Program-made: the position numbers and the translations under genes | In this document: piece after piece, positions 1 to 64,000 of the stretch | How positions within the stretch are numbered: position 1 is the first letter of the stretch | Layout: each line of letters opens with the position of its first letter | Notes under the pieces: generated by a model | What the model was told of the DNA's origin: nothing | Database searches by the model: none | The model's input: the letters and a program-made list of their open reading frames with translations, nothing else | DNA from: Chthonomonas calidirosea | GTDB taxonomy: Bacteria; Armatimonadota; Chthonomonadetes; Chthonomonadales; CAJBBX01 | Assembly: GCA_020722705.1 (NCBI GenBank) | Contig: DYKI01000001.1 | Span: 158,156-222,155, forward strand | Direction of reading: 5' to 3' | DNA length: 64,000 bases

Positions 1-408
1 GCGTTCTTTCTCGCACTCCGGGACGTAGCGGACGCCATCGTACTTTACGAAGCGCCCCAGAGGATCGCCGCATGCCTCCAAGAAGCGCTGGCCACACTGG
101 GCGACAGGGATGTGCTCATCGCCCGCGAGCTGACGAAGCGTTTCGAGACGATCTTCCGGGGATCTCTTTCTCGAGCCATCGCCGACCTTACACATGAGAA
201 ACCTCGCGGCGAGTATACGGTCGTCATCAAACCGCCAGAGGCTTCTCCTCCCACTTCCCCGGAAGAGGACCTGGTCAAAGCCAAGCTCGCCGAGGCCGCT
301 GAATCCGGGCTGCCGCCGCGCGAAGCCGCCCGCATGGTCGCGGAGGCAACCGGCCTCAGTGCACGCGATGCGTACCGACGGCTTGCGGAGATGAAGGGCA
401 ATGCCTAG
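1..408 (+). CDS. rsmI: 16S rRNA (cytidine-2'-O)-methyltransferase RsmI, 3' part (5' end outside window)
   Basis: Frame 1 is open from base 1: AFFLALRDVADAIVLYEAPQRIAACLQEALATLGDRDVLIARELTKRFETIFRGSLS, typical RsmI C-terminal half. Confidence 0.9.
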   Translation, partial: AFFLALRDVADAIVLYEAPQRIAACLQEALATLGDRDVLIARELTKRFETIFRGSLSRAIADLTHEKPRGEYTVVIKPPEASPPTSPEEDLVKAKLAEAAESGLPPREAARMVAEATGLSARDAYRRLAEMKGNA

Positions 409-1132
409 CGTCGGTTCGCCCGCAACTGCACGACAACCTACGGTGCTGTCGGTCATCATCCCCGCCTACAACGAGCGAGCGACCATACTCCATGTCCTGG
501 ATCGTGTGACAGGCTCGCCCCAGCGTCCGCAGGTCGTAGTCGTTGACGATGGCTCAACCGACGGGACCGCCGACATCCTCCGCGAGCACGTTGGCACACG
601 CTGGGACAACGTGGTCCTGTGCTGCCATGAGCGGAATCGGGGCAAGGGAGCCGCGATACGGACCGCCTTGCCTCACTGCGATGGCCAGTACATCTTGATC
701 CAGGACGCGGACCTTGAGTACGATCCTGCTGAATACGAGCAGTTGCTGCAGCCGCTTCTCGACGGACGGGCTGACGTTGTCTACGGCTCGCGGTTCATCG
801 GAGGAGGCCCCCATCGCGTCCACTTGTTCTGGCATCGCGTCGGCAACGCCATCCTCACGACCCTGTCCAACATGCTCACGAATCTGAACCTCACCGATAT
901 GGAAGTATGCTATAAGGTGTTCCGGGCTGACGTTCTGAGGGCTGCAAGACTCCGCTGCGATCGCTTCGACTTCGAGCCCGAGGTGACAGCGCGCATCGCC
1001 CGCATGGGATGCCGCGTCTATGAAGTCCCGGTCTCCTACTCGGGTCGCGACTACTCTGAGGGTAAGAAGGTCCGGTGGACAGACGGTATCGTGGCTCTCT
1101 GGACAATCGTCAAGTGCCGCATCCTCCCATGA
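401..1132 (+). CDS. Family 2 glycosyltransferase (dolichyl-phosphate mannosyltransferase-like)
   Basis: LSVIIPAYNERATILHVLDRV...VVVDDGSTDGTADIL...ILIQDADLEYDP motifs; overlaps rsmI end by 8 nt. Confidence 0.9.
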   Translation: MPSVGSPATARQPTVLSVIIPAYNERATILHVLDRVTGSPQRPQVVVVDDGSTDGTADILREHVGTRWDNVVLCCHERNRGKGAAIRTALPHCDGQYILIQDADLEYDPAEYEQLLQPLLDGRADVVYGSRFIGGGPHRVHLFWHRVGNAILTTLSNMLTNLNLTDMEVCYKVFRADVLRAARLRCDRFDFEPEVTARIARMGCRVYEVPVSYSGRDYSEGKKVRWTDGIVALWTIVKCRILP

Positions 1133-1152
1133 AAGGAAGCCGAGAGGCCCAT

Positions 1153-2124
1153 ATGATCCTTGTGACCGGCGGAGCCGGGTACATCGGAAGTCACTACGTC
1201 CTTTACGAGCGGCTGCGGGGCAACGAGGTGCTCGTCCTCGACGACCTGAGCCTCGGACACCGCGACGCCGTGCTTGACGCGCCGCTGGTCATTGCCGATC
1301 TGAGTGACGCTGCAGTCCTGGATGCCGTCTTCCGATCGTATCCCATAGACGCAGTAGTGCATTTTGCCGCACTTGCGTCCGTTCCTGAATCTGTGACGCA
1401 TCCGGATCGGTACTATCGCCACAACGTCGCGCACACGGTCACCTTGCTGGAGGCCATGCTGCGCCATGACGTGAGGTTCTTCGTGTTCTCGTCTTCATGT
1501 GCGACGTATGGCGACCCCGTATACACGCCGATGGACGAGGTGCATCCTCAGAATCCCATCAACCCGTATGGCGAATCGAAGAGGGTCTGTGAGCGCATGA
1601 TGGAGGCGTTCGACAGTGCCTACGGGTTACGATATGTATCCCTCCGCTATTTCAACGCCGCCGGGGCAGACCCGGACTCTCGCATCGGCGAAAGTCACTC
1701 ACCGGAAAGCCATCTCATACCGATCATCCTGCAGGCTGCCGCGGGCGTTCGTCCTTCGGTCTCCGTGTATGGGAGCGACTATCCCACCCCGGACGGCACG
1801 TGCATACGGGACTATATTCACGTTCTTGATCTCGCGCAGGCTCACGGGCTTGCTCTCGACCGTATTCGCAATGGAGGCGCCAGTGCCGTCTTCAACCTGG
1901 GATCGGGCACCGGCCACTCTGTGCGGGAAGTGATTGATGTTTGCCGCAAGGTCACGGGCAGGACAATCACGGTTCACGAAGCCGACAGGCGTCCGGGAGA
2001 TCCACCGGTTCTTGTCGCATCGGCAGCCAAGGCTCGCGACGAACTTGGATGGCGTCCCGCATACACCAACATCGAGGATATCGTCACATCGGCGTGGCGA
2101 TGGCAACAGAACCGGAGGTACTGA
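1153..2124 (+). CDS. galE: UDP-glucose 4-epimerase
   Basis: MILVTGGAGYIGSHYV Rossmann start; FSSSCATYGDP, NPYGESKR (YxxxK). Internal ATG at 1153 chosen over the longer ORF start. Confidence 0.88.
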   Translation: MILVTGGAGYIGSHYVLYERLRGNEVLVLDDLSLGHRDAVLDAPLVIADLSDAAVLDAVFRSYPIDAVVHFAALASVPESVTHPDRYYRHNVAHTVTLLEAMLRHDVRFFVFSSSCATYGDPVYTPMDEVHPQNPINPYGESKRVCERMMEAFDSAYGLRYVSLRYFNAAGADPDSRIGESHSPESHLIPIILQAAAGVRPSVSVYGSDYPTPDGTCIRDYIHVLDLAQAHGLALDRIRNGGASAVFNLGSGTGHSVREVIDVCRKVTGRTITVHEADRRPGDPPVLVASAAKARDELGWRPAYTNIEDIVTSAWRWQQNRRY

Positions 2125-2127
2125 ATC

Positions 2128-2586
2128 ATGGAGCTGAGCAGCAACATCCCCGGAGTCATCATCAGGTCGCTGGCTATACACAGGGATGCCCGAGGGTGGC
2201 TTGCGGAGTTGGTGCGTGAAGACGATTTGCCGAGCGGCATCGTGCCAAGAATGGCATACCTGTCCGTAACACACGCGGGCGTCGGACGGGGCCCACACGA
2301 ACACGTGGAGCAAACGGATGTGTTCTGCTTCCTTTCCGGCACATTCGAGCTCCACCTCTGGGCGCGCCAAGCCGATCAGCGCGCGATCCATGAGGTCCAT
2401 ACCGTGGGGGAGAGTTGCCCGGTACTGGTGACGGTTCCGCCGGGCGTGGTCCACGGCTACAGAAACGTTGGAGACACCGACGCGTTCGTGGTCAACCTTC
2501 CCGACAGGCTCTACGCCGGTTGGGGGAAACGCGAGCCGGTTGACGAGATACGTCATGAGGATATCCAGTCGGAGTTTCGCTGGTGA
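2128..2586 (+). CDS. dTDP-4-dehydrorhamnose 3,5-epimerase-like cupin protein
   Basis: DARGWLAELVRED...PHEHVEQTDVFCFLSG...VPPGVVHGYRNVGDTDAFVVNLPDRLY; inside a dTDP-sugar cluster. Confidence 0.8.
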   Translation: MELSSNIPGVIIRSLAIHRDARGWLAELVREDDLPSGIVPRMAYLSVTHAGVGRGPHEHVEQTDVFCFLSGTFELHLWARQADQRAIHEVHTVGESCPVLVTVPPGVVHGYRNVGDTDAFVVNLPDRLYAGWGKREPVDEIRHEDIQSEFRW

Positions 2587-3617
2587 ATACGACAATCTTG
2601 ATCACCGGCGGCGCCGGGTTCATCGGGTCGAACTTTGTTAACTGGTGGGCCTCACAACACCCCGACAGCCGAATCGTCGTTCTGGATGCACTCACGTACG
2701 CCGGAAACCTTGCCAATCTCGCCGGAGTATGGCAGTCTCCGCGCTTTCGTTTCTATCCGGGTCGCATCGAGGACCCGACTGTGGTGGAGGGCATCTTTCG
2801 GTGTGAGAGAATCACCCACGTCGTCAACTTTGCTGCCGAGTCTCACAACGACCGAAGCTTACTCGACCCAACGGGCCTGATCGCTGCCAACGTTGCCGGC
2901 GTCAGCGTGCTCCTTCGCTCCGCTGCCGCACACGGTGTTGAGCGGTTCGTCCACGTTTCGACCGATGAGGTCTACGGCCACATTCGGGACGGGCTGTTCA
3001 GTGAGACGGATCCGCTCCAACCGCGCACGTTCTACTCGGCGGGGAAGGCGGGCGGCGAGATGCAGGTCCGCGCCCATTTCATCACGAGCGGTTTGCCCGT
3101 CATGGTGACGCGTGGCAGCAACACCTTCGGCCCCTACCAGTTTCCCGAGAAGATCATGCCGTTTTTCATCACCAGAGCTCTGGACCATCGCCCCCTACCC
3201 CTGTATGGCGATGGGTCACAGGTGCGCGACTGGCTGTATGTTGAGGATCACTGTGAGGGCATCGCGACCGTGCTGGAGCGCGGAGTGCCGGGGGAAGCCT
3301 ACAATCTCGGCGGCGGCAACGAACTCACGAACGCGTCACTGACCAAACGCATTCTCCGGCTGCTGGATCGGAGTGATGACCTCATCCGCAATATCCCTGA
3401 TCCGCGCGGCGCATCGCATGATGCACGCTATGCGCTTGACTGCAGAAAGGCTGCAGGCCTCGGATGGAGACCTCGCCAAGACTTCGACGCGGCTTTGGCA
3501 ACGACCGTGCGTTGGTACGTCGAACATCAGGACTGGTGGAGGCCTATCGTGGCATCCGAACCTTTCCAGGCGTATGTCCGCCGGTTCTATGGGCCCGCGC
3601 TCGGGTCGGAGTTGTGA
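2583..3617 (+). CDS. rfbB: dTDP-glucose 4,6-dehydratase
   Basis: ILITGGAGFIGSNFVNWW, NFAAESHNDRSLLDP, VSTDEVYG, RGSNTFGPYQFPEKIMPFFITRAL; overlaps preceding gene by 4 nt. Confidence 0.92.
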   Translation: MNTTILITGGAGFIGSNFVNWWASQHPDSRIVVLDALTYAGNLANLAGVWQSPRFRFYPGRIEDPTVVEGIFRCERITHVVNFAAESHNDRSLLDPTGLIAANVAGVSVLLRSAAAHGVERFVHVSTDEVYGHIRDGLFSETDPLQPRTFYSAGKAGGEMQVRAHFITSGLPVMVTRGSNTFGPYQFPEKIMPFFITRALDHRPLPLYGDGSQVRDWLYVEDHCEGIATVLERGVPGEAYNLGGGNELTNASLTKRILRLLDRSDDLIRNIPDPRGASHDARYALDCRKAAGLGWRPRQDFDAALATTVRWYVEHQDWWRPIVASEPFQAYVRRFYGPALGSEL

Positions 3618-3620
3618 CGC

Positions 3621-4124
3621 ATGGTTTCCTCCGCAGCCGACAAGTTTATCACGCGCAGCCGTCTCGCCGAAGTGTGCGCGCGGGAGCGGGAATCCGGCCG
3701 CACCATCGTGTTTACCAACGGGTGCTTCGATCTGCTTCATATCGGCCACGTGCGATACCTTGCTGAGGCTCGGTCCTATGGCGACCTCCTGGTGGTCGGG
3801 CTGAACAGCGACGAATCCGTGCGCCGGCTCAAGGGCCCGCAACGCCCCCTCATTCCTGAAACCGAGCGGGCCGAGATGCTGGCCCATCTGGCCGCCGTGG
3901 ACTATGTGTCTCTCTTCTCTGAGACGACCGCCGATGAGCTCATTCGCGTCGTGCGGCCACACGTGTACGTGAAGGGTGGCGATGTAGACCCGGAGCGGGT
4001 GCCGGAGCTGCCTACCGTAAAGGCATGCGGCGGTCGTATCGTCGTCGCACAGTATGTGGCCGAGCACTCCACCTCAGACATCATCGGGCGCGTGCTCGGC
4101 GTCTATCAGGCACGTACCGAATAG
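3621..4124 (+). CDS. rfaE2: D-glycero-beta-D-manno-heptose 1-phosphate adenylyltransferase-like (RfaE2/HldE C-terminal type)
   Basis: TIVFTNGCFDLLHIGHVRYL nucleotidyltransferase motif, VKGGD, EHSTSDII. Confidence 0.88.
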   Translation: MVSSAADKFITRSRLAEVCARERESGRTIVFTNGCFDLLHIGHVRYLAEARSYGDLLVVGLNSDESVRRLKGPQRPLIPETERAEMLAHLAAVDYVSLFSETTADELIRVVRPHVYVKGGDVDPERVPELPTVKACGGRIVVAQYVAEHSTSDIIGRVLGVYQARTE

Positions 4125-4130
4125 CATAAG

Positions 4131-4994
4131 ATGCGGACGGCAACAGCGCTTTTCCGGGGCATGCGCCCACGCCAGTGGACCAAGAACCTCTTTCTGTTCG
4201 CCGGACTGGTCTTTACAGACCACTGGGATATGATGCCCGTCGCCCTCGGCGCATTCGCCATCTTCTGCTGCCTGTCCTCGGGAATGTACTTGCTCAATGA
4301 TGTACGCGACCGCGACCGCGACCGCCTCCACCCGGCCAAGCGCCTGCGGCCCGTCGCATCAGGGGAGCTCTCCGTCGGGCTTGCCACAGCGGCAGGCATC
4401 GTGCTGCTTGGCGGCGGTTGTGCTGCTGCATGGACAGTAAACCAGCCGTTTGCCGCCATCGCCCTCGTGTTTGTGGCGCTTCAGTTTGCGTATACCTACG
4501 CCTTGAAGCAGATGGTGCTGCTCGATGTGTTTGCAATCGCTCTGGCGTTCGTGCTCAGGGCAGTCGCCGGTTCCGCTGCCGTCGCAGTCCCCAACTCCGT
4601 CTGGCTCCTTGTGTGCACTCTTCAAGTCGCCCTGTTCATGGGGTTCGGCAAGCGTCGGCACGAAATCGTTGAACTTACTGAGCAGGCGGGCAACCACAGG
4701 ACGACATTGGATCATTACAGCGTGCCGTTTCTGGACCAGATGATCTCCATCGTCCTCGGAGCGCTGGTAGTCTCTTACGCGGTCTACGCCGCAGCATCAC
4801 CTACGGCTGCGGCACATCCCGGTCTGGTCTATAGCCTGCCGTTTGTCATGTATGGCATCTTCCGATACCTGTATCTAATCCACATGCGCCACATGGGCGG
4901 CAGTCCGGAGACCATTGTCCTGCAGGACCGTCCTCTGCAGATCACGATCGCACTGTGGCTTGCGTTCGTTATTGGAGCATTTCGGTTCCGCTAG
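4131..4994 (+). CDS. UbiA-family prenyltransferase, decaprenyl-phosphate phosphoribosyltransferase-like
   Basis: MRPRQWTKNLFLFAGLVF, NDVRDRDRDRLHPAKRLRPVASGELS (NDxxDxxxD type), multiple hydrophobic TM segments. Confidence 0.85.
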   Translation: MRTATALFRGMRPRQWTKNLFLFAGLVFTDHWDMMPVALGAFAIFCCLSSGMYLLNDVRDRDRDRLHPAKRLRPVASGELSVGLATAAGIVLLGGGCAAAWTVNQPFAAIALVFVALQFAYTYALKQMVLLDVFAIALAFVLRAVAGSAAVAVPNSVWLLVCTLQVALFMGFGKRRHEIVELTEQAGNHRTTLDHYSVPFLDQMISIVLGALVVSYAVYAAASPTAAAHPGLVYSLPFVMYGIFRYLYLIHMRHMGGSPETIVLQDRPLQITIALWLAFVIGAFRFR

Positions 4995-5007
4995 AAGGAG
5001 AGATAGG

Positions 5008-5892
5008 TTGCGTGTGCTTGTGACTGGCGCCAATGGGATGTTGGGCCGAGACCTCTGCACTCATTGCGTTCCTGACAGTATTGAGATCATCCCAACGGAT
5101 ATAACGGGAGACGTAACTCGCCTTGACATCACCAACCCAGGCAACGTCCGTTCTGTGATCGGCGACGCCAGGCCGGACGTTGTCATCCATTGCGCCGCCT
5201 ACACGCAGGTGGATCAGGCGGAGACCGACCCGATCACAGCATATCGGATCAACGCCCTTGGTGCGGAGATCGTTGCGCAAGAGACGGCCAGGGCGGGAGG
5301 AGCCATGTGCTGCATCAGTACGGACTTCGTTTTCGACGGCACGGCTGCCCGACCCTATCACGAGTACGACATGCCCAACCCCCTTGGCGTCTATGCTGCA
5401 TCAAAACTCGCCGGCGAGCTGGCCGTGGCGCGCCATTGCCCGCGACACTGGATCGTGCGGACGGCATGGCTGTATGGCATCCATGGCCGATGCTTCCCTG
5501 CAGCTATCCTGCGGGCCGCGCGCAGTGGGAAGCCGCTTCGCGTCGTTGCCGATCAGTGCGGGAGCCCAACATACACGCGTGACTTGGCCCAGGCGCTCTG
5601 GTCCGTGATCGCCACGCCGACCTACGGGACATACCACGCAGTGAACGCAGGTCAAGCGACGTGGTACGAGTTCGCGTGCTCCGTGCTCCGCGAAGGCGGT
5701 ATGCCCGATGCTGAGATCACACCCATCCCGGGATCGGACTGGCCGTCGCCGGCAAAGCGGCCCGGCTTCTCGGTTTTGACCTCGGTGCGCCCGGAGCTCT
5801 CGGGCCGACATCCCATGCGACACTGGCAGGCAGCGCTGTCGGACTACATCAAGGCACTCGGCGATGCGGAGGCCGGTCTTGACGCTGCATAA
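5008..5892 (+). CDS. rfbD: dTDP-4-dehydrorhamnose reductase
   Basis: LRVLVTGANGMLGRDL; TDFVFDGTAARPYHEYDMPNPLGVYAASKLAGE; TTG start preceded by AAGGAG. Confidence 0.9.
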   Translation: MRVLVTGANGMLGRDLCTHCVPDSIEIIPTDITGDVTRLDITNPGNVRSVIGDARPDVVIHCAAYTQVDQAETDPITAYRINALGAEIVAQETARAGGAMCCISTDFVFDGTAARPYHEYDMPNPLGVYAASKLAGELAVARHCPRHWIVRTAWLYGIHGRCFPAAILRAARSGKPLRVVADQCGSPTYTRDLAQALWSVIATPTYGTYHAVNAGQATWYEFACSVLREGGMPDAEITPIPGSDWPSPAKRPGFSVLTSVRPELSGRHPMRHWQAALSDYIKALGDAEAGLDAA

Positions 5893-7636
5893 CAGAGTGA
5901 GGGCATTCACCGCGAGCCTTGCCGCGTTCGTGATGCTTGCACTAACTGTATCGCCGGCATGTGGAGCTCAGACAGACCGAGCCCCGTCCTTCGCGCGTGC
6001 TCTTATGTACTATGCGCGGCTTCAGCCCCGCATTCTGTGGGTGGACGCGACTGCGAACCTGCCCAGAATCACAGACCGGAGCGGCGTCGCTCGGATGGTT
6101 GCCCACGCACGAGCGGCGAACATCAACATGATCGTGGTTGATGTCAAGCCGATCAGCGGTCAGGTCCTCTACGCGAGCAGGATCGCCGACCGCATGACCG
6201 TCTGGCGAGGCAAACCGGTTCCGGACTTCGATGTGCTTCAGGCGTTCGTCGAAGAGGGTCATCGGGCCGGCATCGAGGTTGCCGCAGCGCTCAACGTCCT
6301 TACCGAAGGCCACAAGATGTTCGGCGTCGGCCTCGCCTACCAGAAGCGCGACTGGCAGTCCGTTGTGCTGACCGTCCAGCGGTCGCTCCGCGCTCCCGAC
6401 GGCGCTAGGCTGCGCGTTCGCGGCCAGGATGACCCTGAGGAGGCAGGCACGACGCTGGTGCAGGGCAGCGATACGGTCCTTGATGGCTCCTCTGCCCCGG
6501 GCGTCGAGCTTGCCGTCGTGCTTGAACACACGGGGCGCGTCGCAGGGATAGTGGATTCGGCCTTGCTGGGCGATATGCCGCTGACCGCGCCTGAGGAGGG
6601 ACGGCTTCTTGTCCTGCACGACGAAGGTCGTCAATGGGCCACCAACCACGTCCGGGCTGGCGACACCTGCCGATTCGAGGCGGTGAGTCGCTTGGTGCCG
6701 ATCGTCGAGGCGCCCGGTGAACGAGTTGCAGCTTTCATCAACCCGTTGCACGCCGATGCAAGGGCGCATCAGCTCGACATGATCAAGGAGATCGTCGAGC
6801 GCTACGATGTGGATGGCATTGTCCTCGACCGCATGCGCTATGCTTCGATCTACGCGGACTTTGGGCCCATCATGCGCAATGCGTTCGAACGCTGGCTGGG
6901 GAAGTTCATCGAGCGGTGGCCAGACGACGTACTGAGCGTCAGTGACATACCCGGCGAGCCTGTGCGGCGAGGCCGCTACTTCAAGCAGTGGCTGGAGTTT
7001 CGCGCGCGCGTCATCCGAGATCTCGCGCGCGATATCCGTGAGACTGTCCGCCGGATCAAGCCGGACGTCTATGTTGGCGCATATGTGGGCTCGTGGTTCT
7101 CGCAATACTACGGTGTGGGCGTCAACTGGGCCAGTGAACGCTACCCGGTCTCGCTTTCGTGGGCGACGCCCGAGTACAACGAGGCCGGATACGCTGAACA
7201 CCTCGACTGGTTGACGACCGGTTGTTACTACGGTATACCTACCCGAGACGAGGCGAGGTCCCAGGGCAAGCGTGAGGGCGCTACCGTTGAGACCGCGGCC
7301 GTGCTGTCAACACGCGCTGGAGCGAATGCACTGCCGGTTGCCGCAGGGCTGTACGCGCTCAACTATGAAGGCAGACCGTCGGGCTTCACCGCAGCCATGG
7401 ACATCGCCATTCGACGGTCCTCAGGAGTGATGTTGTTTGACGCCTCCCACATCTACGACTATGGCTGGTGGAGCATTGTCGCGCAGGCGATGCCGGACCC
7501 GGTGTTTCCTCCTCAGGCCTGCTCGGGACTTCTGGCCCAGATCCGTTCGGCCCATGACGCTGTGTCTGTCATTGGCGAGCCTGATCCTATCGCCGCTCGT
7601 ATGCCCATCGTCCCCTACCAGCCAGGCGGAGGATAG
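5864..7636 (+). CDS. Secreted putative glycoside-hydrolase-like protein (GHL10-type TIM barrel)
   Basis: Signal peptide-like N terminus; ANINMIVVDVKPISGQVLYAS, YDVDGIVLDRMRYASIYADFG, RETVRRIKPDVYVGAYVGSWF. Confidence 0.75.
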   Translation: MRRPVLTLHNRVRAFTASLAAFVMLALTVSPACGAQTDRAPSFARALMYYARLQPRILWVDATANLPRITDRSGVARMVAHARAANINMIVVDVKPISGQVLYASRIADRMTVWRGKPVPDFDVLQAFVEEGHRAGIEVAAALNVLTEGHKMFGVGLAYQKRDWQSVVLTVQRSLRAPDGARLRVRGQDDPEEAGTTLVQGSDTVLDGSSAPGVELAVVLEHTGRVAGIVDSALLGDMPLTAPEEGRLLVLHDEGRQWATNHVRAGDTCRFEAVSRLVPIVEAPGERVAAFINPLHADARAHQLDMIKEIVERYDVDGIVLDRMRYASIYADFGPIMRNAFERWLGKFIERWPDDVLSVSDIPGEPVRRGRYFKQWLEFRARVIRDLARDIRETVRRIKPDVYVGAYVGSWFSQYYGVGVNWASERYPVSLSWATPEYNEAGYAEHLDWLTTGCYYGIPTRDEARSQGKREGATVETAAVLSTRAGANALPVAAGLYALNYEGRPSGFTAAMDIAIRRSSGVMLFDASHIYDYGWWSIVAQAMPDPVFPPQACSGLLAQIRSAHDAVSVIGEPDPIAARMPIVPYQPGGG

Positions 7637-8405
7637 TCGAAGCCGATCCGTCGCCGCAGATGCCCGACGCGACTTCTACATACGGATATCGAACACGGAG
7701 CTCGGAGCCGTCGAGATCGCCCCTACCCCTACAGGCCCGTGGATGCTCGTTGCTCGCGTCGCGGCTCCCGCAACCTCTGACGCACCGAATGGGGAGGCGC
7801 AAGGCCCTGGTCTGGTTCGTTCCACCGTGAACGGCGCCTTGCTGGGCGTAGCCAACGGACGGGCGATCAAGCTCTTGCCCGCCAAAGCCGGTCTCCGCGC
7901 GAAGGATGCGATCCAGCTCGCGCCGCCTGGCGCATGGGCCGCGCTCGGTCGCGCGCTCAGCGGACGCCGGGCGGCTCTCGCCCTGCTCATCGCAGGACAT
8001 CGAACTCCTCTCCATAGCGGCTATGTTCCGTCCGATGGAGACCGCCTGCTCATCCACGCGACCTCAGACGGAACACCAGATCAGGCGTCCGACCCGGACA
8101 TGCCCGGTTTGGCCGCCTCCTACGACAGCTATGTGCGTGACGCGATGAAGGCCGAAGGGCGCCGACCCACAACCGCCAAGCTCACGCTTGAGGCGCGGCT
8201 GCCTGCCTCCGTTCGGTCGGCCGCAGTGACGTTCCTGCTTGATGGCGTGCCCATGGCGCTGCTGAATCGGCCGCCCTATCGCGTCGTCTGGGACACACGC
8301 GACTGGCAAAACGGGGAGCACCTCATCGAAGTCAGGGCGCTTGACGAACGCGGACTGCTGGTGACGCGCACCAAACGGCTCGTGTATGTCGCCAACCCGA
8401 GTTAG
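7554..8405 (+). CDS. Hypothetical secreted protein with C-terminal Ig-like domain
   Basis: MTLCLSLASLILSPLVCPSSPTSQA looks like a signal peptide; C terminus VTFLLDGVPMALLNRPPYRVVWDTRDWQNGEHLIEVRALDERG is Ig-like. Start overlaps the preceding CDS by 83 nt out of frame, so the start is uncertain. Confidence 0.55.
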   Translation: MTLCLSLASLILSPLVCPSSPTSQAEDSRSRSVAADARRDFYIRISNTELGAVEIAPTPTGPWMLVARVAAPATSDAPNGEAQGPGLVRSTVNGALLGVANGRAIKLLPAKAGLRAKDAIQLAPPGAWAALGRALSGRRAALALLIAGHRTPLHSGYVPSDGDRLLIHATSDGTPDQASDPDMPGLAASYDSYVRDAMKAEGRRPTTAKLTLEARLPASVRSAAVTFLLDGVPMALLNRPPYRVVWDTRDWQNGEHLIEVRALDERGLLVTRTKRLVYVANPS

Positions 8406-8409
8406 CGCC

Positions 8410-10416
8410 ATGCCCGAGAATCCCCAGTCAGAGAGCGCTCCTGCCAATGCCCGTCCCCCAGTGACGCTTGCCGGGATATTCGGTCCGGAAGGGCGTCTGA
8501 AGGACCACCTCAGCGAGTTCGAGTACAGGCCCCAGCAGTTGGAGGCAGCCGAGTGCATTGCCCATGCGCTCGAGCAGAACCGGACATGCATCATCGAGGC
8601 CGGAACAGGCGTCGGCAAGTCGCTTGCCTATCTGGCCCCAGTGGCGCTGGCGCTCGCTGACAACCGCAAAGCCGTCATCTCAACCTACACAATCAACCTT
8701 CAGGAACAGCTCGTCCTGAAGGACATTCCGACCCTTATGGCCATACTGCCCGAACTGAGCATCCGCCCGTGCCTCATCAAAGGCAAGGGCAACTACCTCT
8801 GCAAGCAGGATTTCGACCAGGCGCTCGGAGACCTGTTCCACACGGCGGAACCCATGTTCGGTCGGCTGAGGTCCTGGGTGGCGCGCACGAAAACCGGCGA
8901 CAAAGCGGAACTCCCATTTGACTATCCCCACTGGAACGAGATCGCGTGCAACAACGACACATGCCGGGCTCGCGAATGCCGGTACTTCGATGTCTGCCAC
9001 TACTACCAGGTGCGCAAGAGAGCCGCAGCGAGCAACCTGATCGTTGTCAACCATGCCCTGTTGCTCACCGACCTGATCGCAGCCGAGGCGTCCGAAGACG
9101 GCATGGGTGTGTTGCCGCAATATGACATTCTGGTTGTGGATGAAGCCCATCATCTAGAGGATGCGGCGACAAGTACCCTCGAGACCGTCCTCGGTGATTG
9201 GGAACTCCCGACTCTGGCTGATCGGATTCGCCGGTCACTGGCGGGTCAGGGCCTTGCCGACTGCTGCGAGCGCATTGAGGGCATCAGCGCATCCATCTTC
9301 GACAGGCTGCGCAACAGAGGCAGCGAGTTCACGATCTCCGACCGCCTCGACGCATCCGAGTGGTCCAAGATCGTGCAGAGCTGCGATGCTGCGGCGGCCG
9401 AGTTGCGCACTGCCGCGCTCGAAATCCAGGCCGTCTCCACAGACGCCGAGGACGAAGACAAAGAGCGCCTCCTGGGTCTCTCCCGGGCCGCCGGCCGCCT
9501 CGCCGAGGCGGTGTCCATCATCAAGCGCGACCCTCAGGCAGAGTTGGTGAAGTGGTGCGAAGCGTCGCCCCGCCAGAGCAGGCGAGGAAGGGCATCAAGT
9601 CAGCGCGTTGTCATTCACGATACGCCCATCACGGTTGCCGATCTGCTGTGGGACAAGCTGTGGAGCCGCACGCAGCGCTCCGTTCTGACTTCTGCGACGC
9701 TCGCCACAAGCGGCGGCTTTGGATACCTCCGCTCAAGGTTAGGCATTCGATCACAGCCAGACGAACGGCTGATCGGCTCTCCGTTCGATTTTGCCAACCA
9801 GGCCATGCTCTACGTACCTGCGCATCTTCCCCCTCCGGACCGCGAGGCAAGCCCTGAGTACTATGACGCCATCGCCGACGAGATCGCCCGTATCGTCGAG
9901 ATGTCGCAAGGCCGCGCCTTTCTGCTGTTCACCTCGCGCCGAGCGCTGGACGAGGCACACACCCGCCTGCTGGCTCGGGTTCCGTTTCCGCTCTTTCGTC
10001 AGGGCGACATGCCGCCTCAAAAGCTGCTGAAGGCGTACCTTGAGAGTGAAAACGGCTGCCTCCTCGGCAACCAGACGTTCTGGGAGGGGGTTGACGTCCC
10101 CGGCACGGCCCTCAGTGTGGTGATCATTGACAGAATCCCATTCGCCGTACCCGACTCGCCGATCACCAAGGCACGCACGGATGCCATCAAAGCCGCCGGC
10201 GGAAACTGGTTTGCCGACTACAGCATCCCGCAGGCCCAGATACGTTTGAAGCAGGGCTTCGGGCGTCTCATCCGATCCCGAACAGATCGCGGGATTGTGT
10301 GCATCCTTGACACGCGCCTGCTCACGCGATGGTACGGCGCAGAGTTCATCCGTTTCTTGCCTCCGGCTTCCCGTGCAAGTCTCTGGCCCCGCGTTCAGAG
10401 GTTTTGGAACCTGTGA
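8410..10416 (+). CDS. dinG: DinG-family ATP-dependent DNA helicase
   Basis: EAGTGVGKSLAYLAPV (Walker A), Fe-S-type cysteines GKGNYLCKQ...CNNDTCRARECRYFDVC, VVDEAHHLED, QGFGRLIRSRTDRG. Confidence 0.9.
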   Translation: MPENPQSESAPANARPPVTLAGIFGPEGRLKDHLSEFEYRPQQLEAAECIAHALEQNRTCIIEAGTGVGKSLAYLAPVALALADNRKAVISTYTINLQEQLVLKDIPTLMAILPELSIRPCLIKGKGNYLCKQDFDQALGDLFHTAEPMFGRLRSWVARTKTGDKAELPFDYPHWNEIACNNDTCRARECRYFDVCHYYQVRKRAAASNLIVVNHALLLTDLIAAEASEDGMGVLPQYDILVVDEAHHLEDAATSTLETVLGDWELPTLADRIRRSLAGQGLADCCERIEGISASIFDRLRNRGSEFTISDRLDASEWSKIVQSCDAAAAELRTAALEIQAVSTDAEDEDKERLLGLSRAAGRLAEAVSIIKRDPQAELVKWCEASPRQSRRGRASSQRVVIHDTPITVADLLWDKLWSRTQRSVLTSATLATSGGFGYLRSRLGIRSQPDERLIGSPFDFANQAMLYVPAHLPPPDREASPEYYDAIADEIARIVEMSQGRAFLLFTSRRALDEAHTRLLARVPFPLFRQGDMPPQKLLKAYLESENGCLLGNQTFWEGVDVPGTALSVVIIDRIPFAVPDSPITKARTDAIKAAGGNWFADYSIPQAQIRLKQGFGRLIRSRTDRGIVCILDTRLLTRWYGAEFIRFLPPASRASLWPRVQRFWNL

Positions 10417-11261
10417 GCGACCACAAGGCCCGCAAGGCCAGTGCCGATGACTTGTTGGCCGAGACGCTGTCGCGAATGCTATCCGAGCACTTCACCGACA
10501 TACCCAACCCGGAGGAGATCGAAGTCGGCGTCGGGCGGCGTTCACGCCGCAGGCTCGGAACGGTGCGCAGAGGCCCGAATGGACCCTCAATCACGATCAA
10601 CCCCCTGCTGCTCCTCGATGGCGTGCCCGAATATGTCCTTGATGCGACCATGGCCCACGAGCTGTGCCACGTTGTCCACGGATATGGAACGCTTCACCGG
10701 CCCAAGCACCCCCCTCACCGTGGCGGACGCGTGACCGCTGAGCTGCGTGCGCGCGGGCTTCACGCCATGACCGATCGCGCCGACGCATGGATACGCAGCC
10801 AGTGGACGAACTGGTATGAGACACACGCCGCTGACCTTGCAGCCGCCCGAACAGCCCGGCTTGAGGAGCGCGCTCAGATGTGGCGCGCCTTCCTCGGGCA
10901 GCCGGGTGTCCGATCGGCACAGGACCTGTACCGCTGGTCGGATGCTCTGGCCCTCCGTCTGTCTGTTCAACCCATCCGCGGCGTCGAATGGCTCCATGCC
11001 GGCACCCGGCAGCGCCGCCTGTCGTATTGCCGGACCCGAGACTGGATCGTCCTGCTGCATGGTGTGCTGGCCCACGCTAGTGTCCCCGAATCCGTCCTTC
11101 GGTACGAGCTGGCCGCCTGGCTTCAGTACTTGACCACACGGCACGATCGCGGCACACACTTCTCGATCGAGCAGGCGATGTCGGAGCATGAGATCGCCGA
11201 AGCGCAGCACTGGCGACGGTATTGCTGGAGCCGTTTCCGGACGAAGCATTCACCCGGATGA
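10413..11261 (+). CDS. SprT/YgjP-like zinc metalloprotease-like protein
   Basis: MAHELCHVVHGYG (HExxH) with a downstream His (KHPPHRGG). GTG start overlaps the dinG stop (GTGA). Confidence 0.65.
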   Translation: MSDHKARKASADDLLAETLSRMLSEHFTDIPNPEEIEVGVGRRSRRRLGTVRRGPNGPSITINPLLLLDGVPEYVLDATMAHELCHVVHGYGTLHRPKHPPHRGGRVTAELRARGLHAMTDRADAWIRSQWTNWYETHAADLAAARTARLEERAQMWRAFLGQPGVRSAQDLYRWSDALALRLSVQPIRGVEWLHAGTRQRRLSYCRTRDWIVLLHGVLAHASVPESVLRYELAAWLQYLTTRHDRGTHFSIEQAMSEHEIAEAQHWRRYCWSRFRTKHSPG

Positions 11262-11349
11262 CATTCCGGATTCCGCGGCCTGCTGCGAGTAATGCACCAC
11301 AATGGGCGGCCCGCTCGATTGCATGGCGCCGCATCATGGAGGAGAGGAG

Positions 11350-11985
11350 ATGAGCGACCCAAACGATCAGGACGTTTCGGCACCGGAGTTGTCACCGAAC
11401 AATGTGCGAACAGACCTCGTGGCGGAGAATGCCGCAAAGCCTTCGACACCCAGCGCGACCGTGGCTGATACAGGCGTACGCAGGATGCCCGATCACGTTC
11501 GTCGCCGCCTGATCACCCTGCGCGACGGGCAGATGTACTTGCCAAGCGCCTACCGGGTGGTGTGGTTTCGTGAGGACCATCCGGATTGGGCCATCATCAC
11601 CGAGTTGATCGAGGGCGGTCAGCAGGCAGGATGGGCGACAGTTCGAGCGAGCGTCATCACAGACAACGGCCGGGTCATCGCGACCGGTATGAAGACCGAG
11701 AGCAAGGGCGATTTCCCCGGCGGCTGGGTTGAGAAGGCGGAAACCGGGGCGGTTGGACGCGCGCTTGCGCTCGCTGGATATGGCACGCAGTTCGCGCCTG
11801 ATCTCGACGATGCGGACGCTCCCCATGCGCCCGAGCCTCACCGCCCGAGTCAGCCGCGATCTTCAGGCGCATCTCAGAAGCGGCCTATTCGCCAGGAAAC
11901 CCGCATCTGGGCAGGTCCGGGCCAGTGTCCGGGCTGCCATGCGCCCGCGGGCAAGCCGCACAGCACCTCTTGTCCGGGGAGTTGA
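11350..11985 (+). CDS. Conserved hypothetical; annealing-protein-like (ETGAxGRALA motif) domain plus C-terminal zinc-ribbon-like segment
   Basis: SAYRVVWFREDHPDWAIITE...GRVIATGMKTESKGDFPGGWVEKAETGAVGRALALAGYGTQFAPDLDD; tail CPGCHAPAGKPHSTSC. SD GGAGGAGAGG before ATG 11350. Confidence 0.55.
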   Translation: MSDPNDQDVSAPELSPNNVRTDLVAENAAKPSTPSATVADTGVRRMPDHVRRRLITLRDGQMYLPSAYRVVWFREDHPDWAIITELIEGGQQAGWATVRASVITDNGRVIATGMKTESKGDFPGGWVEKAETGAVGRALALAGYGTQFAPDLDDADAPHAPEPHRPSQPRSSGASQKRPIRQETRIWAGPGQCPGCHAPAGKPHSTSCPGS

Positions 11986-12047
11986 CCATACCCGGTGAGT
12001 GAGTCGGCAGCGCACCGAAACCCAGCACCGATGGCCGGGCGGAGCGA

Positions 12048-13340
12048 TTACGTGACGATTCTCCGCCCGGGCAGTCTGATCATCTGCTCTCGACCGGGAC
12101 CGACCGAGACTGCCCATACCGGAATGCCAATCAGCTCTTCGACGCGCGCCACGTAAGCCCGACACGGCTCGGGAAGCTCGTCAAAACTGGACACGCTGGT
12201 GATGTCCTCGCTCCATCCCGCGAGTTCCTCGTAGACAGGCCGTACGTCTTCGCGTGCGGCCAGATCGTACGGCAGATCGTCGGTCTCGAGCCCGCCCATT
12301 CGGTACTTGGTGGCGATCCGGACCGTGTCGAGACCTGACAGCACGTCAAGATGCCCCAGCATGAGCGTCCGCAAGCCGTTGTGCATCGCTGAGTACCGAA
12401 GCACGACCGTGTCAAGCCACCCGCACCTGCGCGGCCGCCCGGTCGTGGTGCCGTATTCCCTGCCCCGCTCCCGGATGTGGTCACCGATGGAGTCGGTCAG
12501 TTCTGTTGGGAAGGCGCCGGCTCCAACCCGCGTCGTGTAGCACTTGGCGACTCCAACAACGCTGTCAATCGAGCAAGGACCGACACCCGTACCGACGCAG
12601 GCAGCCCCAGCGACCGGATGAGATGAGGTCACATAGGGATAAGTGCCCGTGTCCAGGTCGAGCATGGTGCCCTGGGCGCCTTCGAAGACGACACCCTTTG
12701 GACCCCGCGCGGCTGCAGCCACCAGTGGGGCCGTGTCACATACGAACGCCGAGAGTTCCTTCGCATACGCATCGTACTCGGTGATGATTGCTGGAATGTC
12801 CAGGGGCTCATGGCCGTAGAGCTTTGTCAGCAGCTCGTTGGCAGCCTCAAGCCGGACACGCATCGCATCGGCGCGGCGGCCGTCGTCCACGAACTCACCC
12901 ATGCGCAGGCCTCGCCGCGCGGCCTTGTCTGCATACGCAGGACCGATCCCCTGCCCTGTTGTCCCGATAGCCGATCTCCGACGCGATCGCTCCTCGAGAC
13001 CATCAATCAGGCGATGATACGGCAGGATGACATGAGCTTGACCGGACACGCGGAGGTTGCTGACCGCAACGCCGCGCATGGTCAGGTCTCTGATCTCGCG
13101 TACCAGGATGGAGGGATCAACGACCACGCCCGCCGAGATGACGCAAGTCACGCCGGCGTGGAGGATGCCGGAAGGTACCAGATGCAGCTTGAAAACCTCG
13201 CCCCCTGCAGTGACAGTATGACCGGCATTGCTTCCGCCGCCATAGCGAACCACCGCATCTGCGCGCTCGGCAAGGTAGTCCACCACCTTGCCTTTGGCCT
13301 CATCGCCCCATTGCGCGCCGACAACCACGACGTTGGGCAT
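12048..13340 (-). CDS. purA: Adenylosuccinate synthetase
   Basis: MPNVVVVGAQWGDEAKGKVVDYLAERADAVVRYGGGSNAGHTV; GTTGRPRRCGWLD. Confidence 0.95.
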   Translation of the reverse strand: MPNVVVVGAQWGDEAKGKVVDYLAERADAVVRYGGGSNAGHTVTAGGEVFKLHLVPSGILHAGVTCVISAGVVVDPSILVREIRDLTMRGVAVSNLRVSGQAHVILPYHRLIDGLEERSRRRSAIGTTGQGIGPAYADKAARRGLRMGEFVDDGRRADAMRVRLEAANELLTKLYGHEPLDIPAIITEYDAYAKELSAFVCDTAPLVAAAARGPKGVVFEGAQGTMLDLDTGTYPYVTSSHPVAGAACVGTGVGPCSIDSVVGVAKCYTTRVGAGAFPTELTDSIGDHIRERGREYGTTTGRPRRCGWLDTVVLRYSAMHNGLRTLMLGHLDVLSGLDTVRIATKYRMGGLETDDLPYDLAAREDVRPVYEELAGWSEDITSVSSFDELPEPCRAYVARVEELIGIPVWAVSVGPGREQMIRLPGRRIVT

Positions 13341-13361
13341 CTCGCACCTCCCCAAAGTACA

Positions 13362-13385
13362 AATGGATAGCTGACGCTATCCATT
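13362..13385 (-). promoter_or_regulatory. Perfect 10-bp inverted repeat (hairpin/operator candidate) in the predicted purA 5' leader
   Basis: AATGGATAGC-TGAC-GCTATCCATT; lies between the predicted purA promoter and its SD/ATG. Confidence 0.7.
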
Positions 13386-13411
13386 CATCGCGCGAGCTAT
13401 TCACTTAAGCC

Positions 13412-13441
13412 ATTATGTCCGTTCCAGCCCAGCCATGTCAA
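13412..13441 (-). promoter_or_regulatory. Sigma70-type promoter for purA
   Basis: Minus strand: TTGACA-N18-CATAAT. Confidence 0.75.
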
Positions 13442-13471
13442 CGCAAGCTGCAAAGGTAGAATACGGCAGCC

Positions 13472-15382
13472 ATGAGCTTACTGATTGCACGCGGTGTAGA
13501 GAAGTCATTCGGGGCACTGACGCTCTTCCATAACCTCTCCATGCGCCTCGAATGGGGCCAGCGCGTCGGCCTTGTGGGTCCAAACGGCTCCGGCAAGACG
13601 ACGCTCCTGCGCATGATCGTCGGTGACCTCGAACCGGACCGAGGGGTCATCACGCGGGCCAAGGGTCTTCGATGCGGATACCTCCGTCAGGAACAGCTTG
13701 TCGCCTCCGATCGAACGGTCTATGAGGAAGCCGAAGCGGCCTTCGCGCCAGTGCTCGCCATGCAGGCACGCATGGCCGAACTGGAGGCGCTGATCAGTTC
13801 CGGTGACGAAGCGATTCTGAAGGATCTGATGGATGAGTACGGCACCATGCGCGATCGCTTCGAGGCCATGGGCGGCTATGACTCACTGCGGGACATCCGT
13901 CGGGTCCTTAGCCAACTCGGTTTCGCTGAGTCCGACCTTGCGCGCCCCACCTGCGAACTGTCGGGCGGGCAGAAAACGCGCTTGGCCCTCGCCAGGCTGC
14001 TGTTGTCCGGTCCGGACATACTCCTGCTCGACGAACCAACGAACCACCTTGACCTCGCTGCCACCGAGTGGCTCGAAGGGTTCCTGAGCTCGTTCGGCGG
14101 CGCTCTCATCCTGGTGTCGCATGATCGCCGGTTCCTTGATGCTGTTGTCACCTCCATCGCTGAGGTGGATCGAGAGCAGTTGACCTTCTACCGCGGAGGC
14201 TTTTCCGCCTATTGGGCCGAACGTGAGCGCCGTGTCGAGCAGGCGGCGCTGGACACCCAGCGACGCGACGAGGAGATACGAAGGCTTGAGGACTTCTGGC
14301 GGCGCAACAAAGCAGGCCAGAACCGCAACATGGCATGGTCGCGTCTGAAAGCCGCTGAGCGCCTCCGACAAGAGGCGGTCCGCGGGCCGCAGGAGCATGC
14401 TCGGATCCATGCGGCTCTTTCCTCAGGACGACGGAGCGGCAACGAGGTGGTCATTGCCGAAAGGCTGACCAAGCGGTTTGGGGAGAGAACCTTGTTCTCC
14501 GACCTGACCCTCCTTGTGACCCGAGGACAGCGAGTGGGCATCGTTGGCCCCAACGGGTCAGGGAAGTCAACGTTGCTTCGGATTGTCATTGGAGAGGAGC
14601 CTCCTACCTCGGGACGCATCAGGCTCGGCGCATCCGTAACGGTAGGTTACTTTGCCCAGGAGGCTTCCGGTCTCGATCCTGATCTGACGGTGCTTGAGTC
14701 CTTGATGTCCGTCCGCGAGATGCTGCCCGGCGAGGCGAGGTCTTTCCTCGCGCGTTTCCTCTTCACGGGCGACGACGTATTCCGGAAGATCAGCGTCCTG
14801 TCGGGAGGTGAGAAGAACCGGCTGATGTTGGCGCAGCTCGTACTCGAAAGACCAAATCTGCTCGTGCTTGATGAGCCGACCAACCACCTCGATCTGATCG
14901 CTCGTGACGCCCTCGCTCGGATGTTGCGCGAGTTTGACGGAACCATGCTGCTGGCTTCACACGACCGGTATCTGCTTGACGAAACCACGACGCACACCTT
15001 GGAAATCGCCGGAGGGCACGCACAGATTCACGACGGCTCGTACTCCGTCGCCAAGCGCGAGGCATCGAAACGGTCAATCGCGCAGCCGATGGCCAAAGCG
15101 ACCTCCCGCAGCGACGCCGATCGGGCGAAACCACGGAACTCCTTCGAACTGGCACGGGCCAGAAAGAAGGCGGCGCGAGCCGTACAGGACGCCGAAGAAC
15201 GGGTCACCGAGATCGAGGACTGGCTGCAGCGCATCGAAGAGTGTCTTTCGTATCCGTCGCCCAGCGACGACGTTGTGCGCCTTGCCCATGACCACGCCCA
15301 GGCACAGGCCGATCTTGAGACGGCGATGCGACAATGGGAAGCTGCTGTGGCCGAGGCCGAGGACCTGGGTATTCCTCCGTAG
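13472..15382 (+). CDS. ABC-F family ATP-binding protein
   Basis: Two ABC domains (GPNGSGKTTLL, LSGGQKTRLALARLLL; GPNGSGKSTLL, LSGGEKNRLMLAQLV), inter-domain linker, C-terminal coiled coil, no TM segments. Confidence 0.92.
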   Translation: MSLLIARGVEKSFGALTLFHNLSMRLEWGQRVGLVGPNGSGKTTLLRMIVGDLEPDRGVITRAKGLRCGYLRQEQLVASDRTVYEEAEAAFAPVLAMQARMAELEALISSGDEAILKDLMDEYGTMRDRFEAMGGYDSLRDIRRVLSQLGFAESDLARPTCELSGGQKTRLALARLLLSGPDILLLDEPTNHLDLAATEWLEGFLSSFGGALILVSHDRRFLDAVVTSIAEVDREQLTFYRGGFSAYWAERERRVEQAALDTQRRDEEIRRLEDFWRRNKAGQNRNMAWSRLKAAERLRQEAVRGPQEHARIHAALSSGRRSGNEVVIAERLTKRFGERTLFSDLTLLVTRGQRVGIVGPNGSGKSTLLRIVIGEEPPTSGRIRLGASVTVGYFAQEASGLDPDLTVLESLMSVREMLPGEARSFLARFLFTGDDVFRKISVLSGGEKNRLMLAQLVLERPNLLVLDEPTNHLDLIARDALARMLREFDGTMLLASHDRYLLDETTTHTLEIAGGHAQIHDGSYSVAKREASKRSIAQPMAKATSRSDADRAKPRNSFELARARKKAARAVQDAEERVTEIEDWLQRIEECLSYPSPSDDVVRLAHDHAQAQADLETAMRQWEAAVAEAEDLGIPP

Positions 15383-15421
15383 AGGCAGGCCGCTCGGACT
15401 GCCGATCTACTCCCCGGCGCG

Positions 15422-15450
15422 TTGACATAGGTACGTTATCATGGGATAAT
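15422..15450 (+). promoter_or_regulatory. Sigma70-type promoter for the pspA-like operon
   Basis: TTGACA-N17-GATAAT about 70 nt upstream of the pspA-like ATG. Confidence 0.75.
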
Positions 15451-15522
15451 ACGCTTCGGCTTCCTGCAGGGAAGTGTGTTTTTGTTCGCCCTTATCTTCG
15501 GTCGCCTGGAAAGAGGTCCAAA

Positions 15523-16284
15523 ATGCTAAGACGGATCTTCCGCTATCTGCGCGCGCTTATCATGGGTAAGCTCGACCAACTCGAGGACCCACAGGTGATC
15601 ATTGATGAGTCGCTCCGCGAGATGCGCGAGACTCAGATCAAGAACCGCGAGCGGGCCGTCCAGGCCATCACCCAGAAGAACAACCTGCAGAAGCTGGTTG
15701 ACGACGAGGAGCGCGCAGCTCGCAACCTCGAGGCGAAGGCCGCGCTCGCCCTGCAGCAAGGCAATCGCGAGTTGGCCAAGTCTCTCCTGAGACAGCAAGC
15801 ACAGCATCTCAAGGCCCTCGAACAGATGCGCGTGTCACTCAAGCAGGCCGAGGAAACATCGCAGGCCGTCAAGCTTGCCATTCAACGGGACGAAGAACGG
15901 GTCCGGCAGAAGATGGCCGAGGCATTGGCGCTCAAGGCCCACATGAAGCAGGCCGAGATCCAGATCGCCATCAACAAGGCGCTCGACGGCATGCAGATGG
16001 ACGATGCCACACAGAGCTGGGATCGTGCGGAGGAGAGGATTCGCAACATGCAGTCGGAGGCGGCAGCCCGAGCCGAGATCGCCAGCACGAGTATGGCCAA
16101 CAAGCTTGCCACTCTTGAGGATCAGCAGGTGGACGCCGAATCGGATCGTATGTTGGCCGAGCTTGAGGCGAAACTCGGCCTCGCCGGCGCTCCCGCATCG
16201 CCTTCGCAGCCTGTTTCTGTGGATGCAACCGAAGATGACGTTGACCGCCAGCTTCGCGAGCTCGAGCAGAAGCTCGCACGCTAG
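15523..16284 (+). CDS. pspA: PspA/IM30 (Vipp1) family protein
   Basis: MLRRIFRYLRALIMGKLDQLEDPQVIIDESLREMRETQIKNRERAVQAI; long alpha-helical coiled coil. Confidence 0.9.
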   Translation: MLRRIFRYLRALIMGKLDQLEDPQVIIDESLREMRETQIKNRERAVQAITQKNNLQKLVDDEERAARNLEAKAALALQQGNRELAKSLLRQQAQHLKALEQMRVSLKQAEETSQAVKLAIQRDEERVRQKMAEALALKAHMKQAEIQIAINKALDGMQMDDATQSWDRAEERIRNMQSEAAARAEIASTSMANKLATLEDQQVDAESDRMLAELEAKLGLAGAPASPSQPVSVDATEDDVDRQLRELEQKLAR

Positions 16285-16301
16285 CTTGCGACTTGCTCCG
16301 C

Positions 16302-17153
16302 ATGGGTGACCTGTCTGCCGGCCAGCGTTTTCTCTACGTCGCGCGGCGCGTCTTTACGTCACCTCTGGCGCTTCTGACGTGGCTGGCCGCCATTGCAGTT
16401 TCCGCCACGCTGGGGTGGTCATCCATCCCGTTCGCCGCCGCCATAGTGATCCAAGGTGCCCTCCTGTTCTGGCGTCTCAATGATTCGGACTACCTGCATC
16501 GCCTGTTCGCCGACCGCGAGGCTCGCGAGCAGACGCTTGCGGATACCGACATCGAAGCGTCCCTCGAAAAGATGGACTTCGAAACCCGCCAGCGGATCCG
16601 CTATGTCGTGCAGCTCCAAAAGGACATCACTCGCGAAGCTCGCGCCACAGACGTTGAGCCTTACGCCCGCGCCGAGCTGGATCGCATCGCATCGAAGCTC
16701 CCCGCGCTCGTTCAGCAAGCCATACGCATGGCCAGCCGGAAGCAGCATCTCGCCAAGTACCTGCAGCACGTTGACGAGCGCGCCCTGCGTGCCTACGCGG
16801 AGAACCTGCGGTCACGAATCGAAGCGACAACCGATCCCGTCTCGAAGGCGCAGTATGAACAGGCGCTGCGGGCTCGCGAGGCCGAGCTCGGAACCTACCA
16901 GGCGATCGCCCAGGCGTCCGGCAGGATTGACAGTCAACTGGAGAACGTCGAGGCCACGTTCGCAAGTTGGAAGGCCAAAGTCATACGCCTCAAGACGGTG
17001 GACATCGGTAACGTGGCCTCGTTCAGCGAGGGGCTGGTGCATGAGCTTGACAGCCTCGGGCGCGAGATCGAGCTTCTCGACTCGAGCGTCATGGAGGCGC
17101 TCGGCCCCGAAACGTCCGTTCCCATCGAGCAGAGGGTGGGCAGCAACACATGA
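16302..17153 (+). CDS. Membrane-anchored coiled-coil protein in the pspA operon
   Basis: Two adjacent hydrophobic stretches near the N terminus (LALLTWLAAIAVSATLGW, IPFAAAIVIQGALLFW), then a long charged helical region. Confidence 0.6.
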   Translation: MGDLSAGQRFLYVARRVFTSPLALLTWLAAIAVSATLGWSSIPFAAAIVIQGALLFWRLNDSDYLHRLFADREAREQTLADTDIEASLEKMDFETRQRIRYVVQLQKDITREARATDVEPYARAELDRIASKLPALVQQAIRMASRKQHLAKYLQHVDERALRAYAENLRSRIEATTDPVSKAQYEQALRAREAELGTYQAIAQASGRIDSQLENVEATFASWKAKVIRLKTVDIGNVASFSEGLVHELDSLGREIELLDSSVMEALGPETSVPIEQRVGSNT

Positions 17154-17650
17154 GCTGGCAGCAACGGCTTAGGCACATCGCGCTCAGCCAGGTGCGTGCC
17201 ATCAAGGAGCGCCTCGATCGCATTGACGCTGAAATGGACGATGAGTACCTATCGGAGCGTCATTCGAGAGACGCCGCCATACGTGAACTGGACGAGGTCG
17301 GCGAAATGCCAGTCCCCGGTCGTCCGCATCCCGCAGAGCCGGCGGCGGAGTTGAGCCCGTCTCAGTCCACGCAAACCACGGATACTGGAACCACCGCGAT
17401 CCAGGATGAGCGATCCGCGAAGCTGTCGCGTGCCTACCGGATCATGGGTGTGCAAGACGGCGCCGACCTTTCGGAAGTCGAGGCTGCATACCGAAAGCTG
17501 TCCGCGCGCTGCCGTGCCGCAGAGTTTCCCGAAGGATCCGAAGAGCGCGAGACGGCAGACGCCATTATGGCGCGTGTCAACGAAGCGTACAACACGCTTC
17601 GAGAGGAGCTCAACCCGGCGGCTGCACGTTTCGACAAGCTCGAACTCTGA
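17150..17650 (+). CDS. J-domain-like protein lacking the HPD motif
   Basis: C-terminal LSRAYRIMGVQDGADLSEVEAAYRKLSARCRAAEFPEGSEERETADAIMARVNEAYNTLREEL resembles a J domain but has RAAEFPEGS where YHPD is expected. ATGA overlap with the previous gene. Confidence 0.6.
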   Translation: MSWQQRLRHIALSQVRAIKERLDRIDAEMDDEYLSERHSRDAAIRELDEVGEMPVPGRPHPAEPAAELSPSQSTQTTDTGTTAIQDERSAKLSRAYRIMGVQDGADLSEVEAAYRKLSARCRAAEFPEGSEERETADAIMARVNEAYNTLREELNPAAARFDKLEL

Positions 17651-17658
17651 TCTGGAGA

Positions 17659-17688
17659 TTGCTTTAAGCGCTCGGACATGGGTATACT
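17659..17688 (+). promoter_or_regulatory. Putative sigma70-type promoter for rpsT
   Basis: TTGCTT-N18-TATACT upstream of an SD (GGAGGTG) and the GTG start. Confidence 0.5.
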
Positions 17689-17717
17689 CGCTCGGTTCTA
17701 CCGGAGGTGACTTCAGC

Positions 17718-17990
17718 GTGCCCAATATCAAATCCGTAGTGAAGGATGTCAAGAAATCCCGCGCCAACAGGCTAAGGAATATCTCGACGAAGTCCGCCAT
17801 CAAGACTCTGGTCAAGAAGGCGAAGGCGGCGCTGGACGCCGGCGACGCGCAGGCAGCGCCAGTGGCCGTCAAAGCCGCATTGAGCGTCATTGACAAGGCC
17901 GTCGAGAGAGGGATCATCCACAAGAACGCAGGGGCCAGACGCAAGTCAAGGCTCATGCGACGCGCCAGTCGCGAGGCGACCGGACAGTAG
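17718..17990 (+). CDS. rpsT: 30S ribosomal protein S20
   Basis: VPNIKSVVKDVKKSRANRLRNISTKSAIKTLVKKAKAAL...GIIHKNAGARRKSRLMRRA; GTG start. Confidence 0.92.
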   Translation: MPNIKSVVKDVKKSRANRLRNISTKSAIKTLVKKAKAALDAGDAQAAPVAVKAALSVIDKAVERGIIHKNAGARRKSRLMRRASREATGQ

Positions 17991-18024
17991 CCGATCGCCC
18001 GACTGCGGCGTTGCTACACAGCAT

Positions 18025-18048
18025 GGCCCCGCATAACGCGGGGCCTTT
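18025..18048 (+). terminator. Intrinsic terminator after rpsT
   Basis: GGCCCCGC-ATAAC-GCGGGGCC followed by TTT. Confidence 0.7.
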
Positions 18049-18084
18049 GCCTCTCTGACAGTCGCGAACCGGACCGACGTGCCG

Positions 18085-19182
18085 TCATCCGGCCGTGCAG
18101 AGCCGCACGACCAGTTCCTCCAGATTGGCCATGGTATCGGCGCTGCCCGCTTCTTCCCCCTTATTGGCCGCGTCGCATTCGACCAGCAGCCGAACGGCAT
18201 CGGCCAGTTCCTTTCGCGACCATCTCGCCGCATCCCTTGCAAGCGCAGGCGCCTTCCAGGCAAGCGACGCAATGCTGGCTTCCTGAGGCAGATCGTCTCC
18301 CAGGGTTGCCACCGCATCCCTCAACCGATTCGCCGCGATGCCAACCGCCGCAAGCTCCCTGACCTGCCAGAGGAGCCGCAACTGCCGCCCCAGAAGCGCG
18401 ATCAGCTTCGCAGCCAGAGCGGGGGCCTTCGACTCGTATTGCGCCGCACGCCGCAGCAGTACCAGCGCGTCGGCCGTCCGCCGAGCAGAGACAGCGTCTA
18501 TCAGCTTGAACATCACGTCCTCAGGCGCGTGAGCAACGACCGCATCCACATCCCTCACACTGATTGCCGTTCTCTCACCCACGTAGGCGATCAGCTTGTC
18601 CAGACTGTGGCGAACGCCGATCCTGTCCTCCCCGGACACCGTCAGGCGCTGTGCCGCAGGCCTTGCCAGTTCCTTGCCGTGTTGCCGAGCGTATGCGACA
18701 GCCCAGTCCGCCAGTCCCGCGCCGTCCAGGGAGCAGCATCGCACGATCGCGCCTACCTCACGAACCGCTCGATCCACAGCAGCCGTCAGCGCGCTTGCTT
18801 TCGCTCGCCCCCCGCCAACTCCGCGCGCGACGAGGACAAGACACGAAGCAGCAGGCAATGCGGCAATCGCCGCTGCAAGCCGCCCCGCATCCTGCTTGCG
18901 CTCCGGCTTAGCGTACACCTGAGCCTCGGATACGACGACGAGACGCCGCTCCGATATCACCGGGATGCGCTGCGCAGAAGCAAGAATGTCCTGCAGTCCC
19001 GTTGTCGTGGCATCGAGACATTCCCAGTCGAAGTCGCCGATGTCGTCCTTAATCGTCCGCGCTCGGATTGCCTCCACGGCCTCATCTGCCAACTGCTCAT
19101 CGTCGCCGCAGATGATGTAGGCGCGTCCAAGAGGCTCGAGCCAGTTCGGCTGGCTGAGTGCCGTCAACAGGATGTCATTCAT
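18085..19182 (-). CDS. holA: DNA polymerase III delta subunit
   Basis: AYIICGDDEQLADEAVEAIR..., LVVVSEAQ, helical C-terminal region; next to rpsT as in many bacteria. Confidence 0.8.
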   Translation of the reverse strand: MNDILLTALSQPNWLEPLGRAYIICGDDEQLADEAVEAIRARTIKDDIGDFDWECLDATTTGLQDILASAQRIPVISERRLVVVSEAQVYAKPERKQDAGRLAAAIAALPAASCLVLVARGVGGGRAKASALTAAVDRAVREVGAIVRCCSLDGAGLADWAVAYARQHGKELARPAAQRLTVSGEDRIGVRHSLDKLIAYVGERTAISVRDVDAVVAHAPEDVMFKLIDAVSARRTADALVLLRRAAQYESKAPALAAKLIALLGRQLRLLWQVRELAAVGIAANRLRDAVATLGDDLPQEASIASLAWKAPALARDAARWSRKELADAVRLLVECDAANKGEEAGSADTMANLEELVVRLCTAG

Positions 19183-21395
19183 GCCGCTCTCCCCGGAAGC
19201 GCGAGCGCAGGCAGTCGCAGTCCGCGTCGGATGCGCACACCTTTCAAAACCGTCCTGACGAGCGCCGACGCCTCTCGAGCCTCGGCCGCCGAGATCGGGA
19301 CTCCCTCATAGCGCGCAGCGACGACGAGGTGCGTCAGATGGTCCAGCGCAGCCTGCGCTTCGCCAATAGCAACAACGCTCGCCAAGCGCCGAGCAAACTC
19401 GGCCGGCGTTTCGTGAGCGCGCCTGGCAAGCCCTCGACGGCGCAATCGAGCCGACAGTGACGCATACGCTGCGAGAACGGATCGTGCTTCAGCCGTCAGC
19501 CCCGTCGGGTCCACCGCACGACGCCGTCTCCATCGCTTTACGGCCAGTTCCGAGAATGCAACATAGAGAAGCAGAAGGATGCCTCCGCCGATCGCGATCG
19601 GTGGCAAGGCGCCGCGACGCATGATCGCGGCCAAGAAGCCGCCGTTGTCCAGCAGTCCTGTGTCCTGCTCCTGAGGAGTAACGTCTCGAGCGTCGGTCGT
19701 CGCATCGAAGGCAATCCAACCGAACCCGGCAAAGTAGACCTCCGTCCAAAGGTGCTTGTCCCTCTCGCGCACAAGGTACTGCTGGTCCTCTGCATCGAAC
19801 TCCCCGCCAAGGAAGCCGGACGCTACGCGAGCAGGGATTCCCACCGCCCTGCACATGATCGCCAGAGCTGAACCGAAGAGCTTGCACTCGCCTTCGCGCG
19901 TTTCGAACACGAACCTCGCCACCATGTCGGACCCGTCAGCAGGCAGGGCCTCAGCCTTCAGGTTGTAGACGCAGGTGCGCGAGAGATACGCTTTGAGCGC
20001 CTCTACCCGATCGTAGGCAGTCGTGGCATTGCGCGTCACTTGCCGGGCAAGATCACGGATCCGCGCCATCGCGGGAGCGTCAGGCAGAGCCGTGTAGGTG
20101 GCCGCGATCATGGCGGGCACGTCGGCGGATGCCTCGCGGAGGGCATCCGGCGACCACTCTACCACATCAGACTCGACCTCGTAGTACGTCGAAGCGATCC
20201 ATCGGCTCAGCGTTACGCGGCCTGCCTCGTCGGCTGACGCCGTCACGGAGGGTCCAAAGTCGGTTCCGAGCATCAGCCGATACACCCGCGGTTCGGCCGC
20301 CCCATACAGATCAGTGAACCGACCGGCGCCCTCGAGCCGCACGAACTGCCGCAGAGTGTGCGTGGGGCCAGGCGTTTCGTTCAGTTCAGTGCGAGGCACC
20401 ATCACATCGGCCGACCGGCGCATACGCGGGTCGAACATCGAGGATGGAAAACCGCGAGACGGCGAGGGACCGACACGCATTCCGGCATTCAAGGTGGATC
20501 GCCATCCGGAACCCGTGTACGTGTCGAACGTTGCACCGCGCCAGTAGCTCCCATGCTCTGCCCTGACGCGCATCAGGATGGTGTCAGACTCGGTCTCAGG
20601 GCCGGTACCTATGCGCAACTCCGAGCTCTCCGAAACCGAGACCCGTGTCGTCTGCCGTCGGCGATCCGGACCCGTCTCGCTGCCGGCCACGGCATTCAGC
20701 GGCAGCAACTGGGAGCCGACGGCCTGAATCGGCGGCGCGATGAGACGCCCCAGAGCCAGCGCGCCAACGCTGCATGCAGCAACAACATAGAGCTGCCCGA
20801 CGAACATCGCCGACAAACCGGCAGCGTCCCGCGACGGTTTGCGGGCCTCAGCGAACCGCGAATACTGTTCATGCACCACAAGAAACGTGCCAAGGAACAG
20901 GAACACGAGGAACAGCCACATGAACGGCGCTTCGGAATACACTGTGCCTACGAGGCCCATGATGGCCGCAGCGGGCACGCAGGTGAACAGCAGCCACCCT
21001 CGCGAGAGCTGAGCGTAACTCAACAGCACCAGCAGCCAGCAGAGAAACACCCCGAGATCCCGATGAACATCTCCGCTGGACTGGGTCGGGAACAACTGCG
21101 AGCCAAGGCCGCCGGATGATGAACCCAGGGCGGCAACGCCCAGAACGGAACCGACGAAGGCAGCCAGGACCCATCCGGCCAAGCTGTTCGTGCGGGCAAA
21201 GAGGCTTACCGCGAAACCCAGAGCTGACAGAGCGACGACCGTAGGACCAAACAGCGGCTCGTTCAGCTCGAGCCCGAGAATGGCGGCGTAGAACGCGCAC
21301 AGGACGACCCCAAACGCCGCCAGATACATGATCGGACTCGGCGGCGTCTGCGCGGGTTCGTTCCTCGGGGCCGTCGCCAGGGAGTTACCGGGCAT
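19179..21395 (-). CDS. TgpA-like transglutaminase family membrane protein (DUF3488/transglutaminase/DUF4129 type)
   Basis: N-terminal multi-TM region; GECKLFGSALAIMCRAVGIPARVASGFLGGEFDAEDQQYLVRERDKHLWTEVYFAGFGWIAFDAT; C-terminal TM and basic region. Confidence 0.88.
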   Translation of the reverse strand: MPGNSLATAPRNEPAQTPPSPIMYLAAFGVVLCAFYAAILGLELNEPLFGPTVVALSALGFAVSLFARTNSLAGWVLAAFVGSVLGVAALGSSSGGLGSQLFPTQSSGDVHRDLGVFLCWLLVLLSYAQLSRGWLLFTCVPAAAIMGLVGTVYSEAPFMWLFLVFLFLGTFLVVHEQYSRFAEARKPSRDAAGLSAMFVGQLYVVAACSVGALALGRLIAPPIQAVGSQLLPLNAVAGSETGPDRRRQTTRVSVSESSELRIGTGPETESDTILMRVRAEHGSYWRGATFDTYTGSGWRSTLNAGMRVGPSPSRGFPSSMFDPRMRRSADVMVPRTELNETPGPTHTLRQFVRLEGAGRFTDLYGAAEPRVYRLMLGTDFGPSVTASADEAGRVTLSRWIASTYYEVESDVVEWSPDALREASADVPAMIAATYTALPDAPAMARIRDLARQVTRNATTAYDRVEALKAYLSRTCVYNLKAEALPADGSDMVARFVFETREGECKLFGSALAIMCRAVGIPARVASGFLGGEFDAEDQQYLVRERDKHLWTEVYFAGFGWIAFDATTDARDVTPQEQDTGLLDNGGFLAAIMRRGALPPIAIGGGILLLLYVAFSELAVKRWRRRRAVDPTGLTAEARSVLAAYASLSARLRRRGLARRAHETPAEFARRLASVVAIGEAQAALDHLTHLVVAARYEGVPISAAEAREASALVRTVLKGVRIRRGLRLPALALPGRAA

Positions 21396-22623
21396 CTGTC
21401 AGACCCCGTATGGGTTCGGGTATCAGGCGGTGCTGGTCGTTACGACGCAACACTGCCAGGTCTGCCCCCGATCTTCGCAGGCTCATCACGAACTGGTCCG
21501 TCTGATCCTCGCGGGCGTCTCGCTGCCCAGACCACGTGCGGCCGTCCGCATAGATCACCTGAATCCTGAGCCCAGCCGCACCGTACCCGGCGATGGCATC
21601 ACCAATGCGCTCGTCCGGATCACCGGTCAAGAGCACCAGGGTTGTGCCGGCCGGGAGGACTCCGATCCGAGTCGGAAGGACCTCACTCAGCCGCATCTCG
21701 GAGTCGGATTCAACTCTCGCCAGCGCGGAGTATATGCTCAGCAGATGGTCCGTGCCACGCCCGGCGACGCCATCGAGTCCGGTCTCCGATCCGCACACAA
21801 GCATGACGCTGGCTCCCTGGCGGACCGCGAGTTGGGCTATTGAGGCGGCCGCGCGCACCAGATACTCGAAGGAGTTGTTTGGTGCCTTCCCAAAATCGCC
21901 TCCCCTGAACGTATCCAGCGCAATCACCACGCTCAGCGACCGCGCCTCCTCAAACTCGATAACGTGGAGCTCGCCGGTCCTGGCCACCGTCTTCCAGTGC
22001 ATTCGACGCAACGGATCACCCGGCGTGTACTCGCGCACTCCGTCCATATCCACCCCGCTGCCTCGGAATGCGGCAAACGGGATGTCCCTGTGCCCATAGC
22101 GCTCGGCGCCGCTCAGATCGAAGCCCGGGAGCTCCTCGGGAACCGGATAGACTACAAGCTCGCCTGCCGCGGCAAGGGATTTGCGAAACCTCAGGACACC
22201 AAGCGGGTCAAGAGACGAAATCGTGATGCCGGTGAGCGTGTAGACTCCTCGCTTCAGCGACTCGACGTCGTACTCCACGTGGGCTTCGCCGCCGGCCGGC
22301 ACATCGAACGTTATCGGCTTGCTGTCCGACCTTCGGAGCCATCGGGGAAGTGTGTCCTCGACCTGAAGAAACAACCGGGGCCACTTGCCATCGCCGGAAA
22401 CCACCAGCCTGAACGGGACCGAGTCGCCGGCCCACGCCGGAGAGGGCAGCTCGCGGCGGGCGCGCAGACCGCGCAGCGCAAGCCAACCGACCCCCATGGA
22501 TGCCACCGGAAGTGCGAGCAGTACGGCGGCCATGAAGAACATCTGCCAGCCGTTGGCCACCGTGCCGGCAGCAATGAGAAACAGCGCCGTGGTCAGGATG
22601 GCCGTGAGCTTTACGTGTGTCAT
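21385..22623 (-). CDS. DUF58 domain-containing protein
   Basis: TM hairpin, then GSGVDMDGVREYTPGDPLRRMHWKTVARTGELHVIEFEEARSLSVVIALD. Confidence 0.88.
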   Translation of the reverse strand: MTHVKLTAILTTALFLIAAGTVANGWQMFFMAAVLLALPVASMGVGWLALRGLRARRELPSPAWAGDSVPFRLVVSGDGKWPRLFLQVEDTLPRWLRRSDSKPITFDVPAGGEAHVEYDVESLKRGVYTLTGITISSLDPLGVLRFRKSLAAAGELVVYPVPEELPGFDLSGAERYGHRDIPFAAFRGSGVDMDGVREYTPGDPLRRMHWKTVARTGELHVIEFEEARSLSVVIALDTFRGGDFGKAPNNSFEYLVRAAASIAQLAVRQGASVMLVCGSETGLDGVAGRGTDHLLSIYSALARVESDSEMRLSEVLPTRIGVLPAGTTLVLLTGDPDERIGDAIAGYGAAGLRIQVIYADGRTWSGQRDAREDQTDQFVMSLRRSGADLAVLRRNDQHRLIPEPIRGLTDAR

Positions 22624-22643
22624 GGGCTGAGCTTCCCTGACGC

Positions 22644-23591
22644 CTACGGACCAACCGGAACAGGGATACGGCCAAGCACATCCTCGATGCAGTGCCTACC
22701 CTGTGTACCCTTGACACGATATTCCGGTTTCACGATGATCCGATGCGCGAGGGCATCCACCGCACACGCCTTGATGTCATCCGGCGTGACATAGGAGCGC
22801 CCAGCCAGCATCGCCCTGGCCTGACTGAGGTACATCAACCCCAAAGAGCCGCGCGGACTCGCGCCAAGAGCAACGGTCGGAAGGTGGCGGGTCGCGTCAA
22901 CGATCTCGACAATGTACTGCAGCAAGCTCCCATCAACGCGCACATCCCGCACAGCCCGCTGCAGCTCGGTCACCTCGGCGGCGCTCATCACAGGCGTGAT
23001 CGAGTCCACCGGGCGCCCATGCACCTGGCTGTTCATGATGCGCAACTCATCATCGCGTCCCGGGTAGCCCATGGAGATTCGCGCGATAAACCGGTCCAAC
23101 TGAGCTTCGGGGAGCGGATATGTGCCGGACAGTTCTATGTTGTTCTGGGTCGCGATGACGAAGAAGGGCGACGGCAGGGGATAGGTCGTTCCATCCACCG
23201 TGACCTGGCGCTCTTCCATGCACTCAAGGAGAGCCGACTGCGTCTTTGGGGTGGCTCGGTTGATCTCGTCCGCCAGCACGACATTCGCAAAGATAGGACC
23301 GGCTCGAAACTCGAACTCAGACACCTTCTGATTGAAGATGCTCGTCCCGGACACGTCGGACGGCAGCAGGTCCGGCGTGAACTGAATGCGGCGAAACTCG
23401 CAGCCCAGCGAGCGGGCCAGCGCTTTGGCAAGGGTCGTCTTGCCGACGCCGGGGATATCCTCAATCAGCAGATGACCGTCGGCAAGCAGTGCGGCCAATG
23501 CCTCCTCGACCGTGCCTCGCTTGCCCACGATCGCCTTCTCGACGGATTCCACAACGGCCCGTGCCTTGCGGACGAGCTCCTCATTTGCCAA
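22644..23591 (-). CDS. MoxR-family AAA+ ATPase
   Basis: LLIEDIPGVGKTTLAKALARSLGCEFRRIQFTPDLLPSDVSG, LADEINRATPKTQSALLECMEERQVTVDG. Confidence 0.93.
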   Translation of the reverse strand: MANEELVRKARAVVESVEKAIVGKRGTVEEALAALLADGHLLIEDIPGVGKTTLAKALARSLGCEFRRIQFTPDLLPSDVSGTSIFNQKVSEFEFRAGPIFANVVLADEINRATPKTQSALLECMEERQVTVDGTTYPLPSPFFVIATQNNIELSGTYPLPEAQLDRFIARISMGYPGRDDELRIMNSQVHGRPVDSITPVMSAAEVTELQRAVRDVRVDGSLLQYIVEIVDATRHLPTVALGASPRGSLGLMYLSQARAMLAGRSYVTPDDIKACAVDALAHRIIVKPEYRVKGTQGRHCIEDVLGRIPVPVGP

Positions 23592-23744
23592 ACTCCCTAC
23601 CTCCCCTTCACAAGCCTACCTGATGTCTGGACACCGACATTGTCTCATACGCAGCATTGTCGCAGGAATCCGTCACCGATCCGCCGAACTTGTGCACCGC
23701 CCACCCAATCCAGACCGGGCAATCCCACCATCACGGAGTCATCC

Positions 23745-26330
23745 ATGTTCGACTGGACGTCAATAGAGCCACGGTTGCGCCGATTCACAGGAGAGTCGCT
23801 GCGCGAGGTTGCTTTCCCTTTGGGCGGCATCGGAACGGGAACCATCTCCCTCGGAGGTCGCGGCAACCTTCGCGATTGGGAGATATTCAACCGGCCTGCC
23901 AAGGGGCGTCATCTCCCCTTCACGTTCTTCTCCATCCGAACTCAGGTGCCTGGCGCTCCGCCCGTTGCGCGGGTGCTCGAACGTCGCATTCTGCCCCCCT
24001 ATGACTCCGGCTTTGGCTTGCCGACCGGGTTGGTCAGCGGGTTGCCTCGTCTCGAGGAGGCCACCTTCACCGGAGGCTATCCGTTGGCTCGTATTGCTTA
24101 CAAGGACGGCAGACTGCCCCTCGATGTTACGCTGGAAGCGTTCAATCCGTTCATCCCGATGAACGACCGCGACAGCGGCATACCGGTGGCCATCTTCGTA
24201 TGGACCCTCAAAAACGCGGGCAACGATCCGGTGGACGCCGGCATATGCCTGAGCGCACTGAACGCGTGCGGGCTGGACGGAACGGCTGCCCCGGGAAACC
24301 GGCATCATCCCCAGCTTGGCCTCAATCTCAACCGATGGATTGAGGAGCCGTCCCTTCGGGGTATCGCCATGTCAACCGGCAAGTACTCCGATCCCGACGC
24401 CCAGGCGGGTACGATGGCCATCGCCACAACCGCGGCCGATATCACCTACCTGACCCGCTGGGAGCGCGCAGGCTGGTTTGATGATATCCAGAGCTTCTGG
24501 GACGCCTTCTGTGCCGAAGGACGTCTGCCGAATGGACCACACCCGGAAGAACCGTCGCCCGACGGGCAGACCGACGTGGCGTCCTTGAGCGCCCATGTCT
24601 CCGTCGCTCCAGGTGCCTCGGTGGAAATCCCGTTCTTCATCGCGTGGCGCTTCGCCAATCTGCACAACCACTGGAACGCCGAGCAAGCCGTACGCGGGGC
24701 GCGGCTCGGCAACTGGTATGCGACGCAATGGGCGAGTGCATGGGAAGCTGCCCGCTACACTGCTGTCGAGCTGCCCAGGCTCGTCCGAGAGACGCAAGCC
24801 TATTGCGATGCGTTCTTCACCAGCACACTGCCGGATGCGGTGCTCGACGCCGCCTCGGCCAACGTCTCAACGATACGCACAACCACCGCCATCAGGGTCG
24901 AGGACGGGCGCTTCCACGGATTTGAAGGATGCAGCGACAATGTCGGGTGCTGTCCGATGAACTGCACCCACGTTTGGAACTACGCCCAAGCGCTGCCGTT
25001 CCTGTTTCCTGCTCTCGAACGGTCGGTCCGCGAGACGGACTTCCTCCACAACACGCGCCCGTCCGGCGATATGGCATTCCGGACCCTTCTCCCCCTCAAG
25101 GGCTGCCTCTGGGACTTCAAGCCGGCGGCGGACGGTCAGATGGGGACCATCCTGAAGGTGTACCGCGAGTGGCTGCAGTGCGGCGATCTCGAGTTCCTGA
25201 AACGGATGTGGCCGGCAGTCTCACGCGCGCTCGAGTTTGCCTGGTCACCGGGAGGCTGGGATGCCGATCGGGACGGCGTAATGGAGGGCGAGCAGCACAA
25301 TACGTATGACATAGAGTTTCATGGCCCGAACACGATGATGGGCACCCTCTACCTCGCGGCGCTTCGCGCTGCCGAGGAGATGGCCAACGTTCTGGGAGAC
25401 GCCGATCGCGCGGCGCGATACCGCTCCGTCTATGAGGCGGGTCGCGCAAAGCTTCACGACCTCCTGTGGAACGGTTCGTTCTACAAGCAGATCGTGCTGA
25501 GACCCGGCTCGAAACTCGATGATGGCGAGCTTGAGGTCACGTCACCGGCGTTTCCCAGGTACCAGCATGGACACGGATGCCTGTCGGACCAACTGCTGGG
25601 ACAGTGGTTCGCCCGGGTTGTCGGCCTGGGGGACCTGCTGCCCTGTGAATCGGTTCGGCAGACACTCAAGTCCATCCACCGCCACAACTTCAAGAGTGAC
25701 CTGACGGAACATGCCTCGGTTCAGCGGGTCTACGCTCTGAACGACGAGGCTGGTCTGCTTTTATGCACCTGGCCCGACGGCGGCAGGCCGGCGTACCCGT
25801 TCCCCTATGCTGACGAGGTTTGGACGGGCATCGAGTACCAGGCGGCAGCCCACATGATTTACGAGGGTCTGATCGAGGAAGGCCTTCAGATCGTTACGAG
25901 CGTGCGCAACCGACACGACGGAGCGAAACGGAACCCCTGGAATGAGTTCGAGTGCGGTCATCACTACGCGCGCGCCATGTCATCATGGAGCCTGGTTCTG
26001 GCCCTGAGCGGCTACCACTATGATGCAGCGCACGGCGTGCTCATCTTCCGGCCGGTAGTACCCTTGACGTCCTTCCGATGCTTCTTCTCTGCTGGGTCCG
26101 CATGGGGCCGCGTTGAGATCGCCGACGTGGATGGTCGCCCCACTCGACACCTTAACGTGGTCTGGGGCGCGCTGGAACTGCGTCGCCTATCCGTGCCGCC
26201 GGCACCATCGGCTGCCTCATCGGTCACACTCAATGGAGTCCCCGTTTCGGCAGATCCTACTCCCGACGCTGTGGTGTTCGACACGCCTGTCCGCCTGAGC
26301 GCGGGCGATACGCTGACCATATCGGGCTGA
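23745..26330 (+). CDS. GH116-type glucosylceramidase/beta-glucosidase-like glycoside hydrolase
   Basis: FPLGGIGTGTISLGGRGNLRDWEIFNRPAKGR; GCCPMNCTHVWNYAQALPFLFPALERSVRETDF; EGEQHNTYDIEFHGPNTMMGTLYLAALRA. Start at ATG 23745; the longer ORF upstream is antisense to moxR. Confidence 0.85.
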   Translation: MFDWTSIEPRLRRFTGESLREVAFPLGGIGTGTISLGGRGNLRDWEIFNRPAKGRHLPFTFFSIRTQVPGAPPVARVLERRILPPYDSGFGLPTGLVSGLPRLEEATFTGGYPLARIAYKDGRLPLDVTLEAFNPFIPMNDRDSGIPVAIFVWTLKNAGNDPVDAGICLSALNACGLDGTAAPGNRHHPQLGLNLNRWIEEPSLRGIAMSTGKYSDPDAQAGTMAIATTAADITYLTRWERAGWFDDIQSFWDAFCAEGRLPNGPHPEEPSPDGQTDVASLSAHVSVAPGASVEIPFFIAWRFANLHNHWNAEQAVRGARLGNWYATQWASAWEAARYTAVELPRLVRETQAYCDAFFTSTLPDAVLDAASANVSTIRTTTAIRVEDGRFHGFEGCSDNVGCCPMNCTHVWNYAQALPFLFPALERSVRETDFLHNTRPSGDMAFRTLLPLKGCLWDFKPAADGQMGTILKVYREWLQCGDLEFLKRMWPAVSRALEFAWSPGGWDADRDGVMEGEQHNTYDIEFHGPNTMMGTLYLAALRAAEEMANVLGDADRAARYRSVYEAGRAKLHDLLWNGSFYKQIVLRPGSKLDDGELEVTSPAFPRYQHGHGCLSDQLLGQWFARVVGLGDLLPCESVRQTLKSIHRHNFKSDLTEHASVQRVYALNDEAGLLLCTWPDGGRPAYPFPYADEVWTGIEYQAAAHMIYEGLIEEGLQIVTSVRNRHDGAKRNPWNEFECGHHYARAMSSWSLVLALSGYHYDAAHGVLIFRPVVPLTSFRCFFSAGSAWGRVEIADVDGRPTRHLNVVWGALELRRLSVPPAPSAASSVTLNGVPVSADPTPDAVVFDTPVRLSAGDTLTISG

Positions 26331-26432
26331 CGCCCACAGCCGAGGCGGAACACCGGCAAGACAGCAGGCAGGAGTCACCATCCGGATTGGGCGAATAAGG
26401 CGGCATTCCGTATCACACGATAGGAGCGACCA

Positions 26433-27680
26433 ATGAACGACCAGGTTGGCATTACTCCCGAGGAGGAAGATCGCCAGCGGCGACTCGCCTGGTTTCGAGC
26501 AGCGAGGTTCGGCATGTTCATCCACTGGGGCCTGTATTCGCAGCTCGGACGACATGAATGGGTCATGAACCGTGAACGCATCCCGCTCTCGGAGTATGAA
26601 CCGCTGGCCGACACATGGAAACCTCGGCCCGGATGCATCAGGGAGTGGGCCAGGCTCGCGCGCCGAGCCGGCATGCGCTACATGGTGATGACCACCAAGC
26701 ACCATGAGGGGTTCTGCCTGTTCAACTCCTCCCTGACCGATTACTGCGCGCCGAAGCACGGACCGGGGCGCGATCTCGTCGCCGAGTACGTCGAGGCGGC
26801 ACGGGCTGAAGGTCTCCGTGTCGGCTTCTACTACAGCATGATGGACTGGCATCATCCCGACGGAGCCGCGTGCAAGACCGATGAGGCCGCTCGCCGTCGG
26901 TTTGTGGACTACATCCACGGGCAGGTCAGGGAACTCTGCACCAACTACGGCAAGCTCGACATCATGTGGTACGACGTCTCCTGGCCCCTTGATGCCGAAG
27001 GCTGGGAATCCGCCAGGATGAACGCCATGGTGCGAAGCCTTCAGCCCGACATCATCATCAACAACCGCTCTCAACTGCCGGAAGACTTCGGCACCCCCGA
27101 GCAGCATATCACGCCGGAAAAAGGCGGACGGATGTGGGAAGCCTGCATGACCTTCAACGAGTCGTGGGGCTACACGCCGATAGACCGCAAGTGGAAGACA
27201 ACCTGGGACGTGCTCGCCATGCTGCGCCAATGCGCTGCCGGCGGAGGCAACCTTCTCCTGAACATCGGCCCAACACCTGCCGGCGACGTGCCGTCGCCCT
27301 GCGGTCAAGTGCTCGAAGAGGTCGGAGAGTGGCTGGGCAAGTACGGCGACACGATCTATGACGCGACGGACCCCATGCAGCAGGAGTGGTTGATCACCGG
27401 AGCATTCACCCGCAAGGGAGACAAGCTGTACTTCCACTGCAACCGGTGGCCCGGCACCGAACTTGCCATCGGCGGCCTCGTCTGCAAGGTCCTGTCCGCC
27501 CGGATCGTCGGGGGGCCGGAGCTATCGGTCGAGCAAGTGCGCGACCGCCTTGTCCTGCGAGGCTTGCCCGCTGAAGCGCCCGATGCGAACTGCGTTCCCA
27601 TCGAGATGACCTTCACAGGCGAGCCGCGACAGGTTCTCGGCGCAGGGTACGTTCTCATCGGTGACGATCCGTGGAGATAG
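26433..27680 (+). CDS. GH29 alpha-L-fucosidase
   Basis: RFGMFIHWGLYSQLGRHEWVMNRERIP, MTTKHHEGFCLFNS, FYYSMMDWHHPD, LDIMWYDVSWP, GGGNLLLNIGPTPAGDVPS. Confidence 0.9.
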   Translation: MNDQVGITPEEEDRQRRLAWFRAARFGMFIHWGLYSQLGRHEWVMNRERIPLSEYEPLADTWKPRPGCIREWARLARRAGMRYMVMTTKHHEGFCLFNSSLTDYCAPKHGPGRDLVAEYVEAARAEGLRVGFYYSMMDWHHPDGAACKTDEAARRRFVDYIHGQVRELCTNYGKLDIMWYDVSWPLDAEGWESARMNAMVRSLQPDIIINNRSQLPEDFGTPEQHITPEKGGRMWEACMTFNESWGYTPIDRKWKTTWDVLAMLRQCAAGGGNLLLNIGPTPAGDVPSPCGQVLEEVGEWLGKYGDTIYDATDPMQQEWLITGAFTRKGDKLYFHCNRWPGTELAIGGLVCKVLSARIVGGPELSVEQVRDRLVLRGLPAEAPDANCVPIEMTFTGEPRQVLGAGYVLIGDDPWR

Positions 27681-27746
27681 GGCTCCCGTCGGGTAGCATA
27701 CCGGTGGAATCGCCAATCCAGGCCCCGGTCGGGTCGCGATTCGGAA

Positions 27747-28586
27747 GTGCAGGCCACGCCAGAGCAAACCCCGCGCAAGATGCCCATGCAGGTTGATGTA
27801 CCTATCCTGGCCCATCAGCAGGTCGGCGACGAGATCTATCGGCTGACGCTCGAGTCGCGGTCCGTTGCCCACCTTGCACTCCCAGGGCAGTTCGTTCAGG
27901 TGCTCTATCACGACACCTACGGCCCGGCTATGCGCCGCCCATTCAGCATCCATGATGTGGATACTGAAGGCGGTACGTTCCAGATCATCTACGCCGCGCG
28001 CGGCAACTTCACTAAGGGCCTGTCCGGCCTCAGGCCTGGCGATTCCCTCTCGGTTGTTGGTCCCCTGGGACAGAGCTTCAAACTGCTCGATCATCCGGTT
28101 CGGCTGCATGTTGCGGTTGCGGGCGGAGTTGGCGCTCCCCCATTGCATTTCCTGCTGAAGCGAGCCGTCCAAGCAGGGCTCGTCCAGAACCTGTCCGCCG
28201 TGATCGGAGCGCGTTCGGCCCGGCATCTGGTCGTTCCCGATGACTTCGCCAAGCTCGCCATACCCTTGCACATCGCCACGGACGATGGGTCAGCCGGAAC
28301 ACGTGGAACGGTCCTGACCGTGCTCCAACAGATGGACGCCGATCCGGCAGCGACCGCCGTTTACGCATGCGGCCCTGAACCGATGCTGAAGGCTGTTGGC
28401 GCCTACTGCACCGGCCATGGCATCGCGTGTCGCCTATCGCTGGAGACGGTGATGCCTTGCGGGACCGGCGTGTGCATGGGCTGCGTGGTCAAGGTCCGAT
28501 CGAATGCATATGCTGACGGGTTCGAGTATGTCCGGGCATGCTCCGACGGTCCGGTGTTCGATGCCGAGGAGATCGTATGGGACTGA
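27747..28586 (+). CDS. pyrK: Dihydroorotate dehydrogenase electron transfer subunit
   Basis: FAD/NAD-binding reductase fold motifs and C-terminal 2Fe-2S cysteines MPCGTGVCMGCVVK...ACSDGPVFDAEEIVWD. Confidence 0.88.
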   Translation: MQATPEQTPRKMPMQVDVPILAHQQVGDEIYRLTLESRSVAHLALPGQFVQVLYHDTYGPAMRRPFSIHDVDTEGGTFQIIYAARGNFTKGLSGLRPGDSLSVVGPLGQSFKLLDHPVRLHVAVAGGVGAPPLHFLLKRAVQAGLVQNLSAVIGARSARHLVVPDDFAKLAIPLHIATDDGSAGTRGTVLTVLQQMDADPAATAVYACGPEPMLKAVGAYCTGHGIACRLSLETVMPCGTGVCMGCVVKVRSNAYADGFEYVRACSDGPVFDAEEIVWD

Positions 28587-29413
28587 CGGGGGCTTTCGTC
28601 GCGGCAGCCGTCCAGATGGACATTGCCATCGGCGATGCAAAGACCAACATGCAGCGCATTATGGAGCGGCTCCATATCGCCCATCAGGCAGGCGCCCATC
28701 TCGTTGTGTTCCCTGAATGCGCAACGTCCGGATACTGTTACGGCAGTGCGTCCGAGGCGCTGCCATACGCCCTCCCCGCAGACGCTCCGGAGCTCGAGGA
28801 GTTCCGAGCAGCCTGCCGCGGCCTTGGAGTGACAGCAATCCTGGGCTTCCTGGAGCGGACCGCCTCCGGCTCCCTGCACAACTCTGCGCTGCTGGCCGAC
28901 CCTGAGGCGGAAGTCCCCATCGTGTACAGAAAGACGCACCTTCCGACGCTTGGCGTTGACCGGTACGTACAAGCCGGCAATGACCTTCCGGTCCATGACA
29001 TAGAGCTTGCCCGGATCGGTATCCTCATCTGCTACGACATCCGTTTTCCAGAGGCCGCGCGCGTGATGGCTCTGCGACGCGCCGACGTGATCGCACTGCC
29101 CACCAACTGGCCCACCGGCGGCGAGTCAGCGCCTGAGTACGTGCTCCGAGCGCGAGCGCGTGAGAATGGCTGCTTCATCGTTGCTGCCAACCGTACCGGC
29201 ACCGAAAGGGGCCGCCCCTTCATCGGTCGAAGCCAGATCGTTGGACCCGACGGCGTCATCCTCGCCCAGGCCGGCGTTGCTGAGGAGACACTCTACGCAC
29301 GCATCGAGCCGGCCCGTGCGCGGCAGAAGCGCATCGTCTTTGAGCCTGGCGAGTGGGAGCAAGACACTGTCGGAGATCGGCGACCCGATCTGTACGGAGA
29401 CCTATCGAAGTGA
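28577..29413 (+). CDS. Carbon-nitrogen hydrolase (nitrilase superfamily)
   Basis: Catalytic triad motifs FPECATSGY, YRKTHLP, LICYDIRFPE. Overlaps pyrK (10 nt) and pyrD (GTGA). Confidence 0.88.
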   Translation: MGLTGAFVAAAVQMDIAIGDAKTNMQRIMERLHIAHQAGAHLVVFPECATSGYCYGSASEALPYALPADAPELEEFRAACRGLGVTAILGFLERTASGSLHNSALLADPEAEVPIVYRKTHLPTLGVDRYVQAGNDLPVHDIELARIGILICYDIRFPEAARVMALRRADVIALPTNWPTGGESAPEYVLRARARENGCFIVAANRTGTERGRPFIGRSQIVGPDGVILAQAGVAEETLYARIEPARARQKRIVFEPGEWEQDTVGDRRPDLYGDLSK

Positions 29414-30330
29414 CGCCTGATCTCGCCGTGAACATCGGGTCCATGCGAATGAAGAACCCGGTGACCACCGCGTCCGGGACGTTCGGTTTCGGCAGCGAGT
29501 GGGCCGGCTTCTATGATCTCAGCAAGTTGGGCGCGATCACGGTCAAGGCCGTGACCGTGCATCCTCGCCGGGGCAACCCGATGCCGCGCACAGTCGAGGT
29601 AACAGGCGGAATGCTTAACGCGATCGGCCTTCAGAACCCAGGACTCGATGCGTTTATTGCGGACAAGCTCCCGTATCTGCGCCGGTTCGACTGTCCTGTC
29701 ATCGTGAACATCGCCGCCGACACCCTGGATGACTTTGCCGCACTTGCCGACCGGCTGGACGGCGTTCCGGGGGTCTCTGCGCTCGAGGTCAACATCTCAT
29801 GCCCGAACCAGGCAAGCGGTGGGCTGGAGTTCGGGGTGGAAGCCGACCTGACGCGCCAAGCTGTCGGCGCGGTTCGACGCAATACCGCTCTGCCTGTCAT
29901 TGCGAAGCTCTCTCCGAACGTGACGAACATTGCGGACATCGCCCGCGCGGCAGTCGAGGCTGGAGCCGATGCGCTTTCGCTTGTCAACACGTTCGTAGGC
30001 ACCGCAATAGATGTCCGCTCGCGCACGTTCCGTCTTGCCAACCGAACGGGCGGCCTCTCGGGTCCCTGCATTAAACCCCTCGCCTTGCTGGCCGTGTGGC
30101 GCGTTGCCCAAGCGGTCAGCGTCCCACTCATCGGCATGGGCGGGATCAGCAACGCCACCGATGCCGTGGAGTTCATGCTCGCGGGCGCGACAGCCGTAGC
30201 GCTCGGTACGGTGAACTTCGTCAACCCCATGGCTGCCATTGAGGTGATTGCCGGAATCGAGCGGTACCTGATCGAACACGGCCACCGATCGGTGACGGAG
30301 ATCATCGGCACGGTTCAGACGCCATCATGA
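29410..30330 (+). CDS. pyrD: Dihydroorotate dehydrogenase, class 1B catalytic subunit
   Basis: NIGSMRMKNPVTTASGTFGFG; EVNISCPNQASGGLEFG (catalytic Cys); IGMGGISNATDAVEFMLAGATAVALGT. Confidence 0.93.
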   Translation: MTPDLAVNIGSMRMKNPVTTASGTFGFGSEWAGFYDLSKLGAITVKAVTVHPRRGNPMPRTVEVTGGMLNAIGLQNPGLDAFIADKLPYLRRFDCPVIVNIAADTLDDFAALADRLDGVPGVSALEVNISCPNQASGGLEFGVEADLTRQAVGAVRRNTALPVIAKLSPNVTNIADIARAAVEAGADALSLVNTFVGTAIDVRSRTFRLANRTGGLSGPCIKPLALLAVWRVAQAVSVPLIGMGGISNATDAVEFMLAGATAVALGTVNFVNPMAAIEVIAGIERYLIEHGHRSVTEIIGTVQTPS

Positions 30331-31700
30331 CTTTCGGAGCGGATTCCGGACAGTTTCCGGCGCTCCATTCTCGCGACTTCCGCCTGCTATGGATCGGGCA
30401 GACCATTTCCGTTGCAGGCACGCAGATGCAGCAGGCGGCCATTCTCTGGCACGTCCACAGTCTGACCGGATCCGCGGCAGCCCTGGGAGCGCTGGGCCTC
30501 TATCGCCTGGTCGCGATCGCCGTGTGCTCGTTTGCCGGAGGAGCGCTCGCGGACGCGAAGGATCGTCGGCAGATACTGCTGATGACCCAGACCCTGATGT
30601 GCCTGACGACTGTCGCGCTCGCAACCCTTACGTCCTTCAACCGCGTTACGCCGGCAGCTATCTATGCGCTCGTCGCGGTGGGTGCAGCCATTGCATCCTT
30701 CGCAAATCCGGCGAGACAATCGTTGGTACCCAATCTTGTACCGCGTGAGCACTTCACCAATGCCGTTTCCCTGACGTCAATCTCGCATCAGGTCGCCGGG
30801 ATCGTGGGCCCGACAATGGCCGGCATGCTCATAGGGTACGGCAACCTTGCGTGGACGTATTGGGCCAACGCCGCATCGTTTCTGGCGGTCATCGGAGCGC
30901 TTCTGGCCATACCCGCGTATCCCGTCACCGCATCGGGCACCACAAGGGCCGATCGAAGCGTGCGAGCCGCACTCGAAGGCTTCCGATTCGTCTTCAGGAC
31001 GCCCATTCTCGCTTGGACGATGATCCTGGATTTCACCGCAACGTTCTTCAGCTCGGCCTCAGCGCTGTTGCCCATTTTCGCGTCCGAAATCCTCAAGACG
31101 GACGCACGAGGGTACGGGCTTCTCTGGGCAGCAGAAAGTGTCGGAGCCATGGCTGCCGGGAGCTGGATGGCCATTCACCCGCCCGCGCGGCGACAGGGCC
31201 GAACGATCCTTGTCGCGGTTCTGTGCTATGGGATTGCCACGGTTGTTTTCGGGCTGTCACGCTCATTTTGGCTGACCTGTGCCGCTCTCTGCGTCGTAGG
31301 GGCTTCCGATTCTATCAGCACCATCCTCAGGCACACCATCCGTCAGTTGATCACGCCCGACCGCGTTCGGGGACGTATGACGGCCGCCAATATGATCTTC
31401 GTAATGGGCGGGCCCCAACTGGGCAACGCGGAAGCCGGCTTCGTGGCCGAGCTGACGAGCGCACCGTTCTCGGTCGTTTCCGGTGGGATCGGATGCGTAG
31501 TGGCGGTTGGACTCGTCTCAGCTCTTGCACCCGGTCTGCTCGCCTACAGCGCCGATTTCCGCGGCTCCGGTCCCGACAGACCAACCCGGGAAGGACTCGG
31601 TCCAGACGAACGCGAATCGTCCCCATGCACGCCCGAAACGCGTGCCATCTCAGCGCGGGGTCCTGGCCCGTTGCCGCCTGACGGCTTGGGGATCCCATAA
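30327..31700 (+). CDS. MFS transporter (EntS-like)
   Basis: FRLLWIGQTISVAGTQMQQAAILWHVHSLTGSAAALGALGLYRL; about 12 hydrophobic segments. ATGA overlap with pyrD. Confidence 0.85.
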   Translation: MTFGADSGQFPALHSRDFRLLWIGQTISVAGTQMQQAAILWHVHSLTGSAAALGALGLYRLVAIAVCSFAGGALADAKDRRQILLMTQTLMCLTTVALATLTSFNRVTPAAIYALVAVGAAIASFANPARQSLVPNLVPREHFTNAVSLTSISHQVAGIVGPTMAGMLIGYGNLAWTYWANAASFLAVIGALLAIPAYPVTASGTTRADRSVRAALEGFRFVFRTPILAWTMILDFTATFFSSASALLPIFASEILKTDARGYGLLWAAESVGAMAAGSWMAIHPPARRQGRTILVAVLCYGIATVVFGLSRSFWLTCAALCVVGASDSISTILRHTIRQLITPDRVRGRMTAANMIFVMGGPQLGNAEAGFVAELTSAPFSVVSGGIGCVVAVGLVSALAPGLLAYSADFRGSGPDRPTREGLGPDERESSPCTPETRAISARGPGPLPPDGLGIP

Positions 31701-31718
31701 AGTCAAAGGAGTACGCGC

Positions 31719-32948
<1,230 letters not shown>

Positions 32949-32979
32949 GCGCTCATTGCCCAACCTGAGGTACGATGTT

Positions 32980-33013
32980 CCGGGCTTGCCTGTAATATCA
33001 TGGGCAGGCCCGG
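32980..33013 (+). terminator. Hairpin after the NupG-like gene (terminator candidate)
   Basis: CCGGGCTTGCC-N12-GGCAGGCCCGG, 11-bp stem with one G:U; no U tract. Confidence 0.45.
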
Positions 33014-33097
33014 CGTGTGCCGAATCATGATTGGCCAGGGCGCTTCAGGGCAATCCGCGTCGCCCCACCAACATCGCAGAATGGAGAGTCCGATCGT

Positions 33098-33787
33098 ATG
33101 CCTTTGCTGAGCGTGCCCTTCTGGATTTGGGCCGGAACCGGCGTGGCTGCTCTGCCCATCGCAGCCGTCATCGTTGGGGTGGCCTGGGAGCTGCGTTCCA
33201 GGCGGCCTTCCATGGCGCTGAACCTCAGGGGGACCCGATTCGAGTTGTGGTGCAGCCGACGCTTGCCGCGAACGACCGATCTGGTCGTGGTGCCGGTCGC
33301 TCCCGACCTGAAGCTGATCGCCGGGTCTGCGCTCTGGGTCCGAGGAGTAACAGCCGGTCACGCTCAGCGCGAGGCTGATGCTCTGGCCCCGCGGGAACCC
33401 GGTGACGCTGTTGTGGTGGCGGGCGCCAGATACCGTTTCGCCCGCACGGGGCTTGCAGTCGTGCTGGATCGGCGCAAGCAGTACTCGCCCGACGCCATTC
33501 GCGATGGCATCAGGCGAGCTGTCGCCCTTGCGGCGGAGCGGTCCATCTCGTCGGTCACCATTCCCGACTGGTCGCCGGACCTCATGCGCCAGCCACGCGC
33601 TCAGAACATGGCCTTGCGTCTGTCCACCGCTGCCGAGGTCGCGCCCATGCTGGTGGATGCCGCTATGGCCCTCGCAGGACAGGTGCATTGCGTGCGCATC
33701 TGGGTCCAGCACCCTGAGATCGCCGAGGTCTACCGCTCGGCCATGGCAGCCCACGCGGCGGTTGGGGGCTACAGCAGGGCCGCGTAG
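33098..33787 (+). CDS. N-terminally membrane-anchored macro-domain-like protein
   Basis: One TM (FWIWAGTGVAALPIAAVIVGVAW); then DLVVVPVAPDLKLIAGSALWVRGVTAGHAQREADALAPREPGDAVVVAGARYRFARTGLAVVLDR...AVALAAERSISSVTIPDWSPDL resembles a degenerate macro fold. Confidence 0.5.
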   Translation: MPLLSVPFWIWAGTGVAALPIAAVIVGVAWELRSRRPSMALNLRGTRFELWCSRRLPRTTDLVVVPVAPDLKLIAGSALWVRGVTAGHAQREADALAPREPGDAVVVAGARYRFARTGLAVVLDRRKQYSPDAIRDGIRRAVALAAERSISSVTIPDWSPDLMRQPRAQNMALRLSTAAEVAPMLVDAAMALAGQVHCVRIWVQHPEIAEVYRSAMAAHAAVGGYSRAA

Positions 33788-34725
33788 ACTTCCTCGATCT
33801 CGGCGAGCGTCTCTGGCGCAAGCGCGAAGCCCATGGCCTTTGCGTTGTCGTCAACCTGCGCCGGCCTCCGGGCGCCGACGATGGCGGCGGTCACTGCCGG
33901 ATTGGCGAGGACCCATGCTATGGCAAGCTGGCCGACCGTTTTGCCATAACGCGCAGCAATGGGCCGAAGAGCATCCACGAACGCCAGATTCCGTGACAGT
34001 TGAGGCTCCTGGTACATGGGGCTGCGCCGACGCCAGTCGTCGTCAGCAACGCGGCGCAAATCGAAGGAACCCGAAAGAATGCCGGCCTGCATCGGGCTGT
34101 AGCATATGACGCCCGTGCCGTTCGACAGGCACCATGGCAGCATCTCGGCCTCAACCTCCCGTCTCAGGAGGCTGTACGGGGGTTGGAGCGAGTCCACATG
34201 TCGGATCGATTCACAACGCTCCATCAGGGCGACGTCGAAGTTGCTGACCCCGATCCAGCGGACCTTTCCCTCGTCCTGCAGTTTTGCCATTGCGCTCCAG
34301 GACTCCTCAACCGGGGTCCCTGTCGTCGTGTCGGGCCAGTGGAACTGGAACAGGTCCACGTAATCAAGGTTCAGCCGACGCAGGCTGTCTTCCATCTGTC
34401 GGCGAATGCTTCCGGGTCGAAGGTCACCCAGAGGCGCGTCGCCATCTCCCTTGACCCGCCCGCACTTGGTCGCAACATAGACCTTCTCGCGTGGCACGCC
34501 TCGCAGCGCACGGCCAACCACCTCTTCCGAATGTCCCCAGCCGTAGACGGCCGCAGTGTCAATCCAGTTGATCCCAAGATCAAGGGCGCGCCGGATTGCC
34601 GCGATGCTCTCGTCGTCGTCCTGCGGTCCCCATCCAAAGTGCCAGGGGCCTCCGGCTGCCCAGGCCCCGAACCCGACGGTGCTGATTTCCGGGCCATGCC
34701 GGCCCAGTCTGCGTGTTTCGATCAT
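33769..34725 (-). CDS. Aldo/keto reductase
   Basis: VSTVGFGAWAAGG; LGINWIDTAAVYGWGHSEEVVGRAL; YVDLFQFHWPD; IAWVLANPAVTAAIVGARRPAQVDDN. Confidence 0.9.
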   Translation of the reverse strand: MIETRRLGRHGPEISTVGFGAWAAGGPWHFGWGPQDDDESIAAIRRALDLGINWIDTAAVYGWGHSEEVVGRALRGVPREKVYVATKCGRVKGDGDAPLGDLRPGSIRRQMEDSLRRLNLDYVDLFQFHWPDTTTGTPVEESWSAMAKLQDEGKVRWIGVSNFDVALMERCESIRHVDSLQPPYSLLRREVEAEMLPWCLSNGTGVICYSPMQAGILSGSFDLRRVADDDWRRRSPMYQEPQLSRNLAFVDALRPIAARYGKTVGQLAIAWVLANPAVTAAIVGARRPAQVDDNAKAMGFALAPETLAEIEEVYAALL

Positions 34726-35537
34726 TGGCCATTCTCCTGCTTGGCTGCGACTCCCTCCGGCGGCGCAGGAGGCACAAGCCCGATCCGCTCAAGCACCGCG
34801 GCAAGATGAGGATATGCCCCGGCCGGCTTGGGTGTTCCCCGCTTCGAAACGAGTTCCGAGCGAGGTATCCGGAGAGGCGTGCGTTCATGATCGCCTCCGA
34901 CCAGTGCGTTCAGGCGATCACGCATGCTGCGCTCCTGCTTGTTCACGTCTACGATCACCTCCACCGCATCGGCAGTGACCGTCATTCGAAGTGACAGGCC
35001 ATCGAGAACATGACGCATCTCGTTAGGGGCGCGAAAGTTGTAGTAGACCTCAGGCCTCGATCCATCCCATTCGAGCGGCTGAAGCCGCAGCCAGTCCCGA
35101 GCGGCCCTCTGAATCGACAGGACCTCTGCGTGGGGAATCACTCGGATCGGCGCGCTGGCCCGACTGTCAACCGACCAGGGGATGTGCGCTTCAACGCGAA
35201 CCTCCCAGCCCTCACGTCGCCGCGTACATCTGGCGGTATCGGGGATCGTCAATCGGAACTCGTAACGCTCTACCTGTTCGGGCTCGATGGGCACGAACTC
35301 GCCAAGAACAACGCGTTCATGGCGTCGTTGATGGTAAGACCTGTTCTTGCCGTGCCCGGTGATCCAGTATTCATACAGATCGGCTGTCAACTGACGAACC
35401 TTCTGCGGCACGCGTCCGCCGGTAAGGACGACAGAACCGCCAATCTCGGCTCCCCTGAACACCTGGTTCCCTGGGACCTCAAGATCAACGACCGCGGACC
35501 CCATCCCAAGCATAGCTCCCAGCCGGGAGAACACCAT
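34722..35537 (-). CDS. Spo0M-like (arrestin-fold sporulation control) protein
   Basis: MVFSRLGAMLGMGSAVVDLEVPGNQVFRGAEIGGSVVLTGGRVPQKVRQLTADLYEYW; SD GGAGG before ATG 35537. Confidence 0.8.
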   Translation of the reverse strand: MVFSRLGAMLGMGSAVVDLEVPGNQVFRGAEIGGSVVLTGGRVPQKVRQLTADLYEYWITGHGKNRSYHQRRHERVVLGEFVPIEPEQVERYEFRLTIPDTARCTRRREGWEVRVEAHIPWSVDSRASAPIRVIPHAEVLSIQRAARDWLRLQPLEWDGSRPEVYYNFRAPNEMRHVLDGLSLRMTVTADAVEVIVDVNKQERSMRDRLNALVGGDHERTPLRIPRSELVSKRGTPKPAGAYPHLAAVLERIGLVPPAPPEGVAAKQENGQ

Positions 35538-35661
35538 TGACACCTCCAGGTTTCGATCGTGTCATACTTCGCGGCCGACTGCGGTCTGTCCTTCCGTCGT
35601 TGCCCAGCGCTCCACACCTGTCGCGCCAGGCCTGCGTCTGCGGCGAATAAAGGGTACAACG

Positions 35662-36654
35662 ATGCCGGAGCCGACAATCTCACGGATGATGGAGACCTTC
35701 ATGCAATACGACGTGTTCGGTATGTGCAACGCCCTCTTCGATCTGCAGGCTGAAGCCGATTATGGGATGCTGGATGATCTCGGCCTCACACCCGGGGGCA
35801 TGCACTTGCTCGACGCCGAACAGCATGCCGCCCTTGTGACCCGCATCCGACCCCACATCGTCAACGAGGCCGCGGGCGGATCCGGTGCGAACACCATGAT
35901 GGGAATCGCGACCCTTGGCGGCACCGCCTGCTTCACCAGTCGCGTTGGAACCGACGAGTTCGGGCCGGCCTACCGACAGTCCCTGGCCGAAGCCGGCGTC
36001 AAGCCGAACCTTGCCGAGGGTTCGGGACGCACCGGGCTCTGCGTTGTCCTGATCACTCCCGACCAACAGCGAACCATGTGCACGTTTCTGGGAGAGGGAC
36101 GCAACCTCGCGCCGTCCGATGTCAGCCTTGCCGATCTCAGGCTGAGCCGCCTTCTCTACGTCACCGGCTATCTCTGGGACACGGAATCTCAAATGCAGGC
36201 CGTCCAGACTGCCCTGACCGAAGCCCAACGGCGCGCCATCCCGATTGCCCTCAGTCTCTCCGACACGTTCTGCATTGAGCGCCACCGAGACGACTTCCGA
36301 CTGCTCCTGGACGACTGTGTTTCGATCATTTTCGGCAACGAGGACGAGGCACGCATGCTGACCGACTGCTCCGATCCGCATGAGGCGGCTGCGTCGCTCG
36401 GGTCGAACGGGCGCACAGCCTTCGTCACGCTGGGATCGAGAGGCGCGCTGATCGGCCACGACGGGTATGTGATGCATGTTGATGCGGCACCAGTCGAGCC
36501 TGTGGATACCACGGGGGCTGGGGATGCGTTCGCCGCCGGGGTGCTGTATGGCCTGACGCATGGCATGCCGCATCGCGATGCGGCCGCTGCCGGTTCGAAA
36601 CTGGCCGCGGCCGTCGTCGGTCGGCTTGGCCCGCGTCCTCCTGCGCGGAGCTGA
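35662..36654 (+). CDS. PfkB-family carbohydrate/nucleoside kinase
   Basis: GGSGANTMMGIATLGG...GTDEFG...DTTGAGDAFAAGVLYGL (PfkB signatures). Confidence 0.88.
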   Translation: MPEPTISRMMETFMQYDVFGMCNALFDLQAEADYGMLDDLGLTPGGMHLLDAEQHAALVTRIRPHIVNEAAGGSGANTMMGIATLGGTACFTSRVGTDEFGPAYRQSLAEAGVKPNLAEGSGRTGLCVVLITPDQQRTMCTFLGEGRNLAPSDVSLADLRLSRLLYVTGYLWDTESQMQAVQTALTEAQRRAIPIALSLSDTFCIERHRDDFRLLLDDCVSIIFGNEDEARMLTDCSDPHEAAASLGSNGRTAFVTLGSRGALIGHDGYVMHVDAAPVEPVDTTGAGDAFAAGVLYGLTHGMPHRDAAAAGSKLAAAVVGRLGPRPPARS

Positions 36655-36672
36655 ACGATATCTGCAAACCGA

Positions 36673-38004
36673 TCATTCGGCGCCCTCGGGCACAAGGTGT
36701 CCGAGGGCACCGTCGCCCTCGGCGACATCCAGATGCACCGACACAACCCGCCCAATCAGTGACCGAGGCCCCTGGAAGCGTACGCGAATGTAGTTGGGCG
36801 TGTACCCTGACAGGCCCTCGTGCCCCGCTCCCGGCTCAACCAGCACGTCCATGCAGCGGCCAAGGTACTGCCCCACATAGGCGGCCTGAGCCTGACGCGC
36901 CGCTTCGGCCATCTGTGCGGCTCGCTGCGATCGCACAACATCGGAGACGTGATCCGGATACATCGCGGCAGGCGTCGTAGGACGCTTGGAATACCTGAAC
37001 ACATGGGCCCTGGCAAAGCCGATTTCACGGACAAGGGCCAGCGTTTCTTCGTGCGCCTGGTCGGTTTCTCCAGGGAAGCCGACGAGGATGTCGGTCGTAA
37101 TGCCGAGATCGGGTATCGCCCGTCTGGCTCGAGCACAAAGGTCCGAGTACTGCTCGCGCGTGTACGGACGATTCATTGCACGGAGGACGGCATTGCTGCC
37201 GCTTTGAAGCGGCAGGTGCAGGTGGGCGCAGAACTGGGGCGCACTCGCCGCAACCGCAAGCAGGCGGTCAGTGACCTGGGTCGGTTCAATGGACGAAAGG
37301 CGAACGCGCGCGATGCCCGGGACGGCGCAGATGGCTGTGATGAGGTCAGCCAGACCTGCCGCACTGGGTCCTAGATCTCTCCCGTAGGCGCCGACCAGGA
37401 CACCCGTGACAACGATCTCCCGTCTGCCTTCCGCTGCAGCCTGTCTCACCTCGGCGACGATGTCATCCACGGGCCGCGAGCGAACCGCCCCGCGGGTCAG
37501 CGGCACGGAGCAGTATGTGCAGAACATGTCGCATCCGTCCTGCACCTTGACGAGCGCCCGAGTGCGTCCGGCGCCGGCGCCCGGCTGGTCCGTCGGGTCG
37601 CTCGTGGGGCCGGGTCGCAGATACGGGAAGCGCTCAACAACCGCAAGGGGCACGTCAAGCTTGGCCGCATTGGGTACGACCAGCGCGGCCTCGGGGAATG
37701 ACCGCCCAACGAGGCGTGCCATCTCAACGTCGCAGCCGGTCACCACGAGGACAGCCGATGGGCTGCGTCGAGCGAGCTTATGGATCATCTTGCGCGATTT
37801 CGCCTCGGCGGTGCAGGTGACCGAACACGTGTTGATGACGCAGACGTCCGCCTCGCACTCGCTGTCAACGATACGGAAGCCCAGTCGTTCGAATCCGCGA
37901 CGGATCCGATCCGTTTCGTACAGGTTGACCTTGCAGCCGAGTGTGGTCAGAGCTACGGTTGGAGCTGTACCCTCGGTCCCCGAGTCACGGTGAATCTGCG
38001 CCAC
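36673..38004 (-). CDS. mtaB: tRNA t6A37 methylthiotransferase (MtaB/MiaB family radical SAM)
   Basis: VALTTLGCKVNLYETDRIRRG, KVQDGCDMFCTYCSVPLTRG (CxxxCxxC), LHLPLQSGSNAVLRAMNR, TDILVGFPGETD. GTG start overlaps the upstream gene. Confidence 0.88.
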   Translation of the reverse strand: MAQIHRDSGTEGTAPTVALTTLGCKVNLYETDRIRRGFERLGFRIVDSECEADVCVINTCSVTCTAEAKSRKMIHKLARRSPSAVLVVTGCDVEMARLVGRSFPEAALVVPNAAKLDVPLAVVERFPYLRPGPTSDPTDQPGAGAGRTRALVKVQDGCDMFCTYCSVPLTRGAVRSRPVDDIVAEVRQAAAEGRREIVVTGVLVGAYGRDLGPSAAGLADLITAICAVPGIARVRLSSIEPTQVTDRLLAVAASAPQFCAHLHLPLQSGSNAVLRAMNRPYTREQYSDLCARARRAIPDLGITTDILVGFPGETDQAHEETLALVREIGFARAHVFRYSKRPTTPAAMYPDHVSDVVRSQRAAQMAEAARQAQAAYVGQYLGRCMDVLVEPGAGHEGLSGYTPNYIRVRFQGPRSLIGRVVSVHLDVAEGDGALGHLVPEGAE

Positions 38005-41000
38005 CGGAACTGCCTTCTGAGGAAGGCTTACGCCTTCCGCGGCCTCGGCCGCCTCGTCGCCGTCTGCGTTTGCGTTGGTCCGCAACCGTATCGGGATGCG
38101 ATGCTTCCGGCGCTGCCGGGGATACGTCCGAGGAAAGCGCGGCGGCCAGCTCTTCGCGCAGTTCAGCCACCGCCGCTCCCGGTTCATCGCCGGACGCCGG
38201 CGCGACGATGTCGGTTCGCTCCGCTATCACCAAGTCGGTTCCGGGCTTGGATTCGATCTCCTCAGCCGGCGATGGCACGCTCGCCACGGATCGCCGCGGC
38301 TGCGGCGGACTCGGCTCAGATGGAGTGACGCTCGGCCTGTGGCGGTTTGGATCAAAGCCGAGCTTTCGGATGGCCGCTGCGGTGCCAAAGTAGAACAATC
38401 GGCTGGTCTTCGCTCGGACTGGCGTGCGGTACTCCCGAGCGTCGGGCAAGGATGTGTATCCTTCGGCAAGGTCCAACAGGACAACCCCATCCGGTATTGT
38501 GAGGGTCCTCTGGCCATCCCGAAGCACGTGCATGGACAGCCATCCGTTACCCGCCTGTACATAGTCCTCCGGCGCCCGCGTGTACAGGTGAACGCCTGCG
38601 TAGCGGCACAGCCCCCTCAGCAGCTCCGGCGTCAACGATGGTTCCCCGCAGAACACGCTGTGCCATCCTTCAAAGGAACGAACGACAAGCGATGGCAGAC
38701 CAGTCTGCGCGTACTCGCCGAGGACCGTAATGCCCGGGCTGTCGTCGTCCACATAGAAGGAAGGGCTGAGTCGTTCCTTCGAGCCCAGGCTGCGCCCGTC
38801 GAGAGTCTGAACGATCGGATGGCCGGACACAATGATCCGCGTGCCGATCTCGCTGTTCCAAGGCTGAGGGCGCAAGCTGAGACCGACTGCGTCGGGAGTG
38901 GGCTCGTCGAGAGCAGACCGATCCGTCATCGAGCCGACGGCATACAGCCAGGCCAGCGTCCGTCCGGGAACCCTGAGCCGCTCCTTGACCGCATTCCGTT
39001 CCTCTTCGGACATCCGGTAAGGGTTAAGGAAGACGTAAAGCTTCGCCCCGGTCGGAAAGCTCTTCAGCAGCACGTCGCTCTGAAGGTAGAAGCCTACGGA
39101 TGCACCGCAGCGCAGGAGAGCATCACGACTGCCGCGGATGACCCGCTTGGCCAGCCCGTTGGCGTCAGCAACGTTGCACAGGCTTCGTTCGTCTATGAGC
39201 GCAACGACCTCCGGATCCTGAAAGCGCCGGGTCTTCTGGAACGCGCTCCACGACTCTCCAAACGAACGAATCTGGTTCCAGATCGTGTCCCCGTCGAGCC
39301 ATCCGTCACCCCACAGGTCCATCCATGCCACACCTGTCTGATGCGCCAGTGCGGTGCCGATGCCGCGGCCGTGGACACTCTCAGTGGCTGCTGCGTTCTC
39401 CATTCTCGGGTTGTAGGTGTCTCCGCTCTGAGACACAGGAGCCAGGTGCGTCTTGGTGTCGTCTTCGGATATCCACAACTTGCCGTGTGCTGCGACCGAA
39501 TCGACGGGTACAGGCAGCGCACCCGAGCATCCCGGTGCTCGATCCGAGTACGACAGGGGCCCCGAAAGGATATCAACGGCAGGTGATGCGAGAACTCGGG
39601 CCAGCGCCAGATGCCCTGACCAGGCATGCAAGAACTCCCAGGTGTAGCCGTAGCTGACCGAGACAAGTGCATTGCCGTCCGTCGCAGATTTCACGGCCTC
39701 TGCCAGAGCGAGGATGCGGTCAGCGGTGACATCAGACGTGTACTCCATGAAATCCACCCAACGACGTTCACGCCTCGGATCATAGAACGCCGCTCCTACT
39801 GACGAGGGAGGCTCCGGCGGTATGTTGGCAGTGAAGAACTGGACCGACCCATCGTACCAGGCGGCGCGCAAGGCGACCTCGCTGTCGTTGTACTTGGCGC
39901 GGAGCCATCTGCGGAAGCCTTCCCGATTGGCAAAGGATCGGTCGAAGCCGCCGTCGGCCGGTTGGAACCACTCTCCCCGCTCCAGGTGGTAACCAATGAT
40001 GCGCGCGCCGTAGCTCGTCCGCTGGACATGCTCGATCAGCAAGCGCAGCGACCGGACCGCTTCCGCCCAGAAATGCTCGGAGGCGATGGAGGGCTCATCA
40101 GTCGGCCCGGATTCAAGCGACTGCATCTCCCCTGGATACTGCGACTGCCACGCGGGCATTGGCTGGAAGACGATCCTTGGGATCATGTAAGCGTTGCGGT
40201 CGAAATCCGCCACCCGCTCGATCCGCTCGTCGAGCGCCTGATACACCGTATCGTCTGGAGGCATCGGGCAGACCAGTTCGACAAGCGTCGAGTAGACCTT
40301 GACGCCTGCCTGCGCGGCTCTCCGCATCTGGCTATGAACCCGCGCGACGGACGCATCTTCGCTGACGCTCCCAAAGAAGATGGAGGGCACAACTTCTTCG
40401 CCGTTGATCACCAGCTCGGGAAAGCCGCGGCGAATGGCCACGCGCGCCGTCGTCAGGGTCGGACCGGAGGACTTCGCCGGCTTCGATTCGCGCCGTCGGG
40501 GCGCGGCGGATCGGCCTGAGGGTTTGGCGGCCTTTGCGGTCTCTTCGGCGGTGGTGGCCTCTGCCGACGCGTCGGAAGGCTCAACTGAGCCACGGGGAGC
40601 TGCCTCTGGCTCCGCCTTGTCTGCCTTGGGCCCTCGTCTGCTGCCCTTCACGGCTCGCCGCGAGGCTGGAGCGGGCGTATGGGCCTCCTCCATCGAGCCT
40701 GGCGCTGGAACAGGCTCCGATTCGATCTCCGCATCTTCCGGCTTGACGACCCGTCCTTCTGTGCCGGCCTGATCAGCTATGTTCTCACGAGACGGTGCCG
40801 CCTTGCGAGGGCGACTCCGCCTTGAGCGCGAACGCTTGACGGGTTCCGGGGCGGCCGAATCTGAGGATTCAGCGGAGACCGGCGCTTCAGGAGACGGCAC
40901 AGCGTCTTGCGTGGATGGAGCAGGACTCTCCTGCGACGCTGCCTCCCGTTGGGATTTCGGGACAGTGCTTCGTCTTGATCGTCTGGAACGCGTGGAGGCC

Positions 41001-41113
41001 TTGCGTCGCTCGGCCCCTGGCTCGGACGGCCCATCGCCGGCCGGCGTCGTCGGATCCGCGGCCGTACCGGCAACGGCGACGTCGGCCGTATGCGGGGCCA
41101 ACTCGTCTGTCAT
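37985..41113 (-). CDS. Large protein: GH42/GH-A-like TIM-barrel core flanked by basic SR-rich N-terminal and RGG-rich C-terminal low-complexity tails
   Basis: Core: ARIIGYHLERGEWFQPADGGFDRSFANREGFRRWLRAKYNDSEVALRAAWYDG...LWISEDDTKTHLAP...GVAWMDLWGDGWLD. Tails: STRSRRSRRS, KRSRSRRSRPRK; C-terminal QRKRRRRRGGRGRGRRKPSSEG. No signal peptide. Confidence 0.7.
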   Translation of the reverse strand: MTDELAPHTADVAVAGTAADPTTPAGDGPSEPGAERRKASTRSRRSRRSTVPKSQREAASQESPAPSTQDAVPSPEAPVSAESSDSAAPEPVKRSRSRRSRPRKAAPSRENIADQAGTEGRVVKPEDAEIESEPVPAPGSMEEAHTPAPASRRAVKGSRRGPKADKAEPEAAPRGSVEPSDASAEATTAEETAKAAKPSGRSAAPRRRESKPAKSSGPTLTTARVAIRRGFPELVINGEEVVPSIFFGSVSEDASVARVHSQMRRAAQAGVKVYSTLVELVCPMPPDDTVYQALDERIERVADFDRNAYMIPRIVFQPMPAWQSQYPGEMQSLESGPTDEPSIASEHFWAEAVRSLRLLIEHVQRTSYGARIIGYHLERGEWFQPADGGFDRSFANREGFRRWLRAKYNDSEVALRAAWYDGSVQFFTANIPPEPPSSVGAAFYDPRRERRWVDFMEYTSDVTADRILALAEAVKSATDGNALVSVSYGYTWEFLHAWSGHLALARVLASPAVDILSGPLSYSDRAPGCSGALPVPVDSVAAHGKLWISEDDTKTHLAPVSQSGDTYNPRMENAAATESVHGRGIGTALAHQTGVAWMDLWGDGWLDGDTIWNQIRSFGESWSAFQKTRRFQDPEVVALIDERSLCNVADANGLAKRVIRGSRDALLRCGASVGFYLQSDVLLKSFPTGAKLYVFLNPYRMSEEERNAVKERLRVPGRTLAWLYAVGSMTDRSALDEPTPDAVGLSLRPQPWNSEIGTRIIVSGHPIVQTLDGRSLGSKERLSPSFYVDDDSPGITVLGEYAQTGLPSLVVRSFEGWHSVFCGEPSLTPELLRGLCRYAGVHLYTRAPEDYVQAGNGWLSMHVLRDGQRTLTIPDGVVLLDLAEGYTSLPDAREYRTPVRAKTSRLFYFGTAAAIRKLGFDPNRHRPSVTPSEPSPPQPRRSVASVPSPAEEIESKPGTDLVIAERTDIVAPASGDEPGAAVAELREELAAALSSDVSPAAPEASHPDTVADQRKRRRRRGGRGRGRRKPSSEGSSGGADSP

Positions 41114-41239
41114 GTTGTTCTCCTGGCGAAGAGTGCCGCGCGCCCCGAGATAGGGATGCTGCGAGCGCCTCTTCAGATATCCGTGAGCGCATCGTCCACG
41201 GCGACTCCGTTTCGAGTCTGCCGAGCTCGATGCGCCGGG

Positions 41240-42319
41240 CTAACGCTTGGCCAAGTCCACGACGGTCAGCGTCAGCTCAACCCTGTTCCGACTGGCTATC
41301 AGGAGAGGGTTGTACAGAAAAGGCCGCTTCGGATCCCACAGGCCGGCGCGCTCGATCGCACGCTCTGCCGCCGGGTTCCGTCCGGGCCTCACATCTTGCT
41401 CTGCGTAGGCAAGGACCGTGATCACCTGATCGTTCAGCGGATGGCCCTTGTCAACGACGAACCTGCACTCGTATCGGTCACCGCCTACCGGATCGAGGCC
41501 GAACATCTTGCCGGTTCTGGAGTTTCGCGCGACAAGGACGACCGGCGTGCGCGGCTCAGGCGGCTTCCGAAACGTCACTGAGATCGTGACCTCGCCGCCA
41601 CGCTCCACGATGCCGGGTGTGATCCGCGCCTCCGTGAACGTCAGGTAGTCGGAGCCTATGCTGGAAGCTCCCGGTGTCGCCGCATCCGTGAGTCGAACCG
41701 GGTCGAGCCACGCCACGATGGCGCGTTCGTTGCGACCATTGGCGCTGTACACCTCTTCCTGCATCCAGTACACTCTGCCGAGCGCGACCGCATCGTTATG
41801 GCGGTCCGACACAACCTTGATGGCCAGCACCCCCGGAGAGGTCCGCTTCAGGCTTCCGCGCCGCATGCCGGTACCCGTGACGATATCAACGATGCTGCTC
41901 GCGATCCCAACGGCGGCGCCGATGCCGGCCTTCGTCCAGGGGTCCGAAGTGGTCGCCAGGGAACTTGCGGCGCGAAGGCCCGCTTTGAGTGGCCCGGAGG
42001 CGAGGTTGCCGCCAAAGCCAACGAGTGAGTTGACGCTGCGTGACACGGTGTGCAGGAAGCCGCCCTTTCGACGCGTCAGATTCAGCGCACTGCGTGGAAT
42101 GGTGATAGTGTACTCACCGTTCTGATCTGTTCGAACGTAATCAACAACCCTGTTCTTGGCGTCGTATACGGCAACAGTGGCGTTCGGAACCGGTCGCCCG
42201 CCCACATCCGTGACTCGCCCCGTCGCCCACACGAACTCCTCGGCGCAGGCCGAGCACGTCATGACAAGCGAAAGTGCGGCCAAGAAAAAGGTCCGCGATC
42301 TGAATGGAAGCAATATCAT
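41240..42319 (-). CDS. Secreted protein with N-terminal carboxypeptidase-regulatory/CnaB-like domain
   Basis: Signal peptide MILLPFRSRTFFLAALSLVMTCSACAEE; WATGRVTDVGGRPVPNATVAVYDAKNRVVDYVRTDQNGEYTITIP. The longer ORF upstream reads through the tRNA and is rejected. Confidence 0.65.
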   Translation of the reverse strand: MILLPFRSRTFFLAALSLVMTCSACAEEFVWATGRVTDVGGRPVPNATVAVYDAKNRVVDYVRTDQNGEYTITIPRSALNLTRRKGGFLHTVSRSVNSLVGFGGNLASGPLKAGLRAASSLATTSDPWTKAGIGAAVGIASSIVDIVTGTGMRRGSLKRTSPGVLAIKVVSDRHNDAVALGRVYWMQEEVYSANGRNERAIVAWLDPVRLTDAATPGASSIGSDYLTFTEARITPGIVERGGEVTISVTFRKPPEPRTPVVLVARNSRTGKMFGLDPVGGDRYECRFVVDKGHPLNDQVITVLAYAEQDVRPGRNPAAERAIERAGLWDPKRPFLYNPLLIASRNRVELTLTVVDLAKR

Positions 42320-42391
42320 CAGGAGTTCCGACGTCTCGGGGTCAAGCGGGGTTACGGACCATAGCCGACCTATGCAGACCCCGTGACACCA

Positions 42392-42416
42392 CAAGGGTCC
42401 CGTAAGCGGACCCTTG
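42392..42416 (-). terminator. Hairpin downstream of the tRNA (terminator candidate)
   Basis: CAAGGGTCC-N7-GGACCCTTG, 9-bp perfect stem. Confidence 0.5.
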
Positions 42417-42427
42417 AAAGGACGGAG

Positions 42428-42501
42428 TAGCGGGAGAGGGACTCGAACCCTCGACCTAACGATTATGAGCCGTTCGCTCTGACCGACTGAGCTATCCCGC
42501 C
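42428..42501 (-). tRNA. tRNA with CAU anticodon (elongator tRNA-Met, or tRNA-Ile2)
   Basis: GGCGGGATAGCTCAGTCGGTCAGAGCGAACGGCTCATAATCGTTAGGTCGAGGGTTCGAGTCCCTCTCCCGCTA folds as a cloverleaf; anticodon loop CTCATAA; CCA not encoded. Confidence 0.93.
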
Positions 42502-42511
42502 GGAACAGCCT

Positions 42512-42541
42512 ATTATACTGGCAGCGCGCTGTGGGTGTCAA
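42512..42541 (-). promoter_or_regulatory. Consensus sigma70 promoter for the tRNA
   Basis: Minus strand TTGACA-N18-TATAAT, -10 ending 10 nt before the tRNA 5' end. Confidence 0.85.
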
Positions 42542-42603
42542 ACAGCATCGGCGGTGCGACCTCTGCATCGCACCGCCGACGTCTGCTAGCTGCTCGCAAG
42601 CCC

Positions 42604-43134
42604 TTATTTCTTGAGCGGGCAGTTGGGGTTGGGTCCCGAACCGTCTCTCAATCGGAGTCCGTTCCCGCGCATGCCGCCCCGGCCATAGCCGAAACCACAT
42701 CCCCCCATGCGAGAACCGGTGCCGTCGCACACACCGTACGGAGCAGGGATCCCCATCTCACGGATAAGCTTCTCATTTGCCGTCGTCAGTTTGGAGAGCT
42801 CTGCTCGATGAGCGGCAATGGCCTGCTCACGCTTGGCAATCTCAGCCGGCGCACCGCCCTTCGCCTTCAGATCAGCGATCTCCCAGTTCAGCTTACGGAT
42901 ACTCGCGTGCAGGTCGGTCACCGACCGGACGAAAGCCGTCTGCTCCGGCGTGGTCGGGTTGACACGTGCCCACCAGCCTCCGGCTCCGCGGCCCATACCC
43001 TGGCCCATTCCCGCACCGTAACGCGGTCCTCCAAGAGCCAGTCCACACCGTCCACGCCCCTGTCCAACAGCAGGCAGGGCGATCACAACTGCGAGCGATG
43101 CAGCGGCTGCGGCCGCCATCAGTCCTTTTCTCAT
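42604..43134 (-). CDS. Spy/CpxP/ZraP-like periplasmic protein
   Basis: Signal peptide; Gly/Met-rich GPRYGAGMGQGMGRGAGG; helical NPTTPEQTAFVRSVTDLHASIRKLNWEIADLKAKGGAPAEIAKREQAIAAHRAELSKL; Cys/Gly-rich tail. SD AAGGAGG. Confidence 0.72.
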   Translation of the reverse strand: MRKGLMAAAAAASLAVVIALPAVGQGRGRCGLALGGPRYGAGMGQGMGRGAGGWWARVNPTTPEQTAFVRSVTDLHASIRKLNWEIADLKAKGGAPAEIAKREQAIAAHRAELSKLTTANEKLIREMGIPAPYGVCDGTGSRMGGCGFGYGRGGMRGNGLRLRDGSGPNPNCPLKK

Positions 43135-43187
43135 CGCCTTTCCTCCTTGGTCCCCTGATCTTCACAGATCCTGGTTGCTGCACTCAG

Positions 43188-43212
43188 GACGACGACGCGG
43201 GCGTTCGGTTCC
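43188..43212 (-). promoter_or_regulatory. Putative ECF sigma promoter upstream of the Spy/ZraP-like gene
   Basis: Minus strand GGAAC-N16-CGTC (gGGAACCGAACGCCCGCGTCGTCGTCCTGAG). Confidence 0.65.
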
Positions 43213-43254
43213 CGGAAGCATATCCGGCTTACTGCGATGGATTGCCGTGCGCAG

Positions 43255-44307
43255 TCAGGGGAGGCTCTTGACGACCCGGACGAGTTCCGCCGCGGCAATG
43301 TCGCCGATGGCTATGTATGCCGCGCTCCGACTTGTATAGGTGACGATGGATTGCTGCACGCTCTCCTGGGAGGTCGTCGCACCGACGGCGTCAACGCCCG
43401 CTCTCCGGCCGAACCGATGCGGTCCAGCGCCACGGCCCCTTCCGCGTGGGCCTCCAACACCCGCTCCACCCGGCCTTGCCCCACGCACAAAGACGGTGAA
43501 CGACGCCAGTCCGTCGCTGTATCGGACTGCCGGCGTCTTGAAGCCGCCCCCTGTGGTCATGACCCCATAGGTCGTCACGCGGTAACCCGGGGGAAGATGC
43601 GACGGTATCGGAACGGAGCGCCCCGTCTCAACTTCGACGGCCCTGGCCGATGGCATAGAAGCAAACGACCCCGGACCGACCATCCCCGTGGCGGGCGAGG
43701 CCCCCTTAGGCGGGGTGAAGTCCGAGGCTCTCTGCTGAGCAAATGTGACCGACAGGAACTCGGTCAGCGATCGGCGTCGTCCATCGGGCGCGAATAGCTC
43801 GTCGCGCAGGACAAGGCCGGTGACATTGTCCACCCAGAGGAGCCTCGACGGGTTGTAAGGGTAGCGTGCCGCCACCTTGACCTGCGTGGCCTTGCGTCCA
43901 ATGGCGCGAACCTCACCGATCACCGACACACGGTAGTTCGTCACAATCTGACGAGCGGTGGCCGCCGGATCGCCCGACTTGACCGCCGGAAGGATATGGA
44001 ATGCCCCCCCGGGGCTCTTCTGGTACGTCGCGTTGGCGGTCTGCAGGAGGACAAGGCCCTTGCCTGATCCTTTCTCGAAGGAGCGCCGCATCGCTCCCTT
44101 GCCGTCGGCGCTCACACGAACTTCGGTCTCAACCGAGCCGGTCTTCGTGCTCACGATGGTTCGTTGACGCCCCTCAAAGGGCCGTCGAGGGCCGGTCAAC
44201 GCCTTGGTCAGCCACGTGAGCGCCCGATTGGCTGGTGCGGCAGAAGACGGCACCGGACCCAGCACCAGAGCTGCCGCAAGGATAATGCCTAACCGTGCCG
44301 GTGCCAC
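43255..44307 (-). CDS. MucB/RseB-like envelope-stress regulator
   Basis: Signal peptide; RTIVSTKTGSVETEVRVSADGKGAMRRSF...YPYNPSRLLWVDNVTGLVLRDELFAPDGRRRSLTEFLSVTF; HLPPGYRVTTYG C-terminal domain; next to anti-sigma gene. Confidence 0.65.
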   Translation of the reverse strand: MAPARLGIILAAALVLGPVPSSAAPANRALTWLTKALTGPRRPFEGRQRTIVSTKTGSVETEVRVSADGKGAMRRSFEKGSGKGLVLLQTANATYQKSPGGAFHILPAVKSGDPAATARQIVTNYRVSVIGEVRAIGRKATQVKVAARYPYNPSRLLWVDNVTGLVLRDELFAPDGRRRSLTEFLSVTFAQQRASDFTPPKGASPATGMVGPGSFASMPSARAVEVETGRSVPIPSHLPPGYRVTTYGVMTTGGGFKTPAVRYSDGLASFTVFVRGARPGGAGVGGPRGRGRGAGPHRFGRRAGVDAVGATTSQESVQQSIVTYTSRSAAYIAIGDIAAAELVRVVKSLP

Positions 44308-44340
44308 CGTACCCCCTCATCCGCGATACACACTGCCCGA

Positions 44341-44793
44341 TTACCGCGCATCTTGACCCTCGTACATCCATGCGACTACGCGGTTGGGATCGGCGGTTTG
44401 GTCGGCAACCGCAAGCAGCATGTGGGCTTCGCCGAACGCCGCGTCAGGCACTGGATTGGAATCTGCTCGTTGGGCAGCCTCAGGGGCGCCGGCGAACACC
44501 ATCCAAGCGGCAGCTCCCAGGGCCGCGGCAGATGCCATCGCCGGCGCAAGCCACAGCCGAACCGAACGCCGTCGCCTGGCCGCGTGCGCAGCTTTCACCT
44601 GAGCCCAGGACGGCACACGCACCTCCGCCTTCGGCAATGCGCTCAGCGCTTTGCTGAGCCTCTCATCTGCATCGGCCACTCTCCGGCAGGAAGCGCAGCC
44701 GGCAATGTGCGCCGCGAACGCGGCTTCCTCGGCATCGGTGAGGGTGCCCGCTTGACGCTCCAAGAGCCTCTCCTGAACCTCAGCGCATTCCAT
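44341..44793 (-). CDS. Zinc-finger anti-sigma factor (ZAS type) with one TM
   Basis: MECAEVQERLLERQAGTLTDAEEAAFAAHIAGCASCRRV (HxxxCxxC); TM LWLAPAMASAAALGAAAWMVFA. Confidence 0.8.
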   Translation of the reverse strand: MECAEVQERLLERQAGTLTDAEEAAFAAHIAGCASCRRVADADERLSKALSALPKAEVRVPSWAQVKAAHAARRRRSVRLWLAPAMASAAALGAAAWMVFAGAPEAAQRADSNPVPDAAFGEAHMLLAVADQTADPNRVVAWMYEGQDAR

Positions 44794-44825
44794 TTGTCTG
44801 CCTCCTTGCCGTGCGGGCATCAGAC

Positions 44826-45446
44826 CTATGCCTCAATCCACTGCGCCAGCGCTTCGCGCAAGCGAGCGCGTCCGCGCGACAGCCGCGATTTGACCGTACC
44901 TGCCGGCACACCCAGAAGCTTGGCCATCTCCGCAACGTCCATCTGTTCCAGATGATGCATCACAACGGCTTCGCGAAACTCAAGCGGAAGAGCGGCGATC
45001 GCCGCCGTCAGTGCGTCTTCCATAGAACGCTGCATCACCAACCTGGCCGGATCGAGTGACACGTCACCGGGCTCCGCCGTATCATCCTCCGAGCCATCGG
45101 CACGCGCGCGCAGATCACCGAACGATAACCACGGCTTCCGTTTCCTTGCCTTTGCTCGGTCACGAACCTCATTGACTACAGTCCTGTAGAGCCATGCGAG
45201 CAGCGCCTGTCCGTCTCGAATGCGGTTCAGACTGGCATGCGCGCGCACAAACGCCAGTTGCGCTATGTCCTCAGCATCATCATGGTTGCCGTGAAGTCTC
45301 AGCGCGAGGTTCACGACCCTGGCGTAGTGCCGACGAAACAGAACGTCGAACGCATGTTCGTCGCCTCCACGCGCAGACGCGACGAGTTCGGCATCGGAAG
45401 CCGACGGTTCCGATCCGACTTCAGCGGCTGCCATCTGCATGGACAT
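44826..45446 (-). CDS. ECF-type RNA polymerase sigma factor
   Basis: AFDVLFRRHYARVVNLALRLHGNHDDAEDIAQLAFVRAHASLNRI (region 2); ALPLEFREAVVMHHLEQMDVAEMAKLLGVPAGTVKSRLSRGRARLREAL (region 4). Confidence 0.92.
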   Translation of the reverse strand: MSMQMAAAEVGSEPSASDAELVASARGGDEHAFDVLFRRHYARVVNLALRLHGNHDDAEDIAQLAFVRAHASLNRIRDGQALLAWLYRTVVNEVRDRAKARKRKPWLSFGDLRARADGSEDDTAEPGDVSLDPARLVMQRSMEDALTAAIAALPLEFREAVVMHHLEQMDVAEMAKLLGVPAGTVKSRLSRGRARLREALAQWIEA

Positions 45447-45477
45447 GGCGATGTTTGCTCGCGTTGCTTTCCCTAAC

Positions 45478-45726
45478 TCAGGACGCCGAGTGCGGCGGCA
45501 GGTTCCCGCCCGCGCCGGCGGTTTCTGTTGTGCCGCAGCGGCATTGCGTGCCCATTCTCTCCAGCAGCGACTTCATGGGACACCAATCAGTGAAAGCCGA
45601 CTGGAAGAGGTTCAGGCCCACAAACGCCGTGAAGTAAAGCCATCGAATATCAACGAATGCCGCGAGGGCTGCCGTGCCGACGACGAAAACGCCCGCAATC
45701 AGTCGCAGCCAACGTTCGGTTGTCAT
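45478..45726 (-). CDS. Small DUF2892-like inner-membrane protein
   Basis: [60 protein letters not shown] overlap with the RND gene. Confidence 0.75.
45482..45506 (-). promoter_or_regulatory. Putative ECF sigma promoter upstream of the ECF sigma gene
   Basis: Minus strand GGAAC-N16-CGTC (gGGAACCTGCCGCCGCACTCGGCGTCCTGAG); the -10 plus downstream CGTCCTGAG is identical to the site at 43188-43212. Confidence 0.65.
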
Positions 45727-48700
45727 GTTGTTTCTCCTTCGCATGTGGGTGCCGGATGATGTTGCGCGCGCATTGGCCTTCCATGTTCGTCACGCCCGTG
45801 CGGAGCGAACTGCGCCAGATTGCGCTCCCGGCTCCGCATCATGTAATACAGCACCGGAACGGCAATGCGCGACAGGAGGGTCGAAGCGATCTCACCTGCC
45901 ATGAGCGAGATTGCGAGACCCTGGAAGATGGGATCGAACAGGATCACGAATGATCCCACAATCACAGCGGCTGCCGTCAGCAGCATCGGTCGGAACCGGG
46001 TCGCACCCGCATCAATCACGGCTTGCTCCAGCGCCATGCCTTGACGCAAACGGAGCTCGATGAAATCCACCAGAATGATCGAGTTCCGTACGATGATGCC
46101 GGCGCCGGCGATGAACCCGATCATCGAGGTGGCCGTAAAGAACGCGCCCATCATGGCGTGAGCCGGCAGGATGCCGACAAGCGTCAGCGGAATGGGCGCC
46201 ATGATGATCAGCGGGGTCCGAAACGATTGGAACCAGGCGACCACCAGAATGTAGATCAGAACCAGCACGGCGGCAAATGCGATGCCGAGATCGCGGAACA
46301 CCTCATAGGAGATGTGCCACTCTCCGTCCCATTTCATGGCGGCCTCGTCCTGCGTAAACGGAAGATGCGTCGTCAGAACCTCCAGCTTGCCGTCTTCTGG
46401 AAGATCGAGCTTCGCAATCGCCTTGTTCATTGCGAGGATGGCGTAGACAGGGCTCTCTTGACGCCCGACGACGTCGCCGGTGACGTAGACAACCGGCATC
46501 AGATTCTTGTGGTAGATGGACCTCTCCGCCTCGATCTCGACCGGTCTCACGAGTTCACTGAGGGGAACCTCGCTGCCCGATCCCGAGGTTACGCGTATCT
46601 GTTGCAGCTCACTGAGACCGCTCCGTTCGGCGCGTGACATCCGCAACGTGATGGGCACATCCTCGCGGGATTGCTCGTCGTGGGCAAGTCCCACCCGCAT
46701 GCCGCGCAATGCCATCGTCAACGCTCGATTTGCCGCTCCTGCATCAACGCCGGCCAGAGCCGCTTTCTCCTTGTCCACCTCGAAGCTGACCGTCGGGCGC
46801 TCATCGTCCATGTACCAGTCTACATCAGCGACGCCGTCCGTGCTCTCGAACACCCTCTTGACCTGAGAGGCGACGCGTGCTCGGGCCTCTTCGGACGGGC
46901 CGTAGACCTCGGCAACGAGCGTCTGAAGCACGGGCGGACCCGGCGGCACCTCGGCGACTTTGACCCGAACCCCATGCTCCCGAGCGATCCGAGCGATATC
47001 GGGTCTGATGCGGCGAACGATGTCGTGGCTCTGAGCTTTCCGTTCATGCTTGCCGATCAGGTTGACCTGAATGTCCGCCTGATAGCTCTGACGCCGCATG
47101 AAGTAGTGCCGCACAAGCCCGTTGAAGTTGAACGGACTGGCCGTGCCGACATAGACCTGATAGTCGGTGACCTCCTGAATGCCCCCGATGTACTCGGCAA
47201 GCGAACGCGTGGCCGCGGCGGTTTGCTCCAGCGACGTGCCCGTTGGCATGTCAACGATGATCTGGAACTCGTTCTTGTTGTCGAATGGCAGCATCTTGAC
47301 CGTGACGACACGCGCGGCAACGAGCCCCATGGCGCCGAGCAGCAAGACGGCAACACTTCCGAGGAAAGCCCACCTCACTGGCCATCGCTGCAGCAGCGGG
47401 GTCATCACCTTCTTGTACACCCGGGTCATCCAGTCGTCCCGGTAGTCGTGGCCCGAACCATGATCGCCCGAGCCGCCTGTGTGTCCATGCTGGCCACGCG
47501 CTTCCTTCAGGATGCGCACGGCAGCCCACGGCGTCACGATAAACGCGATCAGGAGAGAGAAGATCATGGCGGCCGACGCTCCGACGGGTATCGGGCGCAT
47601 ATACGGTCCCATCAGTCCACCCACGTAAGCCATGGGCAGGATGGCCGCGATGACGGTAAACGTCGCCAGGATCGTCGGGTTGCCAACCTCGTCAACCGCA
47701 GCAATGGCAGTCTGCAGAGCGCTGCGACCGTGCGCGCCGGGCAACCGATAATGCCTGACGATGTTCTCGACCACCACGATGGCATCGTCAACCAGAATGC
47801 CGATCGAGAAGATCAGAGCGAAGAGCGTGATCCGGTTCAGCGTGTAGCCGTACAGGTAGAACACCAGGAGAGTAAGCGCCAGCGTTACGGGGATGGCAAC
47901 AAGAACGACGATCGACTCCCTTCGGCCGAGAGTCAGCGCGATCAGGATGGTCACTGAAACGACCGCGATCATCATGTGGTAGAGCAGCTCGTTCGACTTC
48001 TCCGCGGCGGTCTCGCCGTAGTTCCGCGTCACGGTCATGCTGACGTCGGCGGGTATGAGTGTGCCCCGCAGCCCCTCGGCCTTCTTGATCACCGCATGCG
48101 CAAGGTCTATGGCGTTCGTCCCCTGGCGCTTGGCAACGGAGATCGTGACAGCCTGCTCGAGGGTGTCCTCGCCGCGAGTCTCGCTCTCGCCCTTTTCGCC
48201 GACTTTGCCTTCAGCCTCGCCATAGGCTGGACCACGGCCGAAGAACACGTAGTCCTGGGCCTCGGCTGGTCCGTCGCGCACATCCGCCACATCACGCAGC
48301 CGGATTGAACGGCCATTGCGCACGCCGACGACAACCGCCCCGACGTCGTCGGCGTTCCGCAGGAAGGACCCGGACTTCACGGCGACAGAGACCTCTCCCT
48401 TGCCGAACTCGCCGGAGTCGGAGCGCACGTTCGCGCCGCCGAGCGCGGCCGCCACCTGATCGGCGCTCAGGCCGAAGCCGGCCAATCTCGCTCTGTCGAG
48501 CGTCGCCGTGATCTCACGTCTGCGTCCACCGATGATCATCGTCTCCGAGACGTTGTCCACCTGCTTGATCTGTTCCTCGAGCCGATCAGCGATCTGCCGG
48601 AGTTCCAGGCTGCCCAGCGTGCGGCTATGGAGGGTCAGCGCCAGGACGGGAACGTCATCAATCGAACGCGGCTTGATGATCGGCAGCGACGCTCCGGGCG

Positions 48701-49073
48701 GGATGATGTCATAGTGCGACTGCAGCTTTTCCCGCAGCCGAACGAACGCTGCCTCCTGATTTTGTCCGACCAGAAACCGGACAACGGCCATGGATGATCC
48801 GGGGCTGCTCGTCGTGTACACGTACTCGACGCCCGGTATCTCCCAGATCAGTTTCTCCATTGGCGTTGTCACGCGCCGCTCGACCTCTCTGGCCGATGCG
48901 CCGGGCATCTCGACCAGCACATCAGCCATCGGGACGATGATCTGGGGCTCCTCCTCACGCGGAGTGCGCATCACCGCGAACGTGCCAAGAGCCAGCGACG
49001 CAATGATAATCAACGGCGTAAGCTTGCTGCCGACGAATGCCGCCGCCAGACGTCCTGCGAGTCCGAAGCGCAT
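45723..49073 (-). CDS. RND efflux pump inner-membrane transporter (AcrB/CzcA superfamily)
   Basis: About 1,116 aa; [26 protein letters not shown]; two large periplasmic loops; TM repeats; next to MFP gene. Confidence 0.93.
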
Positions 49074-49106
49074 TGGTGTCTCCCTCTTGCCTACTCTCGC
49101 CTTCGA

Positions 49107-50591
49107 CTAGAACCGGACCCGCATGCCATCGGCCAAGCGGGAAACGCCCTCGACCACGACGCGCTCGCCCGAGCTCAGGCCCGAGAGAACCCTGACCCGT
49201 GTGCCCAGAGTCCTCCCGAGCGTGACGAGGCGCAGCCGTGCCTTGCCTGCATCGTTGACAACATATACGTAGTGGAGACCGTCGCGCTCGATCGTCGAGC
49301 TCATGGGCACAGATATTCCCGTGTCGCTGCCGGACACGAATCGGGCCCTGCCGAACATGCCGGACTTGGCCCCCGTATCATCGGGAATGGCCAGGCGGAC
49401 GAGGAACGTATGCGTGGCTGTGTCACCTTGGGGCATGACTTCGACTACGCGAGCGGAGAGGCTTGCTTCCGGCAGGGCATCGAGGATAACCGTTCCCGTG
49501 GTTCCCGGGCGCGTCGCAGCCACAAGAGTCTCGGGGACCGCGGCCTCAAATCTCAGGCCTCCGCCATCCACAGTCAACAGGGGCATCCCCGGGCTGGCCA
49601 TGTGACCGGGGTCAACCATTCGCCGCGCCACGACTCCGTCGAACGGAGCACGCACGATCGACATTCCGTGGATGATCCGCGCCCCGCGTGCAGCGGCTTC
49701 CGACTGCTTCACCTGAGCGGACGCCGCCCGAACCTCTGACTCCCGCACGTTCACCATCAGCGCCGCTGCTTCCGATTGTCGCAGGCTCTGCCGGGCCATG
49801 TCCAGCGCGGCCTGCGCCTGCGTGACGCCCTCCTCGGCCGAACGGATGTCCTCGACGCGGCTTCCCTCATCGGCGATGCTCTTGGACTCCACGGCCTGCT
49901 CATACTGCGCCCGCGCCACGTCGGCCCTAGTCCGCGCCGCATCAAGCTGCTGCTGCGAGACTGCTCCTTCCGCCACCAGCGACCGTGCACGTTCGTAGTC
50001 CGCCAGGGCCAGCTCCATCGCTGCCTTCGCCTGCGCTACCGCAAGGGCTGCCTGAGCGCGCTCCTGCTTCCGCGGACCCTTGATGACAAGGTCCCGACGC
50101 GCCTTGGCACTCTTGAGTGCCGCCTCGGCCTGCGCAACCATGGCGCGCGAAGCACTGATACGCGCCTCGCTGGCTGCCTTCTCCATTCGGGATGCAACGG
50201 CTGCACTGGAGACGCCGGCTCGGGCAGACCGAACCGCCGCCTGCGCCTGATCAACCGATGCACGGAGGTCACTTGAGTCAAGCCAGACGAGCGGCTGTCC
50301 GGCCCGGACGCGGTCGCCCTCAGTCACCGTTACCGATGTCACACGACCCATGACCTTAGCCGCAAGGTCCGATGACCATCTGGAGCTGACGACGCCGCTC
50401 ACTTCATGCATTGACGGCTCGGAAGCGAGTCGCACCACCTCGGTTTGGACCGTTACGGGCGTCACCGCGCCGCGGTCGCTCGCGCGGGACCCCTCATCGT
50501 TTTTCGACCTGCCGTAGGCCGAACCGATCCACACAGCCAGAATCCCAACAACCACCAGAGCCGCCACTGCAGACACCCATCTACGCGTCAT
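49107..50591 (-). CDS. RND periplasmic adaptor (membrane fusion protein)
   Basis: N-terminal TM; SSRWSSDLAAKVMGRVTSVTVTEGDRVRAGQPLVWLDSSDLRASVDQAQAAV; VRAPFDGVVARRMVDPGHMASPGMPLLTV. Confidence 0.9.
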   Translation of the reverse strand: MTRRWVSAVAALVVVGILAVWIGSAYGRSKNDEGSRASDRGAVTPVTVQTEVVRLASEPSMHEVSGVVSSRWSSDLAAKVMGRVTSVTVTEGDRVRAGQPLVWLDSSDLRASVDQAQAAVRSARAGVSSAAVASRMEKAASEARISASRAMVAQAEAALKSAKARRDLVIKGPRKQERAQAALAVAQAKAAMELALADYERARSLVAEGAVSQQQLDAARTRADVARAQYEQAVESKSIADEGSRVEDIRSAEEGVTQAQAALDMARQSLRQSEAAALMVNVRESEVRAASAQVKQSEAAARGARIIHGMSIVRAPFDGVVARRMVDPGHMASPGMPLLTVDGGGLRFEAAVPETLVAATRPGTTGTVILDALPEASLSARVVEVMPQGDTATHTFLVRLAIPDDTGAKSGMFGRARFVSGSDTGISVPMSSTIERDGLHYVYVVNDAGKARLRLVTLGRTLGTRVRVLSGLSSGERVVVEGVSRLADGMRVRF

Positions 50592-50988
50592 TGTCGTCCC
50601 TCCTCGTCCAGCCAGTTTGCTCATCGTTGCGCTCACGACCATCCGGCCCGCTTGCGCAGGCCCCGTGTCTTCGGATGCATTCCAGGAGCAAAAGCGCGTT
50701 CTGGTTTTCGATCCGGTAGAGCACGTTCGATCCGTCGCGTCGGCAGGCCAGCACCCCCTCATCCTTCAATACCCGAAGGTGTTGGCTCACGACCGACTGC
50801 CCTGCTGCACATGCGTCAATGATCTCGGAGACCGTCCGCTCAGCACCTGACGCCTGGAGGTAGTCGAGAATGCGCAGCCGGAGTGGATGAGCGGCATGTC
50901 GGATCATTGGCGCGACGCGTTCTAGCACTTCCATCTTGAGAAGTCCTGCCTCGCCAACCGATGCACTTGCTGGATTGCTTGATCTCAT
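50581..50988 (-). CDS. ArsR-family transcriptional regulator
   Basis: AAHPLRLRILDYLQASGAERTVSEIIDACAAGQSVVSQHLRVLKDEGVLACRRDGSNVLYRIENQNALLLLECIRRH. Confidence 0.9.
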   Translation of the reverse strand: MRSSNPASASVGEAGLLKMEVLERVAPMIRHAAHPLRLRILDYLQASGAERTVSEIIDACAAGQSVVSQHLRVLKDEGVLACRRDGSNVLYRIENQNALLLLECIRRHGACASGPDGRERNDEQTGWTRRDDNDA

Positions 50989-50994
50989 GGCATT

Positions 50995-51018
50995 AGTATA
51001 TCACGATATTGTAATATC
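50995..51018 (-). promoter_or_regulatory. -10 element with overlapping palindromic operator upstream of arsR
   Basis: Minus strand TATACT 6 nt upstream of ATG; GATATT-AC-AATATC palindrome at 51005-51018. Confidence 0.5.
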
Positions 51019-51056
51019 CGAAGTTCCTCTTCGACAAAAAGCTTGCGAAGAGAATC

Positions 51057-53060
51057 TTACGGCCAGGGGAAGGCCGGGGTCGGGGTCCTCCAGAACAACG
51101 ACGGGGCTGTCCAGATGACAGCCATGGTGAACTCGCCCGCCACCATGCCGAGAAAGAACGGCCTCGCTCGCGAGTAAAGCCTCATACCGCCATAGCGAAG
51201 GATGACAACCTTGGCGAGCCAGGCTGCGAAACAGGGGAACCAGAACACCATCATCGTCCACGTGCCGCAGAGAGCATAGCCGAGCGGGTGGATGGGAAAC
51301 CACAGGGTACGCGATCGAGCGATCACTATGCCGAGCGTCACGATGATGCCGATGAGGAAGTTGAGCGAGTAGAGCCACGGCAGCGGAGGTCTGGCCCTAT
51401 TCAGGACCGTCGCGGCATCGCTGAACGTCCAGACAGGGTTTCCGGCGTAGACGTACTCGTACATCTGCACGGCCCCAAGGTTGTACGGAAGTGCGATGTG
51501 AAGGTACCCGGCAAACACGACCGCGGCAGCGATGCCGAGAGCGATCACGCCGAGCAAGGAGCGACGCCGGACGCGGACGCCATCCGCGAACTTCATGGAA
51601 TCGAGGAATCCGGTCAGGAGGAGCCCGCGCTGATCCCGCATCCAGAGCCCGTCGAGGAACGCGAGGCAGGTGATGTTTGCTCCGCCGAGATTGCGAACGT
51701 CGCCCATCATCCTGTAGATATCAATAGGCCGAAACGACGTTTCGGTCATGAGCATGCCGCTCTCACACGTTGAGCGCGCCATCACCACTGCGACTATGAA
51801 CAGAAGGATCGTGAGCTCGAACAGCGCCAGCCAGTAGGCCATTCCCAGCGCCCACAGCCAGCCGGCAGCCAGCAGCAGCGATGCGACAAGGCCCCAGAAC
51901 GCAGTTCGGTACGAAAGTAACTCGTCCTCATCGACTCGGGAGGGCGAGGCTCCGCCGAGCCGGAACGCAGCCCTCCACACCCTCGCAATGTGTGGTCTGG
52001 CCGCCCATGCCATGTATCCCACCATGACGACGTAGCAGCCTATGATCTGATAGCCGATGTAGGCGAGGCACCCATACATGGGCATAACCTCCGGCTCATA
52101 GCCACGGGCCGCGCCGATCACGTCGGCTGCTCGTGTGAGGAGGAAGAAGAACCACAGCGAGAAGAGCAGATCGGTTGGGAGCAAGTAGAAAAAACCGATC
52201 GCCGCGAACGATATGAACACATGGAAGAACAGCATCGAGCTCCATGGCGGTGTACGAGCCAGATCATTGAGGTTGATGTCCGTCACGATCTCGGGCACGC
52301 TCGGATACCACTGATGCAGCCCGTTGAAGCCGAAAACCACCGCGGGGATCGCGAAGCCCCACCATGTAACGCGATTGGACATGAAGCCGCCATCCGAACC
52401 GGCAGGCTTGACCATCTCAAGGGGCAGTTGGACGAGGGGAAAGCTCAGCTTCTCGTTGTCCACCCATTGTCTTCGCAAGAGCACGGCCAGGCACAGGTAT
52501 GCGCCGAACATGAGCGCGACGAAGAGCCCCCATGCCGCCAGCGGGCCAAACCACGCCTGCCAGGGCAGGCGCTGACCCGGCTGCAGCGAGGCGTAGAACC
52601 CGGTGGACACCGGTTGTTTCGGTCCGCCCGACGGATCCCAGGGTACGGCCCACTCCTTGATGTACTCGTAGAAGAGCGATTGCCAGAGGTTCTCCGGAGT
52701 CGCATAGTAGTTGGGCACGACCAGCAGAGGTATCAGCTTCTGAAGAAGACCCCGGGACGCCACCATTGAGGCCAACAGCATCATGACGTAGATAGAGAAG
52801 ATCTCGTGAGCGGCCAGTCCCAGCCTGGCCGACCACCGTGTCAGCACATTGCGCGCCAGGAGGAGAAGCACCAGCATTCCCACGAGGACCGGCGGCAACT
52901 GCAGGAAACCGATCTGGATCTTGGCGACAACAAGCTCGGCGTAGCAGACAAGAGCGCACGTCAGCGCGACCATGCACAGGCCGACCAGCACCGCTCGGAC
53001 TGAGATTGCGGATCGGTAGTCGCTGCGTTCACTTCGAGCTGCGTTGACAGCCGTCTGCAT
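51057..53060 (-). CDS. Large polytopic membrane protein (DUF6785/DUF6784-like)
   Basis: More than 10 hydrophobic segments; VDNEKLSFPLVQLPLEM, LGLAAHEIFSIYVMMLLASMVASRGLLQKLIPLLVVPNYYATPENLW. Internal start MQTAVNAARSERSD chosen. Confidence 0.7.
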   Translation of the reverse strand: MQTAVNAARSERSDYRSAISVRAVLVGLCMVALTCALVCYAELVVAKIQIGFLQLPPVLVGMLVLLLLARNVLTRWSARLGLAAHEIFSIYVMMLLASMVASRGLLQKLIPLLVVPNYYATPENLWQSLFYEYIKEWAVPWDPSGGPKQPVSTGFYASLQPGQRLPWQAWFGPLAAWGLFVALMFGAYLCLAVLLRRQWVDNEKLSFPLVQLPLEMVKPAGSDGGFMSNRVTWWGFAIPAVVFGFNGLHQWYPSVPEIVTDINLNDLARTPPWSSMLFFHVFISFAAIGFFYLLPTDLLFSLWFFFLLTRAADVIGAARGYEPEVMPMYGCLAYIGYQIIGCYVVMVGYMAWAARPHIARVWRAAFRLGGASPSRVDEDELLSYRTAFWGLVASLLLAAGWLWALGMAYWLALFELTILLFIVAVVMARSTCESGMLMTETSFRPIDIYRMMGDVRNLGGANITCLAFLDGLWMRDQRGLLLTGFLDSMKFADGVRVRRRSLLGVIALGIAAAVVFAGYLHIALPYNLGAVQMYEYVYAGNPVWTFSDAATVLNRARPPLPWLYSLNFLIGIIVTLGIVIARSRTLWFPIHPLGYALCGTWTMMVFWFPCFAAWLAKVVILRYGGMRLYSRARPFFLGMVAGEFTMAVIWTAPSLFWRTPTPAFPWP

Positions 53061-53173
53061 AGCCCGCTTGCCCCCTTCCCGCCATGATCGAGACGATTCG
53101 GACCCGTCGGCGTCAGGTATCTCCATCGGCAACTATTGCCTGAGGTCCGCCCATAACGGGGTATTGTCATGGC

Positions 53174-53953
53174 ATGCTCGTCGCCGTGGATGTCGGCAAC
53201 AGCCGTATCAAGTCCGTCCTGTTCGCACACGGACAGATCGTCGCACGCCACAACACGGCCACCGATCCGTGCATGGCGCCCAGCGACCTGGCCCGGTTCC
53301 TTCGTGCAACCACTCAGGGCCGGCCGCAACAGCCGGCGCTTCACATGGCGTTCACTTCTGTTGTACCGCGTGTCGGCCCCAACCTGATCGAAGCCGCACG
53401 TCAGGTGGGGTTCCGAACGATCATCGAGATCGCATACAACCTCGATCTGGGCCTCGACGTTGCCGTCAGGTCGCCGGAGACCATCGGTCCGGACCGGATC
53501 GCCAACGCCGTTGGAGCTGTGAGCCTCCTTGGGGCGCCGGTGGCTGCGGTTGACTTCGGCACGGCCATCACGACCACTGTAGTCACTGCCGATCGGCGCA
53601 TCATCGGCGGCTCGATCGGGCCGGGCGTTCGTACTGCAGCGCGTGCGTTAGCCGCGTTCACAGGCCGTCTGCCCGAAGTCACAGCTTTGGATGAGAGCCG
53701 ATTGCCGGAACCCATCGGGAACGATACACATTCGGCCATCAAGTCGGGGCTGATCTACGGGGCCATCGGCGCGGTCAGGGAGTTGCTTGGCCGCATCTCC
53801 GAGGCGATCGGAGCCCCCGTGCCTGCCATCGCAACGGGCGGACTGGGCCCTTTTCTCGCCCCGCATTGCGGGATTCGTCACGTTGACACCGATCTCACTT
53901 TCCGCGGGATTCATCAGATAGCCATTCGAGTCGGGATCGAGGCGGAAAGCTAG
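53174..53953 (+). CDS. coaX: Type III pantothenate kinase
   Basis: MLVAVDVGNSRIKSVLFAHG; PETIGPDRIANAVGAVSLLGAPVAAVDFGTAITTTVV; GGSIGPGVRTAARAL. Confidence 0.92.
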   Translation: MLVAVDVGNSRIKSVLFAHGQIVARHNTATDPCMAPSDLARFLRATTQGRPQQPALHMAFTSVVPRVGPNLIEAARQVGFRTIIEIAYNLDLGLDVAVRSPETIGPDRIANAVGAVSLLGAPVAAVDFGTAITTTVVTADRRIIGGSIGPGVRTAARALAAFTGRLPEVTALDESRLPEPIGNDTHSAIKSGLIYGAIGAVRELLGRISEAIGAPVPAIATGGLGPFLAPHCGIRHVDTDLTFRGIHQIAIRVGIEAES

Positions 53954-54921
53954 GCCGCTCGCTCCGCCATGGCCCACCGGGCAACGTCCGCGACATCAGA
54001 GTCGCCATCGTTCGCGCTCTCGCGGATCGTGGCCAGAGCTTGCGGCTCCGACGAACGCGCCAGTCGGGCAAGAGCGAGCCTGCGGAACGGCGCCGAGCCT
54101 GCCCGTGCCAGATAGATGAGACTGCCGACAGTTCGCGGGTCAGGAGGCTCGCCGTCGGCACGAAGCAGTTCGGAGGTTACCGGCTCATCAAGCCCCGCTC
54201 CGGTCAGAGCGGCCCATGCTGCGAGGCCATGGATCCGACGCGCCAGTGAGGAAGCCTCGCGGATCACTTCGACAACACCGGCGACACGGATCGTCGCCTG
54301 TCCGCCGATCAGAGCATCATGGAGCATGTTCGCTTCATCGGCAGCCAAGCTGCCCGCCATGCGCAGCGAACGGGCCCACGCTGTACGTCGCGCTCCCGCG
54401 ATAGAGATCAGGAACCGAGAGGCAAGCAGACGCATCGAGGACCAACTCGTCGCGTGGCGCATGATCGCCTCTCGGCGTGAGGAGCTGAGTCGCTGACACC
54501 CGATCATGGCGGTCTCCCAGGCCGCGTATGCCGCCGCACCGCGTCCGACATGAGCTACCCCTCTGGTCGTGCACTCGCCCTGCACGATCGGATGCTGCAA
54601 GTCGGCGACAAAGTCGAGAAGACCTCCAAGCGTGTCAGCGATTCCGCGCCTGAATCCCTGGACCCGGGCTACGTTGTAGCGGTCGCCGCCGAAGCGCCAC
54701 GTACAGGTTCGCTCTCCCAACTGAGGGGCGGACGCATCGTCTATGGGCGCTAAGCTCAAACCGATACGATGGGTGCGCTTCAGTACCCGCGAGTGGAACA
54801 GCCGCGATTCCTGGCACATGCATCCAAGCGTACAGAAGGCCGTCGTGCCGAGCAGACCCAGCATGCCCGCCGCCCTCGCCACGTCGTCGGGTTCGGCGCG
54901 CTTTCGAACGGCCGCCAGCAA
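53950..54921 (-). CDS. Hypothetical helical/HEAT-repeat-like protein
   Basis: Ala/Arg-rich helical repeats toward the C terminus (FRRLALARLARSSEPQALATIRESANDGDSDVADVARWAM). Start codon uncertain. Confidence 0.5.
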   Translation of the reverse strand: MLAAVRKRAEPDDVARAAGMLGLLGTTAFCTLGCMCQESRLFHSRVLKRTHRIGLSLAPIDDASAPQLGERTCTWRFGGDRYNVARVQGFRRGIADTLGGLLDFVADLQHPIVQGECTTRGVAHVGRGAAAYAAWETAMIGCQRLSSSRREAIMRHATSWSSMRLLASRFLISIAGARRTAWARSLRMAGSLAADEANMLHDALIGGQATIRVAGVVEVIREASSLARRIHGLAAWAALTGAGLDEPVTSELLRADGEPPDPRTVGSLIYLARAGSAPFRRLALARLARSSEPQALATIRESANDGDSDVADVARWAMAERAA

Positions 54922-54988
54922 GGCGCGAATGGCGTCGCTCTGGATAGAGGCCGGGATGCTGTTATCATCCGCACCGACGATGATGCTG

Positions 54989-55013
54989 TGAACCTCCTGC
55001 TTCGGACAACGTC
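54989..55013 (+). promoter_or_regulatory. Putative ECF sigma promoter upstream of the second Spy/CpxP-like gene
   Basis: TGAAC-N16-CGTC (GTGAACCTCCTGCTTCGGACAACGTCAGA), same spacing as the two sites in the sigma locus. Confidence 0.5.
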
Positions 55014-55061
55014 AGATATGAGAGAGTACCGTATCATCCCACTCAAGGAGGAAAGACTGCC

Positions 55062-55685
55062 ATGCGTTTGCGCCTTGCCATCGGGTTGAGTCTCCTGGTC
55101 CTTGCGCTCGGCTGCACATCGGTCCAAGCTCAGGCTCGCAGACAGAATCGACAGCGGGCCGCCAATGTCCCGATCGCTCAGGTACCTGTCGCGCTCCTCG
55201 ACGCCATCTGCAAGCTGGAACCGGCTCAGAAGGAGAAGATCACCGCCCTCCAGACCAAGCTGATCGAGGACCTCAAGGCGCTCCGCCCGGCGAAGGGCAC
55301 GGAGCCCGACTCGCAGGCCGTCCAGAAGCGTCGAGACCTTACTCAGGCTGCGATAACGGAACTGAACGGCATCCTCACGCCCGAGCAGCGCGAGGCCCTG
55401 CGCAAAGCTATGCCGCTCCTGACGAGTCTCCGATCAGCCAACGTACCTCTAGAGGTTGTTGCCGAACTCAAGCTCACCGAGGACCAGAAGAAGCAGATCG
55501 CTGACATCATTGCTTCGGAGCGAGCGAGCCTGCGAGGTGTACCCGCACAAGAGCGGAAGGCGAAGATGCGCGAGATGATGGCTCAAGTACGCTCAAAGAT
55601 CGAGGCACTTCTCACCGACGAGCAGAAGGACATCATCAAGAAGTTCAGGGAGAAGAACCGCGGGAATAAGCGCAATCGTCCGTAG
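55062..55685 (+). CDS. Spy/CpxP (LTXXQ)-like periplasmic protein
   Basis: Signal/lipobox-like LVLALGC; ALLDAICKLEPAQKEKITALQTKLIEDLKALRPA...LNGILTPEQREALRKAM...LKLTEDQKKQIADIIASE...LLTDEQKDIIKKFREK. Confidence 0.7.
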   Translation: MRLRLAIGLSLLVLALGCTSVQAQARRQNRQRAANVPIAQVPVALLDAICKLEPAQKEKITALQTKLIEDLKALRPAKGTEPDSQAVQKRRDLTQAAITELNGILTPEQREALRKAMPLLTSLRSANVPLEVVAELKLTEDQKKQIADIIASERASLRGVPAQERKAKMREMMAQVRSKIEALLTDEQKDIIKKFREKNRGNKRNRP

Positions 55686-55701
55686 CCGTTCAGGGCATGC
55701 C

Positions 55702-55726
55702 CCCGGGCGCCGATACGGCGCCCGGG
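55702..55726. terminator. 10-bp perfect hairpin between convergent genes (bidirectional terminator candidate)
   Basis: CCCGGGCGCC-GATAC-GGCGCCCGGG, with flanking GGCAT/ATGCC arms; no U tract. Confidence 0.5.
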
Positions 55727-56761
55727 CTATGCCAGGTCGCTCGCCACAGAGGACAGCGCCCGAACTGCACGCTCGATGCCGGCGTTATCCACATCCATGT
55801 GCGTGACAAGGCGAATCCGATTGTCCCCAAGCGCCAAGCACCGAACGCCCTTCTGCTGCAAGGCATCCACCCATCGGCGCGCTGGAGCCTCGGTCGAGAA
55901 GTAGACCATGTTCGTCTGAACGCTCCTGAGATCAATGCTAACCCCCGGCAGCTCGGCGATGCATGCGGCCAGTGTTGCGGCGCGCGCATGATCGTCGGCA
56001 AGGCGCTCGATGTTGTGTTCGAGCGCATACAGCCCGGCGGCGGCGAGCACGCCTGACTGCCTCATTCCTCCACCCAACCTCTTGCGCACGCGCCTGGCCC
56101 GTTCGATGGTTGTGCGGTCGCCGCAGAGAACCGACCCCGCCGGACACCCCAGGCCTTTCGACAGACAAAACGTTATCGTATCGCATCGGGCCGCGAACTG
56201 CTCGACGGAGGTGTTGCCGGCGATCGAGGCGTTGAAGATGCGAGCTCCATCAAGATGGATAGCTACACCTCGTTCACGCGAGGTCTTCCAGATCGCATCG
56301 TGCACTGCCGGCGGGATCACCGCACCGCCCGATACGTTATGTGTGTTCTCGATCACAATCAGCGCAGTCCCGGGCGAGTGCAGGGACTCCGTCTGGATCG
56401 CCTCGGCAATCTCATCCGGGCTCGGAACACCGCACGTGCTCCGGAACTGGCGCAGCATCACGCCAAGGAGAGCCGCAGGCGCGCCTGCTTCATACCGCAT
56501 GGAGTGCGAGTCGGCGTCAAGCAGGACCTCGTCACCCGGGCGGGTGTGAACCGCGATACCGATGATGTTGCTCATGGTGCCCGACGGCACCAAAAGCCCT
56601 GCCTCCTTGCCCATGATCGCCGCGGCACGCTCTTCCAGCTTGGCCACCGTCGGATCATCCCCGAGAACGTCGTCTCCAACGATCGCCTCCGCCATTGCCC
56701 GCCGCATTCCTGCCGTCGGCTGCGTTACCGTATCGCTTCGCAGGTCAACCCAAGCGTTCAC
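55727..56761 (-). CDS. ltaE: Low-specificity threonine aldolase (beta-eliminating lyase family)
   Basis: [71 protein letters not shown] (PLP Lys). GTG start with SD AAGGAGG. Confidence 0.92.
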
Positions 56762-56943
56762 GTCTGCCTCCTTGAGACGTACAATACCTGCACGAAGCCG
56801 CAAGCGCAACGCGCAGACTGATAAGAGTTGTCGTTGAGGACCGACCATCGCGGGAGGAGTCTGCGTCGAGCAACGCGAACAGATCAAGGCAAGCACCGCG
56901 CCATGCGCAGCGGCGTCCGGACAGTCAACTGAAGGAGACAGGT

Positions 56944-57795
56944 GTGCTACAGACAAGGCCATACGGTCGCGCCGACGACCGATTGTCCATCGTTGGCCTC
57001 GGAGGCATCGTGGTTGCGCAGTTGCCGCAGCACGAAGCCGACAGAATAGTTGCAGATGCCTTCGCCCGTGGCGTGAACTACTACGACGTGGCTCCGACCT
57101 ACATGGATGCCCAGGACAGACTCGGGCCGGCGCTCAAACCCTACCGAGACAAGGCATTCCTCGCCTGCAAGACGGAGAAGCGAACGAAGGCCGAAGCGGA
57201 TGCGGCGCTGAGCGAATCGTTGCGCAAACTGCAGACCGACCATTTCGACTTGTACCAACTGCACGGCCTGGCAAACCTTGAGGAGGCCCACGCGTGTTTC
57301 GCCCCGGGCGGAGCTATGGAGACGCTTATCGCTGCACGCAGCCGAGGTCTGACACGCTACCTGGGCTTCTCAGCACACTCAGTCGAGGCAGCGCTGTTCT
57401 GTTTGGAACAGTTCGATTTCGACTCGGTCCTTTTCCCGCTCTCCTGGCCGGCATACTACGCGGGGCGTTTCGGGCCTCAGGTCATTGACGCGGCGCGGCG
57501 ATCGGGCGCGGCGGTCCTGGCTCTCAAGGGGATGGCCCGCCGTCCGTGGCCGGACGGGGCCCCAAGAGGTTATCCGAAGTGCTGGTATGAGCCGTTCGAA
57601 AATCCGAGCGAGGCCGAAAGCGCCCTCCGTTGGACGCTGTCGCTGCCGATCACGGCGGCCGTGCCGCCGGGCGATCCGGGGCTGTTCGAGCTTGCCCTGA
57701 GGATTGCCGAGCGCTTCACACCCATGTCGGAAACAGAGATACTCAGCATTCAGAACGCGGCATCGGGCGCAACGCCCCTGTTCACCGCGGGCTGA
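56944..57795 (+). CDS. Aldo/keto reductase
   Basis: [54 protein letters not shown] start with SD GAAGGAGA. Confidence 0.85.
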
Positions 57796-57826
57796 AACTG
57801 CGCTGCAATCACGGAGGCACCGCCCA

Positions 57827-58858
57827 ATGAACACGAAGTTCAGTTTCTCGGCAGGCGTCTGGAACCTCAACCGAGGCGAGGACCCATTTGGCCCGCCGAT
57901 CCGCGCGTCCATCCCGTTCGCAGAGAAGCTGCAGAAGCTGAAGGCGCTCGGGTTCGACTACGTGCAGTTCCATGACGACGATGCCGTGCCCCTCGGCGTC
58001 TCGCCGGTCAATGTTGCCGCTGAGGCCGCCCGCGTCCGGTCGCTCTGTGAGGATGCGGGCCTCGGCGTCGAGTTTGTGGCGCCTCGACTCTGGGAAGACC
58101 CTCTCTTTGTGGACGGGGCCATCACGGCCAACGATGCTGCGGCGCGGCAAGCGGCGATGGATCGCGGCAAGCGGGCGGTGGACATTGCCCGCGTGCTGGG
58201 AACCCACAGAATCGTCCTCTGGCCCGCCCGTGAAGGAACGTACATCCGCGAGGCGAAGGACCCGCTGGCATCGTTCGATCGCTTCGTCGAGTTCCTGAAC
58301 TGCCTTCTGGCGTATGATCCGGATATCCGCATTCTGGGTGAGATGAAGCCGAACGAGCCGATGGACCTCATGTACCTCGCCTCGACAGCTCACTTCCTCG
58401 CCCTGGCTGCGCGCACGGCAGAACCCGATCGGGTTGGCACGCTCATCGAAGCTGCTCACTCGATCCTGCTCGGACTCGACCCTTCGGAGGAGATGGCCTT
58501 CGCGATATGGCACGGGAAGCTCTGGGGGGTCCATCTGAACGATCAGGACGGCCTTAAGTTCGACGAAGACAAGAGCTTCGGCAGCGCGAACCTGCGCCGC
58601 GCCTTCAACATTGTTGATGTGCTGGTCAACAATGACTACGGACTGAAGGGCGAAGTCGTCGGTCTGGACGTGAAGGCGATGCGGACGCAGCCAACTGATA
58701 TGGCCACGAAGCACCTTAGCAACAGCAAGCGGATGTTCGAGCGCCTCGTGGAGGTCTCCGTTAAGCTCGACCGGTCGGCCATCAACGCATTGAGAGCATC
58801 GCGCGACTACGAGGGTCTGGACGCGTTGATCCTCGACGCCCTGATGGGCGTTCGTTAG
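57827..58858 (+). CDS. Xylose isomerase-type TIM-barrel sugar isomerase
   Basis: FSFSAGVWNLNRGEDPFGPPIR; FDYVQFHDDDAVPLG; ILGEMKPNEPMDLMYL; GVHLNDQDGLKFDEDKSFGS. Confidence 0.88.
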   Translation: MNTKFSFSAGVWNLNRGEDPFGPPIRASIPFAEKLQKLKALGFDYVQFHDDDAVPLGVSPVNVAAEAARVRSLCEDAGLGVEFVAPRLWEDPLFVDGAITANDAAARQAAMDRGKRAVDIARVLGTHRIVLWPAREGTYIREAKDPLASFDRFVEFLNCLLAYDPDIRILGEMKPNEPMDLMYLASTAHFLALAARTAEPDRVGTLIEAAHSILLGLDPSEEMAFAIWHGKLWGVHLNDQDGLKFDEDKSFGSANLRRAFNIVDVLVNNDYGLKGEVVGLDVKAMRTQPTDMATKHLSNSKRMFERLVEVSVKLDRSAINALRASRDYEGLDALILDALMGVR

Positions 58859-58891
58859 TGCGCCAACGATCAGAACACAGGAGCAACACCA

Positions 58892-60688
<1,797 letters not shown>

Positions 60689-60697
60689 CACGAAGAT

Positions 60698-60734
60698 GGC
60701 GGTCCCTCGTGAAGTCCCAGATCGAGGGACCGCC
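60698..60734 (+). terminator. 12-bp perfect hairpin after fucI (terminator candidate)
   Basis: GGCGGTCCCTCG-N13-CGAGGGACCGCC; no strong U tract. Confidence 0.5.
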
Positions 60735-60791
60735 CTGTCTCAGGGCTCTCCGTGCATCCATGTTCCATGAGCGCTGAGGGCTAGCTCGCCC

Positions 60792-61733
60792 ATGGCCTGG
60801 TTCGGATTCCTCGCCGCAGCGCCGGCCCTACCTGCTGTGTTTGCATGGTGCCTTGCCTACTGGTCAACACACCCAATCCGCATCCCTGTGCCCGGCCGTC
60901 CGCCGCCTGACCTGGGAGCATATGAGGACGTGACGCTGACCACCTCGGACGGACTCAGGCTTTCCGGCTGGTACTTCCCAGCGTCCCAACAGCAGGCCGT
61001 CATTGTGCTCTGCCATGGCCATCAGTTCCATCGGTGCCAGATGCTGGACGTTATGCGCGGCCTCTCTTCGGAACGATTCGGCTTCTTGATGTTCGACTTT
61101 CGATGCGCGGGACGCAGCGGCGGCAGGATCAGCACGATCGGTGCCGATGAGGTCGCCGATCTGATTGCTGCCGTGGACTGGCTGAAGGCACGCCCGGATA
61201 CGGCATGCCTGCCGATCGGTGTGTTCGGCTACTCCATGGGTGGGGCTGCAGCTCTGCTGGCCGCGGCGGCAGATGAGCGCATCCGCGCCGTAGCCTCACA
61301 GGGTGCCTATGCGTCATTGGCCCGAGCGATCAGAGACCGCGGGCGTTTCTTTGCCGGCGTCCTGGGCCCACTCGTCTCCATACCGGCCATGGCGTTCGGT
61401 CGTATGTGGCTGCGCCACAATCCCGCCGATATCGCACCCGTTCAAGTGGTCTGCAACATCGCGCCCAGGCCCGTGATGATATGCCACGGCGAATGGGATC
61501 CGTTCATTGCCCCGGCGGATGCTCGAGCCTTGTTCGAGGCGGCGGGACCTCCCAAGGATCTTCGCATTGTCCCGCGGTCATGGCATATCGGGATAGACGA
61601 CGTCGAACGTCCCGCCTACTTCGCGGACCTCCGTGCCTTCTTCGAGCGCCACCTGCTCTCAGAACCCGGCGTCCCGCTGCCGAACGCTACGGACCAAACC
61701 ACAGCAGGGTCTGGCCGAAGAGAGCCGCCGTAA
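60792..61733 (+). CDS. Alpha/beta hydrolase (membrane-anchored)
   Basis: N-terminal hydrophobic segment; GWYFPASQQQAVIVLCHGHQFHRCQML; IGVFGYSMGGAAALLAAAADERIRAVASQGAY (GxSxGG). Confidence 0.85.
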   Translation: MAWFGFLAAAPALPAVFAWCLAYWSTHPIRIPVPGRPPPDLGAYEDVTLTTSDGLRLSGWYFPASQQQAVIVLCHGHQFHRCQMLDVMRGLSSERFGFLMFDFRCAGRSGGRISTIGADEVADLIAAVDWLKARPDTACLPIGVFGYSMGGAAALLAAAADERIRAVASQGAYASLARAIRDRGRFFAGVLGPLVSIPAMAFGRMWLRHNPADIAPVQVVCNIAPRPVMICHGEWDPFIAPADARALFEAAGPPKDLRIVPRSWHIGIDDVERPAYFADLRAFFERHLLSEPGVPLPNATDQTTAGSGRREPP

Positions 61734-63237
61734 GGCTTGACGCGTGCCTCTCCTCTTCGATTGGCCGCCGGGCAATCCGGATGTTCGGCCAGATCAGCTC
61801 GTTGATCCCGTTTGACGCCAGCGCCATGTTCGGGAATGCGCGCTGAACGTCGCGGACAAGCATGGTCTGCCCTTCGGTCGGGGTCCGGCCTTCAACTCGG
61901 CCTGCATTGTCGTTCCATACATCACAGGCGTCAAGCAGCAGGAGGGCGTCCGGCGCCGCGCCCATGAACGCCTCCCGCAGCCCGCGTACGACCGAGGCTC
62001 GCCACCGACTGGCGCATCCGGACATGGGAATCCACTCCCCTTCACCGTTCTTCGGATCTCCGCCTGTCGCGCCCCGAACCCGATACTGGGACAGCGGCCC
62101 AAGCCCATTCCAGTCGGCGTGCGCATGGGCGACTCGAACGGGCAGCATCACGTAGAAGCCGAGATCATGCGCTTCGCCGATCAGAGCCGCTTCACGATCG
62201 GTCAGCCGCCGATCCGGAGCGGAGCCGACACCCCAGGAGGGCAGATACAAGAGTGTCCGAGCCGGTGGGCGCTTGCCTGCAAGGAGTTCGAGGTCGCCCT
62301 TGCTGGACGCGGCGGAGACCGTAACGACGGACTGAATCTGTCCGACCCAGAGCTGAGCCTCAGTCGGAGCCGATCGAGGCCGGAGATGGGCCAGCAGTGC
62401 CCTGTAGCCTTGTGCGGGGACCCGCCAATCGCCTTTGTAGGCGTTGAGGCGCCACTCGACGTGCGGCACACTCGTCTGTTTGGCCCACGGAGCTTCCGCC
62501 TCCGTCTGCAGCGCAAGGTCGAGCCGCTCGCTCCGGCGGGTCAGGCTGAGCGCCTTGAACCTGCTCTCATCATCACGCGAGTAGATCACCACGCCACCTT
62601 CGGGCGCTTGCCAGACAAGCATCTGAGCCGTCCACTCCCGTGGATAGGAGAAGGAACGAGCTTGCTCTTTCGAGGCGAGCGAGTGCTCGTAGCCATCGTG
62701 TGTCGGCACCATGAGGCGGCCTCGCGTCAGGTCGAGATTGCGTATTCCGAGCTGGAGCCCCCGCAGACCGGCATCCAGAGACTCGCCCCAAGACGCTATG
62801 ACAACATCCTGTGTCTCCTCATCCACCGAAACGTTCAGCCATACCGTCGTCGAGCCGTCACGCAGAACGGTCTGCGCCGCCTGCCTGCGTGCCTCATCCT
62901 CGTGAGCCGTCCGCCATCCATCGTAGCGCAGGCCCGTCGCCCGATCGCCCACTCGGAGAGCAGCAGTGAGCGGCGCGATCCGCCCTTGGCCGGTTGCCAC
63001 GTGCTCGCCGGTTACCCTATTCGTGATCTCGACGATCTCACCCCCGCGCATGACAACTCGGATGTTCGATGTACGGATGGTCAGGCGATCACCGGCAACC
63101 GCTATGTCGGCATCGCACGTTGCAGATGCCGCTGTGGCGATGATCAAGACCGCAGCCGCACGCACACGCCGCCGGCACCCTGCCACAGCATGTGCCGCCG
63201 TGCTGTATAATGCTCCCAGCAATCCACCGATCTCCAT
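61687..63237 (-). CDS. Secreted DUF6259-like glycan-associated hypothetical protein
   Basis: Signal peptide-like N terminus (RAAAVLIIATAASATCDA); beta-rich N-terminal half (DRLTIRTSNIRVVMRGGEIVEITNRVTGEHV), predicted barrel half (TLLYLPSWGVGSAPDRRLTDREAALIGEAHDLGFYVMLPVRVAHAHADWNG). Start may instead be GTG 63186. Confidence 0.55.
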   Translation of the reverse strand: MEIGGLLGALYSTAAHAVAGCRRRVRAAAVLIIATAASATCDADIAVAGDRLTIRTSNIRVVMRGGEIVEITNRVTGEHVATGQGRIAPLTAALRVGDRATGLRYDGWRTAHEDEARRQAAQTVLRDGSTTVWLNVSVDEETQDVVIASWGESLDAGLRGLQLGIRNLDLTRGRLMVPTHDGYEHSLASKEQARSFSYPREWTAQMLVWQAPEGGVVIYSRDDESRFKALSLTRRSERLDLALQTEAEAPWAKQTSVPHVEWRLNAYKGDWRVPAQGYRALLAHLRPRSAPTEAQLWVGQIQSVVTVSAASSKGDLELLAGKRPPARTLLYLPSWGVGSAPDRRLTDREAALIGEAHDLGFYVMLPVRVAHAHADWNGLGPLSQYRVRGATGGDPKNGEGEWIPMSGCASRWRASVVRGLREAFMGAAPDALLLLDACDVWNDNAGRVEGRTPTEGQTMLVRDVQRAFPNMALASNGINELIWPNIRIARRPIEEERHASSLTAALFGQTLLWFGP

Positions 63238-63250
63238 GGAGACCACCCCT

Positions 63251-63886
63251 ATGCCCGACACCGCCCTTACCCCATCCGAGCTGTGGCAGCAAACCGCAGA
63301 CAAGGTCAAGGACCGGATCACCCATATGACACTGTGGCGGACGATGGAGCAATCTGTCGGGCTCGTTGTCGAAGATGATACGCTCATCGTGGGCGTTCCG
63401 TCACGCATCATCAACCAGGCCAGCTACCTTCAGTCGCCGGAGCACCGCAACACCATTGAGAAGGTACTTTCCCGTACGGCGGGACGCTCCATGCGACTGA
63501 GGGTCATCGAGGGCGACTGCATCGGCGACTGGGAGAACCTTAAGAAACGCGAAGAGCGCGTCAAGGCCATGCGTGACGCGGCCTACGAGCGCTGCGACCG
63601 CCAGTCCGAGCAGGCCCAGTCATGGGATGAAGTCGTCGAGGGTGCGGCCCGCGCGTGGTCGGCATGCACCCTGCGCGCCCTGCCGCAGACGAAAGCCCGC
63701 TACGTGCGCCTCATGGCAAACTACATCAATGAAGCGATCTCGCGACTCTGTCCCGATGGCCCCGACGAAGCGGAGGAGCGCCTGATCGCCAAGGCCATTG
63801 ATCGGGTGGCGACCAACGCCGACGTGTCCGCTACGGTCGTGGCCCTCGAGCTGGAACGCCTGCAGACAACTGCTTCGAACGCCTAA
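63251..63886 (+). CDS. Protein with DnaA domain I-like N terminus, no AAA+ domain
   Basis: LWQQTADKVKDRITHMTLWRTMEQSVGLVVEDDTLIVGVPSRIINQASYLQSPEHRNTIEKVLSRTAGRSMRLRVIEG resembles the DnaA N-terminal domain; helical remainder has no Walker motifs. SD GGAGAC before ATG 63251; alternative ATG at 63236. Confidence 0.6.
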   Translation: MPDTALTPSELWQQTADKVKDRITHMTLWRTMEQSVGLVVEDDTLIVGVPSRIINQASYLQSPEHRNTIEKVLSRTAGRSMRLRVIEGDCIGDWENLKKREERVKAMRDAAYERCDRQSEQAQSWDEVVEGAARAWSACTLRALPQTKARYVRLMANYINEAISRLCPDGPDEAEERLIAKAIDRVATNADVSATVVALELERLQTTASNA

Positions 63887-63928
63887 CCGCGGTCAACGCC
63901 CACCTGCCGTCAAGCGTGCTGAAGCTCC

Positions 63929-64000
63929 GGGAAGGCGAGGCTCCTGCCGAGCCGTGGGAGGGCGAGGCTCCCGCCGAGCCGTGGGAGGGCGAGGCTCCCG
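63929..64000. repeat. 27-bp tandem repeat running off the window end
   Basis: GGGAAGGCGAGGCTCCTGCCGAGCCGT / GGGAGGGCGAGGCTCCCGCCGAGCCGT / GGGAGGGCGAGGCTCCCG; exact 27-nt period. Confidence 0.95.

Follow-up and report, generated by a model that had tools for sequence, protein, structure and literature searches.

The window, that is the whole stretch of 64,000 nucleotides of Chthonomonas calidirosea DNA that was analysed, carries on the minus strand an open reading frame of 1042 aa, running from 41113 down to 37985 (stop codon at 37985–37987), whose product is a GH42-like protein with long tails at both ends. The sequence-only reading had given these coordinates exactly, without the strand, and every motif that it had quoted was found in the translation (SRRSRRS, KRSRSRRSRPRK, GYHLERGEWFQ, FRRWLRAKYND, KLWISEDDTKTHL, WMDLWGDGW and RKRRRRRGGRGRGRRK). 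The plus-strand frame is broken by stops, and the antisense open reading frames on that strand resemble GC-rich frame artefacts. The ATG of the tailed gene is preceded by a good ribosome-binding site, with AGGAG upstream (gccAGGAGaacaacATG; gccAGGAGaacaac). The product was divided into an N-terminal tail (residues 1–218; 40460–41113, minus), a GH42-like core (residues 219–905; 38399–40459, minus) and a C-terminal tail (residues 906–1042; 37988–38398, minus), the disorder of the tails being judged from composition, without a disorder predictor.

Among the 31 genomes of the class that were searched, 29 gave an ortholog, matching at an E of 1e-170 or better and with a long open frame; the identities are 40–65%, with apparently one tailed copy per genome. 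The other two are G015, which is 64% complete, and G012, which holds a paralog only. The search of genome contigs returned one Chthonomonadales MAG only, with close relatives only, and no relative was found in viral contigs. To judge from the close relative L001, the genome is one of the Chthonomonadales (Armatimonadota).

At its 3' end the gene adjoins mtaB (36673–38004, minus), for the tRNA t6A methylthiotransferase (TIGR01579, 382.6 bits, cut-off 357), and on the upstream side a gene for a carboxypeptidase-regulatory-like domain protein (41240–42730, minus; PF13620; family F3), whose start is uncertain; neither is part of the system. The overlap of 20 nt between mtaB and the tailed gene, reported previously, holds if the GTG at 38004 is the mtaB start, other starts being possible. 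The supposition that mtaB is a meaningful neighbour was not supported: the two genes are adjacent in 7 of 12 family-f1 genomes, this one included, and in none of the f2 and f3 loci examined, so that the adjacency, confined to part of f1, says nothing general about function, and mtaB was rejected as a functional partner. In the f1 genomes with the mtaB link, the carboxypeptidase-regulatory-like gene precedes the tailed gene; other f1 genomes have different neighbours, G006 and G007 for instance having a gene for a YfhO-like membrane protein there. Many f2 genomes place the gene between yceD-plsX-fabH-fabD-fabG-acpP-fabF, upstream, and a DUF2092/LolA-like gene and metK, downstream. Thus, the neighbours vary by family and indicate no consistent functional link. 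The f2 gene follows fabF, a frequent place of rnc, and the replacement of RNase III was considered and rejected, since rnc, wherever found, lies on another contig or, in the single-contig genome G018, far away.

Some further features of this region were observed. MtaB, taken over 36673–38187 (minus), is above the NCBIfam cut-off, and its C-terminal TRAM domain is below that of Pfam. A Gly/Met-rich small protein (42604–43134, minus) has by eye a Spy/CpxP-type exported look, with no Pfam match above cut-off. The segment 43255–45446 (minus) encodes, again by eye, a sigma-70-type sigma factor, a small cysteine-containing anti-sigma-like protein and an RseB-like protein with a GRGRGAGPHRFGRRAG insertion; this cassette adjoins an RND-type transporter (45723–49073; identity by eye), and parts of it recur in G008, G009 and G010.

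The core and its candidate catalytic residues

In single-sequence searches the window protein matched no family above cut-off, PF02449 included, and gave only a marginal GH42 match among known structures. When the family profile was compared to PDB, the top structures were GH42 beta-galactosidases, the best being 6y2k (E 4.4e-5). Up to an E of 0.1, PF02449 was matched by 17 of the 25 family cores, the best at 4e-9, and there was no Pfam match of the trimerisation domain PF08532 in the family cores. The genome also encodes a canonical GH42, L066 (PF02449 E 3.6e-137), to which hhalign aligned the core with a probability of 92.9, beginning in the barrel and continuing into the second domain. Residues 219–905 are thus predicted to comprise a TIM barrel and, after it, a part that matches the second (trimerisation) domain of GH42, and the resemblance to GH42/GH-A enzymes proposed from the letters of the sequence was supported by these profile comparisons. 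An AlphaFold model built from the window and L001 sequences (pLDDT 34.2) was too poor for fold searches. No match to the RNase E/G catalytic domain PF10150 was found in the whole-protein Pfam scan.

In GH42 the catalytic nucleophile is a glutamate located after strand 7, and an Asn-Glu pair at the end of strand 4 provides the acid/base. In the hhalign alignment, with which MAFFT agrees, the KLWISEDD motif of the window protein lies opposite NIWVMEEQ of L066, placing E550 (39464–39466, minus) on the GH42 nucleophile; this position is Glu in 23 of 23 tailed orthologs aligned. The candidate acid/base is E381 (39971–39973, minus) of the GEW motif, invariant in all aligned tailed orthologs and present in most paralogs. 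It is found in the loop after strand 4, in the acid/base place, where the window sequence LERGEW lacks the preceding Asn and its exact alignment with the Asn-Glu pair of GH42 is uncertain. On these grounds the core is GH42-like (clan GH-A) and probably catalytic, a putative rather than an established member of GH42 itself.

Composition and conservation of the tails

The N-terminal tail of the window protein is rich in Ala, Pro, Glu and Ser (19% Ala, 13% Pro, 20% Ser+Thr), with Arg/Lys (37 residues) close to Asp/Glu (33) and with basic SR/RR patches. It contains no signal peptide, in agreement with the previous reading, the most hydrophobic 15-residue stretch averaging only +0.86 on the Kyte-Doolittle scale. 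The basic patches are 4, compared to 0.88 in shuffled sequences, none of 400 shuffles being as high, and the charge segregation is well above that of the shuffles (z = 4.8). The C-terminal tail, which ends in RKRRRRRGGRGRGRR, is segregated to a similar degree (z 4.7), and arginine-rich/RGG short motifs are present in both tails.

The same features were observed across the class. The start could be read in 27 orthologs, and every one of these has a signal-free N-terminal tail, of about 170–385 residues, made of Ala/Pro/Glu/Ser spacers and Arg/Lys patches; for 25 of them no more than 3 of 400 shuffles reached the patch count, and the charge segregation of the ortholog tails gave z from 4.8 to 10.1. 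At the other end, the sequence R(4-7)GGR[GS][RK], in the window protein RKRRRRRGGRGRGRRK (residues 1014–1029; 38027–38074, minus), is kept in 25 of the 28 C-termini that could be read. The exceptions are the two f3 genomes, G029 and G030, in which it is absent, and G028, with a degraded form, which means that it is not essential everywhere. The tails are thus beyond chance, and the orthologs keep both of them. In the 24 aligned copies of the motif each Arg position uses five or six codons with the residue invariant, and only one glycine varies, being replaced by Ser in three sister genomes. This codon pattern indicates that selection acts on the motif peptide, within a linker whose remaining sequence drifts freely.

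This conservation bears on an alternative explanation, in which the protein would be an ordinary glycosidase acting inside the cell on imported oligosaccharides, its tails serving for solubility, clustering or localisation (for example in condensates or on other anionic polymers), with no specific role towards nucleic acids. The two candidate catalytic glutamates retained in the core, the abundance of GH42-like genes in this genome (15 matches) and the mixed, not purely basic, charge of the tails are all consistent with it; on the other hand, the canonical GH42 L066 has no such tails, and a general solubility tail would not need every residue of R4GGRGR to be preserved while the codons change synonymously. 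We consider it rather unlikely, though to be kept in mind.

The possibility that the tails are a lineage-wide low-complexity expansion, raised beforehand as an objection, was ruled out by the rarity of the arginine motif, in a test that covered only motifs of the R3-4GGRG type. In fact, the tailed gene holds the genome's only R4GGRGR, the shorter RRRGGRG DNA pattern is about as frequent across the class as its reversed control, and in the 905 kb of DNA examined the motif is limited to the tailed family and to one 125-aa frame.

Within the tails themselves, L009 (of G011) has three extra RRRRGGRG[RK] motifs in its N-terminal tail, and G020, G026 and G027 have one similar arginine motif each, which suggests that the motif is re-used. 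In several genomes, the C-terminal tails of f2 (e.g., L022 and L021) also hold a second conserved motif, D[LI]ETL[RE]AVL, at 45–55 residues before the RGG motif, possibly an amphipathic helix, which may be a partner-binding site.

As for the ligand, the arginine/SR/RGG composition also suits DNA, polyphosphate, anionic membrane or protein partners. A DNA- or nucleoid-binding protein, whose tails would resemble the basic Ala/Pro extensions found in some histone-like proteins of bacteria, would fit N-terminal tails rich in Ala, Pro, Lys and Arg; RGG-type motifs and SR runs are, however, more usual in RNA-binding proteins, and no DNA-related neighbours were found at the loci examined, making this role very improbable.

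Exported paralogs and the origin of the tailed family

The class holds many GH42-like paralogs, mostly of 28–37% identity. Among the 24 that were read, most have a signal-peptide-like or Tat-like N-terminus, a few starts being unclear, and basic tails are absent from all. A maximum-likelihood tree of the cores, which is unrooted, separates the 27 tailed proteins from the paralogs by a branch with 100/100 support. The simplest history, as far as an unrooted tree can indicate, would be that the export signal was replaced by a tail once.

Since the related paralogs are mostly exported, it might be asked whether the tailed protein is exported as well, its start being mispredicted, or the tails a frame artefact, and left untranslated. 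This appears close to negligible: the ATG has a good Shine-Dalgarno sequence, the N-terminal tail hides no hydrophobic stretch fit for a signal peptide, the tails are conserved as protein in 27 orthologs, and the synonymous codons of the C-terminal motif point to translation of that end. The misplaced start that the sequence-only reading had named as a risk to its own proposal was therefore not found.

A possible arginine-mediated tether and comparison with known systems

The explanation that we prefer, to which we give an even chance, is that a formerly secreted glycosidase is now cytoplasmic and is held to RNA, or to another polyanion, by multivalent arginine motifs. In this mechanism, a GH42-like protein of clan GH-A shares its ancestry with a set of exported glycosidases of the class; its signal peptide would have been replaced by a tail with several basic patches, and its C-terminal linker bears the conserved RRRRGGRGR motif. 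The protein would then stay in the cytoplasm, where the tails would tether it to RNA or a ribonucleoprotein (less likely to DNA or another polyanion), as the arginine motifs of RNase E do, and the barrel, which keeps both candidate catalytic glutamates, would act on a cytoplasmic glycoside. We infer the location, the polyanion binding and the enzymatic activity from sequence features, and the binding to RNA, in particular, from the composition of the tails and from the analogy with the tail of RNase E.

A different role for the same architecture would be mainly that of a scaffold: the protein would be a hub associated with the degradosome or the ribosome, its tails recruiting RNA and partner proteins and its glycosidase-like core serving as a structural base that may oligomerise. 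The near-universal, housekeeping-like presence of the gene would be in line with this, as would the RNase E/G of this genome, which is encoded by a separate gene and is short (596 aa), without a scaffold tail, an observation that also favours the tether preferred above. Nevertheless, the candidate catalytic residues are retained, as in an enzyme, and no conserved RNA-decay neighbourhood was found, rnc being on another contig or distant wherever both genes were located; we regard such a mainly structural hub as doubtful. More speculative than the tethered glycosidase preferred here, and unlikely in our opinion, is a class-wide cytoplasmic glycosidase that acts on RNA or ribonucleoproteins, or while bound to them: it might trim sugar from RNA-linked or ribonucleoprotein-linked glycoconjugates or, with a sugar-sensing barrel, serve an assembly for RNA decay, or one associated with the ribosome, as its arginine-motif scaffold.

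A glycosidase fold of the exported type was apparently recruited to the cytoplasm by swapping its signal peptide for arginine-rich tails, and apparently a single tailed copy was kept in nearly all the sampled members of the class. In the case in which the tails bind RNA, this would be a link between an enzyme and a ribonucleoprotein in bacteria for which we found no described counterpart. The RRRRGGRGR peptide would then offer a ready handle for finding the partner.

No described family with a tailed GH42-like architecture was found by the family scans or by a limited search of the open-licence full-text literature, in accordance with the sequence-only reading. Compared to GH42 (PF02449 and PF08532; 6y2k, 4oif, 1kwg), the tailed protein is similar over the barrel, matches weakly into the second domain and has a nucleophile motif that aligns, whereas the window protein is below the Pfam cut-off and has GEW instead of NE at the acid/base motif; L066, the canonical GH42 encoded alongside it in this genome, differs also by the lack of such tails. 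The exported paralogs (e.g., L003/L070, G000:C60) show about 33% identity in the core and have the GEWF and KLWxxEDD motifs in common with the tailed protein, but mostly begin with a signal or Tat-like N-terminus, carry no basic tails, are patchily present and fall in separate clades.

The closest parallel for the tails is the C-terminal scaffold of RNase E. In Pseudomonas aeruginosa, redundant arginine-rich motifs in the disordered region of RNase E mediate RNA binding and the formation of foci, and the same region also has an AEPV-rich part (PMC11964227). The tailed protein has no RNase E catalytic domain, its tails flank a glycosidase-like barrel, and no homology is claimed. What the two have in common is a long disordered region with Ala/Glu/Pro-rich spacers and several arginine-rich short motifs, and the tails described here may follow the principle of the RNase E scaffold as an analogy of working.
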